Source: Planctomycetales bacterium (GTDB lineage: Bacteria > Planctomycetota > Planctomycetia > Isosphaerales > Isosphaeraceae). Taken from it: a stretch of 64,000 bases of DNA. The DNA lies in assembly GCA_027459775.1 (NCBI GenBank), contig DAIDHE010000093.1:1-64000 (forward strand). Reading direction: 5' to 3'. Of the stretch, positions 1-64,000 are shown in pieces. Position numbers and translations under genes: made by a program. Numbering within the stretch: the first letter of the stretch is position 1; each line of letters begins with the position of its first letter. The notes beneath the pieces are model-generated. The model ran no database searches. It saw only the letters and a list, made by a program, of their open reading frames with translations, and was not told the origin of the DNA.

Positions 1-894
1 TTGTTTCAGAACCTGAACCTGAGCGTCGAGCGCGGTCAGTGCGTGGGCGTGATCGGGCCCAACGGGGCGGGCAAGACGACGCTCGTCAAGACCTTGATCG
101 GCCGGGAAAAGCCCGATCATGGCAAGGTTCGCCTGGGGCACAAGGTCACGGTCGGTTACCACGACCAGGGCTTGCAGTCGCTCAGCCCCGACACCACCGT
201 CGTGCGCGCGGTCTGGCCCGAGGACGACCCGGAATGGACCCAGGGCGACGTCCGCGATTTGCTCGCGCGGTTCGGGCTCTCGGGCGACATCGTGTTCCAG
301 ACCGTCGGCCAGCTCTCGGGGGGCGAAAAGGCCAAGGCGGCCCTGGCCCGGCTGTGCGCGACCGCCGCGAACCTGCTGGTCATGGACGAGCCCACCAACC
401 ACCTCGACCTCTGGTCGTGCGCATCGCTCGAGCGCTCGATCAACGAGTTCGAGGGGACGGTCCTGGTCGTCAGCCACGACCGCTATTTCCTCAACCAGGT
501 GGCCGACCGCCTGGTCGTTCTGGGCGAGGGGAAAGCGCGGATCATCGAGGGCGACTACGACGCCTATCTGCACTTCGCCCAGCTCGAGAAGGACCGAGCC
601 CGCGCCGCCGCCAAGCCCCAGCGCCCTCCCGAGCCGGCGTCGGCCCCGCGCGCGCCTGTCGCCAAAGGGGCCAAATCGACCAAGAAATTCGCCTATCGCA
701 AGCCCGCCGAGCTCGAGAAGGAGATCGCCCATCTCGAGCCCGAGATCCGCGCGCTCGAGGATCTGCTCGGCCAGCCCGCCACCTGGCGCGAACCCTTGAA
801 GGCCGCCCGCTGCCAGGACCGCCATCGCGACCTCAAGGCCCAGCTCGAACGGCTCTACGAACACTGGGAATACGCCACCGAGGCCGAGTGGTGA
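1..894 (+). CDS. ABC-F family ATPase, C-terminal part (5' end outside window)
   Basis: This is the second nucleotide-binding half of an ABC-F protein, the soluble duplicated ABC ATPases that act on ribosomes or translation rather than in transport. Visible motifs are Walker A GPNGAGKT (residues 19-26), signature LSGGE (105-109), Walker B running into DEPTNHLD (129-136) and the H-loop SHD (158-160). The DEPTNHLD form is characteristic of ABC-F. After about residue 200 come an Ala/Pro/Lys-rich linker and a charged, coiled-coil-like tail. A full ABC-F protein has two ATPase domains and over 500 residues, so the first domain must lie upstream of the window and the TTG at base 1 is probably an internal codon. 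The subfamily (Uup, EttA or another) cannot be fixed from this half. Confidence 0.9.
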   Translation: MFQNLNLSVERGQCVGVIGPNGAGKTTLVKTLIGREKPDHGKVRLGHKVTVGYHDQGLQSLSPDTTVVRAVWPEDDPEWTQGDVRDLLARFGLSGDIVFQTVGQLSGGEKAKAALARLCATAANLLVMDEPTNHLDLWSCASLERSINEFEGTVLVVSHDRYFLNQVADRLVVLGEGKARIIEGDYDAYLHFAQLEKDRARAAAKPQRPPEPASAPRAPVAKGAKSTKKFAYRKPAELEKEIAHLEPEIRALEDLLGQPATWREPLKAARCQDRHRDLKAQLERLYEHWEYATEAEW

Positions 895-1120
895 GCAGGC
901 CCTCGCGTCTCGTCGATCCGCGTCGGTGGTGCGGATGTGACTTGCTTCGCCTGCTGGAATGCACCCCAGAGCGGGATGTCTCTACGACAACACCCGATCC
1001 GCGTCGGGATTGAGGATTATCCCCAGTCTCGATCTTTCAGCTCATGTCACGTTGAGGCGTTCGCCTGTGGCGAGTCGCCGAAACGCGGTGGCGCTCGGGC
1101 AAAAAGTTTGCTAGATTGGA

Positions 1121-2026
1121 ATGGAGTTTCATTCCCAGCAACCCGATGCCGGTCCAGCTTCGATGCCCGACCCTCGCAAAGTCTTGGCCACGATTCGGCG
1201 CGCGACCGAGCTTTTGCGCAAGACGCCGGGGCGCGTCGGGGGGGTGGTCAATCTGCTCCACGCGCGCGAGGTGCTGGTCGTCGGCGACCTGCACGGCAAC
1301 CTGGCCGCGTTCAGGCGGGTGCTCGAGGTGGCGGCCCTCGACAAAAACCCCGAGCGGCATCTCGTGCTGCAAGAACTGGTCCACGGCCCGCTCGCGTATC
1401 CCGGCGACATGGGCGACCGCTCACATCAGCTCGTCGATCTGACGGCGGCCCTCAAGTGCCAGTACCCCGACCGCGTCCACCTGATCCTGGGCAACCACGA
1501 GCTTTCCGAAATCACCGACCGCATCATCGGCAAGGACGGCGCGGTCCTGAACGTCAAGTTTCGCCAGGGAATCACGACCGCCTACGGCGAGGCGAGCACC
1601 GAGATTTTCAAGGCTTATAAAGAACTCTTTCGCGCACTCCCGCTCGCGATCCGCACCCGGAACCGCGTCTTTATCTGTCATACCATCCCCGACGCCCGCG
1701 ACCTCGACACCATCGATCTCAACCTGCTCAGAGCCGACGACTGGCCTGCCGAGGCGATGCAGCGGCGCGGAACCATCTACGCACTCACCTGGGGACGCGA
1801 CGAGAGCCCCGAAACCGTCGACCACTTCGCCGCCATGGTCGACGCCGACCTGTTCGTCACCGGCCACCAACCCTGCGACGACGGCTTTCGTCAAGCCAAC
1901 CACCGCCAGATCATCATCGACGGCACCCCCCCGTTTCCCTGCTATTGCCTCTTCCCGTGCGACCGAACCATCGGCATCAAGGATCTTGTGGCCGGCGTGA
2001 AGGTTCTCGCGACGCCGGAAGCATGA
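1121..2026 (+). CDS. PPP-type calcineurin-like metallophosphatase
   Basis: The protein carries the three signature blocks of the PPP/metallophosphoesterase fold: GDLHGN (residues 55-60), GDMGDR (95-100) and GNHE (124-127), with later histidines in FICHT and VTGHQP completing a two-metal site. The GDxxDR form resembles Ser/Thr protein phosphatases and diadenosine-tetraphosphatases more than generic phosphoesterases. There is no signal peptide or membrane segment, so it should be cytoplasmic. The true substrate is unknown. The start is uncertain: ATG at 1121 is the longest, while ATG at 1163 gives a compact N-terminus; neither has a convincing Shine-Dalgarno. It stands alone between the ABC-F gene and the esterase gene. 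Confidence 0.85.
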   Translation: MEFHSQQPDAGPASMPDPRKVLATIRRATELLRKTPGRVGGVVNLLHAREVLVVGDLHGNLAAFRRVLEVAALDKNPERHLVLQELVHGPLAYPGDMGDRSHQLVDLTAALKCQYPDRVHLILGNHELSEITDRIIGKDGAVLNVKFRQGITTAYGEASTEIFKAYKELFRALPLAIRTRNRVFICHTIPDARDLDTIDLNLLRADDWPAEAMQRRGTIYALTWGRDESPETVDHFAAMVDADLFVTGHQPCDDGFRQANHRQIIIDGTPPFPCYCLFPCDRTIGIKDLVAGVKVLATPEA

Positions 2027-2148
2027 TCGGCGGACCGGGGGTCCGCGCGGCAATCCAGGACGCTAGGCCGTTTGAGCCGGCCGGCCGGCGCGATACCATG
2101 GCTTCCGCGAGTGAACCCTCCTCCAGAGCCCTGCGCAGGATCACACCC

Positions 2149-4581
2149 ATGAAATCACCGCTATCCACAATCGCCGTGCTGCTCGTGGTCGGGGCCAGCG
2201 CACGAGCGAGCGACGCCCCTCGACCGCCTGCGCAGGTGCTCATTCTGGCGAGCGATTTTCCGCGTTTGGATCAGGGGGTCGATCTCGGCGTCCAGGGCGA
2301 GGCGACTTTTCAGGCCTGGACCGCGGCGGGAGACGACTGGCGTCTCACCGAGCACGACGGGCGGATCGTGCTCCATCGCACGGCTCGCTCTCAGGAAACA
2401 TCGCCACGCTGGACGAATCTCGGCAAGGTCGCGCTCAAGCCCGGCCGGGAGACCAAGATCACGATCGACGCCAGCCCAGCGGCCGCGGACGCCAAGACCG
2501 CCAAGACAAAGAGCACACGGGGCGCGAAGCCGGTGGTCGAACACGCGCCGGCCGCCCCCGCCCTCTTGTGGATGGATACCGAAGGCAAAGCCCCCCCCAC
2601 GCTCGACATCATCCGCGGCAGGATCGACGACGCATCGCCGACCCCGGATCTCAGGCGCACGACCGTACGGACCAACTACGACGGGATCGGGTTTCAGGCG
2701 CCGGCAACCGCCGAACAATGGCGCGACCGGGCCGCTCATTTGCGCGATCAGTTAAGCATCACGCTGGGCCTCTGGCCCGGTTTCCCCCGGACGCCCCTCC
2801 ATCCCATGATCCACGGCAAGCTCGACCGCGGCGATTACACGATCGAGAAGGTCGTGCTCGAGACGCTGCCGGGCTTCACACTGAGCGGAAACCTCTACCG
2901 GCCCGCGCACGCCGCCGGCAAGCGCCCCGCCGTCCTCTGCCCCCACGGCCACTGGGAAGACGGCCGGATGAATCCCGAAGTCCAGATGCGCTGTATCCGG
3001 CTGGCCAAGCTCGGCTGCGTCGTCTTCATGTATGACATGGTCGGCTACAACGACAGCAAGCCGTTCCCGCATGAATTCTTGAACGACCATTTGCGGCAAT
3101 TCGGCCTCAGCCTGCCCACGCTCCAGACCTGGAACAGCCTGCGCGCGGTCGACTGGATCTCGGCCCTGCCCGACGTCGACCCCGCCCGGATCGGCTGTAC
3201 CGGCGAGTCGGGGGGGGGAACGCAGACGTTTCTCCTGACGGCCCTCGACCCTCGGATCGCGGTGTCCGCGCCCATTGTGATGGTGTCCGATACGTTTCAG
3301 GGGGGCTGCGTGTGTGAAAACGCGGCGGGCCTGCGGATCGGTACCGACAATGTCGAAATCGCCGCCTTGACGGCTCCACGCCCGCTCATGATGGTGGGGG
3401 CGTCGGGCGACTGGACGGCGAAGACCATGGACCGGGCGTATCCCGCGATTCGCGGCGTCTACACGCTCGTCGGTTCGACCGGCCGTGTGTCCGCCCGCGT
3501 CTTTGACTTTCCCCACAACTACAACCAGACCAGTCGCAACGCCGTCTATCCGTTCCTGGCGCGGTGGCTTTTGGGCGTGACCGATGACTCCACGACCCGC
3601 GAGGGCGCTCAGCGGCCCGAGACGGCCGCCGAGCTGTCGACGTGGGACTCTGGCCATCCTCGGCCCAGCGATCGGAAGACGCCCGAGCAGCTCGAGGCGT
3701 ACCTGACCGATGAGATCCAAAAAGGGGTGGACGCGCTCGGTCCTCACGACGCCCCACAGTGGACGGCCGCTCGGCAAATGCTACAGACAATGCTGAGGGT
3801 TCGCGTGGGTCTCTTGAATCCGACTCCCGAACAGCTCACCGTCTCAAGGATTCGGGTGGTGGCGCGCGAGGACGCGGCCATCGAGCATCTCGTGGTCGGC
3901 CGCAGGGGCGTGGGCGACGCGGTTCCGATCGTGCGGATCACCCCTCGGCGCTCCGCCAACCGATCGACGGTGATCGCGAGCGCCCGCGGCAAGGCCGCCC
4001 TCGTGGATGCGACCGGAGAGCCCACGCCGCTTGTGCGCGAGCTCCTCAAGCAGGGCAATTCCGTGGTTGGGTTCGACCCGCTCTTCGTCGGCGAGGCGCT
4101 CGACCCTCGGAATCCCTCGCACAAGCGCCCGAGCGCGGTCCATTTCGAGACCTACAATCCCGCGAGTGCGGCCGACCAGCTCCAGGACCTGGCAACCGCG
4201 ACCTCATGGGCCCAGGCCCAGCCCGACGCGCGCTCGGTGAGCCTGATCGCGCTCGACGACGGTGGAGCGCAAGCGCTCCTGGCCCTGCCCTTGCTCGAAA
4301 ACGTCGCGCGGGCTTGCATCGTCCTCGCGCCACGGCCTGATCCCATGGCAAAAGGCCCCGCCGCACTCTCGGTCGACCTGCCGGGCCTGGCTCAGTTCGG
4401 CGGCTGGAAGTCCGCGGCCGCCCTCGCCGCACCCACGCCGCTTTGGGTCGCGGGCCATGGCCTCGACGCATCATGGTCCAAGAGAGCCTACACGCTCGCG
4501 GGCGCGAGCCACGTCCTCAAGATCGACGACGACCAGCCCGAGCCCGACCGCCTCGCGCGCTGGATCGCACTCGGCGAGTGA
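2149..4581 (+). CDS. Secreted alpha/beta-hydrolase, acetyl-xylan-esterase-like
   Basis: An 810-aa exported protein with a hydrophobic signal sequence at the N-terminus (MKSPLSTIAVLLVVGAS then ARA). The central part is an alpha/beta-hydrolase: RPAVLCPHGHW forms the strand and oxyanion region, and GESGGG with Ser354 is the nucleophile elbow, followed by APRPLMMVGASGDWT and a late HNYNQ that may supply the histidine. Planctomycetes carry many such hydrolases annotated as acetyl xylan esterase or dienelactone-hydrolase-like. The N-terminal ~190 residues and the C-terminal ~250 residues are additional domains not recognised here. The start at 2149 was chosen because the signal peptide begins there; the longer frame overlaps the phosphatase gene. 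The polysaccharide-ester substrate is inference. Confidence 0.8.
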   Translation: MKSPLSTIAVLLVVGASARASDAPRPPAQVLILASDFPRLDQGVDLGVQGEATFQAWTAAGDDWRLTEHDGRIVLHRTARSQETSPRWTNLGKVALKPGRETKITIDASPAAADAKTAKTKSTRGAKPVVEHAPAAPALLWMDTEGKAPPTLDIIRGRIDDASPTPDLRRTTVRTNYDGIGFQAPATAEQWRDRAAHLRDQLSITLGLWPGFPRTPLHPMIHGKLDRGDYTIEKVVLETLPGFTLSGNLYRPAHAAGKRPAVLCPHGHWEDGRMNPEVQMRCIRLAKLGCVVFMYDMVGYNDSKPFPHEFLNDHLRQFGLSLPTLQTWNSLRAVDWISALPDVDPARIGCTGESGGGTQTFLLTALDPRIAVSAPIVMVSDTFQGGCVCENAAGLRIGTDNVEIAALTAPRPLMMVGASGDWTAKTMDRAYPAIRGVYTLVGSTGRVSARVFDFPHNYNQTSRNAVYPFLARWLLGVTDDSTTREGAQRPETAAELSTWDSGHPRPSDRKTPEQLEAYLTDEIQKGVDALGPHDAPQWTAARQMLQTMLRVRVGLLNPTPEQLTVSRIRVVAREDAAIEHLVVGRRGVGDAVPIVRITPRRSANRSTVIASARGKAALVDATGEPTPLVRELLKQGNSVVGFDPLFVGEALDPRNPSHKRPSAVHFETYNPASAADQLQDLATATSWAQAQPDARSVSLIALDDGGAQALLALPLLENVARACIVLAPRPDPMAKGPAALSVDLPGLAQFGGWKSAAALAAPTPLWVAGHGLDASWSKRAYTLAGASHVLKIDDDQPEPDRLARWIALGE

Positions 4582-4592
4582 AGAACGCGTCC

Positions 4593-5255
4593 TCAGAGCG
4601 CCCCTTGCCGCTCAAGCCTCTTATAATGCATGTAGGAATAAACAATCGGCGTGATCAGGCCCACGACCAGCACCGCGATCGGCACAAGAATCGTCACGCC
4701 CAGGAGCAACAAAACCAAACCCAGCACGCTCGCGCCAGCCCAGACCCACGACGTCAGCCGATGGGTATCGGTCCAGACCCGATCGCTCGCCAGCGTCCAC
4801 GGCACGCGCACCCCGACGTAGAAATTCTTGTGGACCCCACGCAGGAATACGCCCATGAGCCCGAAGAACGGAAACATCCCCGCCAGCAATAGCCGCCCTA
4901 GATCAATTCCCGGTCGACCCGTGACGCTGTACCAGGTCGCGTAAAGAATCACGGTATGCACATAAGACATCAGGCCGAGCACGATCACCATCAATAGGGC
5001 CAGGGTCGGCCGCGATCCGTCGATCTCGAATCCCTTGGGCGAAAGTGCCGGCAAAGCCGCGAACAACCCGATGATTCCCACGACCACGATCGGCATGAGG
5101 GCGAGCGTGATCCACTTGCTTCCGTAGCCGTCGACCTCGTTGTGGATGTTCCAGTGGATCGGCACGCGATCGGGAAGAATCCCAAACCCCCAGGCGGAAA
5201 TCGCGATATCGCCGAGCGCTACCAACACGGCGACAACCCAGCATGCGCGGATCAT
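4593..5255 (-). CDS. SdpI/DUF1648-family membrane protein
   Basis: A 220-aa polytopic membrane protein. The segment ILPDRVPIHWNIHNEVDGYG matches the DUF1648 signature (P, IP.HWN, G..DG), and the C-terminal third, with FYVGVRVPWTLASDR and TSWVWAG, matches the SdpI domain. About six hydrophobic segments are visible. SdpI in Bacillus is an immunity and signalling protein for the SdpC toxin; in other phyla the role is unknown and no SdpC-like gene is seen nearby. The start ATG at 5255 follows a GGAG-type ribosome site about eight bases upstream, so the longer reading frame is not used. It converges on the esterase gene, 11 bases away. Confidence 0.8.
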   Translation of the reverse strand: MIRACWVVAVLVALGDIAISAWGFGILPDRVPIHWNIHNEVDGYGSKWITLALMPIVVVGIIGLFAALPALSPKGFEIDGSRPTLALLMVIVLGLMSYVHTVILYATWYSVTGRPGIDLGRLLLAGMFPFFGLMGVFLRGVHKNFYVGVRVPWTLASDRVWTDTHRLTSWVWAGASVLGLVLLLLGVTILVPIAVLVVGLITPIVYSYMHYKRLERQGAL

Positions 5256-5343
5256 AGGCCCACTCCTCTCGATACGAACAAAACCCAGCGAGCTCCTCGA
5301 CAGTCCTTTTCGCCTCATTCCACGGATTATTAGCCCGACTGGT

Positions 5344-5886
5344 TCAGCAAGACGCGGCGACGAGAGCCTCGACGATCGAATCGACCCGATCGTCGACGAC
5401 GAGCCGGCCGACGGTTTCGGGATTGAGGAAACCCTCGTCGATCGCACGCTGGAACATGGCAAGAACGGGTGCGTAATAGCCGTCCAGGTCGAGCAGACCC
5501 ATGGGTTTTTGATGGATCCCGAGGGCGGCCCAGCTCAGGACTTCAAAGAATTCCTCGAAGGTACCGATGCCGCCGGGAAGTGTGAGGAATGCGTCGGACA
5601 GCGAGGCCATGAGGGCTTTGCGCTCGTGCATGCCGGCGACGATGTGGAGCTCCGAGAGCCCGTCGTGGGCGACTTCGCGAGACGCGAGCGCCTGGGGAAT
5701 CACGCCGATGACGCGGCCGCCGGCCTCCAGCGACGCGTCGGCCACGATCCCCATGAGCCCCACCCGACCCCCGCCGTAGACCAGTTCGATGCCCCGCGCG
5801 GCCAGCGCGCGGCCGCAGGCGCGGGCGGCCTCGGCATGGATCGGCCCTCGGCCGCGCGCCGAGCCGCAAAACACGCAAATTCTCAC
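5344..5886 (-). CDS. LOG-family nucleotide 5'-monophosphate phosphoribohydrolase
   Basis: A 180-aa Rossmann-like protein with the hallmark motif PGGIGTFEE (catalytic Glu and phosphate-binding Gly-rich loop) and the N-terminal CVFCGSARG, both typical of the LOG/TIGR00730 family. Members cleave the ribosyl bond of nucleoside monophosphates; plant homologues activate cytokinins and bacterial ones probably salvage or detoxify nucleotides. The open frame extends upstream to 5961, but a GTG at 5886 has AAGGG nine bases before it and begins just before the conserved strand VRICVFCGS, so it is preferred. It is divergent from the oxidoreductase gene starting at 6032, leaving about 145 bases for both promoters. 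Confidence 0.85.
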   Translation of the reverse strand: MRICVFCGSARGRGPIHAEAARACGRALAARGIELVYGGGRVGLMGIVADASLEAGGRVIGVIPQALASREVAHDGLSELHIVAGMHERKALMASLSDAFLTLPGGIGTFEEFFEVLSWAALGIHQKPMGLLDLDGYYAPVLAMFQRAIDEGFLNPETVGRLVVDDRVDSIVEALVAASC

Positions 5887-6031
5887 AATATCAAGCCCTT
5901 GTGGTTCCGAATGCTCGCGAGCCCATTCGAGGCGCTTGCGTCGACCGTGGCAATCTATCACACTCAGGCCATCGGAACGAGTCGGCCGGCGGTGGGCGCT
6001 GGCCGGCGCGCTCGAGACCTTGGGGAGCTAC

Positions 6032-7030
6032 ATGATGCGGGCGGCCTACATCGAGGAAACGGGCGGGATCGAGCTCATCAAGGTCGGCGACCTGCCGCGT
6101 CCCACCCCGGGACCGGGGCAAGTGCTCGTGCGGGTGCATGCCGTCGCCCTGAACCCGATCGACCTCTACCTGCGGTCGGGGCTGATCGCGATGCCGATGG
6201 CGTTTCCCTACGTCATCGGCTGCGATTTCGCTGGGGTGGTTGAGCAACTCGGCCCCGGCGCGAGCCGGTTCAAGGCCGGCGACCGGGTCTGGGGCTCGAA
6301 TCAGGGGCTGCTGGGCCGGCAAGGGGTCGCAGCCGAATACGCGGCCATCGACGAGGCCTGGGCCTATCCCACCCCCACCCTGCTGGGCGACAACGAGGCC
6401 GCCGGAATGGCGCTGGCCGGCATCACAGCGCACCTGGGCGCCTTCGAGCACGGCCGGCTCCAACCCGGCGAGACCATCTACGTCCCCGGCGGCACAGGAG
6501 GCGTGGGCTCGATGGTGATCCAGCTCGCCAAGGCCAAGGGCGCTCGCACCGCGACCAGCGCCGGCAGCCCCGAACGCGTCGAAATCTGCAAACGCCTGGG
6601 CGCTGACCTGGCCCTCAATTACAAGACCGACGACATCCCCGCACGGCTCCGCGAATTCGCTCCCGAGGGGGTTGACGTCTGGTACGAAACCCAGCGCGAG
6701 CCCAATCTCGAGGTCTCGATCCCCCTGCTCCGCAAGCGCGGGCGGATGATCCTCATGGCCGGCCGCGCCGCCAGGCCCACGCTCCCCCTGGGTGCGTTCT
6801 ACCCCCGCGATTGCTCGATCCACGGCTTCGCCATGTTCAACGCCCACCCCGACCTTCAGCGCAAGGCGGCGACCGACATCAACGCCGCGATCGAGGAAGG
6901 GCTCGTGAAGCCGCTCGTCGGCCGCGCCTTCCCACTCGCGGCCGCCGCGGAGGCCCAGCGCTTCCTGGAGGAAAACACCCTCAAGGGCGCGGGCTCGCTC
7001 TCCGGCAAGGTCGTCATCACCATCGACTAA
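6032..7030 (+). CDS. NADPH:quinone-reductase-like medium-chain oxidoreductase
   Basis: A 332-aa member of the medium-chain dehydrogenase/reductase superfamily. The N-terminal GroES-like domain has GCDFAGVVEQLGPG and the nucleotide-binding domain has the quinone-oxidoreductase version of the glycine motif, VPGGTGGVGSMVIQLAKAKG. No zinc-ligand cysteine cluster is present, which fits the zinc-free quinone reductase (Qor) branch. It should reduce quinones or enones with NADPH in the cytoplasm; the actual substrate is not predictable. A GGGGAG sequence lies just upstream of two in-frame ATGs at 6032 and 6035, and either could be used. The NagB-like gene begins 18 bases after its stop, so the two may form an operon. 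Confidence 0.85.
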   Translation: MMRAAYIEETGGIELIKVGDLPRPTPGPGQVLVRVHAVALNPIDLYLRSGLIAMPMAFPYVIGCDFAGVVEQLGPGASRFKAGDRVWGSNQGLLGRQGVAAEYAAIDEAWAYPTPTLLGDNEAAGMALAGITAHLGAFEHGRLQPGETIYVPGGTGGVGSMVIQLAKAKGARTATSAGSPERVEICKRLGADLALNYKTDDIPARLREFAPEGVDVWYETQREPNLEVSIPLLRKRGRMILMAGRAARPTLPLGAFYPRDCSIHGFAMFNAHPDLQRKAATDINAAIEEGLVKPLVGRAFPLAAAAEAQRFLEENTLKGAGSLSGKVVITID

Positions 7031-7048
7031 TCTCACAATCGAGTCGCC

Positions 7049-7999
7049 ATGAATCTGCTCACAACATTCGCCGGATCGATGATGGAAGGCTTCCTGCCGC
7101 GCGGCTGGGATCTGGTCAAGATCGACGCCTGTTGCTCGCTGCCGCCAGAGGCGATCCAGGACCGCCAGCCCTGGTGGAATCCCGCCTTCGAACCCGTCCC
7201 CTGCTCCTCGATCGCCGATTTCGACGTGATGATGGGGCACGAGATCGCAATGACCATCATGGTCACGATGGCGCTCGATAAGCCGCTCGCGCTCATCCTG
7301 CCCGTCGGCCCCATGGGCATGTACCGCTGGGCCGTTTACTTTCTCAAGGAATGGGATGTTTCTTGTGAAAATGTCTATGGATTTAACATGGACGAATGGA
7401 GCGATCGATCGGGCGCGACGTTGCCTTCGAGCGATCCAGGCTCGTTTGAAAACGCGATGCAAGCGGCGTTCTACGGGCCGTTGGGAAAGCTCACGGTGCC
7501 GCCGGCCAATCGTTGGTTCGCCACGGCCGATCGGCTGCCGCATTACGCCGAGCGGATCGCCGAGCTCAAGCGGCAGGGGGCGGACCTGGTGGTGATCTTC
7601 GGCGTGGGGCGGGTCTGTCACATCGCGTTCTGGGAGCCCCATTTCGCCGAGGAGTTCGCCACCGTCGATCGGTGGCGGGCGCAAACCCATCGCCTGGGCG
7701 CGCGGCTGCACCCGCTCACCATCGAGCAAAACGCGCTCACGAGCTTCAAGAGCCGCACCACGCTGGTGCCGGCCTTCGCCAACACGATCGGGCCCGGGCT
7801 GTTCCTTCAGGCCGACCGGATCATCGGCGGCGCGGAGGGGGTCTTCGGACGCGGCATGCAGTGGCAGGGGGCGAGCCTCTGGATGACCCTTCGTTACGGA
7901 CCCGACCCCTGGGTGCCGAGCTCGTTCATGCCCACCCTGCCCGGCCGGCTGTTTTATCTCCGCGAACTGGCCGGCCCGCTCGAGCCCGCGATGAACTAG
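7049..7999 (+). CDS. Glucosamine-6-phosphate deaminase-like (NagB superfamily) protein
   Basis: A 316-aa protein related to glucosamine-6-phosphate deaminase/isomerase. FNMDEW aligns with the NagB motif NMDEY, which carries a catalytic aspartate, and [14 protein letters not shown] aligns with GxGxDGHIAFNEP, keeping the catalytic His and the following Glu but replacing D-G by V-C and Asn by Trp. LPVGPMGMY replaces the phosphate-binding LPTG.TP loop. It is longer than NagB (about 266 aa). These changes around the active site suggest a different substrate or a non-deaminase role, so the name is a family label only. It lies 18 bases after the quinone-reductase-like gene and is probably cotranscribed. 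Confidence 0.7.
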
Positions 8000-8024
8000 G
8001 ACAGGCGCCGCCGGCCAGCAAGCG

Positions 8025-9938
8025 CTAGCGCTTGGCTCCAGACGCGCCGCCCGCCTTCTCCTGGGCGGCACGAGCTCGCTTCTCGAATTCCGCCCTCCGC
8101 TCTTCCATCTGTTTGCGGAAGATCTCGCCCAGGTCGTCCTTTGCTCCCGGCTGAGTCAAGTCCTGCCCTTTCTTGGTGACCGCCAGGAATCCGATGCACA
8201 TCTCGTCATGGGTGGCCTCGCCCCAACCGACCAGCTTGGGAGGATGGTTGGGGTTGCGGGGGTTCGAGGCCGTGTTGTCATAATGGGCCTCGACCAGCAG
8301 CCGCGAGCCCTTGGGAACGTCGAACGGGTGCTCGAAATAATACGACTGCTGCCAGTTGAAGTCCCAGTCGTCGATCTTGATCAGATCCCTGACCTTGCCG
8401 TCGGGGAGCTCGAGCGACATCGTCATGTCACGGCCGAGCATGTGCATATGAGGAGTGACCGCGTAGGCAACCACGTCGACGGGGATCTCCCACGACGCCT
8501 TGATCTCGGTGTTCGACTTGCCGGGCGGGAGCTGCATCTGGGTGTTGAGGGCGGCATTCCAGTGCAGCGTCTGCTTGATCGGCCTCCGGGAAAAATAGAG
8601 GCCGACCTGGGTGCGGTCGGTCTCGGCCTTCCCGCTGGGGTGATAGTGAACTTGAATGATCACGTCGCTTTTCTTGGGGAGCGAGCGGCCGACGCCGTCG
8701 GGCAGAAAGCTGGGCCGCATGCCAGGCGCCCAACCCCCAAGGTCGCCGTGGATCGGCTCGCCAGGGCCCGCAAAGCACGCATAGCCCGGGCCGGGCTCGG
8801 CCAGGTCGCGCTCGCGCGCCTTGCCAGAAACGTCGACATATGCAAGCACGTGGTGCACGACCCTGCGATTGCCCGGCCGATAGTCGATCGCGCTCACGTA
8901 GACGTCGTCGGGCAGATTCGTGGGGGCGACGAAACAGCGATACACGTCCTCGCCGCCGGCCGCCACCGGGAAATCGCAGCCGAGGTCGACGACCAGATCC
9001 GGGGCTCCGAGCGCCCATTCGCTGGAAAACTGGGGCCTGGGAGGGGTTTGCGCGCGATCGCCCTCGGGCGCTCCCGATTCGGCCCAGGCGACCAGGGTCG
9101 CGACCGCGCGGTCCGCGAGAGCCCGCGACTCCTTGAGCGGCACGCCAAAGTGCGCGACCGGCTTCCAGGGGGGCATGACGTGGCTTTCGACCACGGTCGC
9201 GATGTCGCTCGCTCGCTTGCGGGCCTGTTCATAGGTTTCCAGTGCGAACGGGCCGACCTGACCGCGACGATGGCACTCGACGCAGTGTGCATTCAAGATC
9301 GCCGCCACATCGCGGGAATACGTGGGATTGGCCGGTCCCGCGGCCGTCTCGGGGAGCGGGCATCCGATCGCGGCCGCGCGGGGGACGGCGACCTCCTTGC
9401 CCTTGAGCACCGCCGTGAGCGCGTCCTTGAGCTCGCTCGCCCCAGGGTTCGCGTTCCGCACGCCCCGGGCCGCGAATTGATCGTCAATCCGCCCCCGATA
9501 GCGAATCTCGCCCCGGTCGTCGAGCACGACCGATTCGGGGGTCATCGTGACCCCCAGCTTCCGCGCCAGCACGCCCGACGGATCCCGCGCGAGCTCGAGC
9601 CGGAGCGAAAAATCGCGGGCATGCTGCTCGACGTCGTGGTTGCTCAGATCGGGGTCGACGCACACGCCCACGAAGCGGACCGGCCGCCCCTTGAAGCTCG
9701 CCATCAGCTCGTCGAGCGTGGGGCTGTAGGCGTTCGAAATCGGGCATTCGGTCGAATAAAAGACGATCGCCGTCGCCCCCCCCTTGGGCGCGGCCAGCCC
9801 CAGCCGCTTGCCATTCGTCCCGGCCGCCGAGGCGCCCCTGAACGAGCCCACATCCCCCGCCCAGCCCGATCCGGCGGCCGAAACAAGGGCCAAAAGCCCC
9901 AACAGCCCCGCCCCGCGTGCCACAGCCAGATTCCGCAT
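8025..9938 (-). CDS. Secreted redoxin / haem-motif / PHM-like copper monooxygenase fusion
   Basis: A 637-aa exported protein with three parts. After a signal peptide (hydrophobic run GLLGLLALVSAAGSGWA), residues about 35-190 form a thioredoxin-like redoxin domain with FYSTECPISNAYSP, where one Cys sits at the usual active-site position. Next, around residue 215, CVECH is a single c-type haem motif followed by a short helical region with VMPPWKP, whose Met could be a haem ligand. The rest resembles peptidylglycine-hydroxylase-type copper monooxygenases: RRVVHHVLAY, IQVHYHPSG, TPHMHMLG and DEMCIG provide the His and Met copper ligands. This architecture recurs in planctomycetes as redoxin-domain proteins, with substrates unknown. 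It has no operon partner. Confidence 0.8.
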   Translation of the reverse strand: MRNLAVARGAGLLGLLALVSAAGSGWAGDVGSFRGASAAGTNGKRLGLAAPKGGATAIVFYSTECPISNAYSPTLDELMASFKGRPVRFVGVCVDPDLSNHDVEQHARDFSLRLELARDPSGVLARKLGVTMTPESVVLDDRGEIRYRGRIDDQFAARGVRNANPGASELKDALTAVLKGKEVAVPRAAAIGCPLPETAAGPANPTYSRDVAAILNAHCVECHRRGQVGPFALETYEQARKRASDIATVVESHVMPPWKPVAHFGVPLKESRALADRAVATLVAWAESGAPEGDRAQTPPRPQFSSEWALGAPDLVVDLGCDFPVAAGGEDVYRCFVAPTNLPDDVYVSAIDYRPGNRRVVHHVLAYVDVSGKARERDLAEPGPGYACFAGPGEPIHGDLGGWAPGMRPSFLPDGVGRSLPKKSDVIIQVHYHPSGKAETDRTQVGLYFSRRPIKQTLHWNAALNTQMQLPPGKSNTEIKASWEIPVDVVAYAVTPHMHMLGRDMTMSLELPDGKVRDLIKIDDWDFNWQQSYYFEHPFDVPKGSRLLVEAHYDNTASNPRNPNHPPKLVGWGEATHDEMCIGFLAVTKKGQDLTQPGAKDDLGEIFRKQMEERRAEFEKRARAAQEKAGGASGAKR

Positions 9939-10088
9939 CGCCTTTAGCCCCGATCACAAGAGGATAAACACGTCATTCGGTGAGGTTCCGTCGATCACCA
10001 CGGTCCAAGGCACGAGCGCTGATCGGAAGGTTCCCAAACGGCCAACTCATTCTACAAAATCAGAACCGATCTGGCGCTCCTCAAGGAT

Positions 10089-10973
10089 TCAAGGCGCGGC
10101 GGCGGCCGGAATCGCGGCGGAGGGCTCGCCGGGCTCGAACGCCGACGCCGCGGCCATCAGCAAGAGACCCAGAAGAAGCGCGATCGAGAGCTTGAGCCGG
10201 TCGTGCGAGTGAAAATGGAGCTCGGGCAGGATGTCGGAGAGTGCGACGCAGAGGAAAGTCCCCGCCGAAAACGCCAGCGCGCAGGCCGTCCAGGCGACGC
10301 CCGGCCCCGGGCGCAAGGCACCCACGCCCAGCGCGAAGAGGACAGCCCCCAGGGGAATCATCATCGCAAATCCCAGATTCACCAGGTGTCCCACAAGCCG
10401 CGACGAGCCGCCGCGCACCAGGAGCGACGTGATCGTGAGCGCGTCGGCCGGCTTGTGCGCCAGCGTGGCCAGAAAAACCCCGAGCGACGTCGAGCCCAGA
10501 CCCTTGTACAACGCCTGGTCCGCGAAGACCGCGCTCGCGAGCGCGACCCCCCCGACCAGCGAATGAAACCCGAGCCCGAGCGCGGTCGCACCCCACGGCA
10601 TAAAATGGCCTGTTCGCTCGTGCGATCCGTCTCCGTCGCCGGATCCATGATCGTGGGCGCCGCTCTCAAGGCCGGCGCTCGATCGAGCTTCGCGCGGTTT
10701 GTCGTGGGTTTCGTGATGATGGAACGAGAAGAATCGCTCGACGAAAAACAGCGTGAGCAGGCCCGCCGCGGTCCAGGGAATCGTCGCAGACGATCCCACC
10801 CGAACCGCCTCGGGCATCATGTGAAAAAACGACGCCCCGAGCATCACGCCCGCCGAAAAGCTCAGATAGACTTGCAGACGCGTATGGTCGAGAGCCCGGG
10901 ACAGCGGCAACAGCCCCCCCAGGACGCTCACTACCACAATCGCCAAACAAAGCAGTGCAAGAGTCGTCGTCAT
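10089..10973 (-). CDS. ZIP-family divalent metal transporter
   Basis: A 294-aa membrane protein with about eight hydrophobic helices. The long His/Asp/Gly-rich loop (FHHHETHD through GSHERTGH) is the variable metal-binding loop between the third and fourth helices of ZIP transporters. FHSLVGGVAL matches the conserved HS..(D/E)G helix and LAHKPADAL matches the HK.PE/D helix, both forming the transport site. It should import zinc or a similar divalent metal across the inner membrane. ATG at 10973 begins right before the first helix; the longer open frame adds an Arg-rich, unlikely N-terminus. It is divergent from the pterin dehydratase gene. Confidence 0.85.
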   Translation of the reverse strand: MTTTLALLCLAIVVVSVLGGLLPLSRALDHTRLQVYLSFSAGVMLGASFFHMMPEAVRVGSSATIPWTAAGLLTLFFVERFFSFHHHETHDKPREARSSAGLESGAHDHGSGDGDGSHERTGHFMPWGATALGLGFHSLVGGVALASAVFADQALYKGLGSTSLGVFLATLAHKPADALTITSLLVRGGSSRLVGHLVNLGFAMMIPLGAVLFALGVGALRPGPGVAWTACALAFSAGTFLCVALSDILPELHFHSHDRLKLSIALLLGLLLMAAASAFEPGEPSAAIPAAAAP

Positions 10974-11132
10974 TCGGGGCGGCCTTCGCTCTTCCGCTGG
11001 GATCAACCCTTGTCTCGAGTCGTCCGGAATCGAGATAATGGTTGGACGACGACGAAACGCACGGCTCCGACGGCGAGGAATTCGGTGATCCCTTCCCGCG
11101 CGGATCGGATGACCAAGGATCAAGGTGTTGCG

Positions 11133-11420
11133 ATGTCAAAACTGAGCGAGGCCGAGATCGTCGAGCGAACGCCCCTGGCGAAAGGCTGGGATCGACACGG
11201 CGACATGCTGGTCAAAACCTGGACTTTTCCCTCGTTCCGGCGATCCATGGAATTCGTCAACGAGGTCGCGGCCCTGATCGAGAAAAGCGACCACTATCCC
11301 GACGTGATGATCTCATTCCGAACCGTCCGGATCGAGATGTCCACACACGACGTCGGCGGTCTCACCGACCGCGATTTCGTGCTCATCGGCGAGATCAACG
11401 AGCTGCGCACCGACCGCTAA
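11133..11420 (+). CDS. Pterin-4a-carbinolamine dehydratase family protein
   Basis: A 95-aa protein of the usual length for this family. The segment SDHYPDVMISFRTVRIEMST with HDVGGLTDRD matches the PCD core, where the His residues and GGLT.D motif form the active site. PCD dehydrates 4a-hydroxytetrahydropterin to recycle the cofactor of aromatic amino acid hydroxylases; in many bacteria without such hydroxylases it has an undefined role. No hydroxylase is seen in this window. ATG at 11133 gives the family-typical N-terminus (MSKLSEAEI) with CAAGG upstream; an in-frame ATG at 11109 is the alternative. Confidence 0.85.
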   Translation: MSKLSEAEIVERTPLAKGWDRHGDMLVKTWTFPSFRRSMEFVNEVAALIEKSDHYPDVMISFRTVRIEMSTHDVGGLTDRDFVLIGEINELRTDR

Positions 11421-11506
11421 TAACATCCAAGCGTGGCCTCGCGCAGCCAGAAAAACGTAACACGGTCGGCCCAGGCGCGTTCCGAGTCGATCGCGGAGCG
11501 GCCGGG

Positions 11507-11713
11507 TTATTTCGCGCCGGCTTTGCCGCCCCGACGCGGGCCCGACACGCCTGGGGCCAGGCGGCGAAACTTGGTCTTGGGTACGTTGTAGACCCCCTTT
11601 TCGGGGCTCCAGCGGTCGTCTTCTTGCAAGATCGCCAGCCGTTCTGGACGGGTCAGTACGTTCCGGGCCCGCGTCAGGCCCAGCCCTTTTTTCAAGCTCT
11701 TATCAAGCGACAT
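11507..11713 (-). CDS. Small basic protein (planctomycete/verrucomicrobia-restricted type)
   Basis: A 68-aa, Lys/Arg-rich protein containing MSLDKSLKK, RARNVLTRPERL and VPKTKFRR. This pattern matches a small basic protein family that, from memory, is confined to the Planctomycetes-Verrucomicrobia-Chlamydiae group (TIGR04137). The function is not established; its size and charge suggest nucleic-acid or ribosome binding, which is inference. It is complete, single-copy here and convergent with the upstream dehydratase gene. It is a good taxonomic marker for this window. Confidence 0.85.
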   Translation of the reverse strand: MSLDKSLKKGLGLTRARNVLTRPERLAILQEDDRWSPEKGVYNVPKTKFRRLAPGVSGPRRGGKAGAK

Positions 11714-11943
11714 GGATTCCTCGTCGATCGTCGAAAAGGCACGAGAGTCAGAGCCCCATGCCGCATTCCCACTGTCCCCGAGCGGTCCAAAACCCGTCTC
11801 GGATTCGCTCTGAAGATCCTACTCGCCATTGGACTCGATCGCAAGCGAACTCTCGAAGGCTCGGTGGGCAGTGCGGCCGATTGAGAGGGTGGCGGCCGAC
11901 AAGCCTGGTACGATCCGCCATGCCCGCGGTAGGATCAACCAAG

Positions 11944-12252
11944 ATGGAAACCACCGCGCCCGTCCAAGATCCGACCCGCCCAGGCGTTCCCGCGACCGCG
12001 GAGCCGGCGCTCCCGGTCATTCGCGAGCACATCGTCCGGATGCCGGCAACGTGCCTGGGAAAGCCGCGAATCGTGGGGAGGCGGATCAAGGTCGAGCAGG
12101 TCGTGCTCTGGCACGAGCGCCAGGGGATGAGCCCCGCCCAGATCGTCTCGACCTGGCCGCACCTGACGCTCGCTGACATTCATGCCGCGCTGTCACGCAT
12201 CCGCGCTCGGAGGAGTGGCGTCGTCAAACGGGGCGGCCCACGCGGCGGCTAG
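11944..12252 (+). CDS. DUF433-domain protein (antitoxin-like, orphan)
   Basis: A 102-aa protein whose second half, PRIVGRRIKVEQVVLWHERQ and GMSPAQIVSTWPHLTLADIH, matches DUF433, a small winged-helix-like domain usually encoded beside a PIN-like DUF5615 toxin. The domain reads the pattern 'G.P.I.GTRI.V..I......G.S..EI...YP.LT...I..AL'. Here no DUF5615 gene follows: the next gene, BlaR1-WD40, is convergent and ends only 6 bases away. AGGA nine bases before ATG 11944 supports this start; ATG 11920 is also in frame. It may be a solitary DNA-binding protein or the remnant of a toxin-antitoxin pair. Confidence 0.75.
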   Translation: METTAPVQDPTRPGVPATAEPALPVIREHIVRMPATCLGKPRIVGRRIKVEQVVLWHERQGMSPAQIVSTWPHLTLADIHAALSRIRARRSGVVKRGGPRGG

Positions 12253-12258
12253 CCGCCC

Positions 12259-15200
12259 TCACCCCTTCGGCCGCGGCGTGCCTGGCCGACGGCGTACGTC
12301 CCAGACGATGGCTGTTCCTCGGTGGAATCCGGCGAGGAGCTTGGTGCCGTCCGGCGAGAACGCCAACACGACGGCGCGGTCGTCGCGGGGCTCGAGTGTG
12401 AGCAGCGGCTCGCCCGTGGCGACGTCGTAGAGCCGGATCTTGTCCTCGCTCAATGGCTCCAGGTAGTGCCGGACGGACGTCGCCAGAGTGTTTCCGTCGG
12501 GTGAGACCGCCAAGAAACAGCCATCGCCGTGGGGATGCTGAATGGTGCGCCGCAGTGCGCCCGTCTCGACATCCCAGAGGGAGACGGCCTTCGCGGCGAA
12601 CGACGCCAGCACGCGGCCGCCGTCGCTGAACGCGGCGTCGTGGAACAATTGCACGAGGACGCCTCGCCGGGCGGGCTTTTGCTGGTCTCGTGGGCGCCAG
12701 TCGAACCTGGACCGGCGCAACTCACCGCCCGTGATCGCGTTCAGCCGGATGACTTCGCCGTTCCCCTGGGCCAGCTCAATCGAGGCCGAATTGGGTCGGA
12801 ACTTCATCCAGCGCAGGTCCAACCAGCCTCCTTTTTCACCGTCGGGGGGTGAGCTCCAGTGGGTCCGACCGGTGCCAACCTCGATTCCCCGAAGCTGTAT
12901 CACCAATCGAGATCCGGAAAGAGGGGAGGCGACGACGAGGATCCGGCCATCAGGCGAAAGCGCCGCCTGGGTGATCTCCGGTTGATCAACCTCGCGCACC
13001 AAGATTCCGCCGGTTGCCTCGTAAACCGCGATCCTGCCACGGCGCTCCGCCCCGCCCGCCGCGACGACGAATCGGTCGTCGCTGGAAAACCCCACAAAGT
13101 TAGGAGCGAGGACGCTGTTGAACGAAACGCTGTTCAAGCTCATGGGCTTATGCCATGTCCGCTTGCCGCTCGCGACCTCCCACACCCGGACGCCCCCGTC
13201 TCGATACCCGAGGACGACTCGGCGACCGTCTGACGACCAGGCGGCCGAGGTCGGCTCGCCCCTCGGCATGCCCTCTTCGTCGTGCAGCCGACGACCGGTT
13301 TTCAAGTCGTGGATGGCGACGGTCCCACCGATCGCGTGGGCGACGACGGAGCCGTCCGGGGAAAAGGCCGGGCGGGCGCCACCGGAACCCGGCGACTCGA
13401 TCATCCGCTCGACTCGCCCGGTCGTGGCGTCGAGGATCCGCAGCGAGCCGATATCGGCCACGGCCACACGCCGGCCGTCATGCGACAAGGCCGCATATCC
13501 GAGTCCCTGACAATCCTCGCCGCCGAGAACCTTGACCCGCTCGCCGCTCTCGAGGTTCCAGAGTCGAACCTCGGACAACGTCACGCTGGCCACATTCTTC
13601 GGGAGTCCCGCGAGGCTCGTCAGGTTGACCGGCACGGTGCAATCACCAGCCGAGAGGATCAGTCGACCGTCCGACGTCACCGCCAGGGAGTTGATGCTAG
13701 GATTCGAGGCGCCCTGGCGGTCGCTATGGGCCCGCTCGATTCGATGGAGAAGCTGGCCGTCCTCGATCCGCCAGATGGAGATCGTGGTGGCGGAGCCGAC
13801 GACCAGCCTGCGCCCCTCGGGCGTGAACGTCACGCGTTCAGCGCTCTCCGAGCCCGGCTGTGGGCCGGGGAGTGGACCCAATCCGCCCGCAAGCCTGTTC
13901 GGCCGGCCCGTCGCGCTCCAGGGCGCCCTCAGATCCCGAAACGGTTCCCTGGGTCGATCAATGCGCCGTAGGCGCGCCCAACCGTCGATGCTGGCCGTCG
14001 CCACCTGGAGCCCATCGGGCGAGAAGGCCACGTCATTGACCGTGCCAGTGTAGGCGGCCAGGTCGACGATCACGTTGTCGACCAGTCCCCCTCCTCCATG
14101 GATCCGCTCCCGGAAGAGCAACCGATCGCCAGTCAGATCCCAGAGCCCGACTTGCCCGTTCGTCTCGCCCCAGAGGAGCCTCGTGCCATCGGGCGAGAAC
14201 GTGAGACACTGGACCGAACCCGGCGGCTCGACCGCCGGCGCGAGCAGCCTCTTCAGCCGTCCTGATCGGACGTCAAAGATGGAGATGCGGGGGAACTCGC
14301 TGTTGGACTCGGCGGCGGCGATCAACCGGCCGCCGGGGACGAACCTGAGATCCGTGATCTCACTCCGCGTCCTGAGCTCAGCAGCCCCGAGCTGTACCAA
14401 AGCACGAGTCGGCAGAGGCGACCCGTCTCCTGGAGCGTTCGCCTCAACGCCCCGACCACCGACCGCCATCCGGGAGGCCTCAACCTTCTGGATCCTGATG
14501 GCGGCCGGACCCAGGACCACGATGGCGACCGCGATCGGGAAGGCGCATCGCCAGACCGAAGCATGCGTGGGCTCGGTCAGAAGTCGCTGGATCCGCTCGA
14601 ACAGGCGGCCCGCCCGCGCGGCCTGCACGACGGCGATGCGCTCCCGAGGGACGGAGGCCAGCCGCATCAGGGTTTCCGCGAACGCCGACGGATCGCCGGG
14701 CATCGCGGCCAGATCACAGGCGAATTCAGATTGAGCCTCGAATCGCGCCACCGCCCACCAGGCCAGCGGGTTGAACCACTGAACCACCCCTAGGCCCCGC
14801 GCCAGAAGCGTCGTCCACAGGTCTCCGCGCCGGTAGTGCGCCAGCTCGTGCCGCATGATCGAGCCGCGCTCGGCGGGCGCCAGGCAGGTCCAGCACGGCT
14901 CGGGTACGACCAGGCAATAACCAGAGGGCAGCCGGCACAAGGCCGGTCCCGCGTCCCGACTCACGAACAGCGAGATCGACGCCCCGACAGCCTGCTCGTC
15001 GAGGATCCGCCGCCATTCGGCTTGCCATTCCACAGGCGCCGATCGAGCCCGCCGAATACGGCCTACGAACGAACCATAGCGCAGAGCGCCGACCCCAAGC
15101 AGCGCCGCGACGCCAGCAAGCCAGCAGCTCAGCACCGCGACCGACCAAGTAAATCCAAGGGCCTCCGCCCCGGGGTCGGGCGCTGACGACTCGCTCGCGG

Positions 15201-15543
15201 GCGAGACGACGACCTCAACGTCGAGAGCCGGTCCGCGACCGACCTCGCCGCCCGCCATCCCGCGCCCGGACTCAGCCGTCGTGCGGAGCAGGTCGAGCGC
15301 GATCGCGCCAGCCGGCTCGCGCCCCGACGACACGCCGGGCGCTCCAGAATCTTGACGGATCGGGATGGGCAAGGGCGCCATTACCACTCCTTGCAAGAGG
15401 ACGAGCAGCCACGCCCACTGCTCGGCCCGCGGCGCGCGCAGCCGCGTCAGCCGCACGCTCGCCCCGACCAATAGCGCCGCGACCGACAGCCCCAGCGAAG
15501 CACGCAAGAGCCCGACAACGACCCACTCCACGGCCTGAGTCAT
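12259..15543 (-). CDS. BlaR1-type M56 membrane metallopeptidase fused to WD40 repeats
   Basis: A 1094-aa fusion. The N-terminal ~340 residues resemble BlaR1/MecR1: hydrophobic segments near 7-30, 42-60 and 132-155, then the M56 zinc motif HELAH (232-236) and FACDLAA further on, with a last membrane segment near 330-350. From about residue 375 to the end there are some 13 repeats with SPDG-type turns and W-D/LWD ends (for example FSPDGTRLLWG, FSPDGTKLLAG), enough for two seven-bladed beta-propellers. In classical BlaR1 the outer part is a penicillin-binding sensor; here a propeller replaces it, so the sensed signal probably differs. Its ATG overlaps the stop codon of the upstream BlaI-like gene, which implies translational coupling and a shared pathway. 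Confidence 0.88.
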   Translation of the reverse strand: MTQAVEWVVVGLLRASLGLSVAALLVGASVRLTRLRAPRAEQWAWLLVLLQGVVMAPLPIPIRQDSGAPGVSSGREPAGAIALDLLRTTAESGRGMAGGEVGRGPALDVEVVVSPASESSAPDPGAEALGFTWSVAVLSCWLAGVAALLGVGALRYGSFVGRIRRARSAPVEWQAEWRRILDEQAVGASISLFVSRDAGPALCRLPSGYCLVVPEPCWTCLAPAERGSIMRHELAHYRRGDLWTTLLARGLGVVQWFNPLAWWAVARFEAQSEFACDLAAMPGDPSAFAETLMRLASVPRERIAVVQAARAGRLFERIQRLLTEPTHASVWRCAFPIAVAIVVLGPAAIRIQKVEASRMAVGGRGVEANAPGDGSPLPTRALVQLGAAELRTRSEITDLRFVPGGRLIAAAESNSEFPRISIFDVRSGRLKRLLAPAVEPPGSVQCLTFSPDGTRLLWGETNGQVGLWDLTGDRLLFRERIHGGGGLVDNVIVDLAAYTGTVNDVAFSPDGLQVATASIDGWARLRRIDRPREPFRDLRAPWSATGRPNRLAGGLGPLPGPQPGSESAERVTFTPEGRRLVVGSATTISIWRIEDGQLLHRIERAHSDRQGASNPSINSLAVTSDGRLILSAGDCTVPVNLTSLAGLPKNVASVTLSEVRLWNLESGERVKVLGGEDCQGLGYAALSHDGRRVAVADIGSLRILDATTGRVERMIESPGSGGARPAFSPDGSVVAHAIGGTVAIHDLKTGRRLHDEEGMPRGEPTSAAWSSDGRRVVLGYRDGGVRVWEVASGKRTWHKPMSLNSVSFNSVLAPNFVGFSSDDRFVVAAGGAERRGRIAVYEATGGILVREVDQPEITQAALSPDGRILVVASPLSGSRLVIQLRGIEVGTGRTHWSSPPDGEKGGWLDLRWMKFRPNSASIELAQGNGEVIRLNAITGGELRRSRFDWRPRDQQKPARRGVLVQLFHDAAFSDGGRVLASFAAKAVSLWDVETGALRRTIQHPHGDGCFLAVSPDGNTLATSVRHYLEPLSEDKIRLYDVATGEPLLTLEPRDDRAVVLAFSPDGTKLLAGFHRGTAIVWDVRRRPGTPRPKG

Positions 15544-15953
15544 GGCTTCCTCCTCGAGATCCTCGCGGACTCCGACCTCTGCTGGGCCTGCTCCAGCAAC
15601 TCCCTGAGCCGGACGATCTGCTCCTCGGTCAACGTCCGATCGCCGAGCAGCCGGGCGACGAGCGGGACCACGTCGCCTCGGCCGAGCTTGGCGACAAGCT
15701 CGCGGAGGTGGCCAATCGTCACCTGCTCGCGCGACACCGCCGCGCCATAGCGAGCCGGGCGGTCCGCCGAGCGGACGACAAGCCCCTTCTCGGCCAAGCG
15801 GTTCAGCCGGGTCTGCATCGTGGGATAGCTCACCGGCGCGCCGTACGCCCCAAAGGCTTCGTGGGCCTCACGGATCGTGAGCGGCCCCCGGGCCCATAGC
15901 ATCCCAAGGATTTCCAGCTCTCCCGCGGCCACCCGAATCGCTCGACGGCCCAT
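15540..15953 (-). CDS. BlaI/MecI-family transcriptional repressor
   Basis: A 137-aa winged-helix protein. GELEILGMLWARGPLTIREA and PVSYPTMQTRLNRLAEKGLV match the BlaI/MecI (PF03965) DNA-binding domain, in which the Y.T.......L..KG..... segment is the recognition helix and wing. The C-terminal helices would dimerise and carry the cleavage site used by the partner peptidase. It overlaps the BlaR1-WD40 gene by an ATGA junction. The expected scheme is repression of this operon until the M56 protein signals cleavage of the repressor. ATG at 15953 is preferred because a GAGGA sequence lies at proper distance; a second ATG six bases upstream is too close to it. No beta-lactamase gene is nearby. Confidence 0.9.
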   Translation of the reverse strand: MGRRAIRVAAGELEILGMLWARGPLTIREAHEAFGAYGAPVSYPTMQTRLNRLAEKGLVVRSADRPARYGAAVSREQVTIGHLRELVAKLGRGDVVPLVARLLGDRTLTEEQIVRLRELLEQAQQRSESARISRRKP

Positions 15954-15978
15954 CACCATTCCTCGCTCGACCACACTT

Positions 15979-15992
15979 ATGACACAAGTCAT
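15979..15992. promoter_or_regulatory. Palindrome ATGAC-N4-GTCAT, candidate BlaI operator
   Basis: A perfect inverted repeat, ATGAC-acaa-GTCAT, lies 26 bases upstream of the blaI-like start codon. BlaI/MecI regulators are known to bind short dyads in their own promoters (classically with TACA/TGTA half-sites), and this dyad sits where an operator would be. The half-site differs from the staphylococcal one, so binding is inference. It would also overlap any promoter of this operon. Confidence 0.4.
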
Positions 15993-16085
15993 GAACACGA
16001 TCCTATCGGCCTCGTCCTCGGATCGCAAGCCTCACGCCCCAAGGACGAGGGCCGTGGCCGACGGAGCGGAAAGAACCCGGGACCT

Positions 16086-17504
16086 TCACGGGGCCTCGTA
16101 CCCGTCGCCGCCACGTTCCGCCGGCTCGATCGCCGGTCCCGACGCGGACGGTCCACGGCCCCCGCGCTCCCATGCCAGAAACGCCGCCGCGCCGAGCGCC
16201 AGGGTCGACAGCCCGTATGCCAGCACCCGCCATTCGGCCGAGAAAAAGATGAACAGCCAGCCGGCCAGTGCGACGACCGAGGCAAGCGGATACAGCGGCG
16301 CGCGGAACGGCAACCGCTCGGGGGTAAGCCCGCGCAACCGCCAGAGGGTCGCGATCTGCCCGACGAACTGGATCAGGATCCGCGTCGACAAGAGCGCGGC
16401 GATGACCGTTCCCAGGCTGAACAAGCAAGACGCCGCCGCGATCGCGCCGACCAAGAGCAGCGCCCGATGCGGAAACCCGCCCTCGCGATGGGTCGCGGCG
16501 AAGAAGCCGAAAAAGTCGCCAGCCCGGGCCGCGGCGTAGGGAATCCGGCTGTATCCCAAGAGCGCCGTGAACGTGGCCGCGACGGCCGTCCAGATGATCA
16601 TCACCGTCACCAGATTGGCCGCCCAGGGCCCGATCCGTCGCGCCATGAGGTCGCTGGCGATGTGATTCGACGCCGCGACATCCGGCCACGGCATCGCGCC
16701 TAAAATCCCGATATTCATGGCCAGGTACAGAACCGCGATCGCAACCACCGAGATCAAGATCGACCGCGGGATCGTCCGGTGGCCGCGATCGACTTCGTCG
16801 CCCAGGTAACAGACCTGGTAATAGCCCAGATAGTCGTAAAGCGCGATCGAAAGGGCCAGCCCCAGGCCGCGGGCGTGGCCGCCGTCCCACCGCCAGGCGT
16901 CGGGTGGATCAACAAAGGCCAGCGCGGGATCGAAATGCACGAGGGCCGTCACGGTCACCCAGCCGATCGTCGCCATCATCCCTACCCAGAGCACCACCAA
17001 GAGCCGGCCGATCCGCTCGATCCTCCGGTAGGCGAGCCAGGTCGCCAGCCCCACGATCGCGACCGCGACGAGCTGATCCCAGCCCACGATCCCCGAAATC
17101 GGCAGACCCAGCCCACTTGGCCGCCACGCTGGCGTCGCAAGGCCAGGCAGAAAAAAACCCAGATATTTGGCGACGCCGATTGCGCCCGTGGACGCCTCGA
17201 GCGGACCGCTGAACACAAATTGCCACACGAAGACAAACTTGAGCAGCCGGCCCAGTCGCGACTGGCCGTAGGCCGCCTGATAGAAATGGTACGTCCCGCC
17301 CGATCCCGGAAACGCGGCCGCCAGCTCGCTCCAGACCATGCCATCGCAAAGCGCGATCGCCGCGCCCAGCAGCCAGCCAACCATCGCCTGGGGCCCGCCC
17401 ATGGCGAGCACGATCGACGGGATGGTGATGAACGGGCCAATCCCCACCATCATCGACATGTTCAGGCTGACCGCCTGAAATAAGCTCAGGCGCCGCGCGG
17501 TCAT
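16086..17504 (-). CDS. APC-family amino acid permease
   Basis: A 472-aa inner-membrane protein with about 12 hydrophobic helices. The first helix, MMVGIGPFITIPSIVLAMGG, corresponds to the G-[S/I]-G-I substrate-binding helix of amino acid/polyamine/organocation permeases; SELAAAFPGSGGTYHFYQAAYG matches the APC motif E....P.SGG.Y.Y. The tail is cytoplasmic and Arg/Gly-rich. It should take up amino acids or polyamines with proton coupling; the specificity is not predictable. GGGGAG eight bases before ATG 17504 supports the start. It follows the BlaI gene's divergent side and has no operon partner. Confidence 0.88.
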   Translation of the reverse strand: MTARRLSLFQAVSLNMSMMVGIGPFITIPSIVLAMGGPQAMVGWLLGAAIALCDGMVWSELAAAFPGSGGTYHFYQAAYGQSRLGRLLKFVFVWQFVFSGPLEASTGAIGVAKYLGFFLPGLATPAWRPSGLGLPISGIVGWDQLVAVAIVGLATWLAYRRIERIGRLLVVLWVGMMATIGWVTVTALVHFDPALAFVDPPDAWRWDGGHARGLGLALSIALYDYLGYYQVCYLGDEVDRGHRTIPRSILISVVAIAVLYLAMNIGILGAMPWPDVAASNHIASDLMARRIGPWAANLVTVMIIWTAVAATFTALLGYSRIPYAAARAGDFFGFFAATHREGGFPHRALLLVGAIAAASCLFSLGTVIAALLSTRILIQFVGQIATLWRLRGLTPERLPFRAPLYPLASVVALAGWLFIFFSAEWRVLAYGLSTLALGAAAFLAWERGGRGPSASGPAIEPAERGGDGYEAP

Positions 17505-17618
17505 CGCTGGGGCTCCCCATGATCGCGCCCCAGACGATCCAGGACGGCTCTGGAGTTTACCCCAAGCCAGCCCGAAATTGAGCCCGATCAGGAGATTCGA
17601 GCAGCCGCGTGGGCCGGG

Positions 17619-18062
17619 CTATCTCCAGATCTGATCGCGCTCGTGCTCGGGAAGGTCGCGAAGCGGAGTGTCGAGGATGTGCTCGCGACCGTAAACAAGC
17701 TGGTTGAAAATCTCATAGGAAAGCGCCGTCTCGAAACGGATGCGAATCTTGAGACCGCCAAGAAACGCGCGGCGGGCGGCGACGACCCTTCCTTCGATCC
17801 ACTCGTCCTCGGCCATTCCGGCGGGGCGCAGCCAGATCGGTTGGTCGGCGCCCGGCGCCCGACGGCCTACCGTCCCGATCTGGCAACCGTTCATCGAGAG
17901 GTCGACCAGTTCGCAGGTCAGCGACACAAACGATTGGCCCTCCCACCAACCCACTCGGGCCCGCGGAATCTTGACGATGTAACGGCAGACTCGACGTCGT
18001 TCGCCGGCGGCGCGATAAGCGGTCACGATCTGGGATGCAAGTAGATTCCATGCGGCGTTCAT
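17619..18062 (-). CDS. PilZ-like domain protein
   Basis: A 147-aa soluble protein. An Arg-rich stretch (AGERRRVCRYIVKIPRARV) is followed by a beta-strand pattern and ELVDLSMNGCQIG, which fits the PilZ D/N-x-S-x-x-G motif; RxxxR plus this motif binds cyclic di-GMP in PilZ domains. The remainder (WIEGRVVAARR, GLKIRIRFE) continues the barrel. Binding of cyclic di-GMP is inference, because the first motif is only approximate. It stands between the permease and FabF-like genes on the same strand, with over 100 bases on either side. Confidence 0.6.
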   Translation of the reverse strand: MNAAWNLLASQIVTAYRAAGERRRVCRYIVKIPRARVGWWEGQSFVSLTCELVDLSMNGCQIGTVGRRAPGADQPIWLRPAGMAEDEWIEGRVVAARRAFLGGLKIRIRFETALSYEIFNQLVYGREHILDTPLRDLPEHERDQIWR

Positions 18063-18172
18063 GGGCGTGATCGATTCGTCGATGAGAAAAGCCGATTCCG
18101 TCCGGACGGCGGACCCAGGACTCGTTTGCAGGAACGCTAGGACGGCTGCGCCGCCTTGTCAAATCCCGGCAT

Positions 18173-19453
18173 TCAGATCCGGGTCATGACCAAGCAGGCG
18201 TTCTGGCCGCCAAAGCCGAAGCTGTTGGAGATCGCCGTTCGCAGGTATGTCTCGCGGCTCGTGTTGGGGACGTAGTCGAGGTCGCACTCGGGGTCGGGAG
18301 TGGCAAGATTGATCGTGGGCGGGATCACGCCGTCCTGGAGCGAGAGTGCGGTCGCGGCGGCCTCGACCGCCCCCGATGCGCCGATCAAGTGGCCGATCAT
18401 CGATTTCTGAGAACTCATCGGAATCGACCCCGCTCGGTAGCCGAAGACTCGCTTCACGGCGACCGTCTCCATCAGGTCGTTGAGCCGGGTGCTGGTGCCG
18501 TGAGCATTGATATAGTCGATTTGCGAAGCGTCGGTTTTGGCCTCGCGCAACGCCGCCGTCATCGCCAGCGCGGCCCCCTTGCCCTCAGGCTCGGGACGGG
18601 TGATCCCAAAAGCGTCAAACGACGATCCATAGCCAGTGACTTCCGCGTAGATCGGCGCGCCGCGGCGGCGGGCGCGCTGATAGTTTTCCAGCGTGAGCAC
18701 CGCAGCCCCCTCGCCAAGCACAAACCCATCACGCTCGGCGTCGAAGGGGCGCGACACCTCGGCCGGCGGGCGCACCGACGCACTGATCGCCTTCATGGCC
18801 TGATAGGCGACGAAAAGCTGCGGATCGAGCCGGCTGTCGCAACCCCCCGCCAGCATGACGTCGGCGTCGCCCCGCGCGATCAGCCGAAACGCCTCGCCCA
18901 CCGCCTGCGTCCCCGCGGCGCAGGCCGTCACGATCGTGTTGTTCGGCCCCATCGCCCGGTGCAAAATCGAAATGTGCGCCGCCGCCATGTTCGGCAGATG
19001 CTGGAGCAGCCAGAGCGGGAAGATCGACTCCGCCCGCTCGATCGCGAACCGGCCGAAATCAAACTCCCCGTCCGTGCCCACGCTCCGCAGAATCGGGCCG
19101 ACCAGTTCACCCACATCCACCGGAGTGATCCCGGCCCCCATGCAGACGCCAAACCGCGACGGATCAAGACGGTTCGTGACGATTCCCGCATCCTCAACCG
19201 CCAAGGCCGCGGCGCCCACCGCGAATCGCACCGCTCGGCTCATGAGCTTGAGGTTCTTCTTGTGCTCGCCAAGGTACGGCAGCACGTCGAAATTCTTCAC
19301 CTCGCCCGCGATCTTGATTCCCAACCCCGAGGTATCAAAGCTCTCGATGTAGCCCACCCCCGAGCGGCCCTCGAAGATCGCCTCGCGAAAGGCGCGACGA
19401 CCAATCCCATTGGGCGCGACCACCCCTACTCCTGTAACGACCACGCGGCGCAT
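18173..19453 (-). CDS. Beta-ketoacyl-ACP synthase (FabF-like)
   Basis: A 426-aa thiolase-fold condensing enzyme. The catalytic triad is visible: Cys178 in VTACAAGTQ, His in NAHGTSTRLND and the second His in KSMIGHLIGASG. The N-terminus MRRVVVTGVGVVAPNG is typical of KAS II. Such enzymes elongate acyl-ACP with malonyl-ACP; the TACAAG nucleophile loop (TACAT or TACSS in canonical FabF) suggests it may belong to a specialised lipid or polyketide-like branch common in planctomycetes. No acyl carrier protein or ketoreductase gene is adjacent, so its pathway is open. The start ATG 19453 has GGGGGAAG just upstream; the longer frame lacks homology. Confidence 0.88.
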   Translation of the reverse strand: MRRVVVTGVGVVAPNGIGRRAFREAIFEGRSGVGYIESFDTSGLGIKIAGEVKNFDVLPYLGEHKKNLKLMSRAVRFAVGAAALAVEDAGIVTNRLDPSRFGVCMGAGITPVDVGELVGPILRSVGTDGEFDFGRFAIERAESIFPLWLLQHLPNMAAAHISILHRAMGPNNTIVTACAAGTQAVGEAFRLIARGDADVMLAGGCDSRLDPQLFVAYQAMKAISASVRPPAEVSRPFDAERDGFVLGEGAAVLTLENYQRARRRGAPIYAEVTGYGSSFDAFGITRPEPEGKGAALAMTAALREAKTDASQIDYINAHGTSTRLNDLMETVAVKRVFGYRAGSIPMSSQKSMIGHLIGASGAVEAAATALSLQDGVIPPTINLATPDPECDLDYVPNTSRETYLRTAISNSFGFGGQNACLVMTRI

Positions 19454-19973
19454 CGCTTCCCCCCACGCTCTCTCACGTTGCCAAAACACTTGTTGTGCGG
19501 GGCATCCAGGTTTCCTTGAACCGCCTCCCTCCCTGTTCAACCATCCAGATCCATCACCACCGGCGCGATCTCACCAGTTCCTCAACCATGGAATCGATCC
19601 ATATCGCGCCAATCATTTATTTTACCCACCTTGCTCTGTTTCTTCTATGAAAGATCAATCCAGCGTTGAACTGTGTGGTGACGAATTGACCCGCCAAGGC
19701 CCTTCCCCGACAATGAGGCGGCCGAAATCTTGATGGAAGGCCATTCGCCCGTTCAAGTTTACCCTGCTGACTGATCTTACCATACGCCCCTCTCAAGAGC
19801 AAACGAGGGTCGGACGATTAGGCTGTCTAGACAAACACCACAATACAGGCTGTTTGGCCAATTGATGGGTGTCAGGGTCAAAATCCTGGGAGTGATGTTC
19901 GGGTTTAGTGGGATGATTTCGCGAGGGTGTCGGCCCGAGAAGGGGTTGGAACTCGCCGGGGGGGAGAGCGAAA
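19454..19973. other. Intergenic region between divergent FabF-like and aminotransferase genes
   Basis: About 520 bases with no convincing gene; two short open frames here show no conserved features. It must hold the promoters of both flanking genes. The stretch around 19600-19880 is visibly more A/T-rich than the coding DNA around it. A GGGGGAGAG ribosome site sits just before the aminotransferase ATG. No tRNA, riboswitch or strong hairpin was recognised. Confidence 0.5.
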
Positions 19974-21170
19974 ATGGGACTGGGATTGGCGGCACGTTCG
20001 ACCTTGATTGCTCCATCGGCCACGCTGGCGATGGGGGCCGAGGCGCGGAGACTCAAGGCCAAGGGGATCGAGGTTCTCGATTTCGCGCTCGGCGAGCCTG
20101 ACTTCGACACGCCGGCCAACGTGCAGGAGGCCGCTTTCAAGGCCATCCGGGGGGGCCAGACGCATTACACGCCGCCAGCCGGGATTGCCGAGCTGCGTGA
20201 CGCCGTCGCGATGCTCTACACCCGGCAGCACGGCCTGCCGACCGAATCCAGCCAGGTCGTGATCTCGAACGGGGCCAAGCACTCGATCCACAACGCACTC
20301 ATGGCGGTCTGCGGCCCGGGCGACGAGGTGATCATCCCCGCCCCTTACTGGGTGAGCTACTCGGACCTCGTCAAGCTGACCGGGGCGACGCCGATTGTGA
20401 TCCCGACCACCGAGGCCGAAGGGTTCAAGCTCAGCCCCGAGCGCTTCCTGGCCGCGGTCAACCCGCGCTCCAAGCTGCTCATGATCAACAGCCCCTCAAA
20501 CCCGACCGGGGTCGTCTATAGCCGCGACGAGATCATCGCGCTCGCCGACGCCGTCCTCACGACCAACGTCGGCGTCCTCTCGGACGAGATCTACGAACAG
20601 CTCACGTATGGATCGGTGCAACCTACCTGCTTTGCCGCCCTACGCCCTGAGCTGGCCGATCGAACGATCACAATCTCGGGCGTCAGCAAGACTTATGCCA
20701 TGACCGGCTGGCGCATCGGCTGGGCGGTCGGGCCGGTTCCGGTGGCCAAGTTCATGGGCGATCTCCAGAGCCAGGAGACGTCCAACCCCTGCTCGGTCAG
20801 CCAATGGGCGGCCCTCGAGGCGATCACCGGGCCCCAGGATTCCGTCGCATTCATGAAGGCCGAGTTCACCAAACGCAGGCGGTTCGTACTCGACAAGATC
20901 GAAAAACTGCCCGGGATCGAGTGCCTGGCGCCCGGAGGGGCCTTTTACGCCTTCATGAACGTCCGCTCAACCTTCGGGTCGACCCTTTCCGGACGCACCA
21001 TCAACAACTCCACCGACTTTTGCCTCGCCGCCCTGGCGGAGGCCAACGTCGCCCTCGTCATGGGCTCGGCATTCGGGGCCGAAGGTTATGCCAGGATGTC
21101 GTTTGCGACCAACATGCAGACCCTCGAGAAGGGCTTCGCCGCACTTGAGAGATTCTTGAGTTCCACCTGA
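19974..21170 (+). CDS. Class I PLP aminotransferase (aspartate aminotransferase type)
   Basis: A 398-aa fold-type I aminotransferase of normal length. Visible landmarks are GEPDFDTP, YTPPAGIAELRDAVA, the Asn in NSPSNPTG, DEIYEQLTY with the PLP-pyridine Asp, and SGVSKTYAMTGWRIGW, which contains the Schiff-base lysine and a substrate-binding Arg. This matches the aspartate/prephenate aminotransferase I-gamma group, which uses aspartate or glutamate and 2-oxo acids in the cytoplasm. The ATG is preceded by GGGGGAGAG at good distance. It is monocistronic as far as visible: divergent from fabF and 195 bases before the next gene. Confidence 0.9.
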   Translation: MGLGLAARSTLIAPSATLAMGAEARRLKAKGIEVLDFALGEPDFDTPANVQEAAFKAIRGGQTHYTPPAGIAELRDAVAMLYTRQHGLPTESSQVVISNGAKHSIHNALMAVCGPGDEVIIPAPYWVSYSDLVKLTGATPIVIPTTEAEGFKLSPERFLAAVNPRSKLLMINSPSNPTGVVYSRDEIIALADAVLTTNVGVLSDEIYEQLTYGSVQPTCFAALRPELADRTITISGVSKTYAMTGWRIGWAVGPVPVAKFMGDLQSQETSNPCSVSQWAALEAITGPQDSVAFMKAEFTKRRRFVLDKIEKLPGIECLAPGGAFYAFMNVRSTFGSTLSGRTINNSTDFCLAALAEANVALVMGSAFGAEGYARMSFATNMQTLEKGFAALERFLSST

Positions 21171-21365
21171 CCGTCGGTCGATGTAAAGCCAGGCGGCCAG
21201 AGCAATGCTCGAGACAATCCAGATCGGCTGCCAAGATCGCGCTTGTGGTCTGGGCCGACTTGGTTTACGGTACGCGGCCCATCCCAGAATCACCGCATCG
21301 CTTTCGTCCGTCCGCCATAATTGCCTTGCCGGTTTTGGGTTCGAGCCATGATTGGGGAGTGGGCC

Positions 21366-22469
21366 ATGAACGGCCGTCGGCTACTCATGATGACGGCGCT
21401 GGCCTTCATGGGCTCGAGCGGCTGTGCGGCCTTTGGTTTGCGATCCCCCACCCCCGCCAAGCCCACTCTGGCCCGAAAGTCCTTGGAAGTCGAGAACTTC
21501 GTCGCCAGCTACAACGAAAACGCCGAGCGGATCAAGAGCCTTCAGGCACGCCCCTCGATCGGCGTGTCGGGTCAGGGCGTCCGGGGGCGGGTCGACGGCC
21601 ATCTGGCACTCGAGCGGCCGCGAAACTTCAAGCTCGTCTTGAGCCACGTGAACTCGAACGTCGCCGATATCGGTTCGAACGACCAGGAGTTCTGGTTCTG
21701 GGTGCAGAACAAGCAAGACAAGTCGATCTACTGGTGCGACCATGCGGATCGAGAGAAGAGCGCCCTCGCCCAGAGCTTCAAGCCCGACTGGATCGTCGAG
21801 GTCATGGGGCTCAGGCCGATCTCGTCCGCCGAGGCGATGGGTCTGACCACCAAGCCAGGGCCCGAGCCCGGCACGACGACCATCGCCTTCCCCGGCCGAA
21901 ACGCCGACGGCCTCGCCCCACGCGAAATGGTCGTCTGGAACCAGAACCGGCGAATCAAGGAGTATCGACTCTATTCCGCCGACCACAAGACGGTGATCGC
22001 CCACGCCGAGATCAAAGGTTACAAGACCTACACGCTCGATTCGGACGCGGGGAGCTTGGCCGACGTCTGCCACCTGCCCGAGAACGTTCGACTCGAGTGG
22101 AAGCCGGAACAGCTCGCGCTCGACGTGGCTCTCAAGGAAGTGAAGATCAATCAGCTCGACCCGGATCGATCGGCGGCTCGATTCGTTGAGCCCAAGCTCC
22201 CCGGCTATGCGCGGGTGAATCTGGCGGAGCTGGCTCGCGGACGGGGGTCCGAATCAGGAACGACCGTTCGCCGCACTCTCCCGTCCCCGCCGCATGACGA
22301 CGGCGTGAGGTTGGGTGCGCCGACTCCAATCGACGATGCCACGTCGATGAATGGACCTGCTCGGGCTCGATTCGATGAGGTGATCGGCGCTCCCATGCCG
22401 AACGCTCCCGGCGGCGAGCTCGCGCAGGGCCTGCGGGCGGGAACGTTGGGCCTTGGGGTCGACCGCTGA
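21366..22469 (+). CDS. Lipoprotein with LolA-like fold, function unknown
   Basis: A 367-aa protein with a lipoprotein signal: basic start, hydrophobic core and a lipobox ending in FMGSSGC. The mature part begins with NFVASYNENAERIKSLQARP and beta-rich segments (GRVDGHLALERPRNFKLVL, EFWFWVQN), resembling proteins with a LolA/LppX-type half-barrel. The C-terminal ~80 residues are low-complexity and Pro/Gly-rich. It is predicted to be anchored in the outer or cytoplasmic membrane facing the periplasm. The start ATG 21366 directly opens the signal peptide. The sigma-factor gene downstream is convergent, so no operon partner is evident. Confidence 0.7.
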   Translation: MNGRRLLMMTALAFMGSSGCAAFGLRSPTPAKPTLARKSLEVENFVASYNENAERIKSLQARPSIGVSGQGVRGRVDGHLALERPRNFKLVLSHVNSNVADIGSNDQEFWFWVQNKQDKSIYWCDHADREKSALAQSFKPDWIVEVMGLRPISSAEAMGLTTKPGPEPGTTTIAFPGRNADGLAPREMVVWNQNRRIKEYRLYSADHKTVIAHAEIKGYKTYTLDSDAGSLADVCHLPENVRLEWKPEQLALDVALKEVKINQLDPDRSAARFVEPKLPGYARVNLAELARGRGSESGTTVRRTLPSPPHDDGVRLGAPTPIDDATSMNGPARARFDEVIGAPMPNAPGGELAQGLRAGTLGLGVDR

Positions 22470-22500
22470 CCCGTTCACCGCGGACCGCCGGCGCGACGTC

Positions 22501-23082
22501 TCAGCCCGCGCTGCGCTGTTCGGCCGCTTCCCGCAAGCGCTTCCGCGCCTTGGCCAAGATCGGGCCGACAGAGTTCTCGGGGATGCCCATCCGCTTGCCG
22601 ATCTGGCGATAGTTCAAAAACTTGAGGTGATACATCCGGACGATTTCGGCCTCGCGCTCGGGTAGATCCTCGAGCATCCGCTCGACCTCGTCGGCCGACA
22701 GGACCGACTCGACCTCGCCCGACGCACCCTCCTCGACAATCGCGCGGTGAGCGCTCGTGTGGCCAAGCTCTTCCTCGCGATGCCGCTTCACGAGCTGCTT
22801 GATGCAAGTCCGCCGGGCGACGACCGTAAGGTACGTCGGCAGTGAGCTTTGGCCCTTGAAACGCCGGAGCACCGCGTAATTGTCGTCGACGATCTTGAGG
22901 AACACCTCGGCCGCGACGTCTTCCATGTCCTCGGACGACAGCGTGCGGCTTCGCGCGTAAGCCGCATGGCCGATCACGTGATAGATCAAACCCACGTACC
23001 GGTCGACGAAGTCGTTCCACGCGCCCGGTTCTTTGTTCAGGCAACGATCGATGAGTTTGCGATCGATATCCGCCAAGGGCAT
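22501..23082 (-). CDS. ECF-like RNA polymerase sigma factor
   Basis: A 193-aa sigma-70-family protein. Region 2 is seen in DFVDRYVGLIYHVIGHAA and SSEDMEDVAAEVFLKIV with SSLPTYLTVVARRTCIK; region 4 is seen in EDLPEREAEIVRMYHLKFLN followed by the helix-turn-helix RQIGKRMGIPENSVGPILAK. It should direct RNA polymerase to a small regulon, but no anti-sigma gene is adjacent. The start is very secure: ATG 23082 has a perfect AAAGGAGG Shine-Dalgarno seven bases upstream, unusual in this window and suggestive of efficient translation. Confidence 0.9.
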   Translation of the reverse strand: MPLADIDRKLIDRCLNKEPGAWNDFVDRYVGLIYHVIGHAAYARSRTLSSEDMEDVAAEVFLKIVDDNYAVLRRFKGQSSLPTYLTVVARRTCIKQLVKRHREEELGHTSAHRAIVEEGASGEVESVLSADEVERMLEDLPEREAEIVRMYHLKFLNYRQIGKRMGIPENSVGPILAKARKRLREAAEQRSAG

Positions 23083-23412
23083 GATCTTGCCTCCTTTCAC
23101 GTAAAGAAGGCTCAATGACGATGAGGCCGAGTGTTCAGGTCGACGTCTTCCTAAATCCACCCAATTTTAACATAGGAATGGACCATGGCAACGTTTCGAC
23201 CCAGGTGATCGCGAAAGATGGGAAATCCCCGGTGGCAGCCGAGGGTCGCGAACGCCGGGTCTGGTCGATCGCGTCCGGCTCACTGTCTTTCGCGCGAGTT
23301 CCACTGTATATTCTAGGCGTCAAGAAGGGGCTCGTGACGCCCGTCCGAGGGACATTGACGTTCCCTGTCTCTTGATCCTCTAACCGCGTGGTTTGTGCGA
23401 GGAGATCGGGAA
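23083..23412. other. Intergenic region between divergent sigma-factor and receiver genes
   Basis: About 330 bases without a convincing gene. It contains the perfect AAAGGAGG ribosome site of the sigma gene at one end and a GAGGAG site for the receiver gene at the other, and must hold both promoters. Short A/T-rich patches occur near 23155-23175 and 23300. No RNA gene was recognised. Confidence 0.4.
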
Positions 23413-23889
23413 TTGGAAGAGTCGACCGCCCCGCCCAAGATCGTCATCGCCGACGACAACCACCAGAACGTGGAGTTGCTCGAAGCCTATCTGGGGGATT
23501 TCGATTGCGAGATCCAGACGGCCCACGACGGCGAAGAGACGCTCCGTGTGGTGGAGGAGTTCGGCCCGGACTTGCTCTTGCTCGACGTGATGATGCCCCG
23601 CTTGTCGGGATTCGAGGTCTGCAAGAAACTCCGCGCCGGCGAGGCAACCAAGGATCTCTTGATCCTGATGGTGACCGCGCTCAACGAGGCGGCCGACTTC
23701 GAGCGCGGGGTCCAGGCGGGGGCCGACGATTTTCTCACCAAGCCGGTCAACAAGATCGAGCTGCTCTGTCGCATCCGGGGGCTCTTGAGGGTGCGGCACT
23801 TGAAAACCCAGCTCGACCGGACCCTCGCGTATCTCGCCGAGTTCGAGGCGGCCAGCCGGGCGACAACCCGGGAACCGAGGCCCTCGTGA
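23413..23889 (+). CDS. Stand-alone response-regulator receiver protein
   Basis: A 158-aa CheY-like receiver domain with a short C-terminal tail. The acidic pair is in VIADDN, the phosphoacceptor Asp in LLLLDVMMP, the conserved Thr in VTALNE and the Lys in TKPVNK. After residue ~125 a helical, charged tail follows but no DNA-binding output domain. It therefore works as a phosphorelay or protein-interaction module. No histidine kinase is nearby. A TTG at 23413 is preferred as start because GAGGAG lies eight bases upstream; the GTG at 23395 has none. The methyltransferase gene starts 49 bases downstream on the same strand. Confidence 0.85.
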   Translation: MEESTAPPKIVIADDNHQNVELLEAYLGDFDCEIQTAHDGEETLRVVEEFGPDLLLLDVMMPRLSGFEVCKKLRAGEATKDLLILMVTALNEAADFERGVQAGADDFLTKPVNKIELLCRIRGLLRVRHLKTQLDRTLAYLAEFEAASRATTREPRPS

Positions 23890-23938
23890 GCCCAAACCAC
23901 GCGGGACGGCGAAACCTCTGTTTGCCGGCGCAGGCGCG

Positions 23939-25135
23939 ATGACGCCCATTCCAAGAGTGCTTGTGCGCCCGCGCCGCGCTCGACCTTTTTTCGCGCGGCA
24001 TCCGTGGGTTTTCGAGCCCTCGATCGCACGCGTCGAGGGCGATCCGCAGCCCGGAGACGAGGTCGTGCTCGCGACCCGCGAGGGCCAGTTCATTGCGCGC
24101 GGGCTTTACAACCCCGCCAGCACGATCCGCGTCCGGCTCTACCGCTGGGACGATGAACCTCTGGACGAGGCGTTCTGGGTGGGCCGAATCGCGGCGGCCG
24201 AACGATTGCGAACGAGCCTCCTCGGCCTGGCCGCTCCCGGGGCGGCCTACCGCCTGGTCGCGAGCGAAAGCGACGGCGTCTCGGGCCTCACCGTCGACCG
24301 CTACGACCACCACCTGGTCGTGCGCTTCTCGAGCCTCGCGCTCTTCCATCGGCGCGACCTGCTGCTCGCGCAACTGGCCCGGATCAAGGGCGTCCAGGGC
24401 TTGCTCGCGCGCGCCGAGAAGGGAGTCGCCGAGCGCGAGGGCCTAACCGACCTCCCGGAGACCATCCTGGGCGCGCCCCCCGCGGGCCCAGTCCTGATCG
24501 AGGAAAACCAGCTCGCGTACCGGGTCGACCTCCAGGGTGGTCAAAAGACGGGATTCTATCTCGACCACCGCGACAACCGACTGGCGACGGCGCGATATTG
24601 CCGGGACCGCCGCGTGCTCGACCTTTTTTGCTACACCGGCGCGTTCTCGTTGTCCGCGCTTTTTCACGGAGCCGCCGCATCGACCCTGGGAATCGACGGC
24701 TCGGCGTCGGCGATCGAGCGAGCCCGCGAGAACGCCGCCTTGAACGGCCTCGACCGCGCTCGGTTCGAGACTGGCGACGCCCTCGAGTCGATCGCCCGAC
24801 TGCGCGATCAAGGCGAGCGCTTCGGGGTGGTGATTTGCGACCCGCCCAAATTCGCGCGTAGGGCCAAGGACGTCGAATCCGCGCTCAAGGGCTACGCTCG
24901 GCTCTATCGCGCGGCCATCGAGATCCTCGAACCCGACGGCGTCCTGGTCGCCTGCTCGTGCTCGGGTCTGGTCGACCGCGTGATGTTTTCCGACGTGCTC
25001 GCTAGCGCCGCCGAGCTCGCCGGGCGACCGTTGCAGATCCTCGAACAGCGCGGCCAGGCACCCGACCATCCCGTCGCCGCAAGCTGCCTCGAAACCGACT
25101 ATCTCAAATGCCTCATCTGCCGCGTCGAAGGGTAA
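23939..25135 (+). CDS. Class I rRNA methyltransferase, RlmI-like
   Basis: A 398-aa protein with an N-terminal PUA-like domain (RRARPFFARHPWVFEPSI, GDEVVLATREGQFIARGLYN) followed by a Rossmann methyltransferase: QKTGFYLDHRDNR, VLDLFCYTGAFSLSA as SAM-binding motif I, and VICDPPKFAR as the catalytic motif IV. This order and the motifs match RlmI, which makes 5-methylcytidine 1962 in 23S rRNA; the family also includes related cytosine methyltransferases, so the exact target is inference. It is cytoplasmic. ATG 23939 is the natural start. It may be cotranscribed with the receiver gene. Confidence 0.88.
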   Translation: MTPIPRVLVRPRRARPFFARHPWVFEPSIARVEGDPQPGDEVVLATREGQFIARGLYNPASTIRVRLYRWDDEPLDEAFWVGRIAAAERLRTSLLGLAAPGAAYRLVASESDGVSGLTVDRYDHHLVVRFSSLALFHRRDLLLAQLARIKGVQGLLARAEKGVAEREGLTDLPETILGAPPAGPVLIEENQLAYRVDLQGGQKTGFYLDHRDNRLATARYCRDRRVLDLFCYTGAFSLSALFHGAAASTLGIDGSASAIERARENAALNGLDRARFETGDALESIARLRDQGERFGVVICDPPKFARRAKDVESALKGYARLYRAAIEILEPDGVLVACSCSGLVDRVMFSDVLASAAELAGRPLQILEQRGQAPDHPVAASCLETDYLKCLICRVEG

Positions 25136-25197
25136 GCAACCGATCTGGGGCGACCGACGGGCATCAGCTTAGTCACACCGGTAGTGTTTCGGCCAGG

Positions 25198-27168
25198 TCA
25201 GGGCTGAAATCGATCGCGTGAAAGCGGGCCGCCGGTTAGCTGGTTCATGAGCGCGCGCATTTCCTCGAGCCGGGCGTGCTCGCGAGGGTCCGCGACCAGG
25301 TTCGAGAGCTCGCCGGGATCGGCGTCGAGGTTGTAGAGCTCGTCAAAGCTGCTCCCCTCGCGGCGCAGATAGACCCAGCCGTTCCGGGTCAGGGACGACC
25401 AGGCCGCGCGGGCGGCCATGGCCTTGGCGAGATCGGGTTCCACGGGGTCGGTCGGCACGACCTCGGCGAGCGCGGGCGAGACCTCGCCAGACCCGCCCTT
25501 CCGTGAATCCCACAAGCCGACCAGCGAGCGACCCGGGAATGGCGAATCCGATCCCCACCCCAGGATGTCAACGATCGTGGCCGGCAGATCGCGCAGGCCG
25601 ACCGTCTCACTGACCAACTTGCGAGTCCCCGTTCCCCTGGGCGGCACTACCACGAGGGGAACGTGAAGCTCCGTTTGATAGAGCGTTGTACCGTGGCCAA
25701 AGTCGCCGGGATGTTCGCCAAAGCTCTCGCCGTGATCCGACAACACGATGATCCAGGTGTTTTCGAGCTGCCCCCGCCGATCGAGGTCATCGACCAATCG
25801 GCCGAGCTCTTCGTCGAGGGCGGCCACGCAGTCGTCATAGGAATCGCGGACGAACTCGACCTCGCGGGGTTCGACGTTACGTTTTTCGACCGCCCGCCAG
25901 TTCTGAATGAGCTCGACCTCGCGCGGGTTTCGGGGGCGGATGCCATAGCGGTGGACGTTCCCCGGCGGCAGCTCGTACGGGTAATGGGCGTCATAATAGT
26001 TGAGGAACGCGAAAAACGGCCTGGGAGGGCCGGTACGCTGAGCAAGCCAATCGAGGAACTCGGCGTTGACCTGGGCGGCGTCCTTGCGCTCGCCCGAATT
26101 GAATCGCCACCACACGTAGCGCGCGATCGGGCGGAGGAAATCGAGCCCGAACCGCTGCCGGATGTCATGATCGAGGGCGCGCAGGCCCTCGACCGGCCGA
26201 TCGACGAGGACAGCCCATTTGAACGCAGCAAGGTCGGGGAAGATGTAATCGCGATAGGTGGAGAAGCCGCGGCCCAACCCCGTGTCAGCGCCACAATACC
26301 AGGTGTTGGCGACAAAGCCGGCCGTGGCGTAGCCGCGCTGGCCGAGGAATTCGGCGAGCGTGCGCTTGGACCCGTCGAGCGGCGTGAGCCAACCAGCCGA
26401 GAGCTCGTGAGGCCAGCAGCCGGTGAAGAAGCTCGCATGCGAAGGGAGGGTCCACGACGACGGCGCGATCGCGCGAGAAAAACGAATACCTCGCTCGGCG
26501 AGCGCGCTGAGCGTGGGCGAGGTGGGCCGGTTATAGCCATAGAGGCCGAGATGGCCCGCCGCCACGGTGTCGAGCACCACGAACAGCACATTGGGCCGCC
26601 CGCCGTCGGGAGCGGGCCGGCTGGATTCGCGCCAGGCCGCGAGCCTTTCACTTGCCAGCGTCCCGGCGGCGGCAAGAATGGGGACGAGTAAGAAAACCGG
26701 CGTGCTCCACCAAACCATCCGTCTGAACCAATCGCCCCCGCGCTCGACGATCACGGCCGCCTGCACGCCAGCGCCCAGCGCGAAAACGAAACCCGCTGGC
26801 CCGTAAATCCTGGGAAAAGCGGCCCAAAAGACGGGAAGAAGTGCGAGCCCGCAGAGGAGTCGAGCGGCTAGCCATCGGCCGCGCTGGCCGCCAAACGCCG
26901 CCACCAGAGCGAGCATGACCCCAAGAACGCTGAAAAGCACCAGGTCGGCGATCGGCGTCAGCCAGAGAAACTGACGGGGCATCCAATAAAGCCGATTCAA
27001 ATCGAGGAAGCTCTTCCGAATGACGACGATCACGACCTCGAGCGCCCCCGCGGCCAGCCCGCACCAGATCGCCAGCAAGAGAATCCGCACCGGCCCCAGA
27101 CCACGTTTGGGCGCGACGGGAACAGGGCTTGGCCTGGCTTGCTTGAGTTCGGTCGACGAGACATTCAT
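25198..27168 (-). CDS. Membrane-anchored sulfatase-like hydrolase
   Basis: A 656-aa protein with about five N-terminal membrane helices (residues ~28-175) and a large extracytoplasmic sulfatase-fold domain. PNVLFVVLDTVAAGHLGLYG gives the first metal-binding Asp, WTLPSHASFFTG the nucleophile region and VLSDHGESFGEH the second metal site. The nucleophile position is Thr (or Ser) rather than the Cys/Ser of the formylglycine C/S-x-P-x-R motif, so it is probably not a classical sulfatase but a phospho- or sulfotransferase/phosphodiesterase in the alkaline-phosphatase superfamily, like membrane glycan-modifying enzymes. The substrate is unknown. It converges on the methyltransferase gene, 62 bases away. 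Confidence 0.82.
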   Translation of the reverse strand: MNVSSTELKQARPSPVPVAPKRGLGPVRILLLAIWCGLAAGALEVVIVVIRKSFLDLNRLYWMPRQFLWLTPIADLVLFSVLGVMLALVAAFGGQRGRWLAARLLCGLALLPVFWAAFPRIYGPAGFVFALGAGVQAAVIVERGGDWFRRMVWWSTPVFLLVPILAAAGTLASERLAAWRESSRPAPDGGRPNVLFVVLDTVAAGHLGLYGYNRPTSPTLSALAERGIRFSRAIAPSSWTLPSHASFFTGCWPHELSAGWLTPLDGSKRTLAEFLGQRGYATAGFVANTWYCGADTGLGRGFSTYRDYIFPDLAAFKWAVLVDRPVEGLRALDHDIRQRFGLDFLRPIARYVWWRFNSGERKDAAQVNAEFLDWLAQRTGPPRPFFAFLNYYDAHYPYELPPGNVHRYGIRPRNPREVELIQNWRAVEKRNVEPREVEFVRDSYDDCVAALDEELGRLVDDLDRRGQLENTWIIVLSDHGESFGEHPGDFGHGTTLYQTELHVPLVVVPPRGTGTRKLVSETVGLRDLPATIVDILGWGSDSPFPGRSLVGLWDSRKGGSGEVSPALAEVVPTDPVEPDLAKAMAARAAWSSLTRNGWVYLRREGSSFDELYNLDADPGELSNLVADPREHARLEEMRALMNQLTGGPLSRDRFQP

Positions 27169-27349
27169 AACGACAAACGATCATATCCTTGAATGAGGCC
27201 CGGCCGAGCTCCGCGCGGCGACACAAAACGAAGACGCCACGGCCGCGCGGAGCGACCATGGCGCCGGAAAGACAGAGGGACGGAGGCCTGCGCCGCCGGG
27301 ATCCTGCGATCCGGCGATCCGGCGGAGCGAGCCTCGAATCCAGCGCGGC

Positions 27350-28369
27350 TCAGTAGGAGTCGGAGCTGACGATTTCGCTTCCCTTGGTCGAGGCCAAGCA
27401 CTGGAACGTGTAGACATTGACCGAGTTCTTGATGAAGCGAACGCTGCCGTCGGCCAGGCCGACGTTGGCGCCGCCGGGGTGCTTGCTGCGGACGCCGTTG
27501 ACCATCCCCAGCCCGGTGTAGGTGCCGCCCGAGCTCTGCGAGCCGGTGGCGCCGGTGCACGGCGGATTGGGGGGGACGCTGCCGCAATAACCCGCCGACT
27601 GGAGGACGTCGGGGAAGGTCGAGTTCGGGGGGTAAAGCCCGGTGAACTCGGCCGCGTAGCCCCACCACGAGAACCCACGGAGATCCCATCCGCTGCCAAC
27701 CAGGATCTCCGAAGTGAGCATGGTGCTCGACAATCCGTCGGGGATGCCCGCAAAGCTGACCGTGCCCGCGGCCGAAGCCTGCTGGGTGCCGGCGGTGATG
27801 TCGCTGTCGGGGGCGCCCATGTCGGTGAACGGAGCGCCCAGGAACGGCAGCTTGACGCCGTTATAGAGATAGTACTGATTCTGGGTCACGATCGTATTGC
27901 CGAAGTTCACCACATAGTTTTGCGAGGTGACCTGGCCGATCCCGACCAGATTGAGATTGTTGGGATCGCTGGGGCAATAATACGAGCTCACGCGGCGGTA
28001 AGTGACCGTCGTGTTGGCCGCGCCGGCGTAGCGAAACATGCCGCTAGGCTGGATCCCCATGCCTTCGTAACGGTCGTTGCCGACGGCGTTCCAGGCGTTG
28101 AACATGTTCCCTTGCTCGATGTAGGGGAGGACGAACACCAGCCACGTGCCCCAGCAGCAGCCCTTCACGCCCGGAGGGAGCGTCCCCTGCTGGTCGTGAT
28201 AATTGTGCATGGCCAGGCCGATTTGCTTGAGGTTGTTGACGCACTGGGCGCGCCGCGCGGCCTCGCGCGCCGCCTGCACGGCGGGCAGGAGCAGTGCGAT
28301 CAAGACCGCGATGATCGCGATCACGACCAGAAGCTCGATCAGTGTGAATCCAGGACGACGATTCTTCAT
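27350..28369 (-). CDS. DUF1559 pilin-like protein (H-X9-DG type)
   Basis: A 339-aa protein with a type IV pilin-like N-terminus: KNRRPG then [20 protein letters not shown], where prepilin peptidase would cut after Gly. The C-terminus has [12 protein letters not shown], the H-x9-DG motif that ends DUF1559 proteins. These occur in large numbers in planctomycete genomes and are thought to be cell-surface pseudopilins, with unknown specific roles. ATG 28369 lies right before the class III signal; the longer frame is not supported. A small lipoprotein gene lies directly upstream on the same strand, a common planctomycete pairing. Confidence 0.92.
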
Positions 28370-28520
28370 TTTGACGAGTTCCTCATTCAGGGACGAAATG
28401 GATTGCGAAACGAGCATGGAGAGGCGACGGACAGTCGAACCCCTCGGGACGCCGGCATGCTCCGATCCGGCGCGGCCGAAGTACGTGAATCGCACCACGG
28501 ACGATGGGAGTGAAGTGCGA

Positions 28521-28976
28521 CTATTTCTCGAGCGTAAAGTTCAGGTTGCTGGAACCTCCTTCCTTGATCTCGGTTTCCAGGGTGGTGCCTGAGTTGTACT
28601 TGACCGGGATCAGTTCCTTGGCCACCTTGGGCACGCGGCCGGGGCCCATCTCGGCCTTGGGCCGCTCTCCCGTCGCGTTTCCCGAATTGATCGAAACCTT
28701 GTATTTGCCGGGAATCAGACCGCCATCGCGCGGAATCGAATACTTCCCGTTCAGGATCATGGCCCCCCCAACGATCCCACCGCCCGCGCCCATCCCCCCC
28801 GCGGGAACGAATTGAATCGTGCCGGTCGCCAGCGGCTGGCCGTCGAAGGTCACCGTCCCCGACACGGCCTGCCGGGGAAGTCCGTCCCCCGAACCATTGC
28901 ATCCCGACAATCCAAGCGCCAGCACGAGCGAACACGAAAAAACGCCAACAAACTGGGAGCGAGTCCCTGGCATCAT
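28521..28976 (-). CDS. Small lipoprotein with carboxypeptidase-regulatory-like domain
   Basis: A 151-aa lipoprotein; the signal ends in ALGLSGC. The mature part, [20 protein letters not shown] and [20 protein letters not shown], is the beta-sandwich of carboxypeptidase-regulatory-like domains that planctomycetes usually encode beside DUF1559 proteins. Two consecutive ATGs (28976 and 28973) follow GAGG; the second has the better spacing. It probably sits on the cell surface together with the DUF1559 product; the interaction is inference. About 150 bases separate the two genes. Confidence 0.82.
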
Positions 28977-29443
28977 CAAGCCTCAATATTTGGATGAATG
29001 AGAAAACTTCAGACCAGGGGTCGGAGGAGAGGAACCCCAATTCCCTGGCGGCGGACGGAGAGATTCTTGCCTGAACCACTGCCGCCGGCGCGAGCTCAAT
29101 CAAGAAAACCTCGCGCCGACAGCCTTATTGAACTCGTTTCCCGGGCGGATGCAAGAAAAAAATTCAGAAATCCGCCAGCGCCCCGTCACGAATCGTGGTG
29201 CGAAGATTCGCCTGGCCGAGCCGACCAAGTGCGCTCGTTTCGTTTCCTCGTCATCTTCGAAGGGATCTGGTCACGGGTTCCGAATCGATTGCCGGATCGA
29301 GCCGACTCCCGCTGGCTCGATTCTGATCGGCTCGCCCCTTCGATCGACTGGAAACTCATTCGTGATGGATTGCCCGTTTCCCGCCCAGTGATTCATACTT
29401 TCGGGATGGCGGGACGTGGGGTGGCGGGAGATCGGGAGGCGAC
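28977..29443. other. Intergenic region upstream of the TPR/FG-GAP gene
   Basis: About 465 bases with no supported gene. Reading frames here lack recognisable domains and the base composition is less GC-rich than the neighbours. It should carry the promoters of the divergent lipoprotein/DUF1559 unit and of the TPR/FG-GAP gene; one candidate promoter is listed separately. No RNA gene or repeat was recognised. Confidence 0.4.
29370..29399 (+). promoter_or_regulatory. Candidate sigma-70-type promoter
   Basis: TTGCCC and CATACT separated by 18 bases lie about 45 bases before the TPR/FG-GAP start codon, a reasonable position for a housekeeping promoter. The match to consensus is partial in both boxes, so this is only a proposal. 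Confidence 0.25.
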
Positions 29444-32374
29444 ATGGTTCAGGGTCTGCGCGGTTGGCTGATGGCGGCGGTCTTATCGTCGCTGTTTCTG
29501 GCGGTCGCGTACGGCGGCTGGCGCGGGCTGGACGGGTATCGCTACCAGACGGCGATGAACGACGTTCAGGCCGACGTCAAGGCCGGCCGCCACGCCACGG
29601 CCGCGCGCAAGCTGACCGATCTCATCGCCGCCCGGGGCGAGGTCGACGAGCTCGTCTATCTGCTGGGCGTTTGCGAGAAGGCTCGGGGCCGGCTCGACCA
29701 GGCCCGCGCGACGTGGCGCAAGATCGCGCCTCCGTCGCGATTCGCCGCGGCCGCGATCCGTGCCCAGGCGGCCGTGCTCGTCGATCAGGGTCGGCTCGCC
29801 GAGGCGGAGCAACTGATCACCGCCGCGCTCGACGACGCCCGGCTCGACCGCTTTGATCTCCGCCGCTTCCTGGCGCCGCTCTACTGGCAAGAAGGACGAA
29901 TGGAGGAAGCCCGCCGGCTCGTCGAGGCCAACTGGGAAAGCCTGAGCGCCGTCGGTCGCGTCGGATCGGATCACGCCGTCGAGCATGTCCGGCTGCACGT
30001 CGCGCTCTCGGTCGGCATGGCATCGATCGACGCCGTGAAAACCTTCCTGGATCGCGCGGGTCGACTCGATCCCGACGACGACCGCGTCTGGCTGGGTCAG
30101 GCGAATCTCGCGCTTCGCCAGGGCCGATTCGATCAGGCCGAGGAGTGGCTGGCGCGCTGTCTCAAGAAACGCCCGGCGGACCAGGCCGTTTGGCGTTCCC
30201 AGCTCGATTGGGCCATGGGGACCGATCGGCTCGAGCCCGCGCGCCAGGCGCTCGGGCGGATTCCCGCCGCCTCGGTCTCCGCCGATCTGCCAGCGCGAGT
30301 GGCCGCATGGCTGGCGGCCCGCCGGGGCGACGACCACGCCGAGGAGGCCGCCCTGCTTCGCTGGGTCGAGGCCGATCCCGAGTCGAGCACTCCCTACGAC
30401 CGCCTGGCCGAGCTCGCGATCCGGGGCAAGCACGCCGACAAGGCCGCCCAGCTTCGCCTCAAGAAACAACAGCTCGATCAAACCCGGCTCCAGTTCCAGG
30501 CTCTTTTTCGCCGTGACCAGCCGGTGCGCGACGCGGTTGAGATGGCGGATCTGGCCGAGCGGCTGGGCCGCCGGTTCGAGGCCCGGCTGTATGACGCGAT
30601 CGCCGTCCAGAACAACCGCGTCCGCGCGGTTCCCACTCAGCCGCACAATTTGCCTCCAGCCCGGCCGCCGGGGCCGGATTCCACGAGCCAAACCCTCGCC
30701 GACCTGCTCGCCGTCGAACTCGCCGCCGCCTCCGCGAACAACAGCCCCGACGCCGCGGCACGAACTGCCGCCGCCAAGGAAGGCTCGCCACATTTCGAGG
30801 ACGCGGCCGCGCCAGCGGGGCTCGCTTTCTCATTCGATAATGGCGAATCGTCGATCCATCAGATCCCCGAGGTCTCGAGCGGCGGCGTCGGCCTGCTCGA
30901 TTACGACGGCGACGGCTGGCTCGACGTCTATGCCGTCCAGGGCGGGCCGTTCCCGCCGCCGGCACAGGGGGCTCGATCGGGCGACCGATTATTTCGCAAC
31001 CGCCGCGACGGAACCTTCGAGGACGTCACCGAGCGCGCCGGCCTGTCTCGTCTCCCCGGCGGCTACGGGCATGGGATCACGGTCGGGGATTACGACAACG
31101 ACGGCCGCCCGGACGTGTTCCTCACGCGATGGCGGTCGTACCTGCTCTTGCACAACCAGGGGAACGGCACGTTCCGCGACGTCACGATCCCGGCCGGCTT
31201 CGCCGGCGACCGCGACTGGCCCACGTCCGCGGCCTTCGCCAATCTCGACAACGACGGCGACCTCGACCTTTACGTCTGCCACTACCTGAAATGGGACGCC
31301 GATAAACCCCGGCTCTGCAAGGATTCCGCCCGCGGAACCGCTATCAGTTGCGACCCCAAGAGCTCCGATGCCCTCGCCGACCACGTCTTTCGCAACGACC
31401 ACGGCCGTTTCCTCGACGTGACCGCCCAGGCGGGCTTCGTCGACCACGACGGACGCGGCTTCGGCGTGGTCGCCGTCGACCTGGACGACGACGATCGAAT
31501 CGACATATTCGTTGCCAACGACATGTCGGCCAATTATCTCTTCCATAACCTGGGGGGCTTCCATTTCGAGGAGCGGGGGCTCCTCTCCGGGGTTGCCTGC
31601 AACGCCCAGGGAAGCAACCAGGCGGGCATGGGAACGGCCGCCGGCGATCTGGACGGCGACGGCCGGGTCGATCTCGCGGTCACCAACTTTTACAACGAAT
31701 CGACCAGCCTCTTTCAGAACCTGGGCGGCGGCCAGTTCGCCGACCACACGGGCCTGCTGGGGCTGGCCTTGCCGACCAAGACGCTGCTGGGCTTCGGCAT
31801 CGCGCTTCTGGACCTGGACGATGACGGCCGGCTCGATCTGCTTTCCGCCAACGGCCACGTCAGCGATTACCGCCCCGAAATTCCCTACGCCATGCCTTTG
31901 TTGCTGATGCTTGGCGGGCCTGGCGGCCGGCTCAGGAATGCGACCGCGGGCGCCGGCGACCCCTTCGCCGCCCTCCATATCGGCCGCGGACTGGCCGCGG
32001 GCGATCTCGACAACGACGGCCGGTTGGACGCGATCGTCGTGGCCCACGGCGAGCCGCTGATCTATTTGCATAATCAGTCCCAGGGCGGCCGCTCGATCAC
32101 GTTTCAGCTTGAGGGCGGAACCTCGAACCGCGACGGCGTGGGCGCGCGGGTCGAGATCGAGGCCGCCGGCCGGCGGCAGGTCGCCTGGCGAGTGGGAGGA
32201 GGGAGCTTTCTTTCAGCGGCCGACCCTCGAATCCATTTCGGACTCGGCCCCGCCCAGCGGGTCGATCGCGTCACGGTGCGCTGGCCGTCGGGCACGATCG
32301 ATGAATGGCGCGGCTTTGAAGCCGACCAGCGCCACCTCCTGCGCGAAGGCGCCAGCCCCCGCGGAAAACCATGA
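29444..32374 (+). CDS. TPR plus FG-GAP/ASPIC-UnbV (CRTAC1-like) protein
   Basis: A 976-aa protein anchored by an N-terminal hydrophobic segment (WLMAAVLSSLFLAVAYGGW). Residues ~35-370 are TPR-like helical repeats (GRLDQARATWRKI, GRLAEAEQLITAAL). From ~450 on, seven calcium-binding DxDxDG-type loops are visible (DYDGDGWLD, DYDNDGRPD, NLDNDGDLD, DLDDDDRID, DLDGDGRVD, DLDDDGRLD, DLDNDGRLD), forming an integrin-like FG-GAP/VCBS propeller. The end, GVGARVEIEAAG through VRWPSGTIDEWRGF, is an ASPIC/UnbV domain. Such proteins are abundant in planctomycetes, are secreted and probably bind ligands or other proteins at the cell surface; the ligand is unknown. No SD is obvious at the ATG. Confidence 0.9.
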   Translation: MVQGLRGWLMAAVLSSLFLAVAYGGWRGLDGYRYQTAMNDVQADVKAGRHATAARKLTDLIAARGEVDELVYLLGVCEKARGRLDQARATWRKIAPPSRFAAAAIRAQAAVLVDQGRLAEAEQLITAALDDARLDRFDLRRFLAPLYWQEGRMEEARRLVEANWESLSAVGRVGSDHAVEHVRLHVALSVGMASIDAVKTFLDRAGRLDPDDDRVWLGQANLALRQGRFDQAEEWLARCLKKRPADQAVWRSQLDWAMGTDRLEPARQALGRIPAASVSADLPARVAAWLAARRGDDHAEEAALLRWVEADPESSTPYDRLAELAIRGKHADKAAQLRLKKQQLDQTRLQFQALFRRDQPVRDAVEMADLAERLGRRFEARLYDAIAVQNNRVRAVPTQPHNLPPARPPGPDSTSQTLADLLAVELAAASANNSPDAAARTAAAKEGSPHFEDAAAPAGLAFSFDNGESSIHQIPEVSSGGVGLLDYDGDGWLDVYAVQGGPFPPPAQGARSGDRLFRNRRDGTFEDVTERAGLSRLPGGYGHGITVGDYDNDGRPDVFLTRWRSYLLLHNQGNGTFRDVTIPAGFAGDRDWPTSAAFANLDNDGDLDLYVCHYLKWDADKPRLCKDSARGTAISCDPKSSDALADHVFRNDHGRFLDVTAQAGFVDHDGRGFGVVAVDLDDDDRIDIFVANDMSANYLFHNLGGFHFEERGLLSGVACNAQGSNQAGMGTAAGDLDGDGRVDLAVTNFYNESTSLFQNLGGGQFADHTGLLGLALPTKTLLGFGIALLDLDDDGRLDLLSANGHVSDYRPEIPYAMPLLLMLGGPGGRLRNATAGAGDPFAALHIGRGLAAGDLDNDGRLDAIVVAHGEPLIYLHNQSQGGRSITFQLEGGTSNRDGVGARVEIEAAGRRQVAWRVGGGSFLSAADPRIHFGLGPAQRVDRVTVRWPSGTIDEWRGFEADQRHLLREGASPRGKP

Positions 32375-32511
32375 AGAAACGAGCCGGGAGACGAGACGCT
32401 TCTCGACCAACCGGTCCCGGATCCTCGCTGATCGGCCCTCTGTTGCGGCGCCCTCGGGCGCGATAACCTGGGATCTGATCTTCCCTGATCTCTTTGTTCG
32501 AGGAACCCGTC

Positions 32512-33048
32512 ATGAAACTCTCGCTTCGTCTTGTGGTCGTCCTGTCCGCGGCGCTGGCAACGGCCACGGTCGCCCTCGCGGCGGCCGAGCTCAAGGTCGG
32601 CGACCAGGCCCCCGCCTTCAAGCTCGCCGGCTCGGACGGCAAGACCTATTCGCTCGACCAGTTCAAGGGCAAGCAAGCGGTCGTCATCGCCTGGTTTCCC
32701 AAGGCGTTCACCGGCGGTTGCACCAAGGAATGCAAGTCGATGCGCCAGGCGACCAAGGATCTGAAAGCCCTCAACGTCGCCTATTTCACCGCCAGCGTGG
32801 ACGCGCCCGAGCTCAACAAGAAATTCGCCGAGTCGCTCGATCTCGACTATCCGATCCTGAGCGATCCCGACCAGACGACGGCGAAGGCTTACGGCGTGAT
32901 GCAAACCGAGCGCCCCGTGGCCGCCCGCTGGACGTTTTACATCGACAAGGAGGGAGTGATCCGCGCGATCGACAAAAAGATCAGGACCGAGCAAGCCGGC
33001 CCGGACATCGCCGCCAAGGTCAAGGCGCTCGGGCTGGCTGGGGAATAA
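32512..33048 (+). CDS. Exported peroxiredoxin (BCP/PrxQ-like)
   Basis: A 178-aa protein with a signal peptide ([19 protein letters not shown]) and a thioredoxin-fold AhpC/TSA domain. [13 protein letters not shown] corresponds to the PrxQ active site FTPGCTxE(A/C), with the peroxidatic Cys and a second Cys five residues later that can resolve it. Its substrate should be peroxides in the periplasm. ATG 32512 is supported by GAGGA seven bases upstream and by the signal peptide. It follows the TPR/FG-GAP gene by about 140 bases on the same strand. Confidence 0.88.
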
Positions 33049-33084
33049 GACGGCCGGCCCGATCGGACGGCGTCGCTCGCTCGC

Positions 33085-33588
33085 CTAGGAACAGCGGCGG
33101 CCGACCCCGCGCTGGAGCCGCTCCCAGCGATCCTTGAGCTCGCCCAGAATCAACCAGAACAGACGGCTATGCATGAGCCCATGAACGCGCCGACAGCGGC
33201 TGGCGGCGAAGGATCGGGGCTCGGTGTATTCCAGGTGATGGGCGACCTCGTGCAGGAACGTGTCAAACAGCTCCTCGAGATGGCGCCGGCCGTCGCTGGT
33301 GTCGTTGGTGTAGACCCGTACCAGCCGACGGGTCTTGTAGTAACCACCCAGGACGCGCATCGTCGGTCGAGGATTCATGTCGACCTCGAACGCGACCTTG
33401 CAGCGATGAATCTTGTGCATGCGAGCCATGAAAAGGGCGCTCAGGGCCTCTTCCGGGGGTTCGTAGCTTCTCGTGTTTTGAGGGTTTGTGAGCATTCGAG
33501 AACGGGACGCCCGCCCAGATCCGCGCGAGACGGGGCTGCCCGGGCTTGGCCGGCGTCGGCTCAGGTCGGATCTCGGGCGCTCCCCCAT
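33085..33588 (-). CDS. HExxH putative zinc metallopeptidase (SprT-like size)
   Basis: A ~167-aa protein whose conserved part starts near YEPPEEALSALFMARMHKI and contains FLHEVAHHLEY, a zinc-binding HExxH motif, followed by a His-rich C-terminal helix (RVHGLMHSRLFWLIL) that may give the third ligand. The region VRVYTNDTSDGRRHLEELFDT precedes it, as in SprT-like and related small putative metalloproteases. The exact family could not be named. The start is uncertain: GGAG six bases before ATG 33588 favours this one, but ATG 33495 is closer to the conserved part. It converges on the peroxiredoxin gene. Confidence 0.65.
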   Translation of the reverse strand: MGERPRSDLSRRRPSPGSPVSRGSGRASRSRMLTNPQNTRSYEPPEEALSALFMARMHKIHRCKVAFEVDMNPRPTMRVLGGYYKTRRLVRVYTNDTSDGRRHLEELFDTFLHEVAHHLEYTEPRSFAASRCRRVHGLMHSRLFWLILGELKDRWERLQRGVGRRCS

Positions 33589-33971
33589 GCCTCGCTCCAT
33601 CGCCCTGGTGTCGACCGCTGCCCGGTCGAGCCCTGGACCACCCCCGGATTGAATCCACATGGACTAATCTCTTATCGTACGTCGCTCGGGTTTGATCAAC
33701 CTGAATTCCGGCGAATCACCTCGTCGAAACCGTCACCGACCATGCCATCCGACCCAGTCTCGGGCCACCAAGAGGTCCGCTGGACCGTTGGCGGGACAAT
33801 CCGCCAGCGATTCCCGTGCCAACGACCGCCCGCGGGGTGACCGGCGCCGCCGAAAATGCGCCCATCGGCGATCGAGACAAGGTTCGAACGACACCCTGGG
33901 GTCAATCTTGCCCTGCGATCCAACTCCAGGTCCGCATATCATCCAGGATACACCGTGGATGCTTCCCGACC

Positions 33972-34739
33972 ATGGGGTCGAGCGCACTTTTTTGGTTGGG
34001 ACGAGCCTTGAACGAAAAACCGCCTCCACGCCTCTTGCTTTTGACCAACGACGACGGCTGGGACGCCCCGGGACTCGAAGCCCTCGGACAGGCGTCCGCC
34101 GGCCTGGGCGCCTGCCGCCTGGTTGCCCCCGACGGGGCTTATTCCGGATGCGGTCACCGGGTCACCACCGACCGTCCAATCGCCTTCGCCGTGAAAAACG
34201 ATCTCCTGACGGTCGTCGGAGGGACTCCCGCCGATTGTGTGCGGCTCGCGCTCGCCCAAACCACGTCCCGTCCCGCGTGGATCCTGGCGGGAATCAATCG
34301 CGGCGGCAATCTGGGAACAGACGTTTACCATTCGGGAACCGTGGCGGCGGTCCGGGAGGGAGCGATTCGGGGGATTCCGGGCATCGCGATTTCGCAGTAC
34401 GTCGCGCGCGGCAAGGCTGTCGACTGGTCCGTCTCCGCGCGGTTGGCCCGGCTCGTGATCGGGCGGCTGCTGGAGGGGGCGTGGACGCCGGGGACGTACT
34501 GGAACGTGAATCTGCCCCACCTGGACCCGGACGCGCCCGATCCCGAACTGGTTTTTTGCGGCCTGGACCCGTCGCCGCTCCCCGCGCGCTATCGCCTGGA
34601 GGGCGATCAGGCCCATTATGAGGGAGATTATCAAGGGCGGCCGCGCTTGCCGGGACGCGACGTGGACGTGTGCTTCGGCGGGCGGATCTCTGCGACCCGG
34701 ATCTCGGTGCTCGAGCACGACCCGCGGGGCGAGTCCTGA
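33972..34739 (+). CDS. surE: SurE-like 5'/3'-nucleotidase
   Basis: A ~255-aa protein with the SurE metal-binding N-terminus LLLLTNDDGWDAPG and the core motif GINRGGNLGTDVYHSGTVAAVREG, which binds phosphate and metal. SurE dephosphorylates nucleoside monophosphates and short polyphosphates in stationary phase. Length fits the family. The start is unclear: ATG 33972 gives a long leader, while a TTG at 34008 gives the normal short N-terminus (NEKPPPRLLLLTNDDG). In some bacteria surE lies beside pcm or truD; here its neighbours are an HExxH gene and an FKBP gene, so the context is not the classical one. Confidence 0.88.
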   Translation: MGSSALFWLGRALNEKPPPRLLLLTNDDGWDAPGLEALGQASAGLGACRLVAPDGAYSGCGHRVTTDRPIAFAVKNDLLTVVGGTPADCVRLALAQTTSRPAWILAGINRGGNLGTDVYHSGTVAAVREGAIRGIPGIAISQYVARGKAVDWSVSARLARLVIGRLLEGAWTPGTYWNVNLPHLDPDAPDPELVFCGLDPSPLPARYRLEGDQAHYEGDYQGRPRLPGRDVDVCFGGRISATRISVLEHDPRGES

Positions 34740-34917
34740 CTCATTCACCGGCGGCGAGGTCTGGTCGCCCGCGGCGTGGTCATGTCATAATCAGGAACGT
34801 CATTCAAGCGCCGGCGCGCCGATCACGTGCCAGCGCGGCGGCTTGTTCAATCGCGTCGCGCCGCTCCGTTATCATTTTCGCGTCATCGCATGTTCGCGTA
34901 GTTCCAGGAGACAGTCC

Positions 34918-35493
34918 ATGAGGTTTCGGATTCTTGGCGTGCTAATGGGCCTCGCATCAGCGGCGATCCTGGGTTGCGAGGATCCGGGCCCGATCGTCCC
35001 GGTCGCGCCGCCGGGCGCCAACATCCCCAAGGAATCGCCCGACGCCGAGCCCGCCCAGGCCGTCGGTGAGATGGCCGCCGCCTCCCTCAAGAGCACGACG
35101 AACGACGTCAAGGCCATCGAGTACACGCCCGCGCTTCCCACCAAGATCGGCGAGACCAAGACGACGGCCCACGGCATCGTCTACGAAACGCTGCGCGAAG
35201 GCACCGGCCCCGAGCTCAAGCCCGGGCAAACCCTCCGCGCTCACTACGAGGGCAAGCTCAAGACCGGCGAGGTCTTCGACACCACCAAGAACCGCAAGCA
35301 GCCTCAGATGTTCACGCTGACCGCGAAGGATCTCATCAAGGGCTGGGTGGACGCGCTGCCGGGGATGAGGGTCGGTGAGATCCGCCGCATGACCGTCCCT
35401 CCCGAATTCGGATACGGCAAGGAAGGTCGCCCACCCGTGATTCCGCCCAACGCGACTCTGATCTTCGAGGTCGAGCTGATCGACATTCTCTGA
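34918..35493 (+). CDS. FKBP-type peptidyl-prolyl isomerase lipoprotein
   Basis: A 191-aa lipoprotein with a lipobox in AAILGC and a C-terminal FKBP domain (residues ~80-191): HYEGKLKTGEVFDTT, LIKGWVDALPGMRVGEIRRM and PPEFGYGKEGRPPVIPPNATLIFEVEL are FKBP-type segments including the active-site Tyr/Phe and the FGYG loop. It should assist folding of exported proteins at the membrane. ATG 34918 has AGGAG seven bases upstream, a very good start. It follows surE by about 180 bases. Typical length for lipoprotein FKBPs. Confidence 0.9.
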   Translation: MRFRILGVLMGLASAAILGCEDPGPIVPVAPPGANIPKESPDAEPAQAVGEMAAASLKSTTNDVKAIEYTPALPTKIGETKTTAHGIVYETLREGTGPELKPGQTLRAHYEGKLKTGEVFDTTKNRKQPQMFTLTAKDLIKGWVDALPGMRVGEIRRMTVPPEFGYGKEGRPPVIPPNATLIFEVELIDIL

Positions 35494-35692
35494 CAGACAC
35501 CCGATCGCTCGCGCCGCGCACGGATCCCCGCGGGCCGGGGATTGCCCCTGGTCCTCGGTTTCGCTATTTTCGTCGTTTCAGGATTCGAATCGCCAGCTCG
35601 TCTTCAACCGACCCCCGCGAACCGCTTGATCCATCTGTCGCCATGACCTGGCGGCGCGGGCGGGCCTGGGTCGCGACCAAACGAGGAACCGC

Positions 35693-36550
35693 ATGTCGAA
35701 GGTCTCGACGACGCCCACATTCGCCGGCATGAAATACCGCGTCGTGAGCACGCTCGGCTCGGGGGCGGGCAGCACCATCCTGCTCATCAGCGACAAGACC
35801 TCCGGCGGCAAGCGCTTCGCCCTCAAGGTGGTGCGCAAACAAGAGCCCGAGGACGAAATCTACATTCAGCAGGCCCTCACCGAGTTCGAGGCCGCCAAGA
35901 AACTCAATCACCCGGCCATCGCCAAGGTCTACGACTGCCGGCTCAAGAAATCGTGGTTCAAGGTCCGCGGCGTCGAGCTCCTGCTCGAGTATGTCGACGG
36001 CAAAACCCTCGACGAAATCGAAGCGCCTGAGATGGGCCAGCTCGTGCTCATTTTCTGCCAAGTGGCCTCCGCGCTCGCGCACATGCACCGCCGCGGCGTC
36101 TATCACGGCGATCTCAAGCCGGGCAACATCATGCTGGCCAAGAACGGCCAGGTGAAACTCATCGACTTCGGCACCGCCTGGGTCCGCGGCCAAGACAAGA
36201 ATCGCATCCAGGGCACTCCCCAGTTCATCGCCCCCGAGCAGGCCGTCGAAAAAGTCGTCGACGAGCGAACCGACATCTACAACCTGGGCGCGACCATGTA
36301 CCGGATGTTCACGGGCCGGTTCGCGCAGGGCGGCCTGCCCAAACCCGGCGACGACCGCAAGCTGGTCGCTCCGAGCAAGCTCAACAGTCGCATTCCGGCG
36401 GGTTTGAACGAGCTGATCATCGCCTGTTTGAGCCTGGACCCCGGGAAACGCCCGGGTGGAATGCTTGATATCAAGGAACACCTCGGCGCGGTCGCGCGGG
36501 GCATGGGCCTGACCGAGGTCGACCTCCGCGGCGCGGAGGACGACGAGTAA
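35693..36550 (+). CDS. Ser/Thr protein kinase, non-RD type
   Basis: A 285-aa Hanks-type kinase without membrane or sensor domain. LGSGAGSTILL is the Gly-rich loop, FALKVV the ATP-binding Lys, HGDLKPGN the catalytic loop (Gly where RD kinases have Arg), LIDFGTAW the DFG metal motif and GTPQFIAPE the activation-end segment. It stops soon after kinase subdomain XI. The Gly in HGD means no activation-loop phosphorylation dependence is needed (inference). It has GAGGA about seven bases upstream. The XPB gene begins only about 130 bases downstream on the same strand. Confidence 0.88.
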   Translation: MSKVSTTPTFAGMKYRVVSTLGSGAGSTILLISDKTSGGKRFALKVVRKQEPEDEIYIQQALTEFEAAKKLNHPAIAKVYDCRLKKSWFKVRGVELLLEYVDGKTLDEIEAPEMGQLVLIFCQVASALAHMHRRGVYHGDLKPGNIMLAKNGQVKLIDFGTAWVRGQDKNRIQGTPQFIAPEQAVEKVVDERTDIYNLGATMYRMFTGRFAQGGLPKPGDDRKLVAPSKLNSRIPAGLNELIIACLSLDPGKRPGGMLDIKEHLGAVARGMGLTEVDLRGAEDDE

Positions 36551-36677
36551 CGAGACCGCGGGCTGGGATGAATTGCTTGCGGCGGAACGGTTGTCCGCCT
36601 ACGATGGACTGTTCGGCCTTCGCGTGTGTGACGTTTCGCTGGGCGACGCTTCGACGCGTCGTCGGCCTGGTCCTGGC

Positions 36678-38456
36678 ATGGAGCCCATGCAGTACAACCC
36701 CGCCAATCCGCTCATCGTGCAAGGCGATCGCACGATCTTGCTCGAGGTCGACAACCCGCTGCACGCCCCGGCGCGCGACGCGCTGGCGCCGTTCGCAGAG
36801 CTCGAAAAGAGCCCCGAGCACATCCACACCTACCGCCTGACCCCGCTGTCGCTCTGGAACGCGGCGGCCGCCGGCATGACCGCGGCCGAAATGGTCGCGG
36901 CCCTCGAAACCTATTCCAAGTTCCCGATCCCCTCCAACATCCCCGCCGACCTTCGCGAGCTCGTCGACCGCTACGGCCGCGTGCGACTCGAAAGAGCCGA
37001 CGGCGACCTCCGGCTGGTGACCACCGATCGCCCTCTGCTCGAGGAACTGGCGCGGCAACGAGGGGTCCGCGACTACCTCGGGCCGCGAATCGACGACACC
37101 AGCTTCTCGGTCGACGACGCCCATCGCGGTCTGCTCAAGCAGGCCCTGGTCGCGGTCGGCTACCCCGCCGAGGATCTCGCCGGCTACACCCAGGGCGCTC
37201 CCTTGGCCGTCGAGCTCCGCGCGGTCACGACGGCAGGCGCTCCGTTCGTGGTACGCGACTACCAGAAGGGGGCGGTCGCCGCGTTCCACGCCGGCGGCGA
37301 TGCTCGCGGCGGCTCGGGCGTCGTCGTCCTTCCCTGCGGCGCCGGCAAAACCATCGTCGGCCTCGCCGCCATGGCCGCCCTCAAGACCGAAACCCTGATC
37401 CTCACCACCAGCACCACCGCCGTCGAACAGTGGCGCCGCGAAATCCTCGACAAAACCGACCTCGATCCCGAACTGATCGGAACCTATACCGGCGACTCCA
37501 AGACCATCGCCCCGGTCACCCTCGCCACCTATCAGATCGTCACCTACAGGCCCAAGAAAGACGGCGATTTTCCCCATTTCCCCATTTTCAACCAGCGCGA
37601 TTGGGGGCTCATCGTCTACGACGAGGTCCACCTGCTGCCCGCACCCGTGTTTCGCGTCACTGCCGACATTCAGGCCAGGCGCAGGCTGGGGCTCACCGCG
37701 ACCCTGGTCCGCGAGGACCACCACGAAGACGACGTCTTCAGCTTGATCGGACCCAAGAAATTCGACGTCCCCTGGCGCGTGCTCGAATCCAAGGGCTTCA
37801 TCGCCGAGGCCCGCTGCCACGAAGTCCGCCTGGGCATGGCGCCCCCCCTGCGCATGGAATACGCCCTGGCCGAATGGCGCGACAAGTTCCGCCTGGCCAG
37901 CGAAAACTCCGCCAAGGAAGAGCTCGTCGCCGCCCTCCTCGAACGTCACGACGGGCCCGACGACCGCGTCATCGTGATCGGTCAATACCTCAAGCAGCTC
38001 CGCCTGATGGCCGAGCGGTTTGACATCCCGCTCATCACGGGCCAGACTCCCAACTCGGAGCGCGAGACCCTCTACGGCGACTTTCGAGCCGGCCGCATCC
38101 GGCGGCTGATCCTCTCCAAGGTCGGCAATTTCGCCATCGATCTCCCCGACGCCAACGTCATGATCCAGGTGTCGGGAACCTTTGGCAGCCGCCAGGAAGA
38201 GGCCCAGCGGCTAGGCCGAATCCTTCGGCCCAAGGACGGCGACGCGCGGGCCCAATTCTTCACCCTGGTGACCCGCGACACTCGCGAGATGGATTTTGCC
38301 CATCACCGTCAGTTGTTCCTCACCGAGCAGGGCTACAGTTACGAGATCCTGGACGAGGCCGATCTGGTCGCGACCCGGCTCGAGACCTGGGCGAGCCGGC
38401 GCGAGAACGGCGACGCACATCCGCGGCGCGACGCCGTGAATCTCAACCGAACGTGA
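36678..38456 (+). CDS. XPB/Rad25-family DNA helicase (bacterial)
   Basis: A 592-aa SF2 helicase. The N-terminal ~190 residues match the XPB damage-recognition region (NPLIVQGDRTILLEVDNP). The helicase core has DYQKGAVAAF, Walker A PCGAGKT, DEVH as Walker B, LGLTATLVRED (motif III with the XPB RED motif) and QRLGRILRP (motif VI). Archaeal/bacterial XPB unwinds or translocates DNA in repair; in eukaryotes it opens promoters in TFIIH. In Mycobacterium the homologue is encoded beside a helicase-associated protein, and the same partner lies two genes downstream here. ATG 36678 is used; ATG 36687 is possible. The 81-aa gene begins 7 bases after its stop. Confidence 0.92.
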   Translation: MEPMQYNPANPLIVQGDRTILLEVDNPLHAPARDALAPFAELEKSPEHIHTYRLTPLSLWNAAAAGMTAAEMVAALETYSKFPIPSNIPADLRELVDRYGRVRLERADGDLRLVTTDRPLLEELARQRGVRDYLGPRIDDTSFSVDDAHRGLLKQALVAVGYPAEDLAGYTQGAPLAVELRAVTTAGAPFVVRDYQKGAVAAFHAGGDARGGSGVVVLPCGAGKTIVGLAAMAALKTETLILTTSTTAVEQWRREILDKTDLDPELIGTYTGDSKTIAPVTLATYQIVTYRPKKDGDFPHFPIFNQRDWGLIVYDEVHLLPAPVFRVTADIQARRRLGLTATLVREDHHEDDVFSLIGPKKFDVPWRVLESKGFIAEARCHEVRLGMAPPLRMEYALAEWRDKFRLASENSAKEELVAALLERHDGPDDRVIVIGQYLKQLRLMAERFDIPLITGQTPNSERETLYGDFRAGRIRRLILSKVGNFAIDLPDANVMIQVSGTFGSRQEEAQRLGRILRPKDGDARAQFFTLVTRDTREMDFAHHRQLFLTEQGYSYEILDEADLVATRLETWASRRENGDAHPRRDAVNLNRT

Positions 38457-38462
38457 TCAAGC

Positions 38463-38708
38463 ATGGCCAACCCGCCCTCTCGCACACCCGTCAAGGTTCA
38501 TCGCAACGTCGCCCTGTTACGGCTGGGCGAGCCGATCCTGGCCGAGGAGCTGCTGGCGCGCAAGACGCTCTCGCGGTCGGTGCTGGGCCGCCTCTCGGAG
38601 ACGGTGCTCTTGATCGAGCACGACGCGTGCGATGCCGTCTTTGACGAGCTCAAGCGAATGGGTCATACGCCGCGGGTCGTGAAGCGGCGAGACGCGTCCA
38701 AGCGGTAG
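38463..38708 (+). CDS. 81-aa small protein between XPB and partner
   Basis: A basic protein of 81 aa beginning 7 bases after the XPB stop and ending 13 bases before the next gene. It contains NVALLRLGEPILAEELLARK, TVLLIEHDACDAVFDELKRM and a basic tail (VVKRRDASKR), consistent with a small alpha/beta domain. Its codon use matches the neighbours and its position between two functionally linked genes strongly suggests it is real and belongs to the unit. I do not recognise a family. A subunit or regulator of the helicase is inference. Confidence 0.65.
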   Translation: MANPPSRTPVKVHRNVALLRLGEPILAEELLARKTLSRSVLGRLSETVLLIEHDACDAVFDELKRMGHTPRVVKRRDASKR

Positions 38709-38721
38709 AGGAACCCAGGCC

Positions 38722-41013
38722 ATGTCAGGGGTTTTGGCGCGTGAGAATCGGGACGGGGACCTCGCGCGGCCGGAAATCCGCTGGCAAGCGCCCGAGCGCG
38801 GCGACCAGGCCAGGCGCGGCTTCCGGGGGGCCCTGGCGCGATACCGGACGTCGCGGCTGACGGCGATCTGGCACGCTCAGGGCGCTCACTCCGAGACCCC
38901 ACGGCCCCGCCCCGGCTCGCTCGCCGATGAGATCACCGATCGCCTCGACCAACCGGCCGAGCTCCCGCCCCTCCTGGGCCGGCTCTCGCAGCCCGCACTC
39001 CAGGCGCTCGGATTCTTCGAGCTGGCCGAGCTCGCCTCGATCCCGCTCCCAACCCTGACCCAGGCCCTCGAGCTCCTGGGCGCTCGACCCGCCTGTTTGC
39101 TCGAACCGCTCGAACTCGGGCTCCTGGCGATCGAAGCCGGTCTCGATCGGCCACTCATCGACGATCTCGCCCCCCTGCTCCAACCCGGCCCGAACGCGAC
39201 GCTTCGCGTGCGCATCCACCCCGCCGTCGCACGATCTGTCAAGACCTTGACCCCCACGGGCGCGCCCCCCGCCCTCGCCGCCAGCATCGTCCAGCCCCGC
39301 GAGTCCGACGGCCTCGAGCCCTTGATCCGGCTGGCCGCGCTCTGGCAGCGCGTCCGCGCCGAGCCCCTTCGCCAGACCCAGTTCGGCGCACTCTACAAGC
39401 GTGACCGCGACCGCCTGGAAGGCGACCCCGTGCTGGCCGGCCCCAGCGCGCTGGCCCTCGCTCCCATCGTCGACCCCGCTTTCTTCACGCTGGCCACGGC
39501 CTTTCGCATCGGCCTCGTCGTCCCCGACCCCTCCGGCGACCAGCTCGCCGCCGCCCCGTTCGACTACTGGATCTCGAACGCCGTCCATCTGCCCCGCATG
39601 ATCGCCAGCGGCTGGCTCGGCCTGGAGGCCTGGCGCGAATTCGAGGCCGAGCCCGGCGGGCTCGAGCCAATGGCTCTGCGGCTCGCCGCCTTGCTCTGGC
39701 TGGCCGCCCTTCCCGAATCCGACTGGACCACGCTCGAAGGCCTGTCTGAACACTTGCTGGAACATATATCAATTCATCGACCCGAGGAAGATCCCTCCGA
39801 ACCCGACTCCGCCCGCCCGGCGTCCACGCGGCGGGGCGCGCGGACGCGGACGCGTCCCTTGCTCTCGCCGGCGGCCCGGCTCGCCCAGGGGCTCGAGGCG
39901 GTGATCCTGGGGCCGGCCCATGACCTGGGTCTGGTCCGGGTCGCCGAGGAGCGCGGCACCGGCCGACGCGCCGTCCAGCTCAGCCCGATGGGGCGTTACG
40001 CACTCTCGGTCGGCCCGTCGCCGGCCCCGCCGGCTTACTTTGAGCAATTCTTGTATGTTCAGCCGAATTTCGAGATCATCGCCTATCGCCAGGGGCTCTC
40101 GCCCCGGCTGGTCGGCCGGCTCTCGCGTTTCGCCTGGTGGACCAAGATCGGCTCCGCGCTCGAACTGGCGATCTCGCGCGAGTCGATCGTGCAGGGGCTC
40201 GAACAGGGCGAGACGGCCGAGAGTATCCTCGAGATCTTGTCTCGCCACAGCCACCGGGCGTTGCCCGCGAGCGTGGCCGATCTGGTCGCGAGCTGGTCGG
40301 CCCGCCGCGAACAGGTCGCCATGCACGAATCCGCCACGCTGATCGAATTCGGAAGCGCGGTCGAACGCGACTTGGCGGCGGCCGGCTGGCCCTCGTCCGA
40401 TGGTCAACCGGCCGTCCCCGTCGCCGACCGCTTCTTGCTCGTCGAGGACGAAGGCACGATCCCCTTCGACCGCTTGCGGCTCACCAGCACCCGCGACTAT
40501 CGCCAGCCCCCCAGCATGTGCTTCACGCTCTTGCCCGACGGCGTCACCGTCGTGCTCGATCCCGCCCGGTCCGACCTGCTCGCCCTTGGAGAGATCAGCC
40601 GGTTCGCCGAACGCATCGCCGTCTCGTCGGCCCCGCCCGACTCGTTCGCCACGGCGGAGCATCCCCGCTTCGTGATCACCCAGTCGTCGCTCAAAAACGC
40701 GCTCGAGCGCGGCCTTTCACCCCAGCAGATCACCCAGTGGTTCGAGCGCAGAGCCGGCCTGACCACCCCCCCGGCGGTCACCCTTTTGCTCGCCGCCATC
40801 GACGGCAAATCGGCCCCGATCCGGGCGCGTAGGCTGCTCGTGATCGAAATCCCCAGCGCCGAGCTGCTCGACGGCCTCTACCAGCACCCGGCCACCAGCG
40901 GCGCACTCGGCGAACGGCTGGGCCCGACCACGGCCGCCGTGGCCGCCGACCAGATCGACGGCCTCGAAAAAACGCTCCGCGAGCTGGGCCTGCGCATCGA
41001 CGTCGAAGCCTGA
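38722..41013 (+). CDS. XPB N-terminal-domain-containing helicase-associated protein
   Basis: A 763-aa, Arg/Ala/Leu-rich helical protein. From about residue 420, QFLYVQPNFEIIAYRQGLSP, RFAWWTKIGSALELAISRES and RHSHRALPASVADLVASW match the helicase-associated, XPB/Ssl2-N-terminal-like domain (PF13625) found in the gene next to bacterial XPB, as in mycobacteria. The upstream part is poorly conserved. It probably forms a complex with the helicase; the activity is unknown, and no nuclease motif was recognised. It starts 13 bases after the 81-aa gene, so the three genes should be one operon. It converges on the next gene (26 bases). Confidence 0.8.
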   Translation: MSGVLARENRDGDLARPEIRWQAPERGDQARRGFRGALARYRTSRLTAIWHAQGAHSETPRPRPGSLADEITDRLDQPAELPPLLGRLSQPALQALGFFELAELASIPLPTLTQALELLGARPACLLEPLELGLLAIEAGLDRPLIDDLAPLLQPGPNATLRVRIHPAVARSVKTLTPTGAPPALAASIVQPRESDGLEPLIRLAALWQRVRAEPLRQTQFGALYKRDRDRLEGDPVLAGPSALALAPIVDPAFFTLATAFRIGLVVPDPSGDQLAAAPFDYWISNAVHLPRMIASGWLGLEAWREFEAEPGGLEPMALRLAALLWLAALPESDWTTLEGLSEHLLEHISIHRPEEDPSEPDSARPASTRRGARTRTRPLLSPAARLAQGLEAVILGPAHDLGLVRVAEERGTGRRAVQLSPMGRYALSVGPSPAPPAYFEQFLYVQPNFEIIAYRQGLSPRLVGRLSRFAWWTKIGSALELAISRESIVQGLEQGETAESILEILSRHSHRALPASVADLVASWSARREQVAMHESATLIEFGSAVERDLAAAGWPSSDGQPAVPVADRFLLVEDEGTIPFDRLRLTSTRDYRQPPSMCFTLLPDGVTVVLDPARSDLLALGEISRFAERIAVSSAPPDSFATAEHPRFVITQSSLKNALERGLSPQQITQWFERRAGLTTPPAVTLLLAAIDGKSAPIRARRLLVIEIPSAELLDGLYQHPATSGALGERLGPTTAAVAADQIDGLEKTLRELGLRIDVEA

Positions 41014-41038
41014 GACCAGCCCGGTCTTCGGCCCTCGG

Positions 41039-42544
41039 TCACGAGCCCGCCCCCGCCGGCTCGAGCACCGCGTGCCAGCCCGAACGAACCGGCGGCTTGG
41101 GCTGGGGTCCGGGCTCGGGCTGTTCGCTCGCGGGTGCGAACTTGTCGTGATCGGCGGCCGCGTCGATGTCGATCTCGGTCGGCTCGGTCTTGCCAGCCCG
41201 CGGCGCGCCAAGCTGGGCCCTCCGCCACGCCGTGCGCCTGGCCACGCTCGCACTCGGGCGCGGCTCGGTTTCGGCTTCATCGTCGGGCGGGTCGGCGATT
41301 CCCAGCAAGGTCGGCGGCGGAATCATGACCGCCGCGGCCGCGGCCCGACCACGCCGCGTCTTGGCCGGATCGGGCTCGTCCGTTTGCATCCGGGCCACCA
41401 CGTCCGGCCCCGAAAGCCGGCCCTGACGGTCGGCGACCAACGTGTCGTCACCCGATCGCGGCGGTTGATAGAGCGCGGTCAACCGATTGCGGTCGAGCAT
41501 ATGATAAATCGACCGTGGCGTTGCGTAGAGGCCGTGATCGCCGCCGTAATCGGCGAAATTGCACACGCCCGTAACATAGCCGTCCTCGGTGAAGAGCCCG
41601 CCCCCGGACCGTCCCTGGGCCGGCGCGTGGGTGCACTCGATGGCCTCATAGGCCGGTTTTTCGGTCAGATAATTCAGCAGTCGAGGACGCACGATGACGG
41701 TCGGCCAGGCGGTCGCGTCATGACCCTCGGAACAGCCCACGGTGATCAAGCGCATCCGCGCCTTCGGCTCCCAGAACGCCGGCGCCACCCGCGCGGCCGG
41801 CAGCCGCCGGCCCGGCCGGATCCGGATCAAACCCACGTCGTGGGCAAAGTCGTAATCAATCGCCTTGCCCTCGACCGACTCCTCGAAATGCACCTGCGCC
41901 GGCGACGTCCCCCGCAGCCGGCCGTCAAACAAATCGACCATGATCCGCAACGGAAACTCCGCCGGCCGCACCGGCTTCCGGCCATCTCGTTTGAAGATAT
42001 GCGCACACGTTAAAATGACTGATTCCTCGGGATCGCTCGCGATGATCGTGCCCGAGCCATAACCGATCGAACGGCCGTCGATGATCTTGATGCGGACGAC
42101 GGTCTGCCAGGGCTTGGGATTGACGGGGCGCGGCGGGGCGTCCTGGTCGACGTCGGCGTCCGAATCCTCGTCATCGCCCCCGGCCGAGTGCGCCCGCGAG
42201 TTGGCCGGCGGCTGGGCCTTGGCCAGGGCGGCCTCGTAAAACCGCTTGAGCTCCGCGGCCGGTTGCAGGCCCGACGTCCGATCGAGCTCGTTTCCTCGCG
42301 CATCGACGACGATGAAGGTCGGCACCGCCGTGACCTTGTAGCGCGCGGCCGCTTCCGGCGAACGGTCAATGTCGATCGAGCGGATCGGCATTCCATCGCG
42401 CTCGAGGGCGGCGACGCGTCCGCGCATTTGTTTGCACGGGCCGCACCACTCGGCGTGGAAATCGAGCAAGACGGGCTCGGGGGCACTGGAGGCGGGCGCA
42501 TCGCCAATCGTGACGAGTGCGATGACAAGCGAGAGGGCGTTCAT
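41039..42544 (-). CDS. Secreted thioredoxin-domain / trypsin-like protease fusion
   Basis: A 501-aa exported protein. After a signal peptide (LSLVIALVTIGDAPASSA) comes a thioredoxin domain with EWCGPCKQM as active-site CxxC (residues ~20-125), an Asp/Pro-rich linker, and a trypsin-like serine protease: TCAHIF with the catalytic His, YDFAHDVGLIRI with the Asp, and QGRSGGGLF as the nucleophile (GxSGG). The last ~130 residues are disordered and Pro/Asp-rich. The start ATG 42544 has AAAGGAG ten bases upstream. It should fold or reduce proteins and also degrade them outside the cytoplasm. A longer open frame upstream is not credible because it lacks a signal peptide and is Arg-rich. Confidence 0.82.
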   Translation of the reverse strand: MNALSLVIALVTIGDAPASSAPEPVLLDFHAEWCGPCKQMRGRVAALERDGMPIRSIDIDRSPEAAARYKVTAVPTFIVVDARGNELDRTSGLQPAAELKRFYEAALAKAQPPANSRAHSAGGDDEDSDADVDQDAPPRPVNPKPWQTVVRIKIIDGRSIGYGSGTIIASDPEESVILTCAHIFKRDGRKPVRPAEFPLRIMVDLFDGRLRGTSPAQVHFEESVEGKAIDYDFAHDVGLIRIRPGRRLPAARVAPAFWEPKARMRLITVGCSEGHDATAWPTVIVRPRLLNYLTEKPAYEAIECTHAPAQGRSGGGLFTEDGYVTGVCNFADYGGDHGLYATPRSIYHMLDRNRLTALYQPPRSGDDTLVADRQGRLSGPDVVARMQTDEPDPAKTRRGRAAAAAVMIPPPTLLGIADPPDDEAETEPRPSASVARRTAWRRAQLGAPRAGKTEPTEIDIDAAADHDKFAPASEQPEPGPQPKPPVRSGWHAVLEPAGAGS

Positions 42545-43184
42545 GCCGCGAGGACTCCTTTCCCAGGGGCTTGGCCGGGCCGGCAAACGGCATTCGCCGC
42601 TTGCTCGGGTCCCGTTCGCTCGGCCGCGAGCGCCCGCGCAGGGGGCGACGACCGGTTCACGGACCGGGCCCCGGCGAGCAAGCCGCCCTCGATCGCCTCT
42701 GCTCGGGCGGATGCGGATGTGCCGCGACCGCCAGCGCCGACGTCGAGCACGCCCGCCAAGGCGGGCGCGTTTGCCAAGTGAAGGAGATGTAAGACGAGGG
42801 GAGTATTGACGCGACGGAGCACCCCAGGCGCCCCGAATCTTCCTTGGTTTCTGCGTCTCGCGACCAGGACCACGCCGCTCGCCTTCAGAGCGCGCGGCGT
42901 CCCGCCGGCTCGACCTCGAAAAGCCCCGCCAGCCCCACCGGAATCCCCGGCAAGACCGCGCGAAACCACCAAGGCGGCCGACAGTCCCGAAGCGTTCGCG
43001 AGTACCCTCCTGGCCTCTGTCCGGCCCCGACCTCCGGTCAGGGGCGTGCAAGATCGCGAGGGGATCGCGTTCACCGCGGTGAGCCCCTTTTACTAGGAGT
43101 GGACGAGGAGTACCAGATCAGTTGTCGGCTTTTCCCGACACCGACTTGAGCCCCACTCCCAGTTTTTTTCCGCCCGCCTCTCGC
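42545..43184. other. Gene-free stretch between protease and DUF1080 genes
   Basis: About 640 bases with no gene I can support. Several open frames exist, but they are Arg/Ala/Pro-rich with no domain and no signal peptide, as expected for frame shadows in GC-rich DNA. An AAAGGAG ribosome site of the protease gene lies at the left end. No RNA gene, repeat or terminator with a T run was seen. Confidence 0.5.
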
Positions 43185-43817
43185 TCAGCGACCGATCTCG
43201 CGAATCTCCAGATCCTTGAAGCGAACCTCCATCGCCGGGCCCACGTGCACCTGAAGCGCGATGATCCCCTCGTCGGCGAATTCCGGATCCTTGCGAGCAA
43301 TGACGACCACGCCATTCAATTCAATCGTGAGCTGCTTGCCCTGGAACGTGATCACGAAGTCGTTCCAGTCGTCCTTCTTGACCAGCTTGGCGGCCTTTTT
43401 CTCGGGATAACGCTCGAGAATCCCCCGCCCGCGCTCCTCGTAGAGCAGCCCCCAGTAGCCGTCGGCGATGTCGGCTTGCGGGCCCGAGACCACCCCGTCG
43501 TCGGCCCGCTTGCTGCGAATCTGGATCCCCGAGTTCCCATTCCGGTACTTGACCTTGGCCTTGAGCACGAAGTTGCGATACGACTTTTCGGTCGCCAGGA
43601 ACTCGTTCTTCTTGAGATCCCCCTTGGTCCGCCCGACAATCACGCCGTCCTCGACCGTGAAGAGCGACTTGTCGGCGGGCGTCACCCAGCCGGTCAGATC
43701 CTTGCCGTTGAAGAGCGCGTGGAACTCATCGCCCGCCCCGAAAAGTACCCCCGATGCGCTGGCCGCGATCGCAAGCCCCAGCACCGCCGCCGTCATCCGC
43801 CCCGTGATTCCCGACAT
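43185..43817 (-). CDS. Secreted DUF1080 (3-keto-disaccharide hydrolase-like) protein
   Basis: A 210-aa protein with a signal peptide (AVLGLAIAASASGVLFGAG) and a concanavalin-like beta-sandwich. HALFNGKDLTGWV and the final VHVGPAMEVRFKDLEI are characteristic of DUF1080, a family very abundant in planctomycetes and now linked to 3-keto-glycoside hydrolysis. The sugar specificity is unknown. It is divergent from hpnC (start at 43981), with about 160 bases between. Confidence 0.9.
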   Translation of the reverse strand: MSGITGRMTAAVLGLAIAASASGVLFGAGDEFHALFNGKDLTGWVTPADKSLFTVEDGVIVGRTKGDLKKNEFLATEKSYRNFVLKAKVKYRNGNSGIQIRSKRADDGVVSGPQADIADGYWGLLYEERGRGILERYPEKKAAKLVKKDDWNDFVITFQGKQLTIELNGVVVIARKDPEFADEGIIALQVHVGPAMEVRFKDLEIREIGR

Positions 43818-43980
43818 GTTGCATCTCTCCCCGCGTGTTGAACCGGCAGGTCAGGGCGCGATGAGCTCGGCCGCTGGATTCCCGCAAGCCCCGATTCTCG
43901 CGCCCGCCGCGCCACGGGTCAACCGCCCTGCTCCCCCCGGTTTGCGTGCCAGCGGCTCCCGCGATTAAAATCGCCCCGCC

Positions 43981-44931
43981 ATGACGTTTCTCCAAGACCT
44001 CGATCGCTACGGCCCCGACTCCACCATCGTCGTCTCGCCCGCCGAGGCCAGGGCCTACTGCGCGCGGCTGACCCGCTCCCATTACGAAAACTTCAGCGTC
44101 GTCACCTGGCTCACCCCTCGTGAACATCGGCCGGCCTTCGAGAGCATTTACGCCTTCTGCCGCTGGTCCGACGATCTGGGCGACGAGGTCGGCGAACCCG
44201 CCCGCTCGCTCGAGCTCCTGGCCTGGTGGCGCGAGTCGCTCTCGGAGATGTACCGAGGCCACGCGCGCCATCCCGTCTTCCAGGCCCTCGCCGGCACGGT
44301 CGCTCGGTACGCGATCCCTCCGGAACCCTTTCACGACCTGATCTCGGCCTTCGAGCAAGACCAGCGCCACCCGGAATACGCGACCTACGCCGAGCTGCTC
44401 GACTATTGCACGCGGTCGGCGAACCCGGTCGGCCGGCTTGTGCTCCACGTGGCCGGTGCGTTCACACCTGAGAACGCCCAGCTCTCGGATTCCACCTGCA
44501 CCGCGCTCCAGCTCGCGAATTTCTGGCAAGACGTGGCGCGTGACCTGGCGATTGGGCGGATCTACCTGCCGAGCGAGGATCGCGAGCGATTCGGATGCTC
44601 CGAGGCCGACCTCCGCGGATTGGTCTTCACCCCGGCGTTCGCCGCCCTCATGCGGTTCGAGGTCGAGCGCACCCGCGCTCTCTTTGCCGAGGGGCTGCCC
44701 TTGGTCTCACGAATCAAGGGCCCGCTCGCCGTGGATGTGGATCTTTTTTCCCGCGGCGGCCTGGCGATTCTCGATCGCATCGAGCGCGCCGGCTACGACG
44801 TCCTTTCGGGGCGGCCCGCGCTCTCGCGCTGGACCAAGATCGGCCTGATTGCGCGGGCGGTCGCCGGCATGGCAGCGGAACGATTTCGCGGCGCCGCCCC
44901 CGTGCCCGTCGCCGCGGAGCCGGGTCCGTGA
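43981..44931 (+). CDS. hpnC: Hydroxysqualene synthase HpnC
   Basis: A 316-aa trans-isoprenyl-diphosphate condensing enzyme of the squalene/phytoene synthase fold. WSDDLGDE (residues 63-69) and NFWQDVARD are the two Asp-rich metal motifs. HpnC acts in the bacterial route in which HpnD makes presqualene diphosphate from farnesyl diphosphate, HpnC converts it to hydroxysqualene and HpnE reduces that to squalene for hopanoids. The stop overlaps the GTG of hpnD, giving a tight operon. It lacks an obvious SD. HpnE is not in this window. Confidence 0.9.
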   Translation: MTFLQDLDRYGPDSTIVVSPAEARAYCARLTRSHYENFSVVTWLTPREHRPAFESIYAFCRWSDDLGDEVGEPARSLELLAWWRESLSEMYRGHARHPVFQALAGTVARYAIPPEPFHDLISAFEQDQRHPEYATYAELLDYCTRSANPVGRLVLHVAGAFTPENAQLSDSTCTALQLANFWQDVARDLAIGRIYLPSEDRERFGCSEADLRGLVFTPAFAALMRFEVERTRALFAEGLPLVSRIKGPLAVDVDLFSRGGLAILDRIERAGYDVLSGRPALSRWTKIGLIARAVAGMAAERFRGAAPVPVAAEPGP

Positions 44932-45791
44932 CCGAGCCAGGCTCGCTCAAGGCGAGCTATCGGTTTTGCTCGACCCTGGCTCGTCGCGAAGCGCGTAATT
45001 TTTATTATGCGTTTCTGCTTTTGCCCCCCGCGCGCAGGCGTTCGATGTGCGCTCTCTATGCGTTTCTGCGACACGCCGACGACCTCGCCGACCGCCCCGC
45101 CCCCGACGCCGAACGCGAAACGGCCCTGGCCGGCCTGCGCCAGGATCCCGATCGCGCGATCGCGGGCGAGGCCACGCTCTGGCCCGGCATGCAAGCCCTG
45201 GGCGACGCCGCCCGCCGCCACGCGATCCCCGCGAATTTGTTTCATCAAGCGATCGACGGCGTCCTGATGGACGTCCATCACCGCCGGTTCGCGACCTTTG
45301 CCGAGCTCGCCGACTACTGCCACCACGTCGCATCCGTGGTTGGCATGGCATGTCTGCACATCTGGGGATATTGTTCTGAGGAAGGCCGCGCCGAGGCCCT
45401 CGCCGAGCATTACGGCCTGGCGCTTCAGCTTACGAACATCCTCCGCGACGTCGGCGAGGACGCCCGCGCGGGTCGCGTTTATCTCCCGCGCGAGGATCTC
45501 GACCGCTTCGGCGTCGACCCCGGCGAGCTTGCCGGGCATGGAATTCCCAGCGATCGTTTGCGCGCGCTGCTCGAATTCGAAGCCGCCCGCGCCCGCGGCT
45601 GTTATGAGGCAGGCAAGCCCCTCGAGGATCTGGTCGACCGCGTCGGCCGCCCGGTCCTGCGCGCGATCGTGGGCATCTATCACGCACTGCTCGACGAAAT
45701 CATCCGCCGCGACTATCGCGTCCTCGAGCGCCGCCTCGCCATCCCTCCCACCCGCAAGCTCGCCATCGCGGTCCGGTCGCTTTGCCCTTAA
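44928..45791 (+). CDS. hpnD: Presqualene diphosphate synthase HpnD
   Basis: A 287-aa member of the squalene/phytoene synthase family. RHADDLADR is the first Asp-rich motif and TNILRDVGEDARAGRVYLP the second, the latter characteristic of HpnD/CrtB-type enzymes. It condenses two farnesyl diphosphates into presqualene diphosphate. The GTG start at 44928 overlaps the hpnC stop (GTGA), which points to coupled translation; the longer open frame runs through hpnC. The next gene on this strand (TlpA-like) is unrelated and begins about 140 bases later. Distinction from a phytoene synthase rests on the hpnC neighbour. Confidence 0.9.
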   Translation: MTEPGSLKASYRFCSTLARREARNFYYAFLLLPPARRRSMCALYAFLRHADDLADRPAPDAERETALAGLRQDPDRAIAGEATLWPGMQALGDAARRHAIPANLFHQAIDGVLMDVHHRRFATFAELADYCHHVASVVGMACLHIWGYCSEEGRAEALAEHYGLALQLTNILRDVGEDARAGRVYLPREDLDRFGVDPGELAGHGIPSDRLRALLEFEAARARGCYEAGKPLEDLVDRVGRPVLRAIVGIYHALLDEIIRRDYRVLERRLAIPPTRKLAIAVRSLCP

Positions 45792-45928
45792 GGTACGACG
45801 GGCCTCCGCGGCGGGGGTCGACGGGGGCTGGACTCGATTGTAAACTTGTTGGGGAGGTTGATCTCCCAAACCCCTTGATTCCCACCCACGTAGGTCTTGC
45901 GCCTCAGGCGCGCCCTGGAGTTCGATTC

Positions 45929-47317
45929 ATGTTCAATGTGGTGCGCCTCGGGCGTTTTTCTTGCTACACCCCGGCGACAACCGTCGGGCTGCTCGTTCTG
46001 GGCCTGGCGCTGGCCGCCGTTCCGGCGATCGCCCAGGCGCCGCGCCTCAAGGTCGAAAAAGCGGCCGACGATCCCAAGGCGATCGCGCTCCTGGGCGAGG
46101 TCGTAAAGGCCTACAAGGCCCTCGAAGCCTATTCCGACAAGGGCCAGTTCGTGATCGCCGCAACCCTCGACGGCAAGGTTCAAAAACAATCCTCGCAGCT
46201 CACCCTCACGCTGGTCCGGCCCAACAAGCTCGATTTCCAGGCCGGCCCCGTCCGCGTTTCGTCCGACGGCGAAACCCTCACGACCTCGGTCGAACCGCTC
46301 AAGAAATACACGGCCGTCCCCGCCCCCAAGACGATCGGCTTCGAGACCTTCCGCGACGGAGCGGTCGGGGCGGTTCTCTTCGGCGGGCCGTCGGGCGCTC
46401 CCATGTTCGTGCTGCTCAACCTGCTCACCGACGCCGATCCCAAGACCGCCCTCACCAAGCTCGGCGGCTCGATTCAGCTCGCCCCCAAGACCGACCCCGC
46501 CAAGCCCGACGAACTCATGATCGACCTCCGCAACGGACCCGACATGATCCTCGGCGTCGACCCCGCGACCAAGCTCTTGTCACGCATCGACATGAAAATC
46601 GACGCCGATCAACTGGCCGCCAACATCCCGCCGGGGCAGACCCTCACGATCGAGCAGTTCGGCTGGATCGCGGGCGCGGTCGCGACCACCGTCTCCAAGG
46701 ACCGGTCGTTCGCCTTCCAGGCGCCCAAGGGGTTCTCCAAGGTCGACTCGCTCGCCGACCGCCAGCCCCCGAAGGGCGCTGACCCCAGGCTGGGCAAGCC
46801 AGCGCCTGATTTCACCCTGACCGTCCTCGACGGACCCGGCAAGACCCGCACCCTCACCAAGGCCGACCTCGCGGGCAAGGTCGTCGTGATCGACTTCTGG
46901 GCCACCTGGTGCGGTCCTTGCATGATGGAACTCCCCGAAATCCAGAAACTGGTCGAATCCCTCAAGGATTCGGCCAAGGACGTGGTCGTCGTGGCGGTCA
47001 GCCAAGACAAAGAGTCCAGCGAGCTCGCGGCCGTCCGCAAACTCGTCGAGAAGACGCTCGCCGACAAGAAGATCGACCTGCTCTCGAGCCCCGTCGGCAA
47101 GATCGCGCTCGACCCCAGCAACTCGGTCGGCGACGCGTTCGGCGTCGAGGGCATTCCCACGCTCGTGATCCTCGACGGCAAGGGGAACATTCAGTCCGTC
47201 GACGTCGGCTACGACTCGACCGCCGCCGTCCCTCTCAACAAGCGCCTGGCCGGCGACATCAAGCTGCTCGTCGAGGGTAAGCCGCTGCCCAAGCACGCCG
47301 AGGCCGAGGCCAAGTAA
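45929..47317 (+). CDS. Secreted TlpA-like thioredoxin protein with N-terminal DUF2092/LolA-like domain
   Basis: A 462-aa exported protein. After a signal peptide (TTVGLLVLGLALAAVPAIA) the first ~230 residues are a beta-rich region (KAYKALEAYSDKGQFVIA, LTLTLVRPNKLDFQ) like DUF2092/LolA-type lipoprotein-carrier folds. The C-terminal ~170 residues are a TlpA/ResA-like thioredoxin with VVIDFWATWCGPC, ELPEIQKL and GVEGIPTLVIL. It should act as a disulfide reductase outside the cytoplasm. GGAG lies eight bases before ATG 45929. A hairpin lies 8 bases after its stop codon (47325-47347). Confidence 0.85.
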   Translation: MFNVVRLGRFSCYTPATTVGLLVLGLALAAVPAIAQAPRLKVEKAADDPKAIALLGEVVKAYKALEAYSDKGQFVIAATLDGKVQKQSSQLTLTLVRPNKLDFQAGPVRVSSDGETLTTSVEPLKKYTAVPAPKTIGFETFRDGAVGAVLFGGPSGAPMFVLLNLLTDADPKTALTKLGGSIQLAPKTDPAKPDELMIDLRNGPDMILGVDPATKLLSRIDMKIDADQLAANIPPGQTLTIEQFGWIAGAVATTVSKDRSFAFQAPKGFSKVDSLADRQPPKGADPRLGKPAPDFTLTVLDGPGKTRTLTKADLAGKVVVIDFWATWCGPCMMELPEIQKLVESLKDSAKDVVVVAVSQDKESSELAAVRKLVEKTLADKKIDLLSSPVGKIALDPSNSVGDAFGVEGIPTLVILDGKGNIQSVDVGYDSTAAVPLNKRLAGDIKLLVEGKPLPKHAEAEAK

Positions 47318-47324
47318 CGCCCCG

Positions 47325-47347
47325 AAAACGGTGCCTGGCACCGTTTT
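47325..47347. repeat. Palindrome AAAACGGTGC-ctg-GCACCGTTTT
   Basis: A perfect 10-base inverted repeat with a 3-base loop begins 8 bases after the TlpA-like stop codon. It shares its core (AACGGTGCCTG) with a second, longer palindrome 60 bases downstream, so both are copies of one palindromic element. Without a T run on either side it is not a classical intrinsic terminator. Confidence 0.8.
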
Positions 47348-47395
47348 GGCAGCCCGGTCCTCCTGGTGCTTCGAGACGGCGCCAGCTCAGGAAAC

Positions 47396-47432
47396 GAGCC
47401 TGGAAACGGTGCCTGACACCGTTTCCAGGCTC
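47396..47432. repeat. Long palindrome with 16-base arms, second copy
   Basis: Arms GAGCCTGGAAACGGTG and CACCGTTTCCAGGCTC pair perfectly over 16 bases around a 5-base loop. The core repeats the preceding palindrome with one base change in the loop (CCTGA versus CCTGG). Such perfect stems with small loops typically form DNA cruciforms or RNA hairpins and may stabilise the transcript's 3' end. A similar core is known from many bacterial genomes as a dispersed repeat. Confidence 0.85.
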
Positions 47433-47500
47433 TCTCGCTAGACCGGCGCCATCCGCTTCTCGATCCTCTCTTTTCCCTCTCTTCTCTTCTTTCCCCATCT

Positions 47501-47524
47501 TCTCTGTGTCTCTGTGTCTCTGTG
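47501..47524. repeat. Three tandem copies of TCTCTGTG in a pyrimidine-rich tract
   Basis: The octamer TCTCTGTG occurs three times in direct tandem, immediately after a ~40-base stretch made almost entirely of C and T (from about 47465). Such strand-asymmetric tracts are unusual in this otherwise mixed GC-rich sequence. The tract lies 50 bases before the end of the SH3-like gene on the opposite strand. Confidence 0.8.
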
Positions 47525-47575
47525 GTTCAAACCGGAAACCACCCTGGCCCTCCCAATCCCACCGTCGACGCAGCG

Positions 47576-48826
47576 CTAGCGCCCACGGGCGACGGGCTCG
47601 AGCTCGCGCACGGTGATCAGGGGAACGCTCAGGTCTTCATCGAACCGCGACCGCCCTCGAACCCCTACCCGCCCGGCGGTGATCGGCTCGATCTCGAGCC
47701 CCGGCGGGATGTCGAGAAATGCCGTCGTCTTGCCGTCCGTGCCGATGAGCGCATAGAGCTTGCGGCCCTCGAGAAACTGGTTGCTGGGCTTCATGAACCC
47801 GATGGCGGTATAACCCCGCGCGGGCTTGGGAGCACTCGCGGCGAGCTTCCGCTCAGCGGCGTCGACCTCGCCATCGAGCCTCCTCATGTGCGCCAGTGTC
47901 GCCTCGACCTCCCGCGCCGCCGCGGCCGAGCGCTCGTCGCGCTCAAGCCGCGCCAGCCGCGCTGACACCGCCTCGCGCACCCGAGGGTCGTCGCCGGCTC
48001 TCTTCAAGATCGCCTGCGACCGCGCGCGCTCGGCCTCGAACCGCCAGGCAGCGACCTCGCGCTGGCTCACGACCGCCCGATGGTCTCTATCGAGGCTCTT
48101 GAGCTCGGCCGCGACCTCGGCCGGCAGCCCCGGCGGATCGACGATCGGCTTCGCAGCGACGGCCGGGCGCCGCGGCGGATCATCATCAGGCCGGTACATC
48201 ACGCGAACCGCCTCGTCCCTGGGCTTCTCACGGCCGAGCGGCTCGAGTCCAGCCGCCCGGACGAAATAGACCAGGTCGTCCGGCGGCGCGATGGCGAGCC
48301 AGTTGGACTGTGCTCGCTTCGCATCCGCGCGTCCCATGCCGACCGGGGGCCGATCGACCAGCCGCGTCATCGTGCCAGCCTCGAGCCGCGTCCGCGGCGG
48401 GCCCGGCAGGCGGGCGCGCGGATTCCCCGATCGCACCACGGCGCCGTCCCCCTTGACCCACGCCGTCAACGGCGAGGCGGCCGGCTCATGGCGGTGGTCC
48501 TGATCACCCACCCCCTCCTCGCCCAGCTCGAGCGAGCCACGCTCAACCCAGCAAATCGCCCAGGAAGGCCGCTCGATCGCCAGCCACCCACCCCGAACCA
48601 CTCCCCGGATCCGCACCCGATCCCCCTTCGCGAATCGACCCACCTCATACGCCGGCTGCCGGGGAGCATCCCAGACCTCGAGCGAATCCACGCCGACCCG
48701 GGCGCTCATGCCGCGTTCCCACCTCGTCGATCCAGGCGAATCGGCCCCGGGCTCGGTCCCCGCCTGGCCAAAATTGGCCAGCAGGAGGACGAGTACGACC
48801 ACCTCGCGAAGCCTCGAGCCAATCAC
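47576..48826 (-). CDS. SH3-like domain protein with coiled-coil region
   Basis: A ~416-aa protein beginning with a hydrophobic segment (VVVLVLLLANFGQAG), probably a signal peptide. It then shows segments like bacterial SH3 domains (RVGVDSLEVWDAPRQPAYEV, GDRVRIRGVVRGGWLAIERP), which bind cell-wall peptides, followed by a second such unit around WVKGDGAVVRSG and a charged coiled coil (KSLDRDHRAVVSQREVAAWR). It may be a cell-envelope protein; no enzyme motif was seen. The GTG at 48826 follows AGGAGG, with a rather long spacing of 11; the frame is open further upstream to 48904 from another GTG. Confidence 0.65.
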   Translation of the reverse strand: MIGSRLREVVVLVLLLANFGQAGTEPGADSPGSTRWERGMSARVGVDSLEVWDAPRQPAYEVGRFAKGDRVRIRGVVRGGWLAIERPSWAICWVERGSLELGEEGVGDQDHRHEPAASPLTAWVKGDGAVVRSGNPRARLPGPPRTRLEAGTMTRLVDRPPVGMGRADAKRAQSNWLAIAPPDDLVYFVRAAGLEPLGREKPRDEAVRVMYRPDDDPPRRPAVAAKPIVDPPGLPAEVAAELKSLDRDHRAVVSQREVAAWRFEAERARSQAILKRAGDDPRVREAVSARLARLERDERSAAAAREVEATLAHMRRLDGEVDAAERKLAASAPKPARGYTAIGFMKPSNQFLEGRKLYALIGTDGKTTAFLDIPPGLEIEPITAGRVGVRGRSRFDEDLSVPLITVRELEPVARGR

Positions 48827-49226
48827 GCTCAGATAAGCCTCCTGGGCCCGTTTCGAGCCCCCAGGACGGTCGATCAGACCCCGACAAGCTCCTGATGGGA
48901 GCACGATGAATCGATGGAACCTCTTATATTGCAGAGGGATAGGGTTCTCTCGCGGAGCCCCCGGCCGGCGTCGCGGCCCCCGGTCCGGCTTCGCTTGGTG
49001 AGAGCCGCTTCATAGCCTGGATCGAATCGGGCGTCAAGCCGCTCTGGTCTTTCCATTCGGGACGGCGGCGGTTAAAATCAAGGATTCTGGCGAGAAGAAC
49101 CCCGGGGTTCACGCTGGTGGGCTCATCGAGCCCGCGAGCCGCCGCCAGGTCTGGGCGCGTCGAGGCGACGCGCCGCCTGTTTTTTCGTGGTTGAGGGGCC
49201 CAAAACGGGCTCGGGAGCGGAGCGGG
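48827..49226. other. Intergenic region and probable rplU leader
   Basis: About 400 bases between the divergent SH3-like and rplU genes. No gene supported here. In several bacteria a structured L21 leader precedes rplU and binds the protein; whether one exists here could not be judged by eye. There are inverted-repeat-like GC-rich stretches around 48950-49000 and 49130-49200. Confidence 0.35.
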
Positions 49227-49547
49227 ATGTACGCGATATTCGAGGACGGCAGCCATCAATTCCGGGTCCGCGAGGGGGACCACGTCAGAGTCGACCGCCG
49301 CGACGGAAAGGCGGGCGATACAGTCACCTTTTCCAAGGTTCTCATGCTCGCCGGCGAGGACGGAAAAACCACCATCGGCGCACCCTTGGTCGAACAAGTC
49401 CTGGTCCAGGCGAAGATCGTCAACCAGTTCCGGACCAAGAAGATCATCATCCAGAAGTTCCGTCGGCGTAAGAACATGCGTCGAAGGAACGGCCACCGGC
49501 AATCCTACACCATGGTCCAGATCACGAGCATCGCCGCCCCCGCCTGA
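49227..49547 (+). CDS. rplU: Ribosomal protein bL21
   Basis: A 106-aa protein with the L21 pattern: MYAIFEDGSHQFRVREGDHV, VTFSKVLMLAGED, IGAPLV and the basic motif KIIIQKFRRRKNMRRRNGHR. It is a 50S subunit protein binding 23S rRNA. Its length and order agree with the family. The ATG follows GAGCGGG. In most bacteria rpmA (bL27) follows directly, but here an intrinsic terminator and a 600-base gene-free stretch come next, so rplU is monocistronic and rpmA must be elsewhere. Confidence 0.95.
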   Translation: MYAIFEDGSHQFRVREGDHVRVDRRDGKAGDTVTFSKVLMLAGEDGKTTIGAPLVEQVLVQAKIVNQFRTKKIIIQKFRRRKNMRRRNGHRQSYTMVQITSIAAPA

Positions 49548-49587
49548 GCGGTCGCTCCAGGCTCGTTATCCTTGCCAGTTCCCTCAG

Positions 49588-49631
49588 ACCGTTCGGTCGT
49601 TTCGAGAAATCGAAGGCCGGGCGGTTTTTTT
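49588..49631 (+). terminator. Intrinsic terminator after rplU
   Basis: An imperfect hairpin (ACCG...CGGT outer arms with inner TTTCGA/TCGAA pairs) is followed immediately by seven T residues at 49625-49631. The stem includes G-U pairs and a small bulge. Its position 40 bases after the rplU stop and the T run indicate a Rho-independent terminator, reading on the plus strand. Confidence 0.7.
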
Positions 49632-50168
49632 GTTTGCATCGGCCGGACTGATGGTACCATATGGCCGCCCGTGGGACGGCGGTCGGCCGGGCGGGAGTGA
49701 AGGTGGGAGGAAGGGCGGCCCCAGGGACGGCAAGCATGCGTCCTCGGGGCGTGACGGGCCGGGCGGAGCCGGCCAAGTCTTGGTTCGCGACGACGAGCGA
49801 ACCCGCCGGCAAATCGCTTCGTCGGGGGCGCGAGGACGCTTGGAATGGTCCTCAATTCACGAAGACGTCCACTCGAGCGAGGCAAAACGGCGTTAGATTT
49901 TCCCATCGGTGAGTTCCAAGGCCGTTCGAGCCAACTAAGGCGCGATTCCAGGAGTCTGAGAGACGCATCGCGAGGACAAGCTGGGACGGAGTCGAGAGGC
50001 GTCCGGATTCAAGATCACTCTCGCAGTGCGTCGATAGAGGGCGTTGGACGCCCGTTTGGTCTGTATTTCGGTATACCTATGGATTTCTGATCACAGAGCG
50101 GCTATCCTCGAGGAGATCGGGGAGTTCAGGGGCGACCCTGGTCGAAAGCCGAGACGTGGAGAATCGTC
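49632..50168. other. Long GC-rich leader upstream of nrdJ, structured-looking
   Basis: About 540 bases with no convincing gene, although small frames are open. The first 250 bases are extremely G-rich on the plus strand with many short inverted repeats (for example GGCCGGGCGGAGCCGGCC near 49760), so they could fold strongly. A B12-dependent reductase follows, so a cobalamin riboswitch was considered but no full set of conserved elements could be identified. No tRNA, RNase P or SRP RNA signature was found. Confidence 0.4.
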
Positions 50169-53100
50169 ATGAGAGCAGTCGGCGAGCGGTCGGGAGTGGC
50201 GGCGAAACCGGAGACCGTCGAGTCTCCCTCCAAGGGCGCGCCTCCACGGCGGGCCCGCGAGCGGGGGGGCATGCAGGTTCCCCGGGTGTTCAGCGTCCCG
50301 GGGACGAGTCCATTTGACCTGGTCGAATGGGAGACACGGACGGCCGAGATCAAGGACGAGCGCGGCCGGGCGATCTTCCAGCAAAAGGGCTGCGAGATCC
50401 CCAAGGGCTGGAGCCAGCTCGCGACCAACGTGGTGGCCAGCAAATACTTCTACGGCGACGTGGCCAGCGGCAACGGCAGCCCGGCCGAGGGCAAACGGGA
50501 GTATTCGGTCCGCCAGCTCGTGGGGCGGGTGACCCGGACGATCGCCGACTGGGGCAAGGCCGACGGCTATTTCGCCAGCGACGCCGACGCCGACAGCTTC
50601 CACGACGAGCTCACGTCGCTCTGCCTCAACCAGTACGGCTCGTTCAATTCGCCCGTCTGGTTCAACGTCGGGCTCTATCACGAGTACGGCCTGTCCGGGC
50701 CGGCCAACAACTGGCGATGGGATGAAGAAACCCGCGCCGTCCGCCGCGCCGAAAGCGCCTATCAGTACCCCCAGGCCTCCGCTTGCTTCATCCAGAGCGT
50801 CTCCGACGACATGGAAGGGATCATGCGCCTGGCCGCCAGCGAGGCCATGCTCTTCAAGTTCGGCTCGGGCACCGGCACCGACCTGTCGACCCTGCGCTCC
50901 AGCCGCGAAAAGCTCTCGGGCGGCGGCAAGCCCTCGGGCCCGGTCAGCTTCATGCGGGTCTACGACGCCATCGCCAGCGTGGTCAAGTCCGGCGGCAAGA
51001 CCCGCCGCGCCGCCAAGATGCAGACCCTCAAATGCTGGCACCCCGACATCCTCGACTTCATCGAGTGCAAGACCAAGGAAGAGCAAAAGGCCCTCGCCCT
51101 CATCCGCTCGGGCTACGAGGCCAATTTCAACGGCGAGGCCTACAGCTCGGTCATGTTCCAGAACTCCAATCTCTCGATCCGCTGCACCGACGCCTTCTTG
51201 AAGGCCGCGGTCGCCGACCAGGATTGGACCACCATCTCGGTCACGACCGGCCAGCCCATGGAGACCTACAAGGCCCGGACCTTGCTCGACAAGATGGCGC
51301 TCGGAACCTGGCTCTGCGGCGACCCCGGCATCCAGTACGAAGACACGATTCAGCGCTGGCACACCTGCCCCAACACGGCGCCGATCAATTCGTCGAACCC
51401 ATGCAGCGAATACATGTTCCTGGACGATTCGGCGTGCAATCTGTCGTCGATCAACCTGATGAAGTTCCGCCGCGAGGACGGCGGGTTCGACGCCGCCAAA
51501 TTCCGGGCGGCCGCGCGGATCTTCATCACCGCCCAAGAGATCCTGGTCGACCACGCCAGCTATCCCACCGAGCGGATCGCCGCCAACAGCCACAAGTTCC
51601 GCCCGCTGGGGCTGGGCTACGCCAACCTGGGCAGCCTGCTCATGGCCGCGGGCCTTCCCTATGACTCGCGCGAGGGCCGGGCCCTGGCCGCTTCCATCAC
51701 CGCCATCATGCACGGCCAGGCCTATCTCTCGAGCGCCGAGCACGCGGCACGGCTGGGACCGTTCGACGGCTTCGCCGTCAATCGCGAACCCATGCTCCGC
51801 GTCATGGAATTGCACCGCGACGCCGCCTTCGCCATCGACGAATCGGCCCCGCGCGACTTGCTCGCCGAAGTCCGCTCGGTCTGGAACGAGTGCATCGAGA
51901 TGGGCCGCCAGCACGGCTACCGCAACAGCCAGGTGACCGTGCTCGCCCCCACCGGCACCATCGCCTTCATGATGGACTGCGACACCACCGGGATCGAGCC
52001 CGACATCGCCCTCGTCAAATACAAGCAGCTCGCCGGCGGCGGGATGCTCAAGATCGTCAATCGCACGGTGCCGCAGGCGCTCGAGAAGCTCGGCTACGAC
52101 GAGCCCGAGATCCGGGGAATCCTCGACTATATCGACGCCCACGACACCATCGAGGGCTCGCCGTCGTTCAAGGACGAGCACCTGCCGGTGTTCGATTGCG
52201 CCTTCGCGCCGCCCGCCGGGGGGCGTAGCATTCATTTCCGCGGCCACCTGCGAATGATGGCGGCCGTGCAGCCGTTTTTGTCCGGGGCCATCTCCAAGAC
52301 GTGCAACGTCCCCCACGAGGCCACCGTCGAGGAAATCGGCGGCGCCTATCTCGAGGGCTGGCGGCTCGGGCTGAAGGCGCTCGCGATCTATCGCGACGGT
52401 TCAAAGGGGAGCCAACCGGTGAGCACCAGGGCCGAATCCAACGAGGGGTCGCAGCCTGCCGAACCCGCCGCCCCGCCGGCCCAGCCGGCAGCCGAGCCGG
52501 CCCCGATCGCCGTCGCGGCCCCGGCGGCTGCCGCGCCGCCACAGCCCGCCGCCCCGGTCATCGTCAGCCAGCCGCGCCGCGAACGCCTGCCCCACACCCG
52601 GCAGAGCCTCACCCACAAATTCGACATCCAAGGCCACGAAGGCTACATCAACGTCGGCTTCTACCCCGACGGTCGCCCCGGCGAGCTCTTCATCACCATG
52701 GCCAAGGAAGGCTCGACCATCGGCGGCCTCATGGACATCCTCGGCACCGCCATCTCGATCGGGCTCCAGTACGGCGTCCCCCTCGAGGTCTTCGTCAACA
52801 AATTCGCCCACTCGCGATTCGAGCCGGCCGGGTTCACCAAGAACCCCGACATCCCGATCGCCAAGAGCATCGGCGACTATATCTTCCGCTGGCTGGGCAT
52901 GGAGTTCATCCCCGGCTATCGCGAGGCCAACGCCCCCAAGCGCCCCGCCGCCGACAACCTGCTCGAAAACCCGGTCCCGGCCTCGACCCCGCTGCTCAAG
53001 GTCAACGGCCACCGCACGGCCACCATCGCCGACCTCGAACATGCCGAGGCCGTCATGGGCGCCTATCAGACCGTTCCAGAAACCATCGCCCTCGATCCGG

Positions 53101-53246
53101 CCGAATCGGCCATCGACGAGCGGGAGCGTCAGTTCGCCCACTTCCAGAGCGATGCGCCCGCCTGCGACAACTGTGGCGCGCTGACGGTCCGCTGCGGCAC
53201 CTGCTATCGCTGCTTCAACTGTGGCAACAGCATGGGCTGCTCTTGA
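50169..53246 (+). CDS. nrdJ: Adenosylcobalamin-dependent ribonucleotide reductase (class II)
   Basis: A 1025-aa class II ribonucleotide reductase. The core shows GSFNSPVWFNVG, the Cys in QASACFIQS, GSGTGTDLSTLRSS, the triad loop NPCSEYMFLDDSACNLSS and VLAPTGTIAFMMDCDTTG. The C-terminus has the Cys-rich tail (CDNCGALTVRCGTCYRCFNC) that binds zinc and delivers electrons. It makes deoxynucleotides with adenosylcobalamin, independent of oxygen. An Ala/Pro-rich linker of ~40 residues separates the catalytic domain from the C-terminal part. The start has GGAG seven bases upstream. A strong terminator follows 30 bases after its stop. Confidence 0.95.
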   Translation: MRAVGERSGVAAKPETVESPSKGAPPRRARERGGMQVPRVFSVPGTSPFDLVEWETRTAEIKDERGRAIFQQKGCEIPKGWSQLATNVVASKYFYGDVASGNGSPAEGKREYSVRQLVGRVTRTIADWGKADGYFASDADADSFHDELTSLCLNQYGSFNSPVWFNVGLYHEYGLSGPANNWRWDEETRAVRRAESAYQYPQASACFIQSVSDDMEGIMRLAASEAMLFKFGSGTGTDLSTLRSSREKLSGGGKPSGPVSFMRVYDAIASVVKSGGKTRRAAKMQTLKCWHPDILDFIECKTKEEQKALALIRSGYEANFNGEAYSSVMFQNSNLSIRCTDAFLKAAVADQDWTTISVTTGQPMETYKARTLLDKMALGTWLCGDPGIQYEDTIQRWHTCPNTAPINSSNPCSEYMFLDDSACNLSSINLMKFRREDGGFDAAKFRAAARIFITAQEILVDHASYPTERIAANSHKFRPLGLGYANLGSLLMAAGLPYDSREGRALAASITAIMHGQAYLSSAEHAARLGPFDGFAVNREPMLRVMELHRDAAFAIDESAPRDLLAEVRSVWNECIEMGRQHGYRNSQVTVLAPTGTIAFMMDCDTTGIEPDIALVKYKQLAGGGMLKIVNRTVPQALEKLGYDEPEIRGILDYIDAHDTIEGSPSFKDEHLPVFDCAFAPPAGGRSIHFRGHLRMMAAVQPFLSGAISKTCNVPHEATVEEIGGAYLEGWRLGLKALAIYRDGSKGSQPVSTRAESNEGSQPAEPAAPPAQPAAEPAPIAVAAPAAAAPPQPAAPVIVSQPRRERLPHTRQSLTHKFDIQGHEGYINVGFYPDGRPGELFITMAKEGSTIGGLMDILGTAISIGLQYGVPLEVFVNKFAHSRFEPAGFTKNPDIPIAKSIGDYIFRWLGMEFIPGYREANAPKRPAADNLLENPVPASTPLLKVNGHRTATIADLEHAEAVMGAYQTVPETIALDPAESAIDERERQFAHFQSDAPACDNCGALTVRCGTCYRCFNCGNSMGCS

Positions 53247-53275
53247 ACTCTTGCCGACCTGGCCATCCCCACCAG

Positions 53276-53321
53276 AACCTCCCGCCGCGAGCCGACCCTG
53301 GTTCCCGGCGGGAGGTTTTTT
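53276..53321 (+). terminator. Strong intrinsic terminator after nrdJ
   Basis: A perfect 12-base stem (AACCTCCCGCCG with CGGCGGGAGGTT) with an 18-base loop is followed by a T run through 53321. Position about 30 bases after the nrdJ stop is ideal for Rho-independent termination. Confidence 0.9.
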
Positions 53322-53839
53322 GATTGGCTCATGGTTGGTCTTGACCATGGTTTTCGTGGGCACGCCGTCTCGTATCGGACTTCGTGGCGGCCGGTTCCCT
53401 GCCACGGCCCCCCTCATCCGCCGCTGCGCGGCACCTTCTCCCGCGGGGAGAAGGATCAACACATAACCCTCTCCCTCCGGGAGAGGGTGGCCGAAGGCCG
53501 GGTGAGGGTCCGGACGCGGCCAACGGAAACGGGTCGATCCCCGGCCTGACAATCACAACGAAACCGGGATCGCGGAAAAGGCCCGTCAAGATCGGCCTTT
53601 CACCACCCCAGGGCGAGGCGCCCGCCGATCCGGGACGAGCCTTGAGTCTGCTCATCACGCCATTTCATAGGCCCTTGCGCCTTCCGGGTCGGCCGGAGCC
53701 TCGCCCTCCCTGAGGGCGTCTGTTTGCTTTCACAGCGTTCCTGAACGCCTCGGAAACCAAAACGCGGTCGCGACGCCCCTCATCGAGAGAGGCGCCGCGA
53801 CCGCGTGGAGGGGTCAAGGCTCAATCGCAAGTCACGAGC
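53322..53839. other. Gene-free stretch after nrdJ carrying palindromic repeats
   Basis: About 520 bases between convergent nrdJ and DUF3500 genes. No gene supported; the open frames are shadows. It holds the palindromic repeat element listed separately (53410-53510). The rest shows no clear feature apart from possible weak hairpins near 53700-53790. Confidence 0.5.
53410..53510. repeat. Interspersed palindromic repeat element with two hairpins
   Basis: Two perfect hairpins stand 23 bases apart: CCTTCTCCC-GCG-GGGAGAAGG (53434-53454) and ACCCTCTCCC-TCC-GGGAGAGGGT (53466-53488). They are flanked by CCCCTCATCCGCC on the left and GGCCGAAGGCCGGGTGAGGG on the right, which are partly inverse-complementary to each other. 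This combination closely resembles a dispersed repeat seen between genes in many proteobacterial genomes. Its role here is unknown. Confidence 0.8.
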
Positions 53840-54877
53840 TCAGGCGTGCTGGGCGACGTTGAGCCAGGTGTGGACGTGGGGAGCGCCTCGGAAGTACCAC
53901 GAGAACGCCGGCCCCTCGAGCTTCCAGAGATCCCAGACGCCGTCGTTGCCGATGTCGCCTTCCTTGTAGAACGTCAGGCGCAGGGCGTCAACCCCGCCCG
54001 CGCCGCTCAGGCAGGCGCGGACCTCGTCGGCGTCGAAGGCCCGGAACGGGCGGAGCATCATCTCGAGGAGCTGGCTGATCATGGCCTTCTGCTGGCTGTC
54101 GAGCCCGGCGACATCGAGGCCCGTCTTGGGCAGATTCTTGCCCTTGAGCGAGGTCGTCTTGGGGGCGTCGGCGGGGGCGGCCGCGACCAGGGCCTGGGCC
54201 TTTTGCTTGTCGTCGAGGGTCGCGAAGACCTTGTTCGCCTGCTCGGCCTGATACCACCAGACGTTATGGGTGTGCTTGGCGTCTTCCTGGTCGTGGCCGT
54301 CGGCGGCGTGGCCGTAGAAAATCGGCCCGCCGAACGCCGCCCCATTCACGCTGTTGCCGTCTGCGCGGAGCGTGTCGTGGCGGCCGGAAAGAACCCATTC
54401 AAACGGCTTCTCGCCGCCCGGTTCGCCGAAAACGGCCACGTGGTAGTTCTCAAACCCGCCCGAGTCGTCGTCCATCTGTTTCATGAACCGCTCGTAGCCC
54501 TCTTCGCTACAGAGATTCTTCATGATCTCGCGGCAGAGGGCCTGCTGCTCCGAGTTCATGTCGTCGATGGTGGGCTTGACGATGGCCCAGTTGTTGCCGA
54601 CCTTCGACCGCAGCGGGTGGTCAAAGGGAAAGCAGATCACCTTGCGCTGTTCGGGGGTGATGGTCTTGTAGAATCGCGCGACCGCGGTTTCGGCGGCGGC
54701 CTGGGGCGTGGGACCCTTGACGGCCGCATCGCCGGCCAGAGCGCCGGTCCGGCCGATGATCGGCAGCGTGGCGGCCGCCGCGGCCCCGCCAATCCGCTTC
54801 AAAAAATCACGCCGCGACGCTCCATCGCACGTCGGGCATTCCCTCTCGCTCGGGCCGCGGTCATGGATTCTGGTCAT
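53840..54877 (-). CDS. DUF3500 protein with Tat-type signal
   Basis: A 345-aa exported protein. The N-terminus has a twin-arginine signal, SRRDFLKRIGGAAAAATL, so it is folded before export, often with a cofactor. The body, with FYKTITPEQRKVICFPFD, WVLSGRHDTLRADG, FGGPIFYGHAA and HTHNVWWYQAEQANKVF, matches DUF3500; the many His residues in the middle suggest a metal site. The function is unknown. ATG 54877 has AGGAG nine bases upstream. It is convergent with nrdJ and has no partner. Confidence 0.85.
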   Translation of the reverse strand: MTRIHDRGPSERECPTCDGASRRDFLKRIGGAAAAATLPIIGRTGALAGDAAVKGPTPQAAAETAVARFYKTITPEQRKVICFPFDHPLRSKVGNNWAIVKPTIDDMNSEQQALCREIMKNLCSEEGYERFMKQMDDDSGGFENYHVAVFGEPGGEKPFEWVLSGRHDTLRADGNSVNGAAFGGPIFYGHAADGHDQEDAKHTHNVWWYQAEQANKVFATLDDKQKAQALVAAAPADAPKTTSLKGKNLPKTGLDVAGLDSQQKAMISQLLEMMLRPFRAFDADEVRACLSGAGGVDALRLTFYKEGDIGNDGVWDLWKLEGPAFSWYFRGAPHVHTWLNVAQHA

Positions 54878-54976
54878 GGCGCCATGCTCCTAAGAATTTA
54901 GGGTGGGGGTGTTGAGGCGGGACCGGTGCACGACCAATGCACTGTCGCTCAGGGTAAATCGCCCCGCCCACCCGCG

Positions 54977-55727
54977 TCAACCCGGCGGAGAAAAACCAGG
55001 CGTCTGGGCACGCCCCCAGGCGCGGAGCCCGCGCGCCCATCGCAGGCCGTCGAGGGCGTCTTCCTCGATCACCCACCGTCGGATCTCGTCGGGCTTGATC
55101 CACAAGAAACCGCTCGCCGGAGCGGTCTGGTACGAGCCGCTCGGGTCAAGCCGCTCGATGACGATCAGTTCGCCGTCGAACCGCCAGATCTCCGCCACAC
55201 CGAGGTTGGCGTCAATGCCGGGGCGGTCGATCTTCGAGGCCGAGATTTCGACCTCGATTCCCAGGTCGGGATTGGAATAAAGGGCGACGTCCCTGGCGCC
55301 GCGCTTGACGGCGCTGGCGACCACCGCCAGTTATCGGACGCGAAATAAGAGCACTCGTCAGCCTCGAGCCCACACTCGACGTCCGGCCGTTTCCAGGTGG
55401 TCTGGCCCAAGCCTCTGAAAGGGATCTCCAGCTCCTCGGCCACAAGCTCCACGACCCGCGCGAGCTGTTTCTTCACCCCGTCGTGAAAGGGGCTGAGCGA
55501 CATGAGCTCCAGATCCTTCCCATCGTAATTGACGCGGATCCGCACGCCTTGGGGATCGAATCCACCAATCGCTCATAGAACGTCCAGTCGACGCCCTTGA
55601 TGACGACGCGACGCTCGGGAACGGCGGCCAGGCGCTCGAGCTCGTCGAGCGACGGAACGGCAAGGGTCGGTCCATGAAGAACCAAACCGACGGCAACCGC
55701 CGTGGTGTCCGAAGTCGCCGAGCTCAT
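54977..55727 (-). pseudogene. Uma2-family endonuclease-like gene, disrupted by two frameshifts
   Basis: Three overlapping frames together read as one Uma2/DUF820 protein. The N-terminal frame starts at 55727 and runs to about VDSIPKACG; the middle frame continues with RVNYDGKDLELMSLSPFHDG, ELEIPFRGLGQTTWKRPD and EADECSYFASDN; the C-terminal frame continues with VALYSNPDLGIEVEISASK, GVAEIWRFDGELIVIERL and TAPASGFLWI. These are the family's ordered motifs, including the PD-(D/E)xK-like NPDLGIEVEI. Each junction (near 55545 and near 55325) needs a single base lost. Uma2 proteins are common, multi-copy and of unclear function in planctomycetes. Sequencing errors at short homopolymers would also explain the breaks. 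Confidence 0.78.
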
Positions 55728-55909
55728 GCGGCCTCCGTTCGAGGGGAGCGCTGAATCTCAAGCCCATCACCCGAGGATACCCAATTCAAGCGACCCCGCC
55801 GAGGCCAGGCTCGAGGGATCCCAAATGCGCCGGCAACTGGCGGCCATGATTCCGCGCTTACGCGACCACAGTCTTGACGGGGGCGGATTCTGGGCATTGG
55901 CGACGGTCC

Positions 55910-56644
55910 TCAGTCTTCGATCCCGACCCCGAGGTCCGAGACGATCCTGGCACCCTTCGTGATGGTCTCGACCGGCACGCCGTATGACAGGTTGAAAATC
56001 TCGATCAAGGTCTCCCAGACCTCGTCAGGCCCGGACCAAGCCCCGACGGATCCACGTATTGTCCTATAATTCATTTGATAACACTGGAGTACCATATTAT
56101 CAATATTTTCGCATGATGCATCAAATTCGTATGACACGGCTCTCATGGATAGGAAAAAGAGCGCGAAGGTCGCCGGGACGGCAAACAGAGAAACGAACGC
56201 CAATAAATCTCCCGCTCCGGGCGGAAGACCGTGGAAACCCGTCCAGCCGATGTAGGTTCCAAGCAGCCCCATCGGCAGGAGACACGGGATCAAGGGAATG
56301 AGCACGTACGTCATCCACCCAAGGGCGCGCAGCCGAGGAAGCCGCCAGCCCAACCGCCGCCCCAAGCGTCTCCAGTGAACACTCCGAAATCCTCGAGGAA
56401 CGATCTCGTCCATTCTGGCGGAAAGGACCACCCTTGAACGTGGGACGTCGAAAACCTCGACGAGTGCCGTCCTGAACTGGTGGAAAGCTCTCGCGGAAAC
56501 GCAAATATCGACCGCTTCCAGGGGTGCATACGTGATGTGTCGTTGTATGAGTTCGTATAACTGGCCGACGGTCACGACCGTTTCGGCTTCATCGTCTCGG
56601 ATGACGATCCCAAAGGTCGCCTCGATCGTCTCTTTGAGGTCCAT
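55910..56644 (-). CDS. Membrane protein with acyl-carrier-protein-like N-terminus, unknown function
   Basis: A 244-aa protein. The first ~40 residues (LKETIEATFGIVIRDDEAET, VGQLYELIQ) resemble the last helices of an acyl carrier protein, but the phosphopantetheine Ser motif is absent in the visible part. Further on are two membrane helices (MTYVLIPLIPCLLPMGLLG and LLAFVSLFAVPATFALFFL) and a C-terminal second copy-like segment (DEVWETLIEIFNLSYGVPVE) that also looks ACP-like. The protein is probably an inner-membrane component related to ACP-type folds, perhaps a structural relic. No family name was recognised. Confidence 0.7.
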   Translation of the reverse strand: MDLKETIEATFGIVIRDDEAETVVTVGQLYELIQRHITYAPLEAVDICVSARAFHQFRTALVEVFDVPRSRVVLSARMDEIVPRGFRSVHWRRLGRRLGWRLPRLRALGWMTYVLIPLIPCLLPMGLLGTYIGWTGFHGLPPGAGDLLAFVSLFAVPATFALFFLSMRAVSYEFDASCENIDNMVLQCYQMNYRTIRGSVGAWSGPDEVWETLIEIFNLSYGVPVETITKGARIVSDLGVGIED

Positions 56645-57291
56645 GACGTGCCTAGCCTCTCGGAAGCTCGATCAAGGACGTCCATGGTGCGAGTCCACGC
56701 AAATGCATCCGCGGATGCCAATGGTTGCGATCATGGGTTTGGTCGAGGCGGACCCCGAGGGGCTTTCTTGATACCCGCTCAACGGCCTGGGCGATGCCGA
56801 CATCGGGCATCTTCTGGTTTGTCGCGGCCCAAACAGGGAAACGCTGATCGACGAATCCGCTCGCTCACGCCCCGCAGTCAGTTTTACGATCGACACAGCG
56901 CCATGTCAATTGTAGGACTTTCTTAAGTGGACGCGACGATTGCTGATTGAATCAAGCTCCCCCGATGAAAACATGGCCTTTCCCCGCGCGCCTTCTCCGC
57001 GGTGACATAGAGTCCAGGTGACATGGAGGGCAGGCATGGATTTCTTCGCTCTCGGCCCCCGAGGCCGCGCCCTGGCCGCCGAAGACTCCGTGACCCAGCA
57101 TCGCGGATGCCCCTCCGAAACGGTTCAGCCAAACACTTGATTCCAATCTTGGGAGCGCGGATCATGGGATGCGATCGCGGTCTTCACGCGAGATTCTCTT
57201 TGGCGCGGCGTTCTTGCCGTCCCAGAACCCGCCGTTTCAGTGCGGATGCCGGCGTGATTCGGGCGGATTCGACCTTGGGCGCGAGGTTGCG
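56645..57291. other. Gene-free stretch upstream of second sigma factor
   Basis: About 650 bases without a supported gene. Composition is less GC-rich than the region to the left. It should hold the promoters of the ACP-like membrane gene and the divergent sigma-factor gene. A GAGG sequence precedes the sigma gene's likely start at 57292. No RNA gene, repeat or hairpin with T run was recognised. Confidence 0.4.
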
Positions 57292-57891
57292 ATGCTGGCC
57301 TGGATTCATTCCGAGGATGGCGCCAATGAGGTCTCGCGGCTGATCCACCGCGCGCTGTGCCCGTGCCGCGAAGGGGATGATCTTTTCCAGGACGTCTGGT
57401 GCGATCTGATCTCGAATTGGCCGCGGATCGTGGCCTCGTACGACCTCGCCCGCGGCGCCTGGACTGCGTATCTCCGCGGCGTGATCCGAAACACGGCGAG
57501 AAAACGCACGTGGAGGTTGACTCACAACCCCCCGCCGCTCCTATTCCTTCCGGACCTCGACCTCACGCTCGTGGACGGCCGATCAACGGCGGAGGGTGTG
57601 TACGCGAGGGCCCAGGAGACTTGCCAGGCACTCGAGTACGCATTCGCCACGCTCGCGGCTCGCGTCGACAGCATGAACTTTGAAATCCTCGATCGCCGTC
57701 TGAAGAGACGCCAGACGGTGAGCGAAATCGCGGCCGCGCTCAAGATCCCGACGACAACGGTCTACAAGCGGCTCGGGAGGATGAAACGGAAGCTCAAGGA
57801 TATCGTGGGTGCGTGGGTGCGGACCAGAGAGGAATCAGCGCTCCAAGACCTGTTGAATCGAAAAAAACCGGGGGGGGGGTCTAAAAAGTAG
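57292..57891 (+). CDS. Sigma-70 family RNA polymerase sigma factor (ECF-like)
   Basis: A 199-aa sigma factor. Region 2 is seen in CREGDDLFQDVWCDLISNW and YDLARGAWTAYLRGVIRNTARK, and region 4 in SEIAAALKIPTTTVYKRLGR with a basic helix after it. The middle linker is typical for ECF factors. Its target promoters are unknown; the next genes on the same strand (glycosyltransferase, Cys-rich peptide, LolA-like protein) are plausible targets. ATG 57292 is preferred because GAGG lies five bases upstream; the frame is open to 57169 in case of an earlier start. The C-terminus ends in a Gly/Lys tail. Confidence 0.85.
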   Translation: MLAWIHSEDGANEVSRLIHRALCPCREGDDLFQDVWCDLISNWPRIVASYDLARGAWTAYLRGVIRNTARKRTWRLTHNPPPLLFLPDLDLTLVDGRSTAEGVYARAQETCQALEYAFATLAARVDSMNFEILDRRLKRRQTVSEIAAALKIPTTTVYKRLGRMKRKLKDIVGAWVRTREESALQDLLNRKKPGGGSKK

Positions 57892-58248
57892 GTGCAAAGG
57901 ATATCTCTCTATTAGAGCCGATGTGCGTTCGATGGATGTTGGGACTTCTCCAGAGACCGGTCTCGGGATCGCCGAGCCATGGTGATCGATGGGTTGGCCA
58001 AATGAACCAGGAACGACGACGGCAATTGGTCAAACGACTTTCGGCAGCCAGAGCTCGAGACCCCTCTCTCACGATGCGTGGACTCGGGTCGACCCTGCTC
58101 GCAGGCACTGCGTCAATGAGCATCGGGGCGTCGGAACTGAGAGCCGTGGGCAACTCTACCGCATGAAATGCAAGCGCGAATACGTCTTCGCGCCCGAATC
58201 TTTTGCAAGGCAAACAACGTGTGCGGAACTCGCGTTTGCCCCGGAACA
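57892..58248. other. Intergenic stretch before the glycosyltransferase gene
   Basis: About 360 bases of lower GC content. One small reading frame (58002-58166) is open but shows no domain or ribosome site and was not accepted. A start at 58168 for the glycosyltransferase frame is possible, which would shorten this region. Confidence 0.35.
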
Positions 58249-61185
58249 ATGCCCCAGCCCTTTGCCGCGGTCTCGCCGCGGTCGAATGACATCGTCAATC
58301 GCCTCGGTTCCAGAAAGCGGTTTGTGATCCCCGCGGTGGCTCTACTGCTTGCGACTCACGCCGGAATGCTTGCATATTCGGCGACAAAACAGAGTCCGAC
58401 AGAGCTGGAGCCGGCCTTTCTCGTCGCGGGGCTGAGCCATGATCAGTTTGGTCACTTTAATCTCTTCCGCGTCAATCCGCCTCTCGTGCGAATGGTAGCC
58501 GCACTGCCCGTAATGGCCGCCGGTTACAAGATGGACTGGAGCGGCTTTCGCGACGCCCCCGGCGCCCGACCTGAGTTCGCGCTGGGGACGGATTTCCTAA
58601 AATCCAATGGCGAACGTTCCATCTGGCTGTTCACAATCGCTCGCTGGGCCTGTCTTCCGTTGAGCTTGGTCGGAGCATTGTTTTGCTTTTTCTGGTCCCG
58701 AGAGCTCTGGGGCCGCGACGAGGCGGGGTTGATCGCGCTCATCCTTTGGTGCTTCGAGCCCAACATTCTCGCGCACGGACAACTCATCACGACCGACTGC
58801 GCCGCCGCGAGCTTCGGCGTCGGCGCGGCGTTCTTTTTCTGGCGATGGCTCAAAAAACAGACCTGGGCGCGCGCGGGGCTCGCCGGGCTACTGTTCGCGT
58901 TGGCTCAACTCTCCAAGCTCAGTTGGCTGTTTCTCTATGGGCTGTGGCCACTCCTATGGCTGTTCTGGATCTGGAACGAGGGTCGCGGCGGCGGAGAACG
59001 CAAAACGCGGCCTCGATCTTCTCTGTTTGCCTCAGCGCTGCAACTGGCGTACATTCTCGGGCTTGGGTTGTATCTGACCAACCTGGCTTATGGCTTCAGC
59101 GGAACGGGAACGCGTTTGGGCGATTTCCCGTTCGTCAGTCATCTGCTCGGCGGAAACAAACCGGGCGAGGTAGGAAACCGATTCGCGACCTCGGCGTTCG
59201 GTAACATTGTCGTTCCGCTACCCAGCCAGTATTTATTGGGGTTTGATCTGCAGAAAAAGGATTTCGAGGATTTCGGGCAGCCCTCGTACCTGCGGGGCGA
59301 ATGGAAAGACGGCGGTTGGTGGTATTATTACCTCTACGGTCTGGCCGTCAAGACGCCGCACGGCACGCAGATCATGTTTCTGCTGGCGACATTCACGATG
59401 ATTTACGCCGGTACGCGAAAGTCCGGCCACACGGCGTCACTGAACGGCGGTCATCTGTCAGTCCTGCTCATGCCGGCCCTCGTGTTGTTGGTATTGGTGA
59501 GCTCACAGCTGGAGTTCAATCAGCATGTTCGGTACGTGCTGCCAGTCCTGGGATTCGCGTTCGTCATGACCGGCGCGGCGGCGTCCTGGTTCTCGGCCGC
59601 GCCTTGGGCTTTGCGGCTTGGTCGAGCGCGGTTCCCGATGGCATCCGGCTGTCAAGCTCTGATCCTGGTATCGCTGCTGGCGACCACCGCCAGCACCCTC
59701 GCCGTCTATCCGCGCCAGCTCGCCTACTTCAATGAGCTCGCGGGCGGGCCGCTCAACGGCCCGAGGCATCTGCTCGGGAGCAATGTCGATTGGGGGCAGG
59801 GCCTCCTTGCGTTGGAGACTTTATTAGATGTGCGCTCTGACTGGGGTCCAGTCGCGCTGCTTGGCTCGGGATCACCCGATATGCTTGGCATGCGAGTCGT
59901 TCCAGAAAGTGCTCAGGCGCCAATCGCATCATTCACTGGATATAGTCACATCGCAGTCCGTGTCAACGAGCTGGCCGGAGACGGGCGAGCGTTTCGTCTC
60001 AACGGGAATGCGCCCGGCGATGGCGAGCTCCTGGCGGCCCTGCGTCGTCAACGGCCGGCGGCCGTCACGGATTACTCGATCTTGGTTTTTGAAACGAAGC
60101 CGCTACTCGGGCAACCTGGTGTAGAGGATCCAGACGACGGGCCGCACGGAACAGTTCACGCGACGGATACCGAGGCGGCGTTTCCGACCTCCTTACCATC
60201 CCTCGCCGATGCCCGGGAGACAACACCCACGATTTCGCTTTTGAACCATGTTCTGCTTTTGCATGGACCTCTCGACACCTGTTCGAACACCCCCGTATCG
60301 GGCCTGGAGGCTCTACGAATCCTCACGGATGAGCGACGCGCCATCGCCGCATTCGGCGAGTCTCCGTTTGTTCGCACCCGAAACGGTTTGCGGTACAAGA
60401 TCGACAATGTGCTGGCTTCAGAGGCAGGCATCGGTGAGTCGCACCGCGATCAATGCCTGGCAACCTTTGCCTACGTTGGAATACCACCGACCTATCCGAT
60501 CACTCTGCGATCGGAAGCATGTCGTATCCAAGATCTGATCTCGGAGTCGGTTGCTCATTTCCGTCTTGATCAACGCGAGATCGCGTGGACGGCGATCGCC
60601 TATGCCCACTATCTTCCCCCAGCCCGAGACTGGACTGACAGGTTCGGGCGAACAACCACGTTTTCGACGTTGTTACAACACTTGATTGACATGGGATACA
60701 GCGGCCAAAGTTGTGGTGGGTTGCACGTCTTGCAGGCAATCGCCGCGATCGTCGAGGCAGATTACCGACGCGGAATTCTCGATCGCCGAATCCGCTTGGT
60801 GGGGCGGAGGTTCGTGCAGGACTCGGTTAAACTGGCTCTCCTCTCTCAATCGGAAGACGGGGCATGGGATCTCGATTGGTTTCATCCGAGTTCAGATGTC
60901 CTGTCGCACTCCAGCGATCCGTCGTCTCTTGAATCAAGGATCGTGGTCACGGGCCATATGCTGCAACTGATGCACGACGAGTTACGCGACCCGCCACGTC
61001 ACGCCATGTTACGGGCCACTCGATGGCTGATCGGGGTGCTTGAGAAGCTTCCGAAAGGCTCCAAGCCGACCCACATCGGGGTGTGCCCGCTCACTCATGC
61101 GTTGGTCGGCATTCAACGCTCGCGTGGCAACCGAGGTGTGTCTCACGAAATGCAGTACCTGTTTGCCACTGACAAACATCAATGA
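58249..61185 (+). CDS. GT-C glycosyltransferase fused to an alpha/alpha-toroid-like domain
   Basis: A ~978-aa membrane protein. The first ~640 residues form a GT-C glycosyltransferase of the PMT/ArnT kind: TM segments start at FVIPAVALLLATHAGMLAY, the first loop has the Glu-containing LEPAFLVAGLSHD and NPPLVRMVAALPVM, and about ten hydrophobic helices follow. The C-terminal ~330 residues are a soluble helical domain with IGESHRDQCLATFAYVG, SCGGLHVLQAIAAIVEADY, SQSEDGAWDLDWF and IVVTGHMLQLMHDEL; the DGAW and GH motifs recall alpha/alpha-toroid proteins such as terpene cyclases and prenyltransferases. Start uncertain: ATG 58249 is used, ATG 58168 is possible, and neither has a clear SD. Codon use is less GC-biased than upstream genes. 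Confidence 0.75.
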   Translation: MPQPFAAVSPRSNDIVNRLGSRKRFVIPAVALLLATHAGMLAYSATKQSPTELEPAFLVAGLSHDQFGHFNLFRVNPPLVRMVAALPVMAAGYKMDWSGFRDAPGARPEFALGTDFLKSNGERSIWLFTIARWACLPLSLVGALFCFFWSRELWGRDEAGLIALILWCFEPNILAHGQLITTDCAAASFGVGAAFFFWRWLKKQTWARAGLAGLLFALAQLSKLSWLFLYGLWPLLWLFWIWNEGRGGGERKTRPRSSLFASALQLAYILGLGLYLTNLAYGFSGTGTRLGDFPFVSHLLGGNKPGEVGNRFATSAFGNIVVPLPSQYLLGFDLQKKDFEDFGQPSYLRGEWKDGGWWYYYLYGLAVKTPHGTQIMFLLATFTMIYAGTRKSGHTASLNGGHLSVLLMPALVLLVLVSSQLEFNQHVRYVLPVLGFAFVMTGAAASWFSAAPWALRLGRARFPMASGCQALILVSLLATTASTLAVYPRQLAYFNELAGGPLNGPRHLLGSNVDWGQGLLALETLLDVRSDWGPVALLGSGSPDMLGMRVVPESAQAPIASFTGYSHIAVRVNELAGDGRAFRLNGNAPGDGELLAALRRQRPAAVTDYSILVFETKPLLGQPGVEDPDDGPHGTVHATDTEAAFPTSLPSLADARETTPTISLLNHVLLLHGPLDTCSNTPVSGLEALRILTDERRAIAAFGESPFVRTRNGLRYKIDNVLASEAGIGESHRDQCLATFAYVGIPPTYPITLRSEACRIQDLISESVAHFRLDQREIAWTAIAYAHYLPPARDWTDRFGRTTTFSTLLQHLIDMGYSGQSCGGLHVLQAIAAIVEADYRRGILDRRIRLVGRRFVQDSVKLALLSQSEDGAWDLDWFHPSSDVLSHSSDPSSLESRIVVTGHMLQLMHDELRDPPRHAMLRATRWLIGVLEKLPKGSKPTHIGVCPLTHALVGIQRSRGNRGVSHEMQYLFATDKHQ

Positions 61186-61285
61186 AAGGAGGATCCGCGT
61201 CTCATTCTTCCAATGAGGTCTGTCCCAGGCGTTGCTAGACCTATTCACCAGTCACGGGTTCGTTTCACTGGAAAGGGGAGACCCA

Positions 61286-61628
61286 ATGTCAGTTGTACTG
61301 AAAGCAAGCGTGATCCTTGCCGCCTTCGCGGCAATGGCAACGCTGTTGTCCGCGGATTCAGACCCCGGCCAGCCGATCTCAACCGCGCTTTGCGCTGAAT
61401 TGCGCGGCGGCGCGCGTGGCAGCGTTTCACCGGCGCAGTACACCGACACGCGGATCTGCTCACAGCCAACGGCTATATATCCAGGACGGGAGCGTCTGTG
61501 AGTGGTGCCCGCTCAACGGTGCCACGACTACTGACTATACTACGATTTACAACAGCAAGACCGTGTGTAACGATTCGACGCGAGGGTTCACTGGCTGTGT
61601 GGATTCTAACACCATATCACCTCTTTAG
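61286..61628 (+). pseudogene. Cys-rich secreted peptide gene with LRGG motif, frameshifted
   Basis: From ATG 61286, preceded by AAGGGGAG at ideal spacing, the frame encodes a signal peptide (SVVLKASVILAAFAAMATLL) and CAELRGGARGSVSP, then stops at 61501. A second frame, starting in the overlap near 61440-61470, continues with RLYIQDGSVCEWCPLNGATT and TVCNDSTRGFTGCVDSNT and ends at 61628. Together they read as one ~113-aa exported protein with a double-Gly motif and a Cys-rich end (six Cys). A one-base insertion would join them. It may be a frameshift in this strain, a sequencing error or a genuine pair. It lies between the glycosyltransferase and LolA-like genes. Confidence 0.6.
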
Positions 61629-61923
61629 CAAGGGGTGGTAACTTCTCAATAACTCTGGGTGGTCCATTCGAACAACGATGAACCGCACCCACGCTTTTCG
61701 CGTTTGGATCCGCGATTCGACGGTCCGAGAGGCATTTGGGGCTCATTAGGGCCGGTCACCGTTCAACCGTGGACGGTCGCTTTCCCGGACTGATTGAGCA
61801 GTTACCAAAGAGTCTTGTTTCGCTGTTTGACTTTCGGGGAAATACCTTCGAATACAGTGAGTGACCATGATCGGAAAAAGAAGAGAAGGGACCAACCCAG
61901 GTTTTCAGTGTGAGGAGGTTACC

Positions 61924-63165
61924 ATGTCGGCAAGACGCGTCGTGTTCTGCTGGGCAATCAGCCTTCTGTACTTGAGTACGGTCCAACCGCCGCCCGTTGC
62001 GGCGTCACAGAAACCTCAACCACCAGAGCACTCGCTTGATGACTGTCGAGCGGTCTTGCAGCGCGTTGTCGCGGCCCTGCAAAATGTCGACATCGAGTTC
62101 ACGGTGAAGGTGGACTGGCAGACTCCAAATTTGCCCCGCATGACCGGGGAGTCCGGGCATATTTACCTTGATCAGGGCAAAATGTCTTTTCGCTTCGAGC
62201 GCACTTTTCCCCCCCTTCCAGGCCGCCCGCACGTCGTGGAACTGGAGGAAGAAACCTATGACGGAAAGACCCATTACCTAGGCAAGAACAGCGTGGGAGG
62301 GACTCCGTCAATTACGACGATGCTCGGAGATAACCCGAATAGCTCATACGCGTGGCAGCACTTCACCAGGACGTGTCTTTACCTTGAGGCAGCGGGATAC
62401 CGACTCCCCAGAAAGGTCGCACAGTGGAAAGGAGGCAAATTGACATCCGTGGTTCTCGACTACCTGGAGGAAGGCCAAGTCAATCGTGTTACGACCGACA
62501 ACGCCACCTCATCAATCGTTGTCAGCGTGACGATCACGGATCCCGTCGTGTTGGATGCGAAGACGACCGATCTCGACCTGCTCGCCAAGGAAATGACGCA
62601 GTACAAGAACACCCGTGCCGAGATTGAAGAGAGAGTTGGCGAAGTGAGACGGCTACGGACTTCCGACAGGAAGCGGCGCGTGGACCTGTGGTTGGATCCG
62701 GGTAAAGGCTATTCCGTGGTCCGTCGTGTGGAATCGACGCTCGATGGAAAGTTGATCCACGAGATCAAAGCCACGGACTTCAAGCAGTTCGGCAAGGATG
62801 CTGTGTGGCTTCCCGAGAATGGCACAATCAAGACGTTTGTCTGGGACACCAGGCTTGCGGCGGGTTTTCAGAGCGAGCCTGACAGGACCGACGTCGTTCA
62901 TTTGGAACATGTCCGCTTCGAACCTCGGCAGGATATTTCCTTCGTGTTGGACTACGGTCCGGGAACAGCGATCCTGGACCGGAGTTCCAAGGATGCAAGG
63001 TCGTCCGCGTCCGGGCAGGTAGCCTTTATCAAGCCTGGTTCGCTGGAAGAACTTCGGCACCCCGCCGATGTGAAACGACCTCGACAATGGTTTTTGGTGG
63101 TGAATGTCGTACTCGTGGTGATTCTTGTCGTGGGACTGGTAATGTGGAGAATTCGATCACGATAG
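61924..63165 (+). CDS. Membrane-anchored LolA-like protein of unknown function
   Basis: A 413-aa protein with a signal peptide (VVFCWAISLLYLSTVQPPPV) and a C-terminal membrane helix (WFLVVNVVLVVILVVGLVM) ending in a basic tail. The middle is beta-rich (IEFTVKVDWQTPNLPRMTGE, GKMSFRFERTF, RVDLWLDPGKGYSVVRRVES), resembling LolA/LppX-type lipoprotein-carrier folds, in which a half-barrel binds lipid. The start is secure: ATG 61924 follows GAGGAGG five bases upstream. Codon use is less GC-rich than in the first 57 kb. It is the third gene of the glycosyltransferase/Cys-rich cluster. The function is unknown. Confidence 0.75.
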   Translation: MSARRVVFCWAISLLYLSTVQPPPVAASQKPQPPEHSLDDCRAVLQRVVAALQNVDIEFTVKVDWQTPNLPRMTGESGHIYLDQGKMSFRFERTFPPLPGRPHVVELEEETYDGKTHYLGKNSVGGTPSITTMLGDNPNSSYAWQHFTRTCLYLEAAGYRLPRKVAQWKGGKLTSVVLDYLEEGQVNRVTTDNATSSIVVSVTITDPVVLDAKTTDLDLLAKEMTQYKNTRAEIEERVGEVRRLRTSDRKRRVDLWLDPGKGYSVVRRVESTLDGKLIHEIKATDFKQFGKDAVWLPENGTIKTFVWDTRLAAGFQSEPDRTDVVHLEHVRFEPRQDISFVLDYGPGTAILDRSSKDARSSASGQVAFIKPGSLEELRHPADVKRPRQWFLVVNVVLVVILVVGLVMWRIRSR

Positions 63166-63197
63166 CGCAGTGTGGCGACGTGCCGCATACGAGGGTT

Positions 63198-63590
63198 TTA
63201 CTCCCAGGGTAAGAAAGGCGTCGGCCTGAAGGCGGACCCGCCATGCGTGAGCACCTGGCCGCGTAACAGTGCGGGCTCAGTAACTGCGTAACGCTTCGAG
63301 TCTCTTGACACGTGGACGATGGCCTCGAGGCAGCCGGCTTTCAGCCAGCGGCGGCCTTGCTGGTAGACCATCTCCCACGGGTGAGGTTCTTGCAAAGGCA
63401 GCGCCGCGCCACCGGGAGCCGGTGTGGACGATCGAGCGCGGCAGGTTGTCGAAGACATCGCGGAGGTTTTAGGCGCGCTGGCTGGCGTCCTCGGGCAAGA
63501 GGCAGAGAGCAGAGACGACGAATTCCCGTTCAGGGTCGCTGACATCGCTGGGTCGGGTTGGTGGGTGATCATACCCTATTCTATGCCGGC
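63198..63590 (-). pseudogene. IS5-family transposase remnant
   Basis: The minus strand encodes, in two frames, fragments of an IS5-type transposase N-terminus: SDPEREFVVSALCLLPEDAS, then after an in-frame stop NLRDVFDNLPRSIVHTG, which matches the Y.LRDVFNGLRWIVRTG motif, and, in the next frame, HPWEMVYQQGRRWLKAGCLE, which matches PPWEAVYQQ..RWL.AGCFE. The DDE catalytic part is missing and the frames are shifted. No inverted repeats or target duplication were recognised. This is a decayed insertion sequence near the right edge. Confidence 0.7.
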
Positions 63591-63635
63591 GACGGGATCA
63601 AGGCTCACAACACGCTCCAAGCTAGGGCCGAGTGA

Positions 63636-64000
63636 ATGACTCAAAAGCGCAAAGGCCTATTCAGGCGCCTGGCACGCGCGTTGGGGCTGCGCTCTCCGAA
63701 TCGCATCGGCCGGTATGCGTGTCTCGCATGCGGATACGCCGCCGCTCTGATCGTCTTGGCGACGAACCCGACTTCCACGGTTGCCGCGTCCGGCAACGAC
63801 GCGAAAGCGTGGCTCAGGACCAGCGGTTCATCGGGCCAGGGTACCGTCCCTCGCCCGCGGGCCGACGGGTTTGATCGGGTCGAGGAAAGCCACCCGAGCG
63901 GCCGGCACGCGCGGGTTCGGGGATCGCACGGGTGCGCCGGGGCGCGATCTTGCGGCGGGGGCTGGAATTCTCCTCGACCTCATCGCGTGGCTCGTCGTCG
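63636..64000 (+). CDS. Possible membrane protein, runs off window end
   Basis: From ATG 63636 the frame stays open to the window end (over 120 codons). It begins with a basic segment (TQKRKGLFRRLARALGLR) and one hydrophobic run (YACLACGYAAALIVLATNPT), as in a signal anchor. After about residue 75 another frame shows higher third-position GC (from TTG 63871: ILLDLIAWLVV near the end), so a frameshift or the start of a different gene is possible. No family recognised. Confidence 0.3.
   Translation, partial: MTQKRKGLFRRLARALGLRSPNRIGRYACLACGYAAALIVLATNPTSTVAASGNDAKAWLRTSGSSGQGTVPRPRADGFDRVEESHPSGRHARVRGSHGCAGARSCGGGWNSPRPHRVARR

Follow-up and report, generated by a model that had tools for sequence, protein, structure and literature searches.

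A BlaR1/BlaI-type gene pair in a planctomycete whose M56 protease carries a WD40 propeller as its predicted outer domain

BlaR1 is familiar as a sensor in antibiotic resistance, and in the BlaR1/MecR1–BlaI/MecI systems of Staphylococcus and Bacillus a BlaI-type repressor is found beside an M56 membrane protease that has an HExxH...E site, a four-helix plan, and a class-D-like penicillin sensor. The operators of these systems are of a class close to TACAnnTGTA, as is the staphylococcal BlaI box. A ten-base operator of this form has been named for the related CopR–CopY family (PMC7253601). BlaR1 is described in PMC9834060 as Nout–Cout, with both ends outside, transmembrane helix 4 leading to the extracellular sensor, and the sensor protruding on the outer face. 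In Planctomycetes, WD40 domains are joined to signaling modules of other kinds, namely ECF sigma factors and Ser/Thr kinases (PMC8567305; PMC5587647). Here we describe a planctomycete gene pair that probably constitutes a BlaR1/BlaI-type signaling pair with a 14-blade WD40 propeller as its outer domain.

Both genes lie on the minus strand of the window, that is, the whole stretch of 64,000 nucleotides analyzed here from contig DAIDHE010000093.1 of a Planctomycetales bacterium (GCA_027459775.1). The upstream gene (15540..15953) encodes a BlaI-like repressor of 137 aa, has a GAGGA six bases ahead of its ATG (15960–15964), and can be assigned to the BlaI/MecI/CopY family by its match to the Penicillinase_R winged-helix model from Pfam (PF03965, E value 2.3e-19, 70.3 bits vs. 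a cut-off of 22.6); its PDB relatives include 2g9w (E value 5.2e-7) and the penicillinase repressor 1sd4 (E value 1.9e-4). An earlier note, made from the sequence and its open reading frames, had read an ATGA overlap between this repressor and the next gene, and the BlaI stop codon indeed overlaps the start of the second gene in an ATGA common to both (15540–15543). The second gene (12259..15543) is a single uninterrupted frame of 1,094 aa in which Pfam finds Peptidase_M56 at aa 13–318 (E value 9.3e-20) and WD40 (E value 4.9e-29; PF00400, 99.9 bits vs. a cut-off of 27). Each half keeps its own families when searched separately: residues 1–356 (14476..15543) match M56 as the sole Pfam family (E value 2.8e-21), and residues 381–1094 match WD40 and other propeller families (PF00400, E value 1.6e-31), with no penicillin-binding (transpeptidase or class-D-like) domain among the 25 of 36 Pfam matches listed, in line with the earlier note that the protein lacks such a sensor. 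Since one frame holds both domains, a reading as two separate genes is ruled out. Neither of the outcomes named in the same note as refuting its proposal, a missing M56 or WD40 match or a propeller in a gene of its own, was therefore observed.

The N-terminal half is an intact, BlaR1-related M56 zinc protease according to both sequence profiles and predicted folds. Four predicted membrane helices are apparent as hydrophobic segments near aa 8–26, 44–62, 135–153, and 333–351, and the active-site residues comprise HELAH at aa 232–236 and E273 in the third-ligand position, plus D277. The only PDB sequences found with a profile constructed from 22 members of this protease subfamily were two BlaR1 entries from S. 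aureus (8exs and 8exp, E values 1.8e-13 and 1.1e-12), and in the alignment HELAH lies opposite the BlaR1 HEYAH, while E273 and D277 lie opposite a BlaR1 E and D. An AlphaFold2 model of residues 1–380 has a mean pLDDT of 78.6 with a core above 90, and the top six Foldseek rows obtained with it are all BlaR1. The match to the NCBIfam BlaR1 model NF000326 is nevertheless far below the cut-off (35 vs. 400 bits), and where BlaR1 has its class-D-like sensor the window protein has a WD40 region; for lack of that sensor, we do not file the pair as BlaR1.

The WD40 region extends over aa 381–1086 (12286..14403) and is supported by Pfam, by the strands of a model, and by structural matches. The model of the whole protein, built from three sequences, is good over most of this region and weak overall (mean pLDDT 54.8, with the M56 part below 50); we therefore do not read from it how the propeller is placed on the protease. 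Our count of strand elements in this model gives 14 blades, so that of the roughly 13 repeats proposed previously the location after the membrane part stands, and the number is revised. The best Foldseek rows for the whole model are multi-blade WD40 proteins, with TM-scores that are low (0.15–0.22) despite good E values. Among these best matches are Aip1 (1nr0), which has tandem seven-blade propellers, and the repetitive propeller 2ymu; unlike the window protein, neither has a membrane protease attached. A VIA-align comparison with ODA16 gave a Z of 38.9 over 338 residues (rmsd 2.5), with a match that spans the first and last blades.

In the M56–WD40 protein the propeller comes after transmembrane helix 4, and we predict from hydropathy and BlaR1 homology that it lies outside the cytoplasm, in the periplasm, where BlaR1 has its penicillin sensor. 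This placement is made because hydropathy and charges agree with the Nout–Cout topology of BlaR1: the loop at 31–43 (four basic and one acidic residue) fits the inside, the loop at 63–131 (five basic and ten acidic residues) fits the outside, and Arg-rich segments fall on the side that is cytoplasmic in BlaR1. Four basic residues right after helix 4 count against the predicted topology.

The fusion, as judged from sequence comparison, is conserved in other planctomycetes. We scanned genome contigs and considered the best 80 of 481 confirmed loci, of which the top two, from Aeoliella straminimaris (L126) and a Planctomycetales MAG (L127), encode full-length M56–WD40 proteins with a Penicillinase_R gene just upstream. 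These orthologs are 35% and 42% identical to the window protein over their full length. Among the three proteins, identities in the propeller (33/42/40%) match those in the M56 part (36/40/38%), indicating that both halves are about equally constrained. When 397 genomes of the class were searched with a model derived from these same three proteins, three genomes, the window's own and two whose ORFs have the same lengths as those of L126 and L127, were set apart at 594–622 bits, and the next scored 248. By eye, the ORF translations revealed no neighboring genes common to the three loci.

Other members of the protease subfamily share the arrangement and differ in what the protease carries. A BlaI ORF, recognized by motif, is located just upstream in all 27 planctomycete loci of the subfamily (L126–L152), and the 25 pairs beyond the two orthologs resemble the window pair in protease subfamily, gene order, operator class, and promoter layout; their ectodomains, in contrast, are other than WD40. 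In the seven of these 25 loci on which Pfam was run, we found Poly_export in three (L128, L143, and L150; L128 additionally contains PDZ), HEAT in L129, a squalene-hopene-cyclase-like domain in L135, OmpH in L138, and no family besides M56 in L152. The earlier note regarded the BlaR1 sensor as having been replaced by the propeller. The part of that claim that holds is that a different outer domain sits on a BlaR1-type protease, as the profile match (E value 1.8e-13) and fold indicate; the wording is loose because this protease chassis carries many ectodomains and there is no sign of an ancestor with a penicillin sensor.

WD40 fusions also occur elsewhere in the window's family, where four further WD40–M56 proteins (L087–L090) each have a Penicillinase_R gene upstream. 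At least four WD motifs were present in 7 of the 140 M56-like ORFs seen, which is no unbiased frequency because the loci were chosen by similarity and those flanked by little sequence reveal the ectodomain only in part. The motif used in this screen missed the HELIH variant, and the HELIH protein at L013, which was examined separately, showed no WD motifs. In a quick tree of 137 M56 cores with SH-aLRT support only, the window protein groups with L126 and L127 (86, not a starred branch) within a set of 37 rows (98), whereas L087–L089 make up a clade of their own (100) and L090 falls elsewhere. Given the starred branches, the WD40 state must have changed at least three times on this tree. Fusions of WD40 to M56 thus seem to have arisen on three or more occasions, although the three changes could also reflect a single gain followed by losses.

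Within its own genome the window's pair is one of several. We detected 12 M56 and 13 BlaI matches; by position, a BlaI match lies upstream of 11 of the 12 M56 matches, whereas the remaining one is the second in a tandem, and WD motifs are found only in the window's M56 copy.

The promoter of the pair bears a predicted operator. Reading from the sequence, we identified on the minus strand a sigma-70-like promoter (16000..16028) consisting of TTGCGA (16023–16028), a spacer of 17 bases, and TAGGAT (16000–16005), followed by a perfect, BlaI-box-like palindrome, ATGACTTGTGTCAT (15979..15992, minus strand), that ends 25 bases short of the BlaI start codon. Operator and promoter are similarly placed in related promoters: by eye, subfamily promoters usually contain two palindromes, the first between the -35 and -10 boxes, the second near the start, and the window promoter retains only the second. 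The pattern AYKACNNNNGTMRT has a full match in 25 of 31 subfamily promoters, a figure that is partly fitted because the degeneracy of the pattern was widened after some of the promoters counted had been inspected, and matches at 9 or more of 10 positions in 29 of 31; shuffles average 0.09 and 1.74, respectively. In L150 and L152 the promoter lacks a match even at the level of 9 of 10 positions, and L142 was left out of the count, its contig beginning within BlaI. In the window's own genome ATGACNNNNGTCAT occurs at four places. Apart from the operon's own promoter these are three sites that, to the extent examined, fall inside ORFs or across them, and one of the three lies approximately 90 bases before the start of a gene that by eye resembles apolipoprotein N-acyltransferase. 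The pattern AYKACNNNNGTMRTA also occurs at four places, compared with seven for the reversed-pattern control. Elsewhere in this genome operator-like sites are at chance level, and the promoter of the operon itself is the only one at which the site is conspicuous. Two paralogous BlaI–M56 pairs of the same genome bear other palindromes. In an Aeoliella-like genome (G572) both operator sites found are at its own promoter. The search was also run in G436 and in G549, the latter being uninformative for the regulon since the pattern does not describe the operators of G549 itself. Since the operator is clear only at its own promoter, the circuit appears to be largely self-regulating, and further targets may use weaker sites.

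Taken as a signaling pair, these genes could operate as follows. BlaI dimers would occupy the palindrome at about the transcription start and keep the operon repressed. The propeller, on the periplasmic side, would bind a ligand or partner, and binding would shift both the M56 domain and helix 4, whereupon M56 would cleave BlaI in the cytoplasm; the operon would be derepressed and more receptor would be made. The sequence itself shows the operon, the domains, the active-site motif, the predicted operator, and the conserved fusion; we infer the side of the membrane, the cleavage of BlaI, the entry of the signal through the propeller, and self-regulation as the main output.

More broadly, Planctomycetes might use the BlaI–M56 pair generally as a plug-in receptor chassis on which outer domains (propellers as well as export-type, chaperone-like, HEAT, and cyclase-like domains) can be interchanged. 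Each pair would have a separate operator and direct its action mainly at itself, so that the outer domain would serve as the sensor of an insulated feedback loop and, at the same time, as the product that this loop regulates; this extension is possible, if doubtful. Slightly less probable still, with some real chance of being correct, is that the ectodomain is a product rather than mainly a sensor. BlaI and M56 would then form a closed loop that sets the amount of a membrane-anchored propeller by reading its state (free, bound, or misfolded), and the relatives with OmpH (chaperone-like), Poly_export, thioredoxin-like, or HEAT domains would be the same loop with other products. That the operator is conspicuous at no promoter but its own, in the window's genome as in G572, speaks for such a loop, as do the lack of neighboring genes common to the three orthologous loci and the often effector-like nature of the attached domains; however, autoregulation by itself is nothing unusual in a BlaR1 system, and BlaI may have weaker targets; the operator search applied strict patterns to a genome that is 89.7% complete.

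That M56 is no longer a regulatory protease and merely anchors a WD40 scaffold, with the adjacent BlaI gene as a relic, is quite improbable. One related locus (G006) does retain a close BlaI relative beside an M56 truncated near residue 142, but H232, E233, H236, E273, and D277 are invariant in all 22 aligned subfamily members, and both operator and BlaI are conserved.

The earlier note also expected a non-antibiotic system with no beta-lactamase nearby, and our results fit both expectations. The identified neighbors encode a ZIP transporter, a pterin dehydratase, a DUF433 protein, and an amino-acid permease, with no beta-lactamase among them. No PF00905 transpeptidase was detected in the window's genome (89.7% complete), whereas the control was positive in 10 of 14 genomes, and penicillin sensing is unlikely because no transpeptidase-fold protein was detected. 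That the propeller senses wall damage by penicillin or another cell-wall antibiotic and controls a beta-lactamase is thus scarcely credible despite the resemblance to BlaR1/BlaI and the presence in the genome of one class-A-like beta-lactamase gene, as the separate 3.9-kb contig with that gene has no operator-like site at 9 or more of 10 positions and no penicillin-binding domain is seen in the M56 protein among the Pfam matches listed. Control of a beta-lactamase through a weaker site, or of some other enzyme, may nonetheless occur.

We favor, then, the reading as a BlaR1/BlaI-type signaling pair with a propeller as its outer domain, and it looks like an example of a bacterial receptor kit in which outer domains can be swapped on a shared protease. 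WD40 domains joined to sigma factors and kinases are already known in the phylum, and those proteins have a sigma factor or a kinase instead of a repressor-cutting protease; the M56–WD40 combination is most likely a receptor of the BlaR1 type in which a different ectodomain has been swapped in. By title and the start of the abstract, we found no description of an M56–WD40 fusion in the open-access literature of PubMed Central, and the main text of the WD40 survey PMC5587647 contains neither "M56" nor "BlaR". The pair would add a third type of WD40-joined signaling module in Planctomycetes beside kinases and sigma factors, and its natural ectodomain swaps offer material for testing how an outer domain controls the protease. 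Because the outer domain is not penicillin-binding, no transpeptidase was detected, and the relatives carry many ectodomains, our findings suggest that the BlaR1 mechanism is a general route by which an outside signal reaches DNA through direct cleavage of a repressor.

At locus L056 (G006:C427, about 3804–4880), the BlaI gene and its promoter, which carries two operator-like sites, are closely related to those of the window; the M56 gene downstream of BlaI ends near residue 142 and is without a propeller, and is either a relic or the product of an assembly break. Locus L020 of the same genome as the window holds a tandem of two M56 open frames, each longer than 1,200 aa, behind a single BlaI match. 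The M56-WD40 open frame of L090 in a related genome (2570–7234; 1,555 aa) has, by eye, a thioredoxin-like stretch C-terminal to the propeller, and its M56 part belongs to a lineage separate from that of the window.

A perfect ATGACNNNNGTCAT also lies at L124 (G000:C192, 6851–6864), ~90 bases upstream of a gene that by eye is apolipoprotein N-acyltransferase-like; this site could be a chance occurrence or a second target. The 147-aa ORF at 17619–18062 (minus strand) of the window appeared PilZ-like by eye and had no match in a Pfam search at E 0.01.

Many members of the protease subfamily with other ectodomains (L128–L152) share, irrespective of ectodomain, a short VRVELVAQE-like segment that follows the end of helix 4, the strict motif being present in 12 of the 22 aligned subfamily members. 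Possibly, this segment after helix 4 serves as a coupling element.

Follow-up and report, generated by a model that had tools for sequence, protein, structure and literature searches.

The genes on the forward strand between positions 57,292 and 63,165 of the window (the 64-kb stretch analysed here, with which an 82.9-kb contig begins in an assembly of 6.4 Mb and 494 contigs) appear to derive by degeneration from a laterally mobile module for the production of small, disulfide-rich exported peptides, processed as proposed below. Judging from the sequences, we give this reading of the four window genes a probability of about 0.68. The module consists of genes for a toroid protein, a small exported Cys-rich peptide and an exported C39 peptidase, together with one or two genes for LolA-like proteins and, in many cases, one for a membrane glycosyltransferase (GT). 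It is carried by planctomycete genomes and one Verrucomicrobiae MAG: examples are G096, G030, G028 (with several modules), G040, G054 and G004, and the named carriers are Singulisphaera acidiphila DSM 18658 (G028, of the same family; NC_019892, with a module at about 5.34 Mb), one MAG each from Isosphaeraceae and Planctomycetaceae, and the Verrucomicrobiae MAG. Two fuller modules exist in the window's own genome, in contig 168 (sigma factor, peptide, LolA-like, C39, toroid) and in contig 433 (peptide, C39, toroid, LolA-like). No description of such a module was found in the literature searched.

A preliminary description of this DNA had noted a lower GC content from about 57 kb onwards, which was borne out by calculation: GC is 0.583 at 57.2–63.2 kb versus 0.658 ± 0.014 in 6-kb bins over 1–56 kb, that is, about 5 SD under the local value, where the lowest 6-kb bin is 0.616. 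The dip begins earlier than the module, with 0.566 already at 56–57 kb. Codon use, described as changing along with it, is only mildly atypical (rank fractions of 0.07–0.36 for the 57–63 kb genes, relative to 28 host ORFs). The genes named in that description are all present on the plus strand. Just upstream of the GC drop, on the minus strand (53,840–54,877), we observed a gene for a TAT-signal protein with a DUF3500 domain (E 3e-22). The decayed insertion sequence (IS) proposed downstream comes down to one weak match with DUF4096 (IS4/5-type; E 0.008) at 63,198–63,572 on the minus strand, and the assembly has no second long copy of this stretch. A plasmid collection searched for a match yielded none.

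The association of the module genes was assessed by counting C39 genes, LolA-like genes and peptides with a strict GG/GA pattern within 6 kb of toroid genes. The first set comprised 79 toroid loci outside the window (78 distinct ones, L042 and L160 being the same locus twice). C39 was found in 20 of the 79 (19 of the 78), always together with a LolA-like gene, and the 59 loci devoid of C39 had neither LolA-like gene nor peptide. Among 20 new loci in a held-out set, seven carried C39, all seven with a LolA-like gene and four with a strict peptide, while 13 had none of the three. Over the combined 98 distinct loci, LolA-like genes thus accompany 26 out of 26 C39-positive toroids versus none of 72 C39-negative ones, and the strict peptide occurs in 17 of the 26 versus none of the 72 (Fisher 7e-25, calculated from the uncorrected 27/72 counts and with related genomes not being independent draws). 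The strict pattern missed nine of the 26 module loci; a relaxed search, confined to module loci, recovered eight of these, so that 25 out of 26 loci have a Cys-rich peptide that carries a signal and GG, GA, GS or GQ, and only L039 yielded no peptide. Gene set and order are kept across relatives with different flanks, the sigma factor gene excepted. L255 has GT, toroid, peptide, C39, C39, LolA-like and LolA-like genes in this sequence, and L092 has GT–toroid–peptide–C39–LolA. The window follows L255 up to the peptide gene and then continues directly with the LolA-like gene, without C39.

The peptide gene of the window starts with a signal-like stretch and a degenerate double-glycine leader ending in LRGG (61,286–61,501, plus strand; LRGG codons at 61,400–61,411), and the Cys-rich rest of the core follows in another frame (61,502–61,628, plus strand), where ORF 61,317–61,628 reads ...YIQDGSVCEWCPLNG...FTGCVDSNTISPL. 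All three elements of the exported Cys-rich LRGG peptide announced earlier (signal-like stretch, LRGG and Cys-rich tail) are therefore there, but not in one open frame, owing to either a real frameshift or a sequencing or assembly error. The gene occupies the position of the Cys-rich peptides with a signal and GG/GA in relatives. The precursors of the latter consist of a Sec-type signal-like hydrophobic stretch (signal peptides being called from hydrophobicity only), a leader V-S-x-x-E-A-x-x-I/L-x-G-G/A and a core. In the first 15 precursors, V/I-12, E/D-8, I/L/V-4 and G-2 were each found in 15 out of 15: position -12 is V in 14 and I in the other, -8 is E in 14 and D in the other, -7 is mostly A, and -1 is G, A, S or Q. 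This matches the published recognition sequence of C39 peptidases, which cut double-glycine leaders with L-12/E-8/L-7 and Gly-Gly, Gly-Ala or Gly-Ser (PMC6363468). The cores measure 47–98 aa, with mostly six or eight Cys, and the even number of Cys in 21 out of 26 is as expected for peptides predicted to be secreted and disulfide-rich.

Since the peptides of relatives carry a canonical double-glycine leader, the LRGG of the window is predicted to be a leader cleavage site; LRGG also recurs as the end of the leader in L252 and L266. We had considered LRGG as a ubiquitin-like C-terminal tail and rejected this, because the GG is internal, at a fixed spacing from V-12/E-8/I-4, with a Cys-rich core downstream in relatives. 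The window leader retains I-12, S-11, L-4 and GG and has no E-8; it scores 1.9 bits, a value reached by 23 of the 1874 G[GA] sites that served as background, and because of this low score, membership of the window peptide in the module rests on its position. Two or more precursor genes occur in L144, L158 and L266. In L144 (Verrucomicrobiae; 1569–3577), there are at least two long, near-identical tandem precursor genes (VSDEEAGTLFGA leaders), with an additional strict precursor match at a greater distance.

The C39 proteins of the module belong to PF03412 (4e-20, 2e-24, 6e-20 and 3e-19) and are encoded by ORFs of 192–660 aa. The catalytic Cys-His-Asp is kept in the first C39 domain, while the second C39 domain or gene, which is often present, is without the aligned catalytic Cys. 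In most loci, a hydrophobic N-terminal stretch (judged by hydrophobicity) precedes the C39 domain. None of the six C39 proteins scanned with Pfam matched an ABC family, and no ABC transporter was seen with the module. In the window, the place of the relatives' exported C39 peptidase is taken by a gap (61,629–61,923, plus strand): a six-frame scan of 61,181–61,980 with a C39 HMM gave no match (best score, 3.7 bits), and no C39 was found downstream of the window module either. Nine C39 matches occur elsewhere in the genome. Contigs 278, 366, 415, 433 (5′ end) and 90 of the window's genome, G000 (L214, L216, L215, L220 and L219), have exported C39 genes without a toroid; these adjoin pilin-like (DUF1559-type) genes and, in some cases, LolA-like genes, and they would be part of a wider family of exported C39 clusters. 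A decayed module exists in a genome of the same genus (L145; G001:C196), where the catalytic Cys of C39 is replaced by Arg and the peptide core has two Cys only.

Where the preliminary description saw a glycosyltransferase with an added enzyme-like domain, a fused GT is indeed present, and the added domain is an α/α toroid. The two constitute a single in-frame protein of 978 aa (58,249–61,185, plus strand): a multi-TM GT-C (PMT/ArnT-like) part (58,249–60,219; PF02366 PMT, 2.7e-5) and a C-terminal toroid domain (60,220–61,185), the standalone relatives of which (E 6e-48 to 1e-26) are about 400 aa long. In L255, an unfused GT homologue (E 1e-146) precedes the module toroid at a distance of 83 bp, and others occur in L039 and L041; GT homologues are near module toroids in about half of the loci, with none detected near several modules. 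Two module toroids are fused to an N-terminal membrane part, those of the window and of L144. The N-terminal parts have no detectable relation to each other, the one in L144 being multi-TM-looking, and the toroids are sisters in the toroid tree (100/97). The second fusion disfavours an artefact as the origin of the first. In the sister toroid clade (including L044–L047, L049, L051 and L165–L178), a membrane GT-like gene adjoins the toroid gene in 31 of 31 close loci. As GT adjacency and fusions to membrane parts recur, we infer that toroid and GT work together. Glycosylation of the peptide is conceivable. In 10 of the 31 sister loci, the pair adjoins Tad pilus genes (RcpC, CpaF, TadB and TadC, by homology to L044), which suggests a role of these toroid–GT pairs in pilin modification.

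Residues conserved across the toroid alignment are H, HxD, CxGxH, QxxxGxW, GH and H. The AF2 model of the toroid (pLDDT 77.7, pTM 0.80) resembles, according to Foldseek, the thioester domains of α2-macroglobulin as well as transcobalamin and terpene cyclases of class II (E ~0.02, probability up to 1.0), and the toroid profile matched only squalene–hopene cyclases weakly amongst PDB sequences (E 0.003). The DxDD motif of class II terpene cyclases is absent from the conserved columns, the GCGEQ/CGEQ thioester motif of α2-macroglobulin/C3 is not conserved in the alignment, where the conserved stretch is HRDQCL, and LanC was not among the 50 structures listed by Foldseek.

The last gene (61,924–63,165, plus strand) had been taken to encode a lipid-carrier-like protein, and the structure search agrees: Foldseek, queried with a low-confidence model (pLDDT 54), found members of the LolA superfamily (3buu, 3bk5 and 9tp6; E 2e-5 to 2e-4, probability 1.0), and its top six matches at E ≤ 2.2e-4 were the LolA superfamily and DUF1329. 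The window protein has no Pfam match, and the Lol models of Pfam matched only once (E 0.075) amongst 13 LolA-like members. In addition to an N-terminal signal, the protein has a C-terminal TM helix, suggesting that it is membrane-anchored.

The first gene, for an ECF-type sigma factor (57,292–57,891, plus strand), matches Sigma70_r2 (0.0048) and Sigma70_r4 (0.0076), both under the curated cut-offs. The sigma-like ORF is thus present as described, but it is not a conserved member of the module in other genomes. ECF-like genes lie upstream on the same strand at both other toroid modules of the window's genome (L083 and L082) and at L146; most relatives have none, and outside the window's genome, we rejected the sigma factor as a core member. 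It possibly regulates the module.

The conjecture that an imported system built around a secreted peptide is present is well supported by the conserved gene order, a patchy distribution, tree conflict and low GC. Within the family, eight out of 45 genomes contain toroid matches at E ≤ 1e-20, and none was found in a same-genus genome that is 98% complete. The toroid tree is at odds with taxonomy, joining different families and phyla, and the modules average three GC points under their own flanks (Wilcoxon p = 0.009).

The pathway could then run as follows. In intact modules, the precursor, with its Sec-type signal and canonical double-glycine leader, would be exported, and a membrane-anchored, exported C39 peptidase would cut it after GG/GA at the periplasmic side, as suggested by the catalytic residues, the leader motif and gene linkage; the released Cys-rich core would presumably oxidise to form disulfides. 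More speculatively, the peptide might be bound or modified by the toroid and its GT-C partner (fused in the window), glycosylation being the likeliest modification, and a role as carrier or chaperone towards the outer membrane might fall to the anchored LolA-fold protein. The peptide could end up in a surface structure, as a signal or in antagonism. With C39 gone, Glu-8 absent and the core frameshifted, the window copy is probably a relic, or else the two fuller modules make use of its toroid and LolA-like proteins; given the nine C39 matches elsewhere in the genome, the remaining proteins could act in trans. Taken as a whole, an undescribed extracytoplasmic maturation route (Sec-exported double-glycine precursors, exported C39 with a Cys-less partner, glycosylation by GT-C/toroid, an anchored LolA-fold carrier) that has spread laterally across Planctomycetota and into Verrucomicrobiota is a tentative proposal, for which we would claim somewhat less than even odds.

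A chance grouping of unrelated genes within a low-GC patch might be argued for the window cluster from the missing C39, the broken peptide and the unconserved sigma factor, but the co-occurrence counts speak strongly against it, the gene orders of L255 and L092 equal that of the window apart from C39, and the window toroid has another membrane-fused module toroid as its sister (100/97); we consider it highly improbable. The double-glycine leaders, C39 and hypervariable Cys-rich cores, all typical of bacteriocins (PMC6363468), together with the patchy distribution and the multiple precursor genes of L144, L158 and L266, would also fit an extracytoplasmic bacteriocin or microcin system, or contact-dependent antagonism, with the cores as antibacterial agents and with modification, delivery or immunity provided by the toroid, the GT or the LolA-like proteins. 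However, no ABC exporter with C39 and no recognised immunity gene were found, and the toroid-free exported-C39 clusters of the same genome, many of which adjoin pilin-like genes, fit surface structures at least equally well, so that we regard antagonism as possible, with the odds against it.

A surface fibre or pilus-like display akin to Fap or Tad, in which the peptides serve as subunits or as decorations, secretion is licensed by C39 as it is by FapD and the toroid–GT pair decorates the subunits, is doubtful to a similar degree. FapD, a Sec-exported C39, is required for fibre secretion (PMC5557850), the sister toroid clade always adjoins a GT, with Tad pilus genes in 10 of 31 loci, and pilin-like genes lie near eight of 20 module loci versus nine of 60 others. 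Yet the cores, being short and rich in disulfides, do not resemble amyloid-like repeats, no outer-membrane channel was seen among the neighbouring ORFs, and the pilin association is modest. Clearly less probable than either is a RiPP pathway in which the Cys-rich peptide is lipidated or cyclised by the toroid, acting as a terpene cyclase, prenyltransferase or LanC-like enzyme. The conserved His, Cys and Asp of the toroid, the Cys-rich substrate and the terpene cyclase matches of Foldseek and, weakly, the HMM search (E 0.003) agree with such a role; the absence of a conserved DxDD or CGEQ and of LanC among the 50 listed structures does not, and the toroid, anchored by an N-terminal TM or GT part, is probably exported, whereas prenyl diphosphates are cytoplasmic.

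Textbooks assign double-glycine leaders and C39 proteases, the latter normally located within the cell, to ABC-coupled export out of the cytoplasm. The module puts both behind Sec-type signals, with the substrate beside the protease. The closest precedent would be FapD of the functional-amyloid system Fap of Pseudomonas, a Sec-exported periplasmic C39 protein needed for secretion of Fap fibres, the target of which is unclear (PMC5557850). Both FapD and, by prediction, the module C39 are Sec-exported and periplasmic, have no ABC transporter and act on exported substrates, probably at GG/GA sites. The Fap proteins are without canonical C39 sites (PMC5557850), whereas the short precursors of the module have a double-glycine leader of canonical form; the module further differs by its LolA-fold, toroid and GT partners, and no FapC/FapF-like genes or amyloid-repeat subunits were seen among the neighbouring ORFs. 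Since the module has a protease next to its matching substrate, the target of exported C39 peptidases such as FapD becomes directly testable, and S. acidiphila DSM 18658 is a cultured, fully sequenced strain in which to do so.

Planctomycetes are a phylum known for unusual cell envelopes. The module ties LolA-fold proteins and the toroid family to peptide biogenesis and provides a handle to search for hidden disulfide-rich peptides in Planctomycetota. With the PCAT systems of class II bacteriocins and microcins (PMC6363468), it shares the Cys-His-Asp of C39 and a leader with L/V-12, E-8, hydrophobic -7/-4, G-2 and G/A/S-1, but it has no ABC domains, and its -7 residue is usually Ala; as protease and peptide each have their own signal, cleavage should follow Sec export and not be coupled to transport. 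The second C39 of the module lacks the catalytic Cys like the C39-like domains of the HlyB type, but unlike these, it has a predicted active and exported C39 as its partner and is free of any fused ABC transporter. The LolA-like protein has the predicted fold of the LolA/LolB/LprG/LppX superfamily and is likewise predicted to be extracytoplasmic, but it differs by a C-terminal TM anchor and by the absence of a significant sequence-family match. Finally, the toroid has the predicted α/α topology of α2-macroglobulin, transcobalamin and class II terpene cyclases, but the signature motifs of these three families were not seen in it and, unlike them, it often adjoins, or is fused to, a membrane glycosyltransferase.
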